In this document: positions 1 to 37,750 of the stretch, in pieces
Layout: the number at the start of each line of letters is the position of its first letter
Position numbering within the stretch: the stretch's first letter is position 1
Source of the DNA: Microcaldota archaeon
Lineage (GTDB): Archaea; Micrarchaeota; Micrarchaeia; Micrarchaeales; Micrarchaeaceae
Direction of reading: 5' to 3'
DNA: 37,750 nucleotides
Assembly: GCA_021811605.1 (NCBI GenBank)
Contig: JAJZNR010000024.1
Span: forward strand, 1-37,750
Notes under the pieces: generated by a model
Told to the model about the DNA's origin: nothing
The model's database searches: none
The model's input: the letters and a program-made list of their open reading frames with translations, nothing else
Program-made: the position numbers and the translations under genes

Positions 1-564
1 ACCAAAACCATCGCATCTGGAGGGTCGCAGTACGGATGGATTGATGAGGAAGGAATATGGGGTTTTAAGTATGGTCAGCCAGCTTCTACCACTTTCTGTT
101 TTGCTACCGTTGCTGGCGGGTGGACTTGGTGTGGCGCTCCGCTTTCTCCCTCTTCTTATACATTCAATACAAATACCTGGTATTTTATAGCTTTTACATA
201 CAGCAACGGCAACCCCATAGAATTCTATTTGAATGATGTGCAATATCCGGGTCAAACGGAGACTGGTGTTATGACCTCCGGGTCGGCAAGTCCGCTCCAA
301 ATAGGCCCTGCCGTATCAGATACAACCACTACGCTGAATGGTGCAATTTCAAATGTTCAAATATACAATACATCTCTTTCTCAGTCAGAAATTCAAGCGC
401 TGTATCTCGAGGGCATAGGAGGCGCCCCGATCCGCCCTCAGAACATAGTGGGCTGGTGGCCGCTCAACGGCAACGCGAACGACTACTCTGGAAACAACAA
501 CAACGGCCAGCTCAACGGGGTAACTTTCTCGAGTTCGTGGGAGAGCGGTTACACCACTCCATAA
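1..564 (+). CDS. LamG/concanavalin-like surface protein, 3' part (5' end outside window)
   Basis: Frame is open from base 1 (TKTIASGGSQYGWIDEEG...). C-terminus ...SEIQALYLEGIGGAPIRPQNIVGWWPLNGNANDYSGNNNNGQLNG...SSWESGYTTP* is nearly the same as in the genes at 12092-12958 and 27884-28774. Confidence 0.85.
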   Translation, partial: TKTIASGGSQYGWIDEEGIWGFKYGQPASTTFCFATVAGGWTWCGAPLSPSSYTFNTNTWYFIAFTYSNGNPIEFYLNDVQYPGQTETGVMTSGSASPLQIGPAVSDTTTTLNGAISNVQIYNTSLSQSEIQALYLEGIGGAPIRPQNIVGWWPLNGNANDYSGNNNNGQLNGVTFSSSWESGYTTP

Positions 565-616
565 TCCAATCAAAAAAGCTTTAAGGGTCGACGTAAAACA
601 TAATCTGCTGGTTCTG

Positions 617-3073
617 ATGGCAGCAACAAGCATTAGCGCACTGGAAGGAGCGGTTCTCGACGTAGACTACCTTATAAAAGGAGGCGAAGGGCTGATACGG
701 CTCACGGTGAAATGCAATGATGGCAAGGCGTACAAGATATTCGACGAGAAGTTCAAACCGTACTTCTATTTCCTTCCAGCCAAGCCGATGACTCCCGACG
801 AGGTATCCTCCATTAACGCCATGGACCAGAACGGAGTGATAAAACCCGTGAAGGCTGTCCAGAAGAGGAAACAGCTTTTCGGAAAGGATGTCGACGGATT
901 CATGGTTTACACGAAGATACCTGGCGATGTACCGAAGCTCGGAGCTGCATTCACCAGATACGGAAGGTGCTACGAGTACGACATACCGTTCGCGAAGCGA
1001 TACTCTATCGACACCGGAGTCATTCCGCTCAGCCCGTACACTATCAGCTACTATGAGCGTGATGGCAATCTCTTCCTAGAATCGATGACGCCAAACGAGA
1101 AGGGGAAGATGCCTGACCTAAACGTCCTTGCGTTCGACATAGAGGTTTACAATCCCCTCCTACGCCCAAGGGAGGAAAAAGACCCCGTCATAATGATAAG
1201 CTACTGGTTCTCCTCCCATGGAAAAGAGAAGAGGGGCGTCATTACCTGGAAGAAGATAAATAGGGATTTCGTGGAGACTGTCGCGGACGAGAAGGCCGCG
1301 CTCTTGCGGTTCGTGGAAACAGTCAATGAGAACGACATAGACATAATTTCGGGTTACAACTCAGCGAACTTCGACATAAAATACCTCCTTGAGCGGGCGA
1401 AGCGCCTCAGGATTGACTTCAATCTAAGCAGGTTTGAAGGAGACACCAAGATAGAGAGGCACGGCATGGTCGACCGCGTGAAGATTTCCGGCCGTGTCCA
1501 CATCGACATGTACCTGGTCACCCGTTTCATTGCCGTGGTGGGCGCATCAGAATACATACTGAAGCTCAACAGCTACACGCTCGACAACGTCTATGCTGCG
1601 CTTAGCGGAGGGAAGAAGATGGCTGCGGACAAGAAGAAGATGCAGCAGAACACATTCAGGTATTGGGATGGCACCGACGCCGAGCGGTGCGAGCTCGCGG
1701 ATTACAGCCTTGGCGATTCCGAGGCGCTCATGACGATTTATACCACCTTCGCCCCGATAATAATCGAACTATCCAGGACAACCGGAGACATGCTGACGGA
1801 CACCTCCGTTTCTACTGCTGGGCAGCTTGTGGAATTCATGCTCATGAGGTACGCATATGCGCACGGGGAGGTTATCCCAAACAAACCCGCAGAGGGAGAG
1901 ATGGATGCAAGATCTTCAAACCCTATAGAAGGGGCGTATGTGAAGACCCCCGAACCCGGAATCTACAACGATATCGTGGTGTTCGACTTCCGAGGGCTGT
2001 ATCCTTCGATAATAATATCGCACAACATCGATCCGTCTTCCATCTGCACCGACTGCAAGGAGTACCACGAGGCGCCAAACGGCGTAAAGTTCGACAAGAA
2101 GAGGCTGTCCATAACCCCGATCATACTCAAGTATCTTGTAGACCAGAGAAGCCAGGTGAAGAAGCTATACAAGAAGGACCCCGGCAACGTGGTGCTAGGC
2201 TCGCGTTCGCAAGCGCTGAAGATTATCGCGAACTCCTTCTACGGCTATCTCGGTTATGCGCGCGCCCGCTGGTACTCTAGGGACTGTGCCGCCGCTGTGA
2301 CTGCCTATGGGCGGCAGTACATAAAGGATAACATCGCATTCGCAGAGCAGAAGGGCTTCAAGGTGATATACAGCGACACCGATTCTATACTCATGCTTCT
2401 CGGGGATAAGAAGAAGGAAGACGCCCTGACGTTCATGAAGGAGGTGAACGCACACCTCCCCGAGACCATGGAGCTCGAGCTTGAGGACTTCTATACCCGA
2501 GGCGTGTTTGTAGGAAAGAAAGTGCAGGGGGATGTCACCGGAGCGAAGAAGAAGTACGCTCTCATTTCAGAATCTGGGAGGATAAAGATACGCGGATTCG
2601 AACTGGTGAGAAGAGACTGGTCCCGGATATCCCGCGAGACTCAGCGCGCAGTGCTGGAGGCGATACTGAAGGAGGGCAGCAAGGAAAAGGCCGCAGAGAT
2701 AGTGAAGGACGTGATAAAGAAACTTAGGGAGGGAAAGGTGCCTCTGAGCGAGCTCGTCATAAACACACAGCTGAGGAAGGGAATCGAAGGATATAAGGCG
2801 ATAAAGTCCCCGGAGCTCGCCGCTGCGAAGAAAGCCGTGGAGAAGGGCTTCAAGACACGCGACGAGGTAGAGCACTCCGTCATAGGGTATGTGATAACGA
2901 AGCACGGCAGCACCATCTCGGAGAAGGCGATGCTGGAAGGAATGGCGGAGGACTATGACCCGGAGTATTACATAAACCACCAGGTAATACCAGCCACCAT
3001 GAGGATATTGAAGGAGCTCGACTTCAGCGAGGAAGAGCTAAAAGGTCTAGGGAAGCAAAGGAAGCTGATGTGA
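617..3073 (+). CDS. polB: Family B DNA-directed DNA polymerase
   Basis: 818 aa; exonuclease motif LAFDIEVYNP, DFRGLYPSIIISHNIDPSS, ALKIIANSFYGYLGY, YSDTDSILML. Confidence 0.96.
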   Translation: MAATSISALEGAVLDVDYLIKGGEGLIRLTVKCNDGKAYKIFDEKFKPYFYFLPAKPMTPDEVSSINAMDQNGVIKPVKAVQKRKQLFGKDVDGFMVYTKIPGDVPKLGAAFTRYGRCYEYDIPFAKRYSIDTGVIPLSPYTISYYERDGNLFLESMTPNEKGKMPDLNVLAFDIEVYNPLLRPREEKDPVIMISYWFSSHGKEKRGVITWKKINRDFVETVADEKAALLRFVETVNENDIDIISGYNSANFDIKYLLERAKRLRIDFNLSRFEGDTKIERHGMVDRVKISGRVHIDMYLVTRFIAVVGASEYILKLNSYTLDNVYAALSGGKKMAADKKKMQQNTFRYWDGTDAERCELADYSLGDSEALMTIYTTFAPIIIELSRTTGDMLTDTSVSTAGQLVEFMLMRYAYAHGEVIPNKPAEGEMDARSSNPIEGAYVKTPEPGIYNDIVVFDFRGLYPSIIISHNIDPSSICTDCKEYHEAPNGVKFDKKRLSITPIILKYLVDQRSQVKKLYKKDPGNVVLGSRSQALKIIANSFYGYLGYARARWYSRDCAAAVTAYGRQYIKDNIAFAEQKGFKVIYSDTDSILMLLGDKKKEDALTFMKEVNAHLPETMELELEDFYTRGVFVGKKVQGDVTGAKKKYALISESGRIKIRGFELVRRDWSRISRETQRAVLEAILKEGSKEKAAEIVKDVIKKLREGKVPLSELVINTQLRKGIEGYKAIKSPELAAAKKAVEKGFKTRDEVEHSVIGYVITKHGSTISEKAMLEGMAEDYDPEYYINHQVIPATMRILKELDFSEEELKGLGKQRKLM

Positions 3074-4002
3074 TTGGAATGCCAGACGAAGATGTTGAGA
3101 TTTCCGGAGAAGTGGACATCGGGCTTGTCAAGGATGTCGGCGCCTTCTCATTCAAGGCGCTCCAGAAAGCGAAATCTATGGTCAAGGTAGGCATCAGGCT
3201 TATCGACGTGGCTGATGCTGTGGAGGGGCTGCTGAAAGAGAACGGCTACACACCAGCGTTCCCGCTCAACCTCTCTGTCAACAACGAAGCCGCACATTAC
3301 ACCCCGACACTTAACGATGAGAAGGTCTTCCGGGAGGGAGACCTGGTGAAGGTCGATTTCGGGGCGGCGAAGGATGGAATCCTTGGCGACAACGCAGTAA
3401 CCGTGGACCTTGGCGGCAACAACAGTGCATTGATCCAGGCTGCCGAGGAAGCGGTAGCCGCCGGAGTAGCCACGGTCAAAGCCGGCGTCGAGGTGGGAAG
3501 GGTAGGCAGGGCCATAGAGGAGGCGATAACCAGGAGGGGATTCAGGCCTATAAAGAACCTTGGCGGACACGGCGTGGAGGTGCACGACCTGCACGCCAGC
3601 GTGTTCATTCCGAACTACGACAACAAGGACGACACCACCCTGGAGGAGGGGCAGGTTATCGCGATAGAGCCTTTCGCCACCGATGGGAAGAGGGAACTGG
3701 TGGTCGAGAGCGACATATGCGAAATATTCTCTTTTTACGGAGAGGTCCCGGTGCGGCATCCGATAGCCAGGAAGATACAGAGCGAGCTCTCAAGCAATTA
3801 CAAGAGCGAGCCTTTCGCAGCGAGATGGCTGTCGAACGTCGCCGCGACAAGGTTTGAACTTTATTCCGGGCTCACCGAGCTCTACAGGGCGGGAGCGCTG
3901 GAACGATACCCGATACTGGTTCTTCCTGAGGGGTCGATGGTGGCACAGCACGAGGTCGAGGTCCTGGTAGAGAAAGATTCTTGTAGCGTGCTGACTAAAT
4001 GA
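3070..4002 (+). CDS. map: Type II methionine aminopeptidase
   Basis: FPLNLSVNNEAAHYTP, VKVDFGAAKDG, NLGGHGVEVHDLHA, IAIEPFATDG; start may be ATG 3079. Confidence 0.93.
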   Translation: MIGMPDEDVEISGEVDIGLVKDVGAFSFKALQKAKSMVKVGIRLIDVADAVEGLLKENGYTPAFPLNLSVNNEAAHYTPTLNDEKVFREGDLVKVDFGAAKDGILGDNAVTVDLGGNNSALIQAAEEAVAAGVATVKAGVEVGRVGRAIEEAITRRGFRPIKNLGGHGVEVHDLHASVFIPNYDNKDDTTLEEGQVIAIEPFATDGKRELVVESDICEIFSFYGEVPVRHPIARKIQSELSSNYKSEPFAARWLSNVAATRFELYSGLTELYRAGALERYPILVLPEGSMVAQHEVEVLVEKDSCSVLTK

Positions 4003-4006
4003 TTTC

Positions 4007-4201
4007 GTGATTATTGTGCAAGTGAAACACTCTGCCAAGACCGCCGCTGAAAAAGAGGATAACAGCAACTCGCGCACGCGCCTGGCAATAGCACGGATAA
4101 TCAGAGCAGTAGGGGGACTTCTGCGCGTTCAAGACACCGTAGATATGAGCGACTCAGAGATGCTGTCGCTGCAGCAGCAGTTCCTTGGACCCAAGATGTG
4201 A
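4007..4201 (+). CDS. Small hypothetical protein (64 aa)
   Basis: GTG-initiated ORF just after map; no recognised family. Confidence 0.35.
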   Translation: MIIVQVKHSAKTAAEKEDNSNSRTRLAIARIIRAVGGLLRVQDTVDMSDSEMLSLQQQFLGPKM

Positions 4202-4371
4202 TACGATTTCTGTATCCGGAGAATACAAGAGCGATAGATGCGAGAGTAGTGATCACATGAGTTGCCGGCAGTAACCTGAAAAGAGGATTTGGTGCCGCAA
4301 AGCTGCTAGAAAGATTTAAATTTCACACCAAATCGTAAAAAGAGTACCGAATGTGAGCATTCGAGCAATAT

Positions 4372-4869
4372 CTACCATACATCCGGGATCTGGCGCCTGC
4401 GATCCTCTTCTATTTGGTCGTGTACGCGTTCCCAATGCTCCTCTCGCGCCCTTCTCCGTTTTTCTTCTTGCATTTCCGCCCATTGCTCTGTAGCTGCGCT
4501 GTACACCAAATCCGGGACGTTATTGTTATTGTGATTCTGTGTTTGGTTCAGCAGCAAAGCCTCTAATTGGGCATTTCTGGCAGCCGCCGCTCTTTCCTCA
4601 CAGGTTTTTTGTATCTTTGCGTTCCAATCTTTGAATAACAGACGTATCCTTCCGGTCAGCGTCTTTCTCAGCCTTTCCCGCTCAGCCTGTCTTGCTGCGT
4701 CTGCCATTTCTCTCTGGTTAAGGGCATTGATTAACTGTGCGAATTCATTATTGTCGAGCCCGCTGGTAAACCGAGCGCACCCAAAATCACCAAAATAGTT
4801 CCTGGTTGAGTCGAATTCCCGCAACAGCGTTTGTGGGTCCCTCGGCATATTTCTTCCAACAGTGGCCAT
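4372..4869 (-). CDS. Hypothetical, charged/coiled-coil-like protein
   Basis: 165 aa ORF rich in Glu/Arg/Ala; no recognised domain. Confidence 0.5.
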   Translation of the reverse strand: MATVGRNMPRDPQTLLREFDSTRNYFGDFGCARFTSGLDNNEFAQLINALNQREMADAARQAERERLRKTLTGRIRLLFKDWNAKIQKTCEERAAAARNAQLEALLLNQTQNHNNNNVPDLVYSAATEQWAEMQEEKRRRAREEHWERVHDQIEEDRRRQIPDVW

Positions 4870-5072
4870 TCAATCACTTCCTTTGCAGGAAATCGAATAT
4901 CTGAGTATTTATGGCTTTTCTGCGAACCCAGCATCTATCCACAAAAATGGAATATTCCAACATTCTCTTTACTGCACCCTCGAAATTCCCTCGATTCCAC
5001 TACATCAGAATCTAAGCAAGCTTTTTAAATGCAATCTCTCTATACAGTATGCGACCAATAGACGGTGTTCCA

Positions 5073-5324
5073 ATGGTAAAATTCATCATAGCCAGGCAGC
5101 TAGTAGGGAAGAAGGTAATCACGAGCGACGGATTTGACGTCGGTCGTCTGTTCGACCTAGAAGTCAGTGAGGTCACGGGCAAGATAGTCAACCTCGTGAT
5201 AGAGCCGAACATGGATTCCGGCCTCTCATCGAAGATGAAGATCGATGGCGGGCAGATAAAGGTTCCGTACAACTCGGTCCTGGCGGTAAACGACTACTGC
5301 GTAGTCGACAGGAAGAACTGGTAA
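5073..5324 (+). CDS. PRC-barrel domain protein
   Basis: MVKFIIARQLVGKKVITSDGFDVGRLFDLEVSEVTGKIVNLVIEPN; GGTG(5064-5067)-N5-ATG start. Confidence 0.85.
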   Translation: MVKFIIARQLVGKKVITSDGFDVGRLFDLEVSEVTGKIVNLVIEPNMDSGLSSKMKIDGGQIKVPYNSVLAVNDYCVVDRKNW

Positions 5325-5423
5325 GGTTCTTCCCTTCTTTCTTTCTTTCCCTTTGTTTTGATCTAGCTGCAGGCTCACGCCTGCCTTTTTATATCTGTTT
5401 TTCCCATTGAATACGGTGCTTTT

Positions 5424-6116
5424 ACGATAATCTGCGGCGGAGACGAGGCTGGAAGAGGGGCGGTGCTCGGCCCTCTCGTGATATCCCTTGTAGCTGTAAA
5501 AAGCGCGAACGAAAAGAAGCTCGCCGACATAGGTGTTCGTGACTCTAAGCTGCTCACCAGGGAGCGCCGCGAGGACCTCTTCAAGAAAATCCAGGGCGCC
5601 GCTGTAGAGGTGCTGGTCGACAGGATAACCCCGGAAGAGATAAACAACGCGATGCTCAACAAGATATCGCTCAACGAGCTCGAAGCCGTGCGCTTCGCCC
5701 GCCTCTTTGAGAGAATGCAGAACCACGCGTCGACGCTCTATCTCGACTCGCCCGACGTGGTGGCGCACAAGTTCGGCATGAGGGTGAATATCTACGCCAC
5801 GAAGCCCACGACGGTGGACGGGATAAAGATGTCGAAGGCGAAGGGATCAACCAAGATAATAGCGGAGCACAAGGCGGACGCCCGCTACCCGGTGGTGAGC
5901 GCCGCAAGCATAATCGCCAAAGTGACGAGGGATGCCGCAGTGAGCGACCTTCGCAAGGAACTTGGTGTTGATATAGGTTCCGGCTATCCGTCGGACCAGA
6001 CGACGATAGATGCAGTGAGGGCGAACCTGAAGGATCCATCGTTCAGGAAGCACGTAAGGGAGTACTGGGTCACCGTAGACGGGATAAAACAGTCGCGGAT
6101 GGAGGCGTTCATCTAG
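5424..6116 (+). CDS. rnhB: Ribonuclease HII; probable non-canonical ACG start
   Basis: TIICGGDEAGRGAVLGPLVIS contains the RNase HII DEAGRG motif; also YLDSPDVVAHKF, AEHKADARYPVVSAASIIAKVTRD, GSGYPSDQTT. The motif lies upstream of the first canonical start (GTG 5463). Confidence 0.9.
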   Translation, partial: TIICGGDEAGRGAVLGPLVISLVAVKSANEKKLADIGVRDSKLLTRERREDLFKKIQGAAVEVLVDRITPEEINNAMLNKISLNELEAVRFARLFERMQNHASTLYLDSPDVVAHKFGMRVNIYATKPTTVDGIKMSKAKGSTKIIAEHKADARYPVVSAASIIAKVTRDAAVSDLRKELGVDIGSGYPSDQTTIDAVRANLKDPSFRKHVREYWVTVDGIKQSRMEAFI

Positions 6117-6184
6117 CATTGCAATGCGGCGGCCCACGCAAAGTCTTATTTATCTGACGTACCGCTACTTACTACTGCTTACAG

Positions 6185-6259
6185 GGACCTGTGGCGTAAC
6201 TTGGATAGCGCGTCTGGCTTCGGACCAGAAGGTTGCGGGTTCAAATCCCGCCAGGTCCG
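6185..6259 (+). tRNA. tRNA-Arg (anticodon TCG), no encoded CCA
   Basis: Acceptor GGACCTG/CAGGTCC, anticodon loop CTTCGGA, T-arm GCGGG-TTCAAAT-CCCGC. Confidence 0.95.
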
Positions 6260-6277
6260 TCAATACAAGGTTTTGAT

Positions 6278-6841
6278 ATGATTGCGGATCTGTACAAGAT
6301 AAAGAAAAGTGCCAAATACGGGAAAAGCTTAGTTGCAACACAGTATATACCCAAAGGGACTATCGATGCTTTTGCATGTAAGAAATGTGGAACTTATTCT
6401 GAGGAAGAACTGGCTAAATTGTCAAAGAAGGAGTTGGATTTCTTGGTGGACCATGAGATAAAAGGGGAAGACGGGTTGTACGCCCGCGTTTGTGATAAAA
6501 GGATGATGTATGACAATCATTCCTGCAATGCAAATTGCTTAAGTTCTGGTAAGGGGTTCAGTATCGTTGTAAGGGACATCAAGAAGGGGGAAGAAGCAAA
6601 AGCGGATTATAGAAGGTATGGAGAAGAACTTCATTTTGCAGGCGGTTGCAAATGCGGAGAGAAAAACTGTATGGGAAATTCAACATTCAGGCCACCTGCG
6701 TCGAAGAAATTACAAAAGTTCTGGGACGAGGAGATAGGTTCCGCGTTAAAGCTAATCCCATATGTGAAGCAGCCACTAAAGAGAGAACTCCTGAAAGAAC
6801 ACCCAGAATTGGGTTATCTTTTTAACAAGGACAAAAGGTAA
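6278..6841 (+). CDS. SET-domain protein (putative protein lysine methyltransferase)
   Basis: MMYDNHSCNANC (NHSCxPN-like), KKGEEAKADYR, post-SET-like CKCGEKNCMG; ORF-track start 6233 lies inside tRNA-Arg, so ATG 6278 preferred. Confidence 0.85.
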   Translation: MIADLYKIKKSAKYGKSLVATQYIPKGTIDAFACKKCGTYSEEELAKLSKKELDFLVDHEIKGEDGLYARVCDKRMMYDNHSCNANCLSSGKGFSIVVRDIKKGEEAKADYRRYGEELHFAGGCKCGEKNCMGNSTFRPPASKKLQKFWDEEIGSALKLIPYVKQPLKRELLKEHPELGYLFNKDKR

Positions 6842-6987
6842 ACTGCATCACTTACCCGCGTCTTTCGCTTATACATGTGATGCTTATGCCAAAGAGGGAG
6901 GAACAGGTAACATAAAAATCCAGAACCGTGCCACTAATATTTTGACATTTCGCTTTCTTTAAATATCTAAAAGCCCGCAAGCGAATC

Positions 6988-7965
6988 ATGGCAATCAACA
7001 AGCCAGCGACAGAACAAAATGGCAGCGGGGAAAAGGTAGCCCGCAACATACTGGCACAGCTTTCCAGAGACGGCAGGACGGTAGTCCCGCCGCTCCACAG
7101 GGGTCATGAACAGGAGTGGGTGACGAATATCGGGTACCTGTTCGATGTTTACAGAAGGATAACGGACAGAGTCCTCACGCGTGAGCAAAACAAAATCGAC
7201 ATCCTTCTCAGGAGGCAGAAGGAGAATAACCTTAACGCGGCCAGTCTGGCTGTGAGCATGGCAGAGTCCATGCCGCTTGTCGAAGGCGAAAAGGACCTTA
7301 TCGCAGAGATACTCGACGAGATAAGCACAGGCCCTAGTGCGGGCTTGGCAGGTCCTGTAGAGAAGCTGAGGAAAGAGCTGGAGGCGCGCCAGAAAACCCT
7401 GGTGCAACAGGAAACAATATCGAACAATAAACTGGCGGAGCTCGTAATGGCGAACAGGATCGGCGAGACCATAACCGGCTTAGCCCCGGGCTTAAGGTTC
7501 CGCACACAACTTTTCAAGTACGGGACAACCATTCTCGCGATAGTCGGCGTCCCGCTTGCGATAATGGACAGCTTTGGGATACCCATAGCCGACGAGCTCA
7601 AAAGGTACACGATAACAGGTTCGGTTGTCGTGGCTGTGATATTCGGTGCGCTGAGGCTGCCTAACATTTACGAGGCGTACAAGCGCACGAAAGAGATAAG
7701 GGACATACACAAGCAGCAGATGATGATGGCAGGAGCAAAACCAGTCCACGGAATACCAAGGTTCAAGCCAAACAAGATAGAGTCTAGGCACTGGTGGCAG
7801 ATATGGAACGAGAGATGGATTGACTGGCTCCGTTTGACGGAGGCCGATTTTGTAAGCCACATCAGAGGGAACGGCCACATAGACCCTGAATATATAGCGG
7901 TGCCTGTCAGGCCGCCGCAAGAAGGAATAAATACAGGCGCAGGAATAAACTCTCATGGCAAATGA
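6988..7965 (+). CDS. Hypothetical coiled-coil/membrane protein
   Basis: 325 aa; helical N-terminus and two hydrophobic segments (TTILAIVGVPLAIM, ITGSVVVAVIFGAL). Confidence 0.8.
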   Translation: MAINKPATEQNGSGEKVARNILAQLSRDGRTVVPPLHRGHEQEWVTNIGYLFDVYRRITDRVLTREQNKIDILLRRQKENNLNAASLAVSMAESMPLVEGEKDLIAEILDEISTGPSAGLAGPVEKLRKELEARQKTLVQQETISNNKLAELVMANRIGETITGLAPGLRFRTQLFKYGTTILAIVGVPLAIMDSFGIPIADELKRYTITGSVVVAVIFGALRLPNIYEAYKRTKEIRDIHKQQMMMAGAKPVHGIPRFKPNKIESRHWWQIWNERWIDWLRLTEADFVSHIRGNGHIDPEYIAVPVRPPQEGINTGAGINSHGK

Positions 7966-8341
7966 GGCGGCTGCGGCACAACTCCAGACAGTGCCACAGA
8001 TACTGTTCAGAGACAAACAGGCGCGTATAATACTGCTGCTCAAGAACAGCCAGCAGCCGTGGTATCTTTCAACGCTGTCAAAGGCCTGCGACACGACCTA
8101 TGTGCACACGAGCAACTTCATCAAAACCTGCGAGAGCCTCGGAATCACGACTAACGAGAAACACGGGAAGATAAAGGAGATAAAGCTCACTGAACGGGGG
8201 ATGCAGCTGGCGGAGCTCCTTTCCGTGATGTATGGGATAATCAACCAGACGAGCGCGCAGCAGCAGAAGGTCAAGGCTTCAGAGCCAGCAAAGGAGGAAA
8301 AGAAGGAAGCAAAGGAAGAGAACAAGGAGGAGAAGAAATGA
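7955..8341 (+). CDS. Winged-helix DNA-binding protein with Lys/Glu-rich tail
   Basis: ARIILLLKNSQQPWYLSTLSKACDTTYVHTSNFIKTCESLGITTNEKHGKIKEIKLTERG is wHTH-like. Confidence 0.75.
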   Translation: MANEAAAAQLQTVPQILFRDKQARIILLLKNSQQPWYLSTLSKACDTTYVHTSNFIKTCESLGITTNEKHGKIKEIKLTERGMQLAELLSVMYGIINQTSAQQQKVKASEPAKEEKKEAKEENKEEKK

Positions 8342-8667
8342 AGACGCTCAAGTTCTCATGGCCGCTTGTAAAGATGATACTCTCCGGGGAGAAGACGGCA
8401 ACGTGGCGTGTCAACGACGACAAGGATTTGCGCACAGGCGACATAATCTCCTGTCTCACTCCCTCTTCCTCAGAGTTCGCCGAGATAAAGATAACAGGCG
8501 TAAAAGAAACCGTTTTCGCCAAGCTCACCCCGCAAGACAAAGAAGGTCACGAGCATTTTGCCTCGGAAGCGGAGATGTACGAGACTTATTCCAGATATTA
8601 CAAAGTTACCGTTACTCCGGAAACAAAACTGAAAATCGCGAGATTCGTAGTGCTGAAGAATCTCTAG
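8338..8667 (+). CDS. ASCH domain protein
   Basis: LKFSWPLVKMILSGEKTATWRVNDDKDLRTGDIISC is typical of the ASCH fold; ATGA overlap with upstream gene. Confidence 0.82.
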   Translation: MKTLKFSWPLVKMILSGEKTATWRVNDDKDLRTGDIISCLTPSSSEFAEIKITGVKETVFAKLTPQDKEGHEHFASEAEMYETYSRYYKVTVTPETKLKIARFVVLKNL

Positions 8668-9077
8668 GCAACTTCGATCGAGACCCTCTTCTTCACAGCA
8701 TTGAGTATGTGGCCGTAGTCCCTGTAGTGCGCCATGGCGGTTAGCCCCATCGTATACTGGCCCTGATCGGTGTTCAGGCCTGAGAAAACATCCATCCTCA
8801 CCTCCCTTTCCTCATCAGGCTGCAGCTCGCCAACCCTCACTTCCCGCTGCTTCGAGAGTCCCATCTGCTCAAACGCGAGCTGCCCAGGCAGCTCCGCGAC
8901 CAGAGACGTGAGCAACACCTCTTTTGTCATGTTCTTCACCTTCACCACCAGTGTTGCGGTGCTGTTCCTCTTCGCGTAAAGCCTGTAGGGTATCCACGCG
9001 GTTGATAACTTATATGGAGAATTCTTAGTGAGCTCCGCTCCAACGTCCTTTTTTCCGAAAAGATTGAAGATTCCCAT
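8664..9077 (-). CDS. Conserved-looking hypothetical protein
   Basis: MGIFNLFGKKDVGAELTKNSPYKLSTAWIPYRLYAKRNSTATLVVKVKNMTKE..; open frame extends to 9167. Confidence 0.65.
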   Translation of the reverse strand: MGIFNLFGKKDVGAELTKNSPYKLSTAWIPYRLYAKRNSTATLVVKVKNMTKEVLLTSLVAELPGQLAFEQMGLSKQREVRVGELQPDEEREVRMDVFSGLNTDQGQYTMGLTAMAHYRDYGHILNAVKKRVSIEVA

Positions 9078-9193
9078 CAAATCGCCTTCGAATCGCCGAC
9101 TTGCTATATGATTGTTGAAATAATCATGCTTATATAGTTTATCTTCCATTCTTTTACGACAGTTCATGGGTAGAGATTTGGCTAAGTGATGGG

Positions 9194-9616
9194 TTGCCGA
9201 TAAAATTCAATCTGACCAAGTTCGATATCCTCGCTGGGAAAATAAAAAAAGCATCGACGAAAAAAGAACAGAAAGAAATGAGCAAGGAAGAAGCGTGCGC
9301 AATGCGGCAGGCGATAATCGTCGCCTCGTTCGCGTCTGGCCACAGCTGGCAGACTTACAAGGCGCTCACAGCACCAAACGGAATACAGCTCAACTCACCG
9401 GTAGTAAGGCAGGAACACACAGAAGCGAGGAATAGCAAGTGGAAGCTAGTCACACCCTTCAACTTGGTCGAGGTCGCCAACATGAACATCCCGGATACCA
9501 CTTTCTCGCAGTGGCTATTTTTCAATGCCGATAAGGCGGAGCACGAGGAGTACAAGGCTGCCTGGAAGGCTCTCAATTCCGAGTTTCAGACTGCCTGCGA
9601 CGAGATAACTCAATAA
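9194..9616 (+). CDS. Hypothetical protein (140 aa), TTG start
   Basis: Open frame, typical local codon usage, AGTG-N5-TTG. Confidence 0.6.
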   Translation: MPIKFNLTKFDILAGKIKKASTKKEQKEMSKEEACAMRQAIIVASFASGHSWQTYKALTAPNGIQLNSPVVRQEHTEARNSKWKLVTPFNLVEVANMNIPDTTFSQWLFFNADKAEHEEYKAAWKALNSEFQTACDEITQ

Positions 9617-9790
9617 GCGGAAGCGGTCGGTAAAAAACCGTTTTCGATTCGACGACAGCCAGCTACTTTAATATACAAAATACGACTATCGTCCAGCCAT
9701 TACCATATCCTTATAATCAGGGAATGAGACTGGTATTTAAACCTTAATGGTAAACGCTATACCGCTCAATTTGTGTTCGTGGGTGAAAAA

Positions 9791-12088
9791 ATGGAGGGAA
9801 ATTCGAATCCTAGGTTCGTGATAAAGAGGGATAAGTCGCAGCTGCCTTTCGACTCTGCTAAAATCGAGACCGCAGTATTCAAGGCTTACGGCAACGTATA
9901 CCTGAACAAGGAAGAAGAGGAAAACCACGAGCGCGCCCGTGCCGCCACGCATCAGGTTATCGAAGAGCTGAAGAAGGTGAACAAGGAAGCCCTCGGAGTC
10001 GAGGAGATACAGGATATCGTGGAGATGATCCTGATGAAGAACGATCCGGAGGTCGCAAAAGCGTACATACTGTACAGGAACAAGCACGCGGAGATACGCG
10101 CCTTCAGAACATCGCTCGGAATACCGCACGACGACCTGAAAGTCCCTATCAATTCACTCATCATCCTCGCGGCAAGATACCTGCTCAAGAATGCAGACGG
10201 CAAGATTATCGAATCGCCGAAACAGCTCTTCCAGAGGGTGGCGAGGGCCATCTCTTCAGCCGAGAGCAAGTTCGGGAAGGGAGAGACGGAGGTTTCGCGC
10301 ATCGAACAGGAGTTCTACGACGCAATGACTTCATTCAAGTTCATGCCGAATTCTCCTACACTCATGAACGCCGGCACAAAAGACGGGCAGCTGAGCGCGT
10401 GCTTCGTCATTCCAGTCGGCGATTCCATAGAGGAGATATTCGACGCCATAAAGTGGCAGGCGATGATACACAAGACCGGCGGCGGAACGGGCTTCGCATT
10501 CTCGCGCCTGCGTCCGTCCAACGACTTCGTCCGCTCCACGAGCGGAGTCGCATCCGGCCCTGTATCATTCATGAAGATATTCGACGCGGCCACGGAGGAG
10601 ATAAAGCAGGGCGGGAAGCGCCGCGGGGCAAACATGGGCATCCTCAGGGTGGACCACCCGAACATACTTGACTTCATAGTCCTCAAGGAGAACGAGGGGA
10701 CGCTACGGAACTTCAACATATCCGTCGGTGTGACTGACGAGTTTATGAAGTCAGTGAAGGAGAACAAGGATTACATACTTAAGAATCCTCGCGGCTCCGC
10801 GCCGATGGGAAAGCTCAATGCAAAGGCGGTGTGGAACCTCATAGTAACGATGGCGTGGAAGACCGGCGACCCGGGTCTGGTCTTCCTTGACAGGATAAAC
10901 GCAAGCTATGCAAACCCGGTCCCGAAGTACGGACCTGTCGAGTCGACTAACCCGTGCGGAGAACAACCGCTCTATCCGTTCGACTCGTGCAACCTCGGTT
11001 CGATCAACCTCGCGAAGATGGTGAAGAAGACAGACCACCACTACGAAGTGGATTGGGATGAACTGAGAAGGGTTACGAGGCTCGGTGTCAGATTCCTCGA
11101 CAATGTGGTTGAGCAGAACGTATATCCGCTGAAGCAGATCGACCAAGTGAGCCGCGCTATAAGAAGGATAGGCCTCGGAGTCATGGGCTGGGCTGACATG
11201 CTCATCAAGCTCGGGATAAAGTACGACAGCAACGAGGCGCTCATGCTCGGTGAGAAGGTGATGCAGTTCATAACCGACAACGGGCGAAAGATGAGCGAGG
11301 AGCTGGCAGAGGAAAGGGGCGCCTTCCCCGAATTCCCGAACAGCGTGTGGGCGCGCCTCGGCTTCAAGCCTCTCAGGAACTCCACAATCACGACAATCGC
11401 GCCTACTGGAACCATCAGCATAATATCCGGAGGGACTTCGCAGGGTATCGAACCCATATTCTCTGTCGTGTACATGAGGAACGTGCGCGACACTATCGGC
11501 TCGAACCTCATAGAGGTGAACAACGAGTTCGAGCAGTATGCGCTCGAGGAAGGCTTCTATTCCGAGGAGTTGATGCAGAAGATGGCGAACAAGGTCTCGA
11601 TACAGGACATGGAGGAGGTGCCCGAAAAGATACGCAGCCTATTCGTCACCGCGTTCGATATAGCCCCGGAGTGGCACGTCAAGATGCAGGCCGTGTTCCA
11701 GAAATACACCGACAACGGTGTGTCCAAGACTATCAACTTCCCGAGCTTCGCTACACCGGCGGACATTGAGCACGCTTACGAGCTGGCATGGGATCTCGGC
11801 TGCAAGGGAATAACCGTCTACAGGGACCAGAGCAAGTCCATCCAGGTGCTGCAGCCGGTAACGAGGGAGGGGTCGCAGAAGGGTATCGACAGCATCAAGA
11901 AGGCGCACGCGGAGCGCGAGAAGAACTCCGGAAAACAGACCGTCAATCTCGCAACTGTGCAGTCTGGAGCCCAGTCATACACCTTCATTCCCGACAAGGC
12001 GACAAAGTGCCCGGAGTGCGGAGGGACGATGATTGCCGGCTCTGGTTGTTTCACATGCCCGAAATGTTCGTACAGCAAGTGTGAATGA
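9791..12088 (+). CDS. nrdJ: Adenosylcobalamin-dependent (class II) ribonucleoside-diphosphate reductase
   Basis: ATP-cone FVIKRDKSQLPFDSAKIETAVFKAYG; NSPTLMNAG, GGGTGFAFSRLRP, STNPCGEQPL, TIAPTGTISIISGGTSQGIEP; C-terminal zinc ribbon CPECGGTMIAGSGCFTCPKC. Confidence 0.95.
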   Translation: MEGNSNPRFVIKRDKSQLPFDSAKIETAVFKAYGNVYLNKEEEENHERARAATHQVIEELKKVNKEALGVEEIQDIVEMILMKNDPEVAKAYILYRNKHAEIRAFRTSLGIPHDDLKVPINSLIILAARYLLKNADGKIIESPKQLFQRVARAISSAESKFGKGETEVSRIEQEFYDAMTSFKFMPNSPTLMNAGTKDGQLSACFVIPVGDSIEEIFDAIKWQAMIHKTGGGTGFAFSRLRPSNDFVRSTSGVASGPVSFMKIFDAATEEIKQGGKRRGANMGILRVDHPNILDFIVLKENEGTLRNFNISVGVTDEFMKSVKENKDYILKNPRGSAPMGKLNAKAVWNLIVTMAWKTGDPGLVFLDRINASYANPVPKYGPVESTNPCGEQPLYPFDSCNLGSINLAKMVKKTDHHYEVDWDELRRVTRLGVRFLDNVVEQNVYPLKQIDQVSRAIRRIGLGVMGWADMLIKLGIKYDSNEALMLGEKVMQFITDNGRKMSEELAEERGAFPEFPNSVWARLGFKPLRNSTITTIAPTGTISIISGGTSQGIEPIFSVVYMRNVRDTIGSNLIEVNNEFEQYALEEGFYSEELMQKMANKVSIQDMEEVPEKIRSLFVTAFDIAPEWHVKMQAVFQKYTDNGVSKTINFPSFATPADIEHAYELAWDLGCKGITVYRDQSKSIQVLQPVTREGSQKGIDSIKKAHAEREKNSGKQTVNLATVQSGAQSYTFIPDKATKCPECGGTMIAGSGCFTCPKCSYSKCE

Positions 12089-12091
12089 CTG

Positions 12092-12958
12092 TTACGGTGC
12101 TGTGTATCCGCTCTCCCACGAGCTGCTGAAACTCACACCTCCTTCCAGCTGCCCGTTGTTCCCGTTTCCAGAGTAGTCGTTCGCGTTGCCGTTGAGCGGC
12201 CACCACGCAACAAGGTTCTGCGGGCGGATCGGGGCTCCTCCTATGCCCTCGAGATACAGCGTCTGGATCTCGCTGGATGATAAGGAAGTGTTGTATATTT
12301 GGATGTTGGATATGTATCCGTATACTCTTTTGCCGTCTCCAGCAGCTATCTCGTATCCAATCCCCAGAAGAGGATTCACATTAGAAACGCTGACAGCAGG
12401 ATCATTATAAAAGGTACCGCACGCTGTACCATTGAGGTATATTATCGCGTCTGCTCCTGATGATGCGCTCTTTGAGAAAGCTGCAAAATACCACTGGCCA
12501 GCCTGTTCTGTATTGCTGCATGATTGGTCGTTGTGTGTTCCCATGTCAGTATACGGAGTTGCACCCTGTTGTACCGCAAGCCTAAGCTCATCGCCTGATG
12601 TCGCGATAAACGTTTCTCCGGGTTCTGTCTGTGTGAGCTTGTACCAGACGGTTATCGTAACTGTATTTTGGGTGTTGACAGAGAGTAATGAACTGGATGG
12701 GGCCACCGTTATCTCTTGTTGGCTGGAGCTACCGCCTGGCGAGTACACTACGTATTCAGGCAGCAGCCCGTTGCACTGCCCCTCCAAGGATACCCCTACA
12801 GCCGTCCTGCTTACCTGGCACGACCCTGCCTGCGCATGCGGCTGGAAGTTTCCCGAAGAGAAGACTCCGAGCTGGAACAGGATCCCCAAAACAACAGCTA
12901 TGATTAGTATCGCCCACCCGTACGTCATCAGGTATTCCATCGCGGACTGGCTTTTCAT
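12092..12958 (-). CDS. Class III signal peptide (prepilin-like) LamG protein
   Basis: MKSQSAMEYLMTYGWAILIIAVVLGILFQLGVF (EppA-type prepilin leader), LamG-like core, conserved C-terminus shared with 1-564 and 27884-28774. Confidence 0.88.
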   Translation of the reverse strand: MKSQSAMEYLMTYGWAILIIAVVLGILFQLGVFSSGNFQPHAQAGSCQVSRTAVGVSLEGQCNGLLPEYVVYSPGGSSSQQEITVAPSSSLLSVNTQNTVTITVWYKLTQTEPGETFIATSGDELRLAVQQGATPYTDMGTHNDQSCSNTEQAGQWYFAAFSKSASSGADAIIYLNGTACGTFYNDPAVSVSNVNPLLGIGYEIAAGDGKRVYGYISNIQIYNTSLSSSEIQTLYLEGIGGAPIRPQNLVAWWPLNGNANDYSGNGNNGQLEGGVSFSSSWESGYTAP

Positions 12959-13011
12959 AGAGCTCCAGCTACTATCTCAGGAAAGGAATAAAAATAAGGC
13001 AGCGAAGCCCT

Positions 13012-13440
13012 TCACTTCGCCGGTGCCTGGGCTTCCTGTATCTTGGTGGTGCTGATTACCAGTGGCGGTATCAGTCCAAGCGCGTACGCCACGAGAGTGC
13101 CTGTTGCGCTGCACCTGAAATTGAGGCCGTTGATTATCTCCTCCGCGATTTCGACAGGGAGCGTTTTCTTCTCGGTCCACCTCTTCGATATGTTCTGGAC
13201 CTGCTCCCTCGTCTCCTGGAGCTCCACAGTGCCTCCGAGCTTTAGCTGACCTACGCTGTTAGCGTCCTTTGCATCACTGTCGAAGTACAGCGCCTCGAAC
13301 GTATAGCCGATCTTCACCTTCGCCCCATCAGCGTTCACGCTGTCAAGGTTAATGTTAAGCTTCGGGAACCTCTGCTTTCCGAGCCCTTCCACGGACTCGA
13401 TTTTCCCTTCTACGCTAGATATGGTAAATCCTGTTATCAT
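13012..13440 (-). CDS. Hypothetical protein
   Basis: 142 aa MITGFTISSVEGKIESVEGLGKQRFPKLNINLDSVNADG... Confidence 0.7.
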   Translation of the reverse strand: MITGFTISSVEGKIESVEGLGKQRFPKLNINLDSVNADGAKVKIGYTFEALYFDSDAKDANSVGQLKLGGTVELQETREQVQNISKRWTEKKTLPVEIAEEIINGLNFRCSATGTLVAYALGLIPPLVISTTKIQEAQAPAK

Positions 13441-13581
13441 AGAACCACGTCTTTATTCTTTCAGAACCCTTCTCTCGGGAAGCTATTTAAACTGTGCTGT
13501 TGCCTTCACCGGGTCCGGCTACCCAAAATCAAATAGCCTTTTATACTTTACTTTTTACGGTATATTATTGTTGGTGGTGGC

Positions 13582-13773
13582 ACGAGGGCGAAAACGATTG
13601 CAGCCGCGTTACTCATCCTTATACCGTTTGCTGTCTACTACGATATCCCTTTCTACAACGTAGTCAACCCAGTATGGGGCGGTCTCCCGTTCTATTACTG
13701 GTTCCAGATTGTCATGCTTCCGATAAGTGCGGCGCTGTTCCTGGTGGCGGCGCTGCTGATTGACATGAAATGA
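13582..13773 (+). CDS. DUF3311-like small membrane protein; probable non-canonical ACG start
   Basis: Frame ending TGA 13771-13773: TRAKTIAAALLILIPFAVYYDIPFYNVVNPVWGGLPFYYWFQIVMLPISAALFLVAALLIDMK*. Absent from the ORF track because no in-frame ATG/GTG/TTG precedes it; located directly upstream of the SSS permease. Confidence 0.8.
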   Translation, partial: TRAKTIAAALLILIPFAVYYDIPFYNVVNPVWGGLPFYYWFQIVMLPISAALFLVAALLIDMK

Positions 13774-13785
13774 ATAGGTGACCCC

Positions 13786-15327
13786 ATGCTTCTCGACATT
13801 TTTGGAATCGCGGCTTTTGTCATACTCTTCATAGTGTTCTCGTTAATCGCTTATTACGGCAGCAGGTTCAGGAAAGGCGACCTCAACAAACTCTACGAAT
13901 GGGGCCTCGCCGGCCGCAAGCTCGGCCCGTGGCTCGCCTGGTTCCTGATCGGCGCTGACGTATTCACCGCCTACACCTTCGTAGCGGTCCCGTCCCTTGC
14001 ATACGCAAAGGGCTCTGCAGCCTTCTTCGCAGTGCCGTACGTCGCGATAGTGTTCGCCATAGCAATGCTGACCATGCCGCGCCTATGGACTATAGCGAAG
14101 AAACGCGGATATGTGACCGCCTCGGACTTTGTCCGCGACAGGTTCAATAGCAGGACCCTGTCAGTAGTGGTGGCCATAACCGGAATAGTTGCCATACTCC
14201 CGTACATAGCTCTCCAGATAGCCGGTATGCAGGCAGTTCTGACAATCATGCTGTACGGAACCGCAGACGCGGCAACGGTTTCGGAGATTGCGCTGGTGAT
14301 ATCGTTCATAGTGCTCGCGGCGACCACGTTCGCAAGCGGCCTCCGCGGCGTTACGCTAGGCTCGGTTTTCAAGGATGTGCTGATATTCCTCACAGTGATA
14401 GCCGTGGTAATCGCAGGAGTCACGGCGTACGGAGGTTTCGGCTCCGCGTTCGCGAACATAGTAAGCGCGAAAGGGGCAGCGGCAGCGGCGCCGTACTCAA
14501 GCCTGCCCTCCGCGGCTGTGCCCGGGTTCTTCACCTTGTTCATAGGCAGCGCCTTCGCCCTCTACCTGTACCCGCACATAATAAACGGAAGCCTTTCCGC
14601 GAACAACAAGAAGACGCTAAGGAGGAGCCTCGCCGCCCTGCCGATATACTCGATAGGGCTCGCGTTCCTCGCGCTCTTCGGAATACTCATATACGCGGTA
14701 CAGCCAGCTCTCACGATAGTGCAGAGCACAGGAAACGGCCTGCTCACTGTGCCTGCCCTCATAGTCACGTTAATGCCTGGCTGGCTGGCAGGCATCTGCC
14801 TGCTCGGAGTGTTTGTAGGAGGCATGGTCCCGGCCGCGCTCATGGCAATAGCCGGGGCGAACCTGGTGTCGCGCAACATAGTCAAGGAGTTCAAGCCGAA
14901 GATCAAGCCGGCAACCGAGACAAGGATAGCGAAGTGGGTCTCTGTAGCGCTAAAGTTCATAGCCCTGGGATTCATCTTCCTCACTCCGCTCACGCTCGCG
15001 ATACAGCTGCAGCTGCTCGGCGGTATAATCATACTGCAGATACTTCCCGCAGTGTTCATGGCGCTCTTCACCAACAGGCTCGACTGGAAGGGCGTGCTCC
15101 TTGGCTGGATTGTCGGCATCGTTTCTGGGATATACCTCGTGATACTGGCGAACCCCTCAGGGGCGCTCTCGGTGTCGAACACCGCTTCGCCGTGGGGCGC
15201 AATCTATATAGGCGTGGTTTCCGTAGTGCTGAACATAATCGTCGCGGTCCTCGGCTCCCTCGTGGTCTCGTGGACAGGCACGTTCAGGAAAGGCCTGATA
15301 AAGGAGAGCGAGTTCGTCTCCGCCTGA
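13786..15327 (+). CDS. Sodium:solute symporter (SSS) family permease
   Basis: 513 aa, multi-TM, YEWGLAGRKLGPWLAWFLIGADVFTAYTFVAVPSLAY; GGTG-N5-ATG. Confidence 0.9.
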   Translation: MLLDIFGIAAFVILFIVFSLIAYYGSRFRKGDLNKLYEWGLAGRKLGPWLAWFLIGADVFTAYTFVAVPSLAYAKGSAAFFAVPYVAIVFAIAMLTMPRLWTIAKKRGYVTASDFVRDRFNSRTLSVVVAITGIVAILPYIALQIAGMQAVLTIMLYGTADAATVSEIALVISFIVLAATTFASGLRGVTLGSVFKDVLIFLTVIAVVIAGVTAYGGFGSAFANIVSAKGAAAAAPYSSLPSAAVPGFFTLFIGSAFALYLYPHIINGSLSANNKKTLRRSLAALPIYSIGLAFLALFGILIYAVQPALTIVQSTGNGLLTVPALIVTLMPGWLAGICLLGVFVGGMVPAALMAIAGANLVSRNIVKEFKPKIKPATETRIAKWVSVALKFIALGFIFLTPLTLAIQLQLLGGIIILQILPAVFMALFTNRLDWKGVLLGWIVGIVSGIYLVILANPSGALSVSNTASPWGAIYIGVVSVVLNIIVAVLGSLVVSWTGTFRKGLIKESEFVSA

Positions 15328-15379
15328 CCCTGCTACCTTATTACAACGTCATTTAGCGGATGCCATACAGAACAGATAA

Positions 15380-15403
15380 ATAGGTGCCATCGCCTATCTT
15401 TTT
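15380..15403 (+). terminator. Hairpin plus U-tract terminator after SSS permease
   Basis: ATAGGTG-CCAT-CGCCTAT stem (one T.G wobble) followed by CTTTTT. Confidence 0.5.
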
Positions 15404-15414
15404 ATTGGATTCGA

Positions 15415-16245
15415 ATGCATAGCGGCAGGAGCAGGTACGACCGGTGGGATAATTCCTATATTGGCAGCGATGGGATTCATGGGATTCATAGCGCAGCAAT
15501 CGGCGATCCTGAAAGCAAATCGCACAACGGCGTGCCTTCCGGCGCATCACACAGGGAGCGCACGGCTAACCAGATGCACGGGAGAACCGAGCCCCCTGAC
15601 GTACAGAGACGGGAAAAGGAATACGTGATGTTCAGGAGAGACCTCGGCAGTTCAGCGGCAAAGCTTGCCAGGAAGTTGCACAACTTCGCCGAGATAGGCT
15701 CCAATCCCGCATGGTCCGAGACATACATAGCCGGAGTGATAATCAACATTCTCAAAGGCTGCAGCGAGGACGTGCTGATAAGTTATGTTTCCATGACCAT
15801 CGCAGTGCTTGACCACGCCAAAGCCATGGCCGACGTAGCCAAGGATCCGTTCGACAGGCAGAACGACAGAGGGGTGTATACCGCGCTAATCGCCAAATAC
15901 GACGCCTGCAAGACCTCGATGATAAACATACCGCCGGATGACCTCGAAGCTGTGTCAAGATTCGTGGACAGGAAGAAAGGAACGGACGAGAACCCGAAGC
16001 CTTTCTGGGGGATGTGGCTGACGGTACTCGCCGGCATAGACGCGCTCAAGGAATCCCAGCCGGAGAAAGTGGCAAAGACGCTCAGTGAGCTGTTGCCGGA
16101 GGAAGACCGGGAAGAGTTCCGGAGGTTCTTCAAGCCAAGCGCGCCCGCTGCCCCGCCGGTCCAGGCGCAAGAGCCAAAGGCAGAAACGAACAGGAAAGAG
16201 GCTGCTGCAGCCGCCCGTCCAGCCGACACATCGTATATCGGCTGA
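15415..16245 (+). CDS. Hypothetical protein; true start uncertain (ATG 15628 possible)
   Basis: 276 aa ORF; body from MFRRDLGSSAAKLARKLHNF onward looks protein-like, Ala/Pro-rich C-terminus. Confidence 0.6.
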   Translation: MHSGRSRYDRWDNSYIGSDGIHGIHSAAIGDPESKSHNGVPSGASHRERTANQMHGRTEPPDVQRREKEYVMFRRDLGSSAAKLARKLHNFAEIGSNPAWSETYIAGVIINILKGCSEDVLISYVSMTIAVLDHAKAMADVAKDPFDRQNDRGVYTALIAKYDACKTSMINIPPDDLEAVSRFVDRKKGTDENPKPFWGMWLTVLAGIDALKESQPEKVAKTLSELLPEEDREEFRRFFKPSAPAAPPVQAQEPKAETNRKEAAAAARPADTSYIG

Positions 16246-16261
16246 AGGCTGATCCTTCCGG

Positions 16262-16897
16262 CTATCTGGTGTTCTCCCAGACCTCGGCAGTCCCTCTCAG
16301 CAGGATCCACCCGACAAGTATCGCCACGAGCGCGTATCCTATCCAAAGCGGCCATCCGTATATGTAGACGAAGGCGAGGTACGAGAAGGCGAGCACCTTC
16401 GGCACGTTTATCATGAACCTTCCGAGGTTCGAGGAGTATACTATCCGTGCGAACCTTGTCTTCTGTTTCGACGATGTCCCTTTCGAGCCCATCAGCGCGT
16501 CAACGAAGGAGTGGCGCACTATGACCACGATGAAAACCCACAAAGGCACTAGCGCAAGATAGGTATACAGCGCCCAGAATATGTATTCCACTGCGCGGTC
16601 TCCAGCTATGTCGAACCTCGCCCCGTGCGGCGCGCTCCTCTTGAGCATCTCGTTGTATCTACCGACCTGCGCTTTGAGAGCCTTATTGTTGAAAACAGAA
16701 GCACGTACATAGTCGAGGAAGCCGAGCTTTCCCTTGCTCACCTCGTATCTTGCGAAGTAGCCGTCTAGGGCGTCTATTACCCGCTCCGCTACTATTACGC
16801 CGAATATAAGATACGGGCTTATCCTCGCCAGAACGAGGTAGACCACCAAAACCGCGAGAACAACCCGGAAAAGTGTGGCCGCGTCTGCGCTCCTCAT
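16262..16897 (-). CDS. CDP-alcohol phosphatidyltransferase-like membrane protein
   Basis: DALDGYFAR ... GARFDIAGD matches the DxxDGxxAR..GxxxDxxxD signature but with an expanded spacer; hydrophobic helices. Open frame extends to 16963. Confidence 0.75.
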   Translation of the reverse strand: MRSADAATLFRVVLAVLVVYLVLARISPYLIFGVIVAERVIDALDGYFARYEVSKGKLGFLDYVRASVFNNKALKAQVGRYNEMLKRSAPHGARFDIAGDRAVEYIFWALYTYLALVPLWVFIVVIVRHSFVDALMGSKGTSSKQKTRFARIVYSSNLGRFMINVPKVLAFSYLAFVYIYGWPLWIGYALVAILVGWILLRGTAEVWENTR

Positions 16898-16952
16898 GCG
16901 GATAAACACGAAACCAATGGCTAAAAGCTTTTGCGGACGAATAACGTTAAAC

Positions 16953-17025
16953 AGCCCCATCATCTAGTGGCCAAGGATAGCGGGCTTTGGACCCGCTTAC
17001 GTCGGTTCGAATCCGACTGGGGCTA
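16953..17025 (+). tRNA. tRNA-Gln (anticodon TTG), no encoded CCA
   Basis: Acceptor AGCCCCA/TGGGGCT, anticodon loop CTTTGGA, T-arm GTCGG-TTCGAAT-CCGAC. Confidence 0.93.
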
Positions 17026-17925
17026 ATGTTCCTGTTCCATATCCAAAGTGAAACGATGTTTGCAGTCCCATGGTATTACCTGATAGCGATATCTGCGGTG
17101 TTCAACGCAGGCACCCTCATATTGGAGAAACGCCTCCTCAGGGTGGAACACGCACTCGCCTTCAGCGCATCCGTGGCTTTCTCAATCAGTCTTCTTTCGC
17201 TCTTCTTCATTCCGTTCGTCACATTCTCTCTCACTCTTTTCGACCTCGCCCTCATACTCGCCTACAGCATCATGCTGGCGGTGGGATACTGGGCGTCAGC
17301 AAGGCTGTTCAGGCACGGAAGCCTATCCACCGGATCTCCAATCTACAACATCATGCCCAACATAATCGTAGTGTTCCTAGGATTCGTTCTGCTAGGTGAA
17401 GAACTTACCCCGACACAATACATCGCCATAGCGGTAATGCTCGCCACTGCATTCTTCATGGCGTTTGAGTCCAACAAGAAGCGGGACGTTGAGGGAAAGA
17501 GCAAGTATAACTACACAATTGTGATCAGCGCCATAATAGTCGGAACGACCTTGGTACTCCTTAAATACGCACTTGGCTTTATGAGCCCCATCACCTTCAT
17601 ATTCTTCACCAACATATTCACCCCATTCATAGTCTGGCTCATGATATTCAGGAGACCGGCTCCCTACAGGAAGGAGGCGGGGATGGATATAAGAAAATAC
17701 ATAAAGCTACTCGTAGCGCTCGCAGCTCTAACACTGACATACAGGTTACTCCTATACACCGCAATCGTATCGTCTCAAATAAGCGTAGCCGGGCCGTTCA
17801 ACAGCGCCCTGATAGTCATAATCACAGTTCTCTCCGGCGGCATATTCTTCGGGGAACACCACATACCTAGGAAGGTAGCCCTCTCAATGATAATGCTAAT
17901 CGCCTCCTATTTCCTGCTGGTGTAG
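17026..17925 (+). CDS. DMT/EamA-like membrane transporter
   Basis: Multiple TM helices; GSPIYNIMPNIIVVFLGFVLLGEELTPTQYIAIAVMLATAFFMAF; ORF-track start 16987 lies in tRNA-Gln. Confidence 0.75.
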   Translation: MFLFHIQSETMFAVPWYYLIAISAVFNAGTLILEKRLLRVEHALAFSASVAFSISLLSLFFIPFVTFSLTLFDLALILAYSIMLAVGYWASARLFRHGSLSTGSPIYNIMPNIIVVFLGFVLLGEELTPTQYIAIAVMLATAFFMAFESNKKRDVEGKSKYNYTIVISAIIVGTTLVLLKYALGFMSPITFIFFTNIFTPFIVWLMIFRRPAPYRKEAGMDIRKYIKLLVALAALTLTYRLLLYTAIVSSQISVAGPFNSALIVIITVLSGGIFFGEHHIPRKVALSMIMLIASYFLLV

Positions 17926-17975
17926 GCGTTCCGTATCCTCCAGCGATAGGGTTAAATTACACAACGAGAGATTAA

Positions 17976-18034
17976 TCGTGTGATGACTCACGAGGTATTT
18001 CTGATTTGTGATGAATAAGAGAGTCGCTGATTTA
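17976..18034 (+). ncRNA. C/D box sRNA (2'-O-methylation guide)
   Basis: Box C GTGATGA 17980-17986, D' CTGA 18001-18004, C' GTGATGA 18008-18014, D CTGA 18027-18030; spacers 14 and 12 nt; TATA-like TTAAAT ~25 nt upstream. Confidence 0.82.
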
Positions 18035-18035
18035 G

Positions 18036-18623
18036 ATGGAAAAACAACATTCCGCCAGAACTAACGCTGCATGGTACATAACGATAATTTCGCTTGCCGT
18101 GCTCATAGTGCTGCTCGGCGTAGCCATATACTCTGTGGGGCAGTTGAAGAGCGTCCCGAGAGGTGCATCGTCAACTCTGCAGACCACCGTTTCCGGAACT
18201 GCAACCACAACAGTTAAAACCGGGACCAGCTCCCTGGACGGTAACTTTCCAGTAGATCAGATATCAATAACCAGCGGCAACTACTCTTCCAGCGGCTTCG
18301 TGTACCTTGCGGTCAACAACTCACAGCAGGTGCGTGGTTATATGAACCAGACAAATCTTGGCGATTGCGATAGCAGGAGCCCCTGCCTAGGCATGGATTT
18401 CCTCTTCAGCAACTACAGCGTCCGCTGCTTCTGGATGAAGAACACGCGCATACCTCTGAAGCAGGTATGGGTAAACGCCAACGGCATCGTAATCGCGGAG
18501 TTCAACGCCACTCCCGAATCCACGTCTGTCGTGTGCCAGTATGGAGAATCGGTCCTCGAGGTTTCGCCAAACATGTCGATACCTTTCGGCGCAAAGGTGG
18601 ACCTCAGCTCCACAGCAGGCTGA
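18036..18623 (+). CDS. DUF192 family membrane-anchored protein
   Basis: N-terminal TM helix; CFWMKNTRIPLKQVWVNANGIVIAEFNATPES..GESVLEV. Confidence 0.85.
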   Translation: MEKQHSARTNAAWYITIISLAVLIVLLGVAIYSVGQLKSVPRGASSTLQTTVSGTATTTVKTGTSSLDGNFPVDQISITSGNYSSSGFVYLAVNNSQQVRGYMNQTNLGDCDSRSPCLGMDFLFSNYSVRCFWMKNTRIPLKQVWVNANGIVIAEFNATPESTSVVCQYGESVLEVSPNMSIPFGAKVDLSSTAG

Positions 18624-18624
18624 C

Positions 18625-18996
18625 TCACCTCTTATCTTCGAGCGCTTTCTGCGCAGCTCTCAGGGAGAGCGTTGCGCACTTGAGCCTTGCCGGGCCGGGG
18701 TCTATACCGAGCATCTCTATGATCGTTTTCGGCCCCATCTCCTTCACTTCGTGCAGGCTCTTCCCCTTCAGAAAATCCGTGAGCATGCTCGCCGCGCCGA
18801 TGCTTATCGCGCATCCTACGCCTTCAAACTTCGCATCCGCTATTTTCCCGCCTTTTATATCCAGATAGATGGTAACGTCATCACCGCATATCGGGTTATA
18901 ATCATGGAAGCTCGCGCTCGGCGAATCAATCCTACCCTTGTTGTGCGGATGTTCGTAATGGGCTACAATCTCCTCTGCGTAAAGGTCCACCGTCAC
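18625..18996 (-). CDS. sufU: SufU/IscU-type Fe-S scaffold
   Basis: HPHNKGRIDSP, NPICGDDVTIYL, FEGVGCAISIGAASMLTDFLKGKS, RLKCATLSLRA. Confidence 0.92.
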   Translation of the reverse strand: MTVDLYAEEIVAHYEHPHNKGRIDSPSASFHDYNPICGDDVTIYLDIKGGKIADAKFEGVGCAISIGAASMLTDFLKGKSLHEVKEMGPKTIIEMLGIDPGPARLKCATLSLRAAQKALEDKR

Positions 18997-20258
18997 ACCT
19001 TGGCCTGCGCCGCCTCCTTGATCTTGAATATCCTCTTCACCTGCCCTATGGCGGATATCGCAGCGTCGACGTCCGACTGCTTGTTGTAGAGGTAGAAGCT
19101 CATTCTCGAGAGCGCGGGCCTCTTCAGCACGTTGACGACAAGCGGCATAGCGCAGTGGTGCCCTGCCCTTATCGCTATGCCCTCCTGATCGAATATGGAT
19201 GCCACGTCATGCGGATGCACGCCATCGATCTCGAACGATATCACCCCGCAGCGGTGGTCTATATCGTCAGCATCAGGTCCGAATACGGACACGCCGCTCT
19301 GCTTCGCCAGCTGTCCGAGCGCATACTTCGTAAGCCTTTTCTCATGGTCGCGTATGTTTTGCATTCCAATCCTCTTCAGGTAATCCACAGCCACGCCAAG
19401 CGCAATCCCGCCCTCTATGTTCGGAGTTCCCGCCTCGAACTTCCACGGCAGGTCGTTGGACACGAAGGTCTCGAACCCCACCGTTTTTATCATGTCGCCT
19501 CCGCCCAGCGCCGGCGAGGTCTCTTCGAGGATTCTCTTCTTCGCATACAGTACGCCTATTCCAGTTGGTCCCAGCATCTTGTGACCGGAGAACGCCATGA
19601 AGTCACAATCGATGTCCCTTACGTCTACCGGCATGTGCGGGACGGACTGCGCGGCATCCACAAGTACCGCAGCGCCCCTCGCATGCGCCTCTTTCGCTAT
19701 GCTCTTCACATCCACTATGGTTCCCAGGACGTTCGACGCCTGCGTTATCGCGACAATTTTGGGGTTCTTCTTCAACTCCCTGTCGACGCTCGCGGCGTCG
19801 AGCTCTGCCATATCGGAATCGAGCCTGATGTAATCGATCACGGCACCCTTCCTCTTAGCGAGGATCTGCCACGGGACTATATTGCTGTGGTGCTCCAGCT
19901 CCGACAGGAGGATGTGGTCTCCGCTCCTGATGTTCTGCTCAGCCCACGAAAGCGCAACGAGGTTTATCGACTCGGTGGCGTTCCTCGTGTAGATTATCTC
20001 CTCCATCGAGCCGGCGTTGATGAACTTCGCCACCTTGGTTTTCGACTTTTCGTATGCCTCCGATGCCTCTATCGATATCTTGTATACCCCTCTGTGTATG
20101 TTCGCGTTGTACTTCCTGTAGTACCTAGATATTGCAGCTATCACCTTCTTCGGTTTCTGCGATGTGGCTGCGCTATCAAGATACACCAGCGGTTTTCCAT
20201 CCTGCACCGTTCCGAGGATCGGGAAGTCCCTCCTTATCCCATTGACGTCAAGTTCCAT
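18993..20258 (-). CDS. sufS: Cysteine desulfurase SufS
   Basis: YLDSAATSQKP, NIVPWQ, VDAAQSVPHMPVDV, DFMAFSGHKMLGPTGIGVLY, RAGHHCAMP. Confidence 0.95.
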   Translation of the reverse strand: MELDVNGIRRDFPILGTVQDGKPLVYLDSAATSQKPKKVIAAISRYYRKYNANIHRGVYKISIEASEAYEKSKTKVAKFINAGSMEEIIYTRNATESINLVALSWAEQNIRSGDHILLSELEHHSNIVPWQILAKRKGAVIDYIRLDSDMAELDAASVDRELKKNPKIVAITQASNVLGTIVDVKSIAKEAHARGAAVLVDAAQSVPHMPVDVRDIDCDFMAFSGHKMLGPTGIGVLYAKKRILEETSPALGGGDMIKTVGFETFVSNDLPWKFEAGTPNIEGGIALGVAVDYLKRIGMQNIRDHEKRLTKYALGQLAKQSGVSVFGPDADDIDHRCGVISFEIDGVHPHDVASIFDQEGIAIRAGHHCAMPLVVNVLKRPALSRMSFYLYNKQSDVDAAISAIGQVKRIFKIKEAAQAKV

Positions 20259-20259
20259 G

Positions 20260-21009
20260 TCACTTCCTTTTACCATTGAGGAACGAATCGTATCCCTCTT
20301 TTTCAAGCCTTTCTATCAGCTCCGTGCCCCCCTCTGCGATAATCTTGCCCTCTGCCATTATGTGCACGAACTGCGGATTCATGTACGAAAGAATCCTGTT
20401 GTAGTGCGTTATCACCAGCAGCCCCATCTCCTGCGCCTTCGCTATCTCGTTGACATTGTTGGCAACGAACTTCACGGCATCGATGTCCAGCCCGGAGTCC
20501 GGCTCGTCAAGTATCGCGATTTTGGGCTTTAGAACTGCCATCTGCAGCACTTCCGCCTTCTTCTTCTCCCCTCCGGAAAAACCGTGGTTGAGCGACCTCC
20601 CCACTATCCCGTTCGTTATCGCGAGCTTTTCGGTGTAACTCCTTATCTCTCCCATGAACTGCTTTATGTCTGTGGTGTTTCCGGTCACCGATTCCTTTGC
20701 GGCGCGGAGGAAGTTCACGAAACCCACACCCTCAATCTCCACAGGGTTCTGGAACTGCATGAAAAGGCCGAGCCTGGCTCTCTTATCCGCGGTCATATCC
20801 TTTATGCTCTGCCCGTCGACAAGCACATCCCCCTTCACGATCTTCAGGCTGGGATACCCCATTATCGCCTTCGCAAGCGTAGTCTTTCCAGACCCGTTAG
20901 GTCCCATTATAACGTGGAACTCGCCAGAGTTTATCTTGAGGTTGACGCCGTTGACTATCTCCTTGCCTTCTTGCGTGGTCACGTAAAGCTCTTTTATCTC
21001 TAGTTGCAT
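20260..21009 (-). CDS. sufC: Fe-S assembly ATPase SufC
   Basis: GPNGSGKTTLAKAIMGYP, NHGFSGGEKKKAEVLQMAVLKPKIAILDEPDSGLDIDA. Confidence 0.95.
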   Translation of the reverse strand: MQLEIKELYVTTQEGKEIVNGVNLKINSGEFHVIMGPNGSGKTTLAKAIMGYPSLKIVKGDVLVDGQSIKDMTADKRARLGLFMQFQNPVEIEGVGFVNFLRAAKESVTGNTTDIKQFMGEIRSYTEKLAITNGIVGRSLNHGFSGGEKKKAEVLQMAVLKPKIAILDEPDSGLDIDAVKFVANNVNEIAKAQEMGLLVITHYNRILSYMNPQFVHIMAEGKIIAEGGTELIERLEKEGYDSFLNGKRK

Positions 21010-21029
21010 TTTTCCACTCTTTTCTGTTT

Positions 21030-21350
21030 TTATTTTACCATAAGCGCGCACTTGAAGCTCAGGTTCCTCGAACACATCCTGCACACGGTTTTCTGCGCCC
21101 CGTACCTGCTCTCCGAAATCGCATGCCTCACGAACTCCTCCACCTCGTCCTTCCTGAAGCCATTCTCCACCTTCTTCACCCGCGCCGAATACTTGCCTGA
21201 GAGATACTTGCTCACCGCAGCCTGCGTAGTGTTCAGCGTGTCAGCGATGCCGACCTGGCTCATGTTGTACTTCTTGGCCATGACTTTGGCCGCGCCTGCC
21301 CTAAGCGCCGGAAGGAATTCCTTTATCATTGTTTCGTATTCTGTCCTCAT
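21030..21350 (-). CDS. HTH transcriptional regulator with C-terminal cysteine motif
   Basis: MSQVGIADTLNTTQAAVSKYLSGKYS (HTH); C-terminal CRMCSRNLSFKC (C-x2-C-x7-C). Confidence 0.85.
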   Translation of the reverse strand: MRTEYETMIKEFLPALRAGAAKVMAKKYNMSQVGIADTLNTTQAAVSKYLSGKYSARVKKVENGFRKDEVEEFVRHAISESRYGAQKTVCRMCSRNLSFKCALMVK

Positions 21351-21380
21351 ACTCTCACGATATTATCGTCATAATTAATG

Positions 21381-22697
21381 TTACTTTAGCTCCCTATATT
21401 TATAATGTCCACCGAACAGGTCCGCCGCCTGCTCATGGTGCTCGGCCCAGATGCTGCTGACATCGAGCTTCGGCACGTCCCCGAACCTGCGGGTGTTTAT
21501 CTTCTCCGCGATAAGAGACGAGACCGCCTGCTTCAACACGGGGTTTTCCATCTTGGCGAGGCTGCCTGACAGGAAGCCCGCCACGAGCATCTTTGTCGCG
21601 GTAATCTTGTCGGTTCCGCGCGACATCAGGTAGAAGAGGAGCTCCTCTTCCATGGGAGCCGTAGCCGAAGAGTGCGTGGCCTTAACGTTAGCGTTGTTGA
21701 TAGACATCCCCGGTATGGAGCTCATGTAGGCTGTTTTGTCGAGGAGTATGCCCCTCTCGTTGACGTACGAGCGCGAGCCCTTCGCGGCTTCGCCGACGTT
21801 GGCGAAACCCTTCAGTATGCATGCAGCGCTATCCATGAGCGCAGCCTTGGACTCCAGCCCAGCAACAGTGTTCTGCGCCATGTTAGATATCGTAGTGTTG
21901 AGGTCGAACTTCTGCTGTTGTGCCCCGAGAACGAGCTCGATGAGGTTTGTCGTAGCGGCGTAGCCTACGGTGTCGATGTCGTTCTTAGCCCGCGTGCAGA
22001 GCCCCCCGTTGTACACATGGTTCATCTTTAGGTTTCCGCTCTCGTGTACCTTCCCCTTCGAGAAGTTCACGACATAGGTCCGTTCATCCTCATTATGCAC
22101 CATGCCTATATCTGCCATGGCGTAGGGCCCTACGGTGACTTCGTGGAGCACGCTCATGAGGGATTGTGACCTGGGCTGCGGCCCGGTTCTGGAAGCATAC
22201 CATTCAAAGAGATTGAGCTTCGCCTCCCTGCCCAGGCTCACCAGCACCTGCGTGACAAGCGGGTTGTCGGTATTGACGAAAAGCAGGTTCATATCCACTT
22301 TCTGCCCATCCGGAACGTTTATGTAAACGAGCCGCTTCGAATGCGCATGGATGAAAGCGACTAGCCTGTGGTCCCTGTTCGTGTACAGTTTGCCGTTCAG
22401 GTGTTCCTCGTCCAATTCATCGAGGTTGACCACCCTTATCGGCTTGTCTCTTGACGTCACAGCGTGGGTTGTACTGCCTATGACCGCATCGAACCTGGCG
22501 GCGAAGTTCTTCAGGAGTGCATATGATATCTCCGCATGGACAGGGTCTTCGTCCTCCACCTCTGCATCGGAGAGCCTGTCAGCGAACTTCTGCAGCGGAA
22601 TTGGAACGAAGTGTCTCTTGTAGAGCTCGCTTTCCTCCTCCGGAAGCGTCTGTGACAGCTCGAGGGCCTCCGTAGTGAATGACTTGTAATACTGCAT
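21381..22697 (-). CDS. sufD: SufD-type Fe-S assembly protein
   Basis: SufB/D-like C-terminus HSSATAPMEEELLFYLMSRGTDKITATKMLVAGFLSG. Confidence 0.9.
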   Translation of the reverse strand: MQYYKSFTTEALELSQTLPEEESELYKRHFVPIPLQKFADRLSDAEVEDEDPVHAEISYALLKNFAARFDAVIGSTTHAVTSRDKPIRVVNLDELDEEHLNGKLYTNRDHRLVAFIHAHSKRLVYINVPDGQKVDMNLLFVNTDNPLVTQVLVSLGREAKLNLFEWYASRTGPQPRSQSLMSVLHEVTVGPYAMADIGMVHNEDERTYVVNFSKGKVHESGNLKMNHVYNGGLCTRAKNDIDTVGYAATTNLIELVLGAQQQKFDLNTTISNMAQNTVAGLESKAALMDSAACILKGFANVGEAAKGSRSYVNERGILLDKTAYMSSIPGMSINNANVKATHSSATAPMEEELLFYLMSRGTDKITATKMLVAGFLSGSLAKMENPVLKQAVSSLIAEKINTRRFGDVPKLDVSSIWAEHHEQAADLFGGHYKYRELK

Positions 22698-22701
22698 GTG
22701 A

Positions 22702-25296
22702 CTAACCTACCGAGTTCGATGTATCGAGTTTGATTAATCGTTTAAGTTCAATCGAGTATTCCATAGGCAGGACCTTCGCGAGGTCCTCGATGAAGCCTAG
22801 CACGATCGTCGCGATAGCGTCGTCCTCGCTCATTCCCCTCGACATCAGGTAGAAGAGCTGCTCCTCGCCTATCTTTCCGACTGTCGCCTCGTGCGTGATT
22901 GTGGCATCGTCCCTGTAGACCTGCATGTACGGGTAGGTGTTGGTCTTGGCCGTTTCATCGAGCAGAAGCGCGTCGCAGCGCACATTGCTCTTAACGTTCG
23001 CAGCGTCCTTCGAAATGTAAAGAAGACCTCTGTAGGAAGCCACCCCGGTTCCCTTCGAAACGCTCTTTGAGACGATTTTCGACGTGGTGTTCGGTGCAAG
23101 GTGGTAAATCTTTCCACCAGAATCCTGGGTCTGCCCTTCACCAGCCACCGCTATCGAAAGGACTTCGCCGCTCGCCCCCTCTCCCTTGAGATATACCGAA
23201 GGATACTTCATATTCAGCCTGCTGCCTATATTCCCGTCAATCCAGGACACGCGCGCACCATCATACGCAAACGCGCGCTGTGTAACAAGGTTGTAAACAT
23301 TCTTCGACCAGTTCTGGATCGTTATGTATCGTATACTAGAGTTTTTGTGAGCAACAAGTTCCACGACTGCAGAGTGCAGCGAAGAGCTCATGTAAATCGG
23401 GGCCGTGCAGTTGTGAACAGCAACCCCACCTGCAACATAACTCTCATCTTCCTCCACGCTAAAGTTATAAACTGGCAAGTTTTCAACAGTTTCAGAAGTT
23501 ATCTCAGTTATCGGTACAAACGCGTAGTTTTCGAAGATCCTAGTCCGCGAAGAAGTTGTAATGACGTTTTCTAATGAAACAAGCATCTTCGTATTTCCTG
23601 TATCTATAGAAGAGGTAGTCAAGGTTCCCATCAGATTGGCGAACCGGACAACGTTGTCGCCTCCGATATACACGCAGTACATCGTATTCCTGTTTCCTGT
23701 CCTTTTCTGCGTGTTTACCGAAGAGAAAATATGCATTCTAAGCAATATGCTCTTCAACTGTTTTGCAAGAACCTCAGATATCGTATTTATTCTAAACATT
23801 TTTTTATTCCCGTAATCATAGTCCTTATTCATGAAGCTGCCATCGCCTCTCCACATCCCCACGATAAGCTCTTTTTGTTTTTCGGTTCTTTCATTGAGCG
23901 CCCACAGAGGAATTCTCTTGTTTTTAGCACCTTTTCCAAATTGTTGTTTGAAGAATCTTGCAGCCAAAGTAGAACATAGAACTATAGATATTCCGTTTTT
24001 GTATACTTTCTGCACCAATGGCTTCTTCCCGAAATACCTTTCTAGTAGCGTGGCAGTATCCAAAACGCAATCAATTTCATTTTTATTAAAAGTAAATGTA
24101 AGATAACTATCTCCTTTTACGCTGGTAATTCTGCCTCCTGATAAGTAATAGCCAATCAATCTGAAGAAATCAGCATCAGTATTGAGCGTAAGTTGGATAC
24201 TTTCAGTTTTCCATCGTGTCCTCATTCTTATCGGGAATTCTCTATAATCAGCGGTTTTTGTGGTGTTATCTATCGGAATCGCAAGATAATCCGACTTCTT
24301 CAACTGATCTGCCCTAACCCATTCTGTTTCCCATTTCACATTCGTGTATTCTTGTTTTTTTCTCCTGGCCACCAAGAAAGGGTGCTCGTCTGTTGCTTTT
24401 ATTACAGCTGTCGTGTCACCATCATATTTTATCGAATATAGTTTTCCAGTGTGGGGCCTGACTTGTGTGTGATATACGGTCCTGTAGCGTCTTGCATGTG
24501 TAAATACCCGATCTCCGACTTTCACCTCTTCTATTGGCTTTAAGCCTTCTTCAGTTACGATTTCAGTTCCCGCTACAAAACAGCCTTCGATGTAGACCAC
24601 CTCCGCGCCTTCGTCAGCTATGATCAATGTGCGTTCGAACTGCCCCGCTTTCTCCGCGTTGATTCTGAAGTAAGCCTGCAGCGGCATCGCGACCTTCACT
24701 CCCTTTGGCACATAGATGAACGATCCTCCGGACCAGACCGCGGTGTTGAGGGCGGCGAACTTGTTATCGCTCGGCGGTATTATCGTTCCGAAGTACTTTT
24801 TCATTATCTCCGGATACTTCTTCACCGCAGTGTCCGTGTCCGTGAATATGACCCCCTGCCGCTCCAGGTCCTCACGCACGTGGTGGTACACTACCTCGGA
24901 GTCGAACTGCGCCTCCGCGCCGGAGAAGAACTTCCTCTCCGCTTCCGGGATCCCGAGCTTGTCGAACGTTCTCTTTATGTCATCGGGTACCTTGTCCCAG
25001 CTGTCTGTCTTCGTACCTCCGGGCTTCATGTAGTAGTAAATATCATCGTAATTTATACCGCTGAGGTCTCCACCCCACATCGGTGTGGGCTTGCTCATAA
25101 ATACCCTGTAGCCCTGCAGCCTCTTCTCCAACATCCACTCCGGCTCCTCCTTTATCTTGGATATCTCCCTGACCGTGTCCTCGGTCAGCCCCTTCTTCGT
25201 AATGTGGGCGTATTCCACCTTTTCTGTGAAGCCGTAGGCTTCCTTATACTCGCTGTTCTGCTGCTCAAGCACCGCCTTGTAGTTGTCTTCTGCCAT
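22702..25296 (-). CDS. sufB: SufB with in-frame intein
   Basis: GVKVAMPLQAYFRINAEKAGQFERTLIIADEGAEVVYIEG / intein / CTAPIYMSSSLHSAVVELVAHKNSSIRYITIQNWSKNVYNLVTQRA...GEEQLFYLMSRGMSEDDA. Confidence 0.95.
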   Translation of the reverse strand: MAEDNYKAVLEQQNSEYKEAYGFTEKVEYAHITKKGLTEDTVREISKIKEEPEWMLEKRLQGYRVFMSKPTPMWGGDLSGINYDDIYYYMKPGGTKTDSWDKVPDDIKRTFDKLGIPEAERKFFSGAEAQFDSEVVYHHVREDLERQGVIFTDTDTAVKKYPEIMKKYFGTIIPPSDNKFAALNTAVWSGGSFIYVPKGVKVAMPLQAYFRINAEKAGQFERTLIIADEGAEVVYIEGCFVAGTEIVTEEGLKPIEEVKVGDRVFTHARRYRTVYHTQVRPHTGKLYSIKYDGDTTAVIKATDEHPFLVARRKKQEYTNVKWETEWVRADQLKKSDYLAIPIDNTTKTADYREFPIRMRTRWKTESIQLTLNTDADFFRLIGYYLSGGRITSVKGDSYLTFTFNKNEIDCVLDTATLLERYFGKKPLVQKVYKNGISIVLCSTLAARFFKQQFGKGAKNKRIPLWALNERTEKQKELIVGMWRGDGSFMNKDYDYGNKKMFRINTISEVLAKQLKSILLRMHIFSSVNTQKRTGNRNTMYCVYIGGDNVVRFANLMGTLTTSSIDTGNTKMLVSLENVITTSSRTRIFENYAFVPITEITSETVENLPVYNFSVEEDESYVAGGVAVHNCTAPIYMSSSLHSAVVELVAHKNSSIRYITIQNWSKNVYNLVTQRAFAYDGARVSWIDGNIGSRLNMKYPSVYLKGEGASGEVLSIAVAGEGQTQDSGGKIYHLAPNTTSKIVSKSVSKGTGVASYRGLLYISKDAANVKSNVRCDALLLDETAKTNTYPYMQVYRDDATITHEATVGKIGEEQLFYLMSRGMSEDDAIATIVLGFIEDLAKVLPMEYSIELKRLIKLDTSNSVG
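23410..24582 (-). mobile_element. SufB intein (391 aa) with LAGLIDADG-type homing endonuclease domain
   Basis: N-terminal CFVAGTEIVTEEGLKPIEEVKVGDRVFT; ATDEHPFLV (block B); LIGYYLSGGRI and LIVGMWRGDGSF (DOD motifs); YNFSVEEDESYVAGGVAVHN^C C-terminal junction. Confidence 0.95.
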
Positions 25297-25495
25297 CCGG
25301 ATCCCGCAAATACGACTATATGACTATAACTGCGTATAACACAGTTATAGCAGAAGTAGTTGTGGCCTGAAATATTTAAATACTACTGACCCACAGCCGG
25401 AGTACACCGCTTCAAGAACTGCCGGTCCTTTGCCGATAGACGAACACGGGAAAACCCATTTATAAAGGGGCTCCAAACCTCTCTGCAGACCAATC

Positions 25496-26128
25496 ATGAC
25501 AGATTCCAATCACAGATCCCCGAGAGCTTCGGGGTGCGTGCACGATATAGCTGCCGTGCTCGCTCTCAGAACCGGCTCTATGCCGACCGCAAAGGAAGCT
25601 TTGCTGCTGCGCCGTGCGCCAGCTGACGAGTTCCAGCCGGGCCTGTTCAACATGCCAATGGGCCATCTCAGGCGAGGCGAGACTTACGACCACGCTGCAA
25701 TAAGGGAGCTCCGCGAGGAAACAGGGATAAGGTTGCGGGCGGAGCAGCTCGTCTACGTCGGTGATTATTACCTTGACGTGCCGAAAGAGGGTACAGGGAT
25801 TAGCGTTCCGTTCCACTTTAGGCAGTATGTGGCAAACCTGCCAAAAGGGATCGGCGAGAAGGACATAAAGCTCTCAAAAGACCACACCGAAGCGAGATTC
25901 ATAGGCTTCGAAACGCTGAGGAAGGCGCTGTATGCCCCTGTCGTGCAATTCACGCTCCCTGATGCGAAACTGCTCAGACTTGTGACAATGCTGCACAGAT
26001 CCTTCCCGATTAATGGCAGCGTGCCACAGGAGTTCAAGGCGAATCTGGGTGCGCTGCTTTCGGATCCGCACGCAGGGCTGCGGTTCAAGCCCACACCCCT
26101 TACAGGGGGGTTCCCAGACTGGCCCTGA
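25496..26128 (+). CDS. NUDIX hydrolase
   Basis: Nudix box GHLRRGETYDHAAIRELREETGI. Confidence 0.92.
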   Translation: MTDSNHRSPRASGCVHDIAAVLALRTGSMPTAKEALLLRRAPADEFQPGLFNMPMGHLRRGETYDHAAIRELREETGIRLRAEQLVYVGDYYLDVPKEGTGISVPFHFRQYVANLPKGIGEKDIKLSKDHTEARFIGFETLRKALYAPVVQFTLPDAKLLRLVTMLHRSFPINGSVPQEFKANLGALLSDPHAGLRFKPTPLTGGFPDWP

Positions 26129-26228
26129 CATCGCTCGTATTCCTCTCATCGTATGCGAAGTATACCAGGAGCGACCAAACTGATTAATAAGCTAACGTGA
26201 GATGTAAGGACGCTTTTTCGGTGAGACT

Positions 26229-27851
26229 ATGACAAAAACAGAGTTCCACAACGAATCCACTTACAAGAATTATCTGGAGAGCGGGAAGGAGGACGACTTC
26301 GACTCGCTTTTCGACGCGGCGGTTTCGGAGGCGAAACGCCAATTCGGGCAGAAGCACCCGCTGTACATAAACGACAAGCCGGTCATGGCCGACCAGATGC
26401 TCACGGAGCGGTCTCCTATCGACGGCACCATCATAGGATACTTCAGCAGAGGCACGCGCGAGCACACAAGGGCGGCGGTTGCCGCTGCGAAATCGGCATT
26501 CGAGTCGTGGAAGAATGCCGATTACAGGGAGCGCGCCGCGCTGTTCCGGAAAGCCGCTGACGTTTTCGTGAAGCACAAGTTCCAGATTTCAGCGATACTG
26601 AGCTTCGAGAACGGCAAGTCGAGGTACGAGTCGGTTGGCGAGATAGACGAGGCCATAGACTTCATGAGGTATTATGCTAACGAGCTCGAGGCAAACAAGG
26701 GGTACGTGAGGAGGACTTCACAGGCCAAGAGCACGGCTAAGGTGAGTGCAGGCTTCCAGGGTGCACCATCCTCAAGGGAAGAAAAGGTCGTGATAAGCCT
26801 GCGCCCGATGGGTGTGTGGGGTGTCATAGCGCCGTTCAATTTCCCCGTTTCTATCGGAACCGGGATGAGCGTCGGTGCCCTAATCACCGGCAACACCGTG
26901 GTGTTCAAGCCCTCTTCGAGCGACAGCATGACCATGCTGAGCGGGCTCAAGATTTACGAGTATCTGAAGGAGGCAGGGCTGCCTCCCGGAGTGTTCAACT
27001 ACGTCTCCGGCCCTGGCAGCGAAGTCGGTGATGAGCTTGTAGCAAGCAAAGATGTGTCCGGTATAGCGTTCACAGGCTCCAGGAGCGTAGGGGTAGGGAT
27101 GATGCTGAAGGCGTACCAATCCGGGCAGCAGAAAGCGTTTGTAGTGGAGATGGGCGGAAAGAACCCCGTGATAGTCGGGAAGAAGTCGGATCTCGACATG
27201 GCCGTGCAGGGGGTGGCGAGCGCCGCGTTCGGCTTCGACGGACAGAAGTGCAGCGCGTGCTCTCGCGTGTATGTCCACGACTCGATAAAGGAGCAGTTCG
27301 TAAGCAAGCTCATAGAGAAGGCACGCAGCTTCAAGATAGGAAACCCACTTCAGAAGGACGTGTACCTGGGGCCGCTGATAAGCGACAATGCCATGAAAAC
27401 GTACGATCAGGCGGTGCAGGAGGCGAAGGCCGACGGGAGGGTGCTATACGGAGGAAACAGGGTCGGTGGCATTCCCGGCAACTACGTCGAGCCTACTATT
27501 ATAGAGGTAAGGCCTGACCACGAGCTGGTAAGGAGGGAGCTGTTCGTCCCGATACTCATAGTGCAGAGCTACTCCGATTTTTCTGATGCCCTTAAACGCG
27601 CTAACGACGTAGAGTACGGGCTTACGGCTGGCCTCTACAACGACAACAAGAAGGAGACGAAGGAGTTCATGGACAAGATACAGGCTGGAGTGGTCTACAT
27701 AAACAGGGAGACGAGCGCAACTACGGGCGCAATAGTGGGACTGCACACGTTCGTAGGCTGGAAGGGCAGCAGTGTGGGAGGCAAGGGCTCAGGAAGCAAA
27801 TTCTATCTCCAGCAGTTCATGAGGGAGCAGAGCATGTCGTTGACAAAGTAA
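26229..27851 (+). CDS. Aldehyde dehydrogenase superfamily (possibly 1-pyrroline-5-carboxylate dehydrogenase-like)
   Basis: APFNFPVSIGTGM, FTGSRSVGVGM, VVEMGGKNPVIV, GFDGQKCSACSRVYV; GGTG-N5-ATG. Confidence 0.92.
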   Translation: MTKTEFHNESTYKNYLESGKEDDFDSLFDAAVSEAKRQFGQKHPLYINDKPVMADQMLTERSPIDGTIIGYFSRGTREHTRAAVAAAKSAFESWKNADYRERAALFRKAADVFVKHKFQISAILSFENGKSRYESVGEIDEAIDFMRYYANELEANKGYVRRTSQAKSTAKVSAGFQGAPSSREEKVVISLRPMGVWGVIAPFNFPVSIGTGMSVGALITGNTVVFKPSSSDSMTMLSGLKIYEYLKEAGLPPGVFNYVSGPGSEVGDELVASKDVSGIAFTGSRSVGVGMMLKAYQSGQQKAFVVEMGGKNPVIVGKKSDLDMAVQGVASAAFGFDGQKCSACSRVYVHDSIKEQFVSKLIEKARSFKIGNPLQKDVYLGPLISDNAMKTYDQAVQEAKADGRVLYGGNRVGGIPGNYVEPTIIEVRPDHELVRRELFVPILIVQSYSDFSDALKRANDVEYGLTAGLYNDNKKETKEFMDKIQAGVVYINRETSATTGAIVGLHTFVGWKGSSVGGKGSGSKFYLQQFMREQSMSLTK

Positions 27852-27883
27852 TTTAAAAGACCACAGCTACGTTATATGATACT

Positions 27884-28774
27884 ATGTTGCGTTCCCAGTC
27901 CGCGATGGAATACCTGATGACATACGGGTGGGCGATACTAATCATAGCTGTTGTTTTGGGGATCCTGTTCCAGCTCGGAGTCTTCTCTTCGGGAAACTTC
28001 CAGCCGCATGCGCAGGCCGGGTCGTGCCAGGTAAGCAGGACGGCTGCAGGGGTATCTTTGGAGGGGCAGTGCAACGGTCTTCTGCCGGAGTATGTTGCGA
28101 ATTTTGGCAGTGGAACAAGCACCGCCGCTGAGGTGGAGGGTACCAGTCTGAAAGGATTTTCCACAGCCTACCCTATTACGGTGACAGCTTGGGTTTACCT
28201 GCAAAGCCTGAATGGTTATTCTACAGTAGAGGGAGTATTCTCATATGGCTCAAACTGTGGAAATACGGAAACCCTTGATTTTGTGAGCAACGGCGGCAGC
28301 CCGCCAAGCGCCGTGCCGTTTATAGATGCTTGCGGCGACAATTACGAGTCCAATCTACTTGCCCCGCTTAACACGTGGAATTTCGTAGCTTACACATTAA
28401 ATTCTGGTGGAACACTAACGTTCTACCTGAATTCACAATCAAATACAATCAGCGGAGCAGCTAGCCAGGTCATCGTACCTAATGATTTCCTTATAGGGAA
28501 GGATCAGGAGGGAGGGATTAACACACTGTATGACAACATAAATGGATATATCTCGAACGTGCAAGTTTACAACACAACTCTTTCAAGCACCGAAGTTCAA
28601 GCGCTTTATCTCGAGGGCATAGGCGGCGCGCCAATCCGTCCGCAGAACCTTGCCGCATGGTGGCCGCTGAATGGCAATCTTAACGATTATTCTGGAAATA
28701 ACAATAACGCAGCTCCGGTAGGCAACGGGATCTTGTACAGCAGCTCGTGGGAGAGCGGGTACACACCACCGTGA
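27884..28774 (+). CDS. Class III signal peptide (prepilin-like) LamG protein
   Basis: MLRSQSAMEYLMTYGWAILIIAVVLGILFQLGVFSSGNFQPHAQAGSCQVSRTAAGVSLEGQCNGLLPEYV..., LamG-like core, C-terminus GIGGAPIRPQNLAAWWPLNGNLNDYSGNNNN..SSWESGYTPP*. Confidence 0.9.
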   Translation: MLRSQSAMEYLMTYGWAILIIAVVLGILFQLGVFSSGNFQPHAQAGSCQVSRTAAGVSLEGQCNGLLPEYVANFGSGTSTAAEVEGTSLKGFSTAYPITVTAWVYLQSLNGYSTVEGVFSYGSNCGNTETLDFVSNGGSPPSAVPFIDACGDNYESNLLAPLNTWNFVAYTLNSGGTLTFYLNSQSNTISGAASQVIVPNDFLIGKDQEGGINTLYDNINGYISNVQVYNTTLSSTEVQALYLEGIGGAPIRPQNLAAWWPLNGNLNDYSGNNNNAAPVGNGILYSSSWESGYTPP

Positions 28775-28778
28775 TAAC

Positions 28779-29183
28779 ATGTGCATATTGCGCCTTCTTT
28801 CAAAAGGCCTCGAATACGAACGCAGGGCAGTTTTACTTAACGGAAAGAGGCTCCATGCAATTATCGCTGACACCCCGAGAAAGATGACCGTAGGTCTAAT
28901 GTTCAGGCAAAAACTGAAGGACAACGAATGCATGCTTTTCGAATTCCCTGCAATGGGCTCTCATCCCATCTGGATGAAGAACATGATGTTCCCCATCGAT
29001 ATAATCTGGTGCGGTGCGGATGGCAGGATAGTTTACATTGTCCAGGACGCCCAGCCGCTCACCAAGTGGTGGCAGCTTTCCGGCTACACTCCCGACCACA
29101 ATTCAAAATATGTGATCGAGCTCAACTCCGGATTTGTCAGAAAGAACAAAATAAAAAAAGGGATGAAGGTGAGCTTTACTTGA
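28779..29183 (+). CDS. DUF192 family protein
   Basis: TVGLMFRQKLKDNECMLFEFPAMGSHPIWMKNMMFPIDIIWCGADGRIVYI. Confidence 0.88.
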   Translation: MCILRLLSKGLEYERRAVLLNGKRLHAIIADTPRKMTVGLMFRQKLKDNECMLFEFPAMGSHPIWMKNMMFPIDIIWCGADGRIVYIVQDAQPLTKWWQLSGYTPDHNSKYVIELNSGFVRKNKIKKGMKVSFT

Positions 29184-29496
29184 GGGCGGCTGCCTGTGCC
29201 TTCGTGTAGAGGTTATGTGGAATGGTAAGATCCCTCACATCCACGACATTCAGGCCCGCTCTAAGCAGATCCCTCGCCTTTTCAATTTCAGAGAATGGTG
29301 CACCGATACCCTCCAATCGCCTCAAGCTGCTTAGTCTTTCCCGTATCTCATCTGCCGGATTCGTTACCCAGACACTGTCAACTCTTACTCTCTCCTGTCC
29401 GTTACTGCAGGTCTTATCCTGCCCTCCGGAAGGAGGCAGACGCACAGTACCAAGTCCTACAGCTACATTTCCCAGTCCGGGTATATTCCTATTCAT
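29176..29496 (-). CDS. Hypothetical protein
   Basis: 106 aa ORF, convergent with DUF192 gene. Confidence 0.55.
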   Translation of the reverse strand: MNRNIPGLGNVAVGLGTVRLPPSGGQDKTCSNGQERVRVDSVWVTNPADEIRERLSSLRRLEGIGAPFSEIEKARDLLRAGLNVVDVRDLTIPHNLYTKAQAAALK

Positions 29497-29749
29497 AGAC
29501 TCACCAGTCGCTTCGCATAACCTACATTAGTAATATATTTATAATTTCCGCTCTCGTGACGCTTAAACTAGGACCTTGGGGTATCGAATTTCGTACCCCA
29601 GCGCGCAAATAACTGGATAAACGAGTGTATCGCGCGTTCATATTCACGGAGGCGAAACGGTTTCAACCCACGCATGGAAGTGCTGCATCGGCGGGGCCTG
29701 ACCTGTTATGCGCTCGAATCCGGTCTCGTGCCAAGAAAGTTGCCCTCAA

Positions 29750-29797
29750 AATAGAAAAGAAAGAAGAAAAGAAAAAAAAAGAAAAGGGAAGCGCAAT
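29750..29797 (-). terminator. Poly-U terminator after the small basic protein gene
   Basis: On the minus strand a GCGC-rich short hairpin is followed by TTTTCTTTTTTTTTCTTTTC. Confidence 0.5.
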
Positions 29798-30030
29798 CAG
29801 CGCCTTCCCTTTCGGTTCATCTTTGCCCTCGCTACGTAACCGCCCTTGTCGATGAAGTAAAGGAATCCTTCCTCCCTCTTTACCCTCTCGCTTCCGACCT
29901 TGGCCTTCCTGCCCCTTGTGTTTGTCTTCATAGGAGTCCTCCATACGAATCCATCCTTTCCAAGATAGTACAGGTACCCATCCTCGCGGCTTATTTTCTC
30001 GTCTGTCATTCGTTCTGCCATAAAATTCAC
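29797..30030 (-). CDS. Small basic protein with internal tandem duplication
   Basis: SREDGYLYYLGKDGFVWRTPMK / KREEGFLYFIDKGGYVARAKMN. Confidence 0.75.
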   Translation of the reverse strand: MNFMAERMTDEKISREDGYLYYLGKDGFVWRTPMKTNTRGRKAKVGSERVKREEGFLYFIDKGGYVARAKMNRKGRR

Positions 30031-30183
30031 CGAATTTTCGATAGCACTACTCTGCGTATCTTTAAATATCTATCGTCGGTGCACCGTCGGGAATTAAGGT
30101 AAACTGCGGATTCAGAGCAGTATATAAACCTGTTGCTACCCCGATAACCACAACAATTATTATTCCTTGTCTATTGTAACATA

Positions 30184-30936
30184 ATGGTTATCATGATGGA
30201 AATCGTTCTGGAGCAGAAGGCTAATCTCAAAGGCTACACTATGATTGAGGGCTTTCCCGGTGCTGGACTGGTGGGTCCGATGGCGATAAGCTATCTCATA
30301 GAGAAGATGGAACTGCGGTACATAGGACATATTGAAAGCGATGACTTCCCCCCGCTCGTTGCGGTGCACCGCGACGTGCCGATGCCTCCGGTAAGGGTGT
30401 ACGCTAGCGATAAGGCAAAGCTCGTCACTGTGCTTGCGGAGTTCGCAATTCCGCTCGACATAACCTACGAGCTCACGAACAAGCTTTACGAGTTCATAAA
30501 GAAGAACGGCATAGCAAGGATAGTATCCATAGGAGGGATGCCTGCGCCGCAGCAGACCGTCGCGCTGGAGACTGTTTTCGGAATTGCATCGAACGACACG
30601 ATGAGAAAGGAGGTTCAGAAGGCAGGGCTAAAGCAGATAGGAGAGGGCGTCGCCACCGGGGTGAGCGCTCTCATGCTGATGAAGTCAGCGTCTGACGGCA
30701 CACCGGACATAAGCATACTTGTCCCGGTCGACCCGAACATACTGGATCCGATTTACGCAGAGCTCGCGATAAAGAGCCTGAACAAGCTCCTTAGCCTTAA
30801 GGTCGATGTCAACGAGCTTGACAAGGAGGCGAAGGAGGTGGAGGCGAAGGTGCGAGACCTCATAAAGAGAGGTAGGGATGTGCAGGAGATGCACAAGAAG
30901 TCGATAGACCAGGCAGGTCCATCGATGTACGCATAG
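30184..30936 (+). CDS. Proteasome assembly chaperone (PAC2) family protein
   Basis: MIEGFPGAGLVGPMAISYLIEKMELRYIGHIESDDFPPL; IVSIGGMPAP. Confidence 0.92.
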   Translation: MVIMMEIVLEQKANLKGYTMIEGFPGAGLVGPMAISYLIEKMELRYIGHIESDDFPPLVAVHRDVPMPPVRVYASDKAKLVTVLAEFAIPLDITYELTNKLYEFIKKNGIARIVSIGGMPAPQQTVALETVFGIASNDTMRKEVQKAGLKQIGEGVATGVSALMLMKSASDGTPDISILVPVDPNILDPIYAELAIKSLNKLLSLKVDVNELDKEAKEVEAKVRDLIKRGRDVQEMHKKSIDQAGPSMYA

Positions 30937-30944
30937 GCGATTGA

Positions 30945-31400
30945 TTGGAAAGCGCGCTCGACATCCTGTACAAGACCTACAAAGTCAAGGAGTATCTTAT
31001 CAAGGACTACAGGTATTGGACGTGGTCCATCAGACCCGCGCAATGCACTCTCGGCGCAAGCATCGTCTGCATGAAGAGACCGGTTCCCACTTTCGCCGAT
31101 GCGCTGCCGGAAGAGATGGCGGAGCTGGCGATTGTTGGGAAAGACCTAGAAACCACACTGAGGAAAACGTTCGTGTACGAGAAGATGAATTGGTTGGCGC
31201 TGATGATGGTAGACCAACAGGTCCATTTCCACGTCGTGCCTAGATACTCTGCAAAGAAGGAATTCGCTGGGGTTTCATGGGAGGATCCGGGATGGCCAAA
31301 GTTAGCGGTCTTGGCCGGCCAGAACAAGCTTGGCGACTCCCCAGACACGAATCCCGACATCGTTGCTAAGGTAATCTCCGCCGTCAAGGCGAACCTGTAG
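30945..31400 (+). CDS. HIT-like protein
   Basis: DQQVHFHVVPRYS matches the histidine-triad region; TTG start. Confidence 0.8.
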   Translation: MESALDILYKTYKVKEYLIKDYRYWTWSIRPAQCTLGASIVCMKRPVPTFADALPEEMAELAIVGKDLETTLRKTFVYEKMNWLALMMVDQQVHFHVVPRYSAKKEFAGVSWEDPGWPKLAVLAGQNKLGDSPDTNPDIVAKVISAVKANL

Positions 31401-31433
31401 CCTTTAATATTGCTTCTCTCAATCCTCTTTCAT

Positions 31434-31542
31434 GCAGGGGTGGCAGAGCCCGGAATGGCAAAGCAAAGCCACGGAAAATGCGCGGGACTTAAGATCCCGT
31501 GGCCTAGCGCCTTCGAGAGTTCAAATCTCTCCCCCTGCACCA
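31434..31542 (+). tRNA. tRNA-Leu (anticodon TAA), encoded CCA, ~21-nt D-loop insertion
   Basis: Acceptor GCAGGGG/CCCCTGC-A-CCA; anticodon arm CGGGA-CTTAAGA-TCCCG; variable arm GGCCTAGCGCC; T-arm GAGAG-TTCAAAT-CTCTC; oversize D-arm. Confidence 0.88.
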
Positions 31543-31587
31543 TTTAAAACCGACGGAAAGAACAGAGTTCGAATCCGATGAGCTTTT

Positions 31588-32381
31588 TTGCTACTTTTTG
31601 CAAAAGTAGAAGAGAGGTGTCTGAACCTCTCTTTCCACGAGATTATCGAGCTGAAGTCAAGAATACACAATGTCTACGTTAAGCGCTTCAAGCAGAAATC
31701 CAGAGAGCCAAAGTACGGCTCCGTAAACAAGGGATTCACTGAACTTGAACTGCAGCATTTCCTCAGAAATGTTCCGAACGACAAGTTCAGGCTGCTTTTC
31801 AAATATCAGGCATATCTAGGTCTCAGGATCGGAGAAGTCACAAAGTTGCACATAAGAACATCGACTTCGAGAAGCGGGAGCTGACGATAAACAGCGAGAA
31901 AAGAAGGAAGACAGACTCGATGCTGATACCATCAGAACTATTTAGAGAAACATTAGTCTTCATCAGCCAACACGAGGTAGAAATAAAACAGGCAAGTGGT
32001 TATTTGTTCTTCAAGAATCACGGAAGCCACAACAAAGGGTCTTTTATAGACTCAAATTACACAAGGAAAATCTTCAGGCAAGCAATACAGAAATCGAATC
32101 TAGAATCAGTTTATGGTTACTCTGATGAAACCATGAGAAAAGAGCGCCCTCGCGCTCTTCATAGATTAACCACGCATAGCCTCAGGCACTATGCAATTAC
32201 TAGATTCACTAAAGCCACGAATGGTAATGTGGTATTGGCCAGCAGATTCGCGAGGCACTCAAATCCATCGATTACCATGCGGTATATCAGCAAGGACAAG
32301 AAGGAACTTTATGAAAACATAGAAGATGCATTCAATGAAGGTTTGTTAAACAGAATTGAAAGGCTCAAAAGTCATAAGTAA
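31588..32381 (+). pseudogene. Tyrosine recombinase/integrase, frameshifted and N-terminally short
   Basis: ORF 31588-31884 carries YLGLRIGEVTKLH (catalytic Arg); ORF 31920-32381 carries HSLRHYAITRF (HxxR) and ARHSNPSITMRYI; frames join near 31852-31856. Confidence 0.88.
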
Positions 32382-32386
32382 CGGAT

Positions 32387-32671
32387 TTATCTCCTCAATG
32401 TTTTGGAGACTGGTGCCGGCTTGTACGACGTAGGCACATTTACCGGCTTAAACTGCGCTCCTGATCTCTTCAATTCTTCAAGTTGCTTCCTATTTACGAA
32501 AGTATCCCCGTTTTCACGCTGATGGAACTCGCCGTGCAGTGCTTCGACACCTATTATCTCATCCCTCCTAGTCTTGAAGTGCACTGCAATCCTCTCATCA
32601 TCCTGCAGAGCCTCAATATGCTTGTCTAGTGCCATAGCCATTTCATGACCTATTGTACTTATTGCTACCAT
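32387..32671 (-). CDS. Hypothetical protein
   Basis: 94 aa ORF convergent with integrase. Confidence 0.5.
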   Translation of the reverse strand: MVAISTIGHEMAMALDKHIEALQDDERIAVHFKTRRDEIIGVEALHGEFHQRENGDTFVNRKQLEELKRSGAQFKPVNVPTSYKPAPVSKTLRR

Positions 32672-32860
32672 ATCGCATCATCTTTTTAGATTCTTAAAGC
32701 CTTTCCCTCACCTTAGCCTTGTTCAAAAACCCCTACTTTTTAGACAGATTACAGAATTTATGGACAGATTTATGCTGTGCGCAGAAAAGAACGGCCCGCA
32801 AAGCACTACTTAGGAGCACTTGCTTATTTATAAGTTGCATGTGTTAATCTTGCGGTTTCT

Positions 32861-33473
32861 ATGGAGTATGTCTACAAGAAAGGAGAGATAATATACCCTG
32901 ACAAGAAGCTCACTCTGCTTGACAAGCTAGTTCTCAAGTTCATTAATGCCATCGATTTCAAATATGTCATAGTAAGCGGATATATCGCAATACTTTTCGG
33001 GAGGAGCAGAGATACCGAAGACATCAACATGTTCATAGAGAAAATTTCCACGAAAGACTTTGGCTTATTCTGTGAGAAGATTCACTCGTGTGGTTTCTAT
33101 CTTCTCGATGCGGAAAACTCCGCAGATGCTTACAATAGGTTGCAAGAAGGGTTTTCAGTAAGGTTTGCTGAAAATGGTACAGCAGAACCGAATTTTGAGC
33201 TGAAGTTCCCTAAAAAAAGACACTGATTACTACAGCCTAGAACACCCGATAAAAGTGATACTAGGCAAAAAGAACATGTTTATTATTTCTCCTTTAGAAC
33301 TTCAGATTGCATTCAAACTATATCTTGGCAGCGAAAAAGATGAGCTTGACGCAAGGCATTTATACGGTATCTTCAAAAATGATATTGATATCAGGCTGCT
33401 GAAAACCTTTATAGGAAAACTAAATGTTAAACAGAAATATACAGAGGAAGTACTGGGCGAGAAACTTGATTAA
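32861..33473 (+). pseudogene. Nucleotidyltransferase-like (possible AbiEii/MNT-type toxin-antitoxin component), frameshifted at an A7 run
   Basis: VIVSGYIAILFGRSRDTEDINMFIEK...; joining at A6 instead of A7 gives ELKFPKKDTDYYSLEHPIKVILGKKNMFIISPLELQIAFKLYLGSEKDELDARHLY. Confidence 0.75.
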
Positions 33474-33672
33474 ATGGAACAAGAAGAAGCTTTTGAGAGA
33501 TCTTAAAGAGGCCAGGCAGAAGAATCGCATTGGAAATCTAGCGTTCATAGACTTATATGTAGCTTGGCTGAAAAGAACGAGCAACAAAGACTGGAGCAAA
33601 CGCCAAAAGATGTTCTCTGACAGCATATACAAGGCCAACAAGCGGCTGAAATTAAACCAGACACATTCTTAA
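33424..33672 (+). CDS. Small basic hypothetical protein overlapping the nucleotidyltransferase 3' end
   Basis: ...LIKWNKKKLLRDLKEARQKNRIGNLAFIDLYVAWLKRTSNKDWSKRQKMFSDSIYKANKR; likely starts near TTG ~33468. Confidence 0.55.
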   Translation: MLNRNIQRKYWARNLIKWNKKKLLRDLKEARQKNRIGNLAFIDLYVAWLKRTSNKDWSKRQKMFSDSIYKANKRLKLNQTHS

Positions 33673-33836
33673 CCCTCGAGCACTGCGGCTCCGAAAAACA
33701 AGCGCACAGCCTAATGTTCCAGCTCACCTACTTAGAAGAGCAAAGGATCAGTTCGTAGAACTGAGAAAGCACCAGAAGCCTGAAATGATTGACGCAATCG
33801 AAGAGGTTCTGGGCAGCCTTTAAATATTATATTGAA

Positions 33837-34060
33837 GGCAACTCCTTTTACCTGGGTTTGCTTGAGAGGTAAAACCCTCCAAATTTGCGGGCATAAGCCC
33901 GCGGGATGCAAACCGAGGACCACACATCCGTCTATAGCGCCGGTAGTTCACGAACATACCGGACATGGAATTCCGCAGCGACGCTGAGTAAGGAAACCGA
34001 AACCGTGAAACTGCGGTGTTGCCATGGAAGCGGCTTTTAGTAGATGGGTCAGGGAAGCGG
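33837..34060 (+). mobile_element. Decayed IS200/IS605-like TnpB 3' end with structured (omega/reRNA-like) sequence
   Basis: Frame MQTEDHTSVYSAGSSRTYRTWNSAATLSKETETVKLRCCHGSGF* ending at TAG 34038-34040 resembles TnpB C-terminal tails; several stable hairpins; GAAGCGGCTTTTAG... end. Confidence 0.4.
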
Positions 34061-34153
34061 AACAAAGCAAAATCTTAAATACACTAATAATACAACATAT
34101 TTGCTCTATACATAGAGCCTGCTTTTTTCAGCAGCAAACAACCACGTGTTAAT

Positions 34154-35602
34154 ATGGACAATGGACATGAATACGATGTCATAGTCGCAGGCGCAGGACT
34201 CGCGGGCAACCTTGCGGCAGCAGGCGCGGCCAAGGCAGGCCTCAACGTGCTGCTTCTCGACAAGAACAAGCCGGAGGAGCCGGGCAAGAAGACCAACTGG
34301 GGCTGGGTGTGCGGCGACGCTGTCGCGGTGCAGCACCTCAACTTCGTTAAGGATCATCTTGGACTGTCGTTCTCGAAACCGGAGCTCGACGTCCAGGTGG
34401 ACGGCGTTATCGCATATTCTCCTGACATGGAGTCCAAGTTCCTATTCGACGGCGAGGGGTACGTTCTCGACCGCCCCGAATTCGAGAGGAAGCTGAGGGA
34501 CTTCGCGGTTAAGAGCGGCGCCCATTACGTTCCGCAGTTCGATGTCGAAGGCCCTCTCATAGAGGAAAACTCCGTGAAGGGGATATTCGGCAAGGACAAG
34601 GACATGAAGCACATGGAGATCCGCGCCAAAGTCGTGGTCGATGCCCTGGGGATAGCCACGAACCTGAGGAGAAAGCTTCCCGACAATCCATATATAGACA
34701 GGGTTGTCGACGTCGAAGATGTAGAGAGCACGGGCAGGTACATTTATGATATGGAAGTCACGGAGGAGGACCCGCGCTACTACGACCCGAAGAACGCGCT
34801 CATACATCTCAACCAGACGATATCGCCAGGCGGATATGGATGGGTATTTCCAAAGAGCCAGTACGGCAGGGTCAACATCGGCATCGGGGTGCAGAGGGCA
34901 AGCCTCATAATAAGGAACCAGAAGCTAGGCAAGAACGACACGCTCCACTCGCTAATGGACGAGTACGTCAGGTGGGTCCCGAATCTCAAGAACCCGAAAC
35001 CTTTCATGAAGGACAACAACGGGAAAGGGTACTGGAGCGTGGCTGTCAGGCGGCAGCTCGAATGCCTGGTCTACAACGGATATATAGGCGCAGGTGACAG
35101 CATGGCGATGCCCAACCCAATCAGCGCAGGCGGAATAGGGCCTGCTCTCGTGTCTGGAGTGCTCGCAGGCGAGCACGCGGCGCGCGCGGTCCACGACCGC
35201 GATGCTGGCATGAAGAACCTCTGGCAGTACAACCTCGACTTCAATACCGCCTACGGGAGCAAGACGGCAGGCATGGAAGTTTTCAGGACGTATCTGCAGA
35301 GCCTGAACAACGAGACGATCAACTACGGTATGAAGAACTTCCTCTCCACAAAAGAGGCGGAAGACCTATGTTATGGAAGGACGCCAGAGCTCAGCCTTGC
35401 AGGGAAGTTCAAGATGGTGTTGAAGGGCGCTGGCAACATAAGCGCATTCTCCAACCTTGTCTATGCAGTGAAGAAGATGAAGAGGCTAAACGCACTGTAC
35501 GAGCAGTACCCGAAGACCATGGAGGAGTTCCCGAAATGGAGGCAGCAGGTGACTGCAGAGGTTGAGGAGACGAAGCAGCGCTTCCAGCCAAATCCTATTT
35601 AA
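34154..35602 (+). CDS. Geranylgeranyl reductase family (archaeal lipid saturation) flavoprotein
   Basis: YDVIVAGAGLAGNLAAAGAAKAGLNVLLLDKN; GDSMAMPNPISAGGIGPALVSG. Confidence 0.92.
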   Translation: MDNGHEYDVIVAGAGLAGNLAAAGAAKAGLNVLLLDKNKPEEPGKKTNWGWVCGDAVAVQHLNFVKDHLGLSFSKPELDVQVDGVIAYSPDMESKFLFDGEGYVLDRPEFERKLRDFAVKSGAHYVPQFDVEGPLIEENSVKGIFGKDKDMKHMEIRAKVVVDALGIATNLRRKLPDNPYIDRVVDVEDVESTGRYIYDMEVTEEDPRYYDPKNALIHLNQTISPGGYGWVFPKSQYGRVNIGIGVQRASLIIRNQKLGKNDTLHSLMDEYVRWVPNLKNPKPFMKDNNGKGYWSVAVRRQLECLVYNGYIGAGDSMAMPNPISAGGIGPALVSGVLAGEHAARAVHDRDAGMKNLWQYNLDFNTAYGSKTAGMEVFRTYLQSLNNETINYGMKNFLSTKEAEDLCYGRTPELSLAGKFKMVLKGAGNISAFSNLVYAVKKMKRLNALYEQYPKTMEEFPKWRQQVTAEVEETKQRFQPNPI

Positions 35603-35611
35603 GTGATGACA

Positions 35612-35791
35612 ATGGCAGCAATCGAGCAGTATACTAAGTTTGAGAAAGCGAGGATAATCGGGGCACGCGCCCTGCAGCTTGCTTACGGGGCTCCGCCGCT
35701 CATAAAGGTTCCGGCAGGGATGATAAACCCTATAGACCTCGCAGAGCTGGAGTTCGATAAGCGCGTAATCCCGATAACGATTCTGAAATGA
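35612..35791 (+). CDS. rpoK: DNA-directed RNA polymerase subunit K (Rpb6-like)
   Basis: YTKFEKARIIGARALQLAYGAPPLIKVPAGMINPIDLAELEFDKRVIPITI. Confidence 0.93.
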   Translation: MAAIEQYTKFEKARIIGARALQLAYGAPPLIKVPAGMINPIDLAELEFDKRVIPITILK

Positions 35792-36086
35792 GGTTTTCCG
35801 TTTCGGCGGAGGGACTCTCCCTGCGGAGCAATGACATCCCTTTTTCTGTTATCACGTAGTTGTACCTCCTGCTTCTCCTTTCTCCCGACCGTCGCCCTTC
35901 AACAAGCCCGAGCCTTTTCAGTTCCATCAGGGTATTCCTTATCGTCCCCTGCGTGTACGGGACATGAACAGAGAGCTCGTACGCATCTGCAATCCCAAAG
36001 GATTCCACCTGCCCGAGCAGCTCCTTTCCGGAAGGAGTGAGGGCGGGCTTTTCGGCGCTTCCTTGCGGAGCGAATCGGCTACCCAT
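35730..36086 (-). CDS. Winged-helix transcriptional regulator
   Basis: YTQGTIRNTLMELKRLGLVEGRRSGERRSRRYNYVITEKG. Confidence 0.8.
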   Translation of the reverse strand: MGSRFAPQGSAEKPALTPSGKELLGQVESFGIADAYELSVHVPYTQGTIRNTLMELKRLGLVEGRRSGERRSRRYNYVITEKGMSLLRRESPSAETENLISESLSGLRAYRTPALRGL

Positions 36087-36117
36087 CTAATCGGTTTATC
36101 TCAACCTGTCATGATAT

Positions 36118-36903
36118 TTAATCATTTTGTATGAGCGAATCCGGCGTCCCGATCCGCTCTCCCCTCAGGCTGAACACCTCTGACTTTCCGTAGTCGAATA
36201 CCTTATTCCTGAACAACGGGCTCAGATGCTCGTCGTCCTTTACCTCGTTTACGGGCATGCCCGTTATGAGGTCGTTGAATGCGGGGAGCACCACCAGCCT
36301 TATCCCAGGGTTTGCCCCGGGATACCTCTCCTTCGCGGCTATCCTCCCGAGTTTTGAAATCAGCCATGCTTTCTCCGCGTAGACTCCTCTGTTCTTATCC
36401 ACTATCCTCACCGCAGAGTGGTTGTGCCCGGCAAACAGGTAGTCGCATTTCATCGCCGCGTCGCTGGGCCATCTGTGCCCGTGCAGGAAAGCGAATTTGC
36501 CCAGTATGAGTTCGTCAACTTGCTTCACGCTGACCACCTCACCGAGATGAGGGTCGTGGTTTCCTGAAGTAACGGTTATGTCATAATCCTTCAACCCGTC
36601 AAAGAACCTCTTTATCTCCTTGGTCTCAGGTGTCGTCGGGTACAGTATGCTGTCCTTCACGTCCCCCAATATTATTATACTACCGGCGGAATGCTCATCC
36701 ATCATCCTCCTTATCTTCTCCAGCATTGTATCCACTACGTTGTAGAGATGTACTCCTCTTGAAACATAACGCTGCTCCGCTCCTATGTGGATATCCCCGA
36801 TAACCAGGCGGTTCTTTCCATCTACGTCTACCACGACCGCAGCCTCCCCGTAAACGAAGCGGACACGCTCTCCCTCCCCTGCTTCCTCCTCTCCCTTTCG
36901 CAT
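36118..36903 (-). CDS. Metallophosphoesterase
   Basis: VIGDIHIGAE, IILGDVKDS, TVTSGNHDPH, FLHGHRWP, LFAGHNHSAV. Confidence 0.9.
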   Translation of the reverse strand: MRKGEEEAGEGERVRFVYGEAAVVVDVDGKNRLVIGDIHIGAEQRYVSRGVHLYNVVDTMLEKIRRMMDEHSAGSIIILGDVKDSILYPTTPETKEIKRFFDGLKDYDITVTSGNHDPHLGEVVSVKQVDELILGKFAFLHGHRWPSDAAMKCDYLFAGHNHSAVRIVDKNRGVYAEKAWLISKLGRIAAKERYPGANPGIRLVVLPAFNDLITGMPVNEVKDDEHLSPLFRNKVFDYGKSEVFSLRGERIGTPDSLIQND

Positions 36904-36960
36904 AAACCTGATTTCTCAAAAACCCATATAAAGCCCATCATCCCAGTAAAACCGGTTCTG

Positions 36961-37750
36961 ATGAACGGTTCCGGATCGTTTGGGATAGGGAAACTCTTCG
37001 GCATCGAGCTGGAGCTGCACTGGACGTTCCTTTTCCTCCTTCTCATCGCGGGCCTGATTGGAGGGGCCGCTACCTTCCTCCTCATAGTCCTCCTCTTCGC
37101 AATGGTGGTAATCCACGAGCTGGCGCATTCTATAACCGCGAAGCGCAGCGGCATAGAGGTGAAAAGGATAATACTGTTCCCCCTCGGCGGCGCCTCGATA
37201 ATCGACCTTGAGGACGTAGACTCGATGACCTCTTTCAGGATTGCTCTTGCAGGTCCGCTGACCAGCCTGGTGCTGGGTTTCGCCTCCGGGCTAATAGCAG
37301 TATTCGCAGCCGGAACCGCTTTCGGGATGTTCTTCCAGTTCCTCTTCATACTCAACATGTTACTCGGTGTCTTCAACCTCCTGCCCGCGTTCCCGCTCGA
37401 CGGTGGACGCGTCCTGAAGAGCTATCTGGAAAGGAAGAGCGATCCGCTCTCCGCGACGAAGCGCGCAGTGAACGTGAGCTACGTCGTGGTCGTCCTGTTC
37501 ATACTCGGGAGCGCCGGCTACTTCACCTGGGCATACGGGATATCCAGTTTCGAATGGGCATTCGACATGCTCTGGGATTTCATAATCGCCCTCTTCGTAA
37601 TATCAGGAGCCCGCGCGGAACTGGAGGGCGCGTATATGCACAAGTACACCTCCTCGCTCCACGTCTACGACGCTATCAGCAGGAACTACGTGATGGTCAA
37701 ACCGACGACAAGGATGAAGCAGCTTTACAAGGTACTGCTCAATTCCGGAA
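36961..37750 (+). CDS. Site-2 protease (M50 family) membrane metalloprotease, 3' end outside window
   Basis: ATG 36961: MNGSGSFGIGKLFGIELELHWTFLF...VVIHELAHSITAKRSGIEVKRIILFPLGG...NLLPAFPLDGGRVLKSYLERK. Confidence 0.92.
   Translation, partial: MNGSGSFGIGKLFGIELELHWTFLFLLLIAGLIGGAATFLLIVLLFAMVVIHELAHSITAKRSGIEVKRIILFPLGGASIIDLEDVDSMTSFRIALAGPLTSLVLGFASGLIAVFAAGTAFGMFFQFLFILNMLLGVFNLLPAFPLDGGRVLKSYLERKSDPLSATKRAVNVSYVVVVLFILGSAGYFTWAYGISSFEWAFDMLWDFIIALFVISGARAELEGAYMHKYTSSLHVYDAISRNYVMVKPTTRMKQLYKVLLNSG

Follow-up and report, generated by a model that had tools for sequence, protein, structure and literature searches.

The locus considered here raises the question of where translation begins in a conserved gene that offers no usual start codon. 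The window, meaning the whole stretch of 37,750 nucleotides that was analyzed, is part of contig C9 in draft genome G000 (705 kb, 62.8% complete, 31 contigs), and its host is a Micrarchaeaceae (DPANN) archaeon, from a family of tiny archaea living in acid habitats, whose relatives carry the names Micrarchaeota or Micrarchaeaceae. On the + strand, a DUF3311 frame is open from TAG 13534-13536 to TGA 13771-13773; the in-frame codons that follow the TAG are CCT TTT ATA CTT TAC TTT TTA CGG TAT ATT ATT GTT GGT GGT GGC ACG AGG GCG AAA ACG ATT. The first ATG, GTG or TTG of the frame is ATG 13714, which lies deep in the protein (..QIVMLP), near its C-terminus. The first-pass annotation was thus correct in stating that none of these three codons occurs between TAG 13534 and the conserved region, and a canonical archaeal start (ATG/GTG/TTG) is absent at or before that region.

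The frame matches DUF3311 (PF11755) with 38.2 bits as a whole and 35.7 bits for 13585-13773, against a cut-off of 30; read from ACG 13582, the gene (13582-13773, + strand) would specify a small membrane protein of 63 aa with 62–77% identity to genus relatives. Directly downstream, a GGTG at 13777-13780 (+ strand) stands 5 nt before ATG 13786 of a permease gene of the SSS family (PF00474; 13786-15327, + strand), whose nearest NCBIfam model is the MctP monocarboxylate permease, with a score below its cut-off. The two Pfam matches bear out the earlier description of a DUF3311-like protein directly ahead of an SSS permease. As in the known DUF3311/MctP-type SSS permease pair, the gene for the small membrane protein directly precedes that of the permease; the difference is that here the start codon of the small gene, and of that gene only, is unusual. 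Kin of the pair (L023, L032-L034 and L036, compared with window positions 13786-15327) are also seen in Thermoplasmata and Thermocladium, and the sequences suggest that the pair may have been transferred between acid-dwelling archaea.

Ahead of DUF3311, GGTG (13573-13576), five nucleotides and ACG (13582-13584, + strand) are present just as first described, along with a second, overlapping GGTG at 13576-13579. The resulting GGTGGTG (13573-13579, + strand) is complementary to the 16S 3' tail (..GGATCACCTCC) seen in relative G003, and with the tail taken from this relative DUF3311 is classed as a Shine-Dalgarno-led gene, GGTG-N5 occupying 13573-13581. Further upstream lies a TATA-box-like TTTATA (13540-13545, + strand), with 36 nt between it and ACG 13582; in the same genome, the corresponding distance from TATA box to ACG is 30 nt for RNase HII, 31 nt for a PyrB paralogue and 36 nt for the TATA-binding protein (TBP). 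Three points thus speak for ACG as the start of DUF3311: the Shine-Dalgarno spacing of the lineage, the distance from TATA box to start found in the other ACG genes, and the length of the N-terminus, as ACG 13582 gives 12 residues before LIPF, inside the range of the homologues.

DUF3311 in relatives and the competing starts

DUF3311 is found in 23 of the 86 family genomes, and in an alignment of 38 distinct sequences the 37 others have an in-frame ATG, GTG or TTG at a fitting place, leaving the window's copy as the only one without; no ACG start is seen among these 37 homologues, and in genus relatives the start is ATG, mostly without GGTG in front. As all other aligned homologues have a usual start, DUF3311 alone proves little, being an isolated oddity that a base error could explain. 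That the start codon has been lost compared with relatives might also mean that the gene is a decaying pseudogene, or is translated only by way of reinitiation or an internal ATG. This is very improbable, as the frame is intact and, against the nearest relative, dN is ~0.08 and dS ~2.5, indicating that the gene is kept under purifying selection and is not decaying; moreover, in-frame ATGs occur only near the C-terminus, and the nearest identified upstream gene on the same strand ends at 12088, too far away for reinitiation.

If the sequence or its assembly is in error, or if the start was lost very recently, the true or ancestral start would be an ATG in position 13582, or GTG 13577-13579 (+ strand), which is in the wrong frame and would need one inserted base before 13585. 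In addition to the isolation of the case among the aligned homologues, the draft is fragmentary, so that one wrong base would create it, and a frameshift of such a kind occurs in draft G008; GTG 13577 also lies 31 nt after the TATA-like box, the same distance as the ATG of relative L003. An indel that would connect GTG 13577 with the MARG start found in relative L006 is weakened by the RAKT motif (13585 on), which is conserved in frame and common to the window's DUF3311 and homologues L012 and L030, placing the beginning of the coding region at or before 13585. The remainder of the gene is intact and its dN low, and GGTG-N5-ACG recurs in the TBP, RNase HII and PyrB genes of the same genome, and in TBP over 17 genera, so that no error is needed. 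On balance, an error or recent loss is unlikely here, though it keeps some weight.

A leaderless start, the alternative named in the first-pass annotation, would lie at ATT 13567-13569 (+ strand) or at 13564, the TATA-like box being ~21 nt upstream. In the alignment, ATT 13567 falls on the ATG of homologue L012 with no gap needed, and that ATG is itself ~20 nt downstream of its TATA box; leaderless archaeal mRNAs are, however, described with AUG, GUG or UUG (PMC7531240), and it is ACG that has a strong GGTG at the usual distance of the lineage, ATT 13567 being without GGTG-N5 in front. No convincing ATT start was seen in the survey described below, which covered GGTG-led starts only. A leaderless ATT start is given a low probability. 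Initiation at ACG 13582, as a sporadic instance of a lineage trait, is the reading that the sequence evidence renders probable. The evidence at DUF3311 is weaker than the first-pass annotation implied, and it is through the start-region survey and analogy with the TBP gene that an ACG start there appears likely.

ACG as a start codon of the lineage

Start regions of conserved genes were surveyed in four genomes of the genus (contig C9, nearly all of G003, ~530 kb of G008 and 100 kb of G010), and in total ~496 of the 705 kb of the window's genome were read, for conserved genes only. The codon after GGTG-N5 in these regions is ATG in 78 cases, TTG in 21, GTG in 10 and ACG in six, with GGTG-N5-ATG being the dominant GGTG start arrangement. 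ACG in this position is found in 6 of 172 start regions and in 5 of 802 gene interiors, a 5.1-fold enrichment that is confined to N5 (the counts at spacers 3, 4, 6 and 7 are 0, 0, 1 and 0); Fisher's test among non-canonical codons gives p = 5e-5, or 0.003 if only the four real starts are counted. Of the six matches, one in G003 (7526) was dismissed because the ACG directly precedes an ATG and one in G008 (10241) because of an ATG five codons upstream; the remaining four comprise RNase HII, DUF3311 and two orthologues, one in G003 and one in G008, that encode a single-repeat TBP (PF00352). The TBP gene and the PyrB paralogue of the window's genome, both with ACG, came from another 348 kb of that genome. 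Counted over the whole 148-kb contig without restriction to start regions, ACG is in no excess behind GGTG-N5 (8 cases, 0.43-fold), a count without power, as even ATG is barely enriched (1.09-fold) in this GC-rich contig; the comparison within conserved-gene start regions replaced it.

Most of the conserved frames without a usual start were rejected as candidates, being rRNA or antisense frames, alignments extending upstream of the real start (aIF1, RNase P p29 and Rpo7), or frameshifts such as that in the PAC2-like gene of draft G008.

TBP carries the strongest evidence. Among 70 family loci, which come mostly from drafts related by descent and are not independent counts, 14 have an ACG that immediately follows an in-frame stop, 23 more have no ATG, GTG or TTG between the upstream stop and the ACG, and in 5 more the 10 codons ahead of the ACG include no usual one; altogether, 42 loci in 17 of 26 genera have ACG without a usual start nearby upstream. 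The other loci comprise 13 in which ACG is accompanied by a usual codon at most 10 codons upstream, and 15 with codons other than ACG (mostly ATG, with one ATA and one GCG). Outgroup TBP genes (30 loci, mostly from the sister family) start with ATG or GTG, none with ACG. The codon at GGTG-N5 in TBP is ACG 44 times, ATG four times, and ATA and GCG once each; it is never ACA, ACC or ACT, although ACG makes up only 26–32% of threonine codons, implying that the TBP codon is kept as ACG and not as threonine.

The TBP gene of G076 (L296) reads TTTAAA..GGTGGTTCA ACG, and the first usual codon met upstream is 44 codons away. G076 is a single contig of 989,838 bp, matching in length the chromosome of the cultured Ca. 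Micrarchaeum harzensis, which was sequenced by PacBio plus Illumina (PMC8975820); if this identification is right, the genome is a closed one and assembly error is ruled out for TBP. A usual start in another frame followed by a frameshift might be proposed instead, as a GTG lies inside GGTG, 8 nt before the ACG. In 78 genes an ordinary ATG follows GGTG at the identical N5 spacing, ACG is retained in several TBP loci that have a different motif instead of GGTG, and no conserved shift site is present; this alternative to an ACG start is thus extremely improbable.

Use of ACG as a start codon in Micrarchaeaceae is strongly supported by these sequence comparisons, mainly by TBP with its ATG/GTG outgroup. 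The suggestion in the first-pass annotation that ACG is a regularly used start stands as far as its use in the lineage is concerned, and fails in the word regularly: candidates in the window's genome are TBP, RNase HII, DUF3311 and the PyrB paralogue, ~4 of roughly 400 conserved genes tested.

Archaeal TBP normally has two repeats. Most family genomes have two short TBP genes with one TBP repeat each, of about 105–135 aa (L165-L194 and L265-L304), and in the sister family the number of such single-repeat genes is one or two. In the TBP gene of G054 (L266), any usual start codon is absent and GCG follows GGTG-N5, perhaps as another unusual start, perhaps through an error.

Other unusual starts and a possible mechanism

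In the RNase HII gene of the window (5424-6116, + strand), GGTG 5415-5418 (+ strand) is followed by N5 and ACG 5424, with no usual start before GTG 5463, which is inside the conserved domain; the arrangement that the earlier reading had recognized in both this gene and DUF3311 is real. The codon aligned to this ACG in genus relatives is ATG (six), ATA (two) or ATC (three), and the relatives with ATA or ATC retain GGTG-N5 and offer no usual start from the preceding stop to the conserved part. Among 74 family loci, again mostly from related drafts, 31 lack a usual codon at -12 to +2 relative to the conserved start, and 24 of these are GGTG-N5-ATA or -ATC, some with an in-frame stop directly before the ATA; ACG is seen in the window's genome only. 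An unusual start is therefore conserved in two other genes of the lineage, as ACG in TBP and as ATA or ATC in RNase HII.

Further instances are found in MerA (mercury(II) reductase, TIGR02053), where the ATA of GGTG-N5-ATA immediately follows an in-frame stop in two species (L217, G000:C9:124235-125647; L218, G001:C68), and in MetRS (L365-L369), which has a CTG start in four of five close relatives (G000, G003, G012 and G006, with a stop directly before the CTG in G003) and ATG in G013. Together, MerA and MetRS imply that the slot 5–6 nt after GGTG tolerates several near-cognate codons, and since it also takes ATA, ATC and CTG, what is seen is a relaxed start choice after GGTG-N5 and not a matter of ACG alone. 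The PyrB-like gene (L385, G000:C2 near 10240) has GGTG-N5-ACG, with ATG in its nearest relatives; an upstream ATG there overlaps a TATA-box-like TATAAATA.

In the mechanism proposed for DUF3311, the simplest account of such starts, a short mRNA leader would carry GGTGGTG, whose pairing with the 16S rRNA tail would bring ACG into the P site; the ordinary initiator tRNA (CAU) could then read the codon with one middle-base mismatch and insert methionine. The 16S 3' tail complementary to GGTG and a normal initiator tRNA are both found in relative G003: aragorn gives one initiator-like Met tRNA with anticodon CAU, and no elongator Met tRNA, so that the scan is incomplete; read by eye from the sequence, the initiator-like tRNA has A1-U72 and the GGG/CCC stem. 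Micrarchaeaceae would by the same rule use ACG, AUA, AUC and CUG as starts when these stand 5–6 nt after GGTG, in few genes and over long evolutionary times, as in TBP with ACG, RNase HII with AUA/AUC and MetRS with CUG. In Pyrococcus and Sulfolobus, aIF1 destabilizes complexes on non-AUG codons (PMC6237735), and as the factor acts against such codons, tolerance here would have to come from a strong Shine-Dalgarno element, altered factors or an accepted low yield.

A more tentative proposal is that start choice in Micrarchaeaceae is relaxed or specially tuned, with ACG as a stable, selected start of TBP serving as a brake or sensor, AUA/AUC and CUG acting likewise for RNase HII and MetRS, and DUF3311 having newly joined. 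It is speculation that TBP is held low or regulated through its ACG start. Among known systems, E. coli infC and pcnB have rare AUU starts; the likeness lies in a near-cognate start that is conserved in a gene of core information processing, whereas here the codon is ACG, with a middle-base mismatch, in archaea, in a TBP gene conserved over the family. Initiation from all 64 codons has reportedly been measured in E. coli by Hecht et al. in 2017, and near-cognate initiation behind a Shine-Dalgarno element is common to both cases, although reporters were measured there and the starts here are natural and evolutionarily conserved. ACG is absent from the starts of NCBI table 11, and it is plausible that standard gene callers miss such genes, as the first-pass annotation had suggested; annotation of Micrarchaeaceae may truncate or drop genes that start with ACG, ATA or ATC. 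The starts listed for archaea in a review are AUG, GUG and UUG (PMC7531240), and the Shine-Dalgarno-led initiation it describes resembles the present case in the pairing of GGTG with 16S rRNA, the spacing of ~5 nt and the ordinary initiator tRNA, and differs in that ACG (also AUA, AUC and CUG) is outside the listed three. Among the open-access papers searched, none was found on ACG starts in archaea or on Micrarchaeota start codons.

Non-AUG starts are known as rare exceptions, and here ACG appears to be fixed family-wide in the gene of a general transcription factor, cultured species included, making the fidelity of archaeal start-codon choice (aIF1 and aIF2) testable in a natural system. As a separate observation, the aIF1 (SUI1-like) frame continues ahead of its ATG, open and conserved, for ~40 codons that include no usual start (G000:C9:89374-89806; G010:C11), a stretch that is perhaps an overlapping gene.
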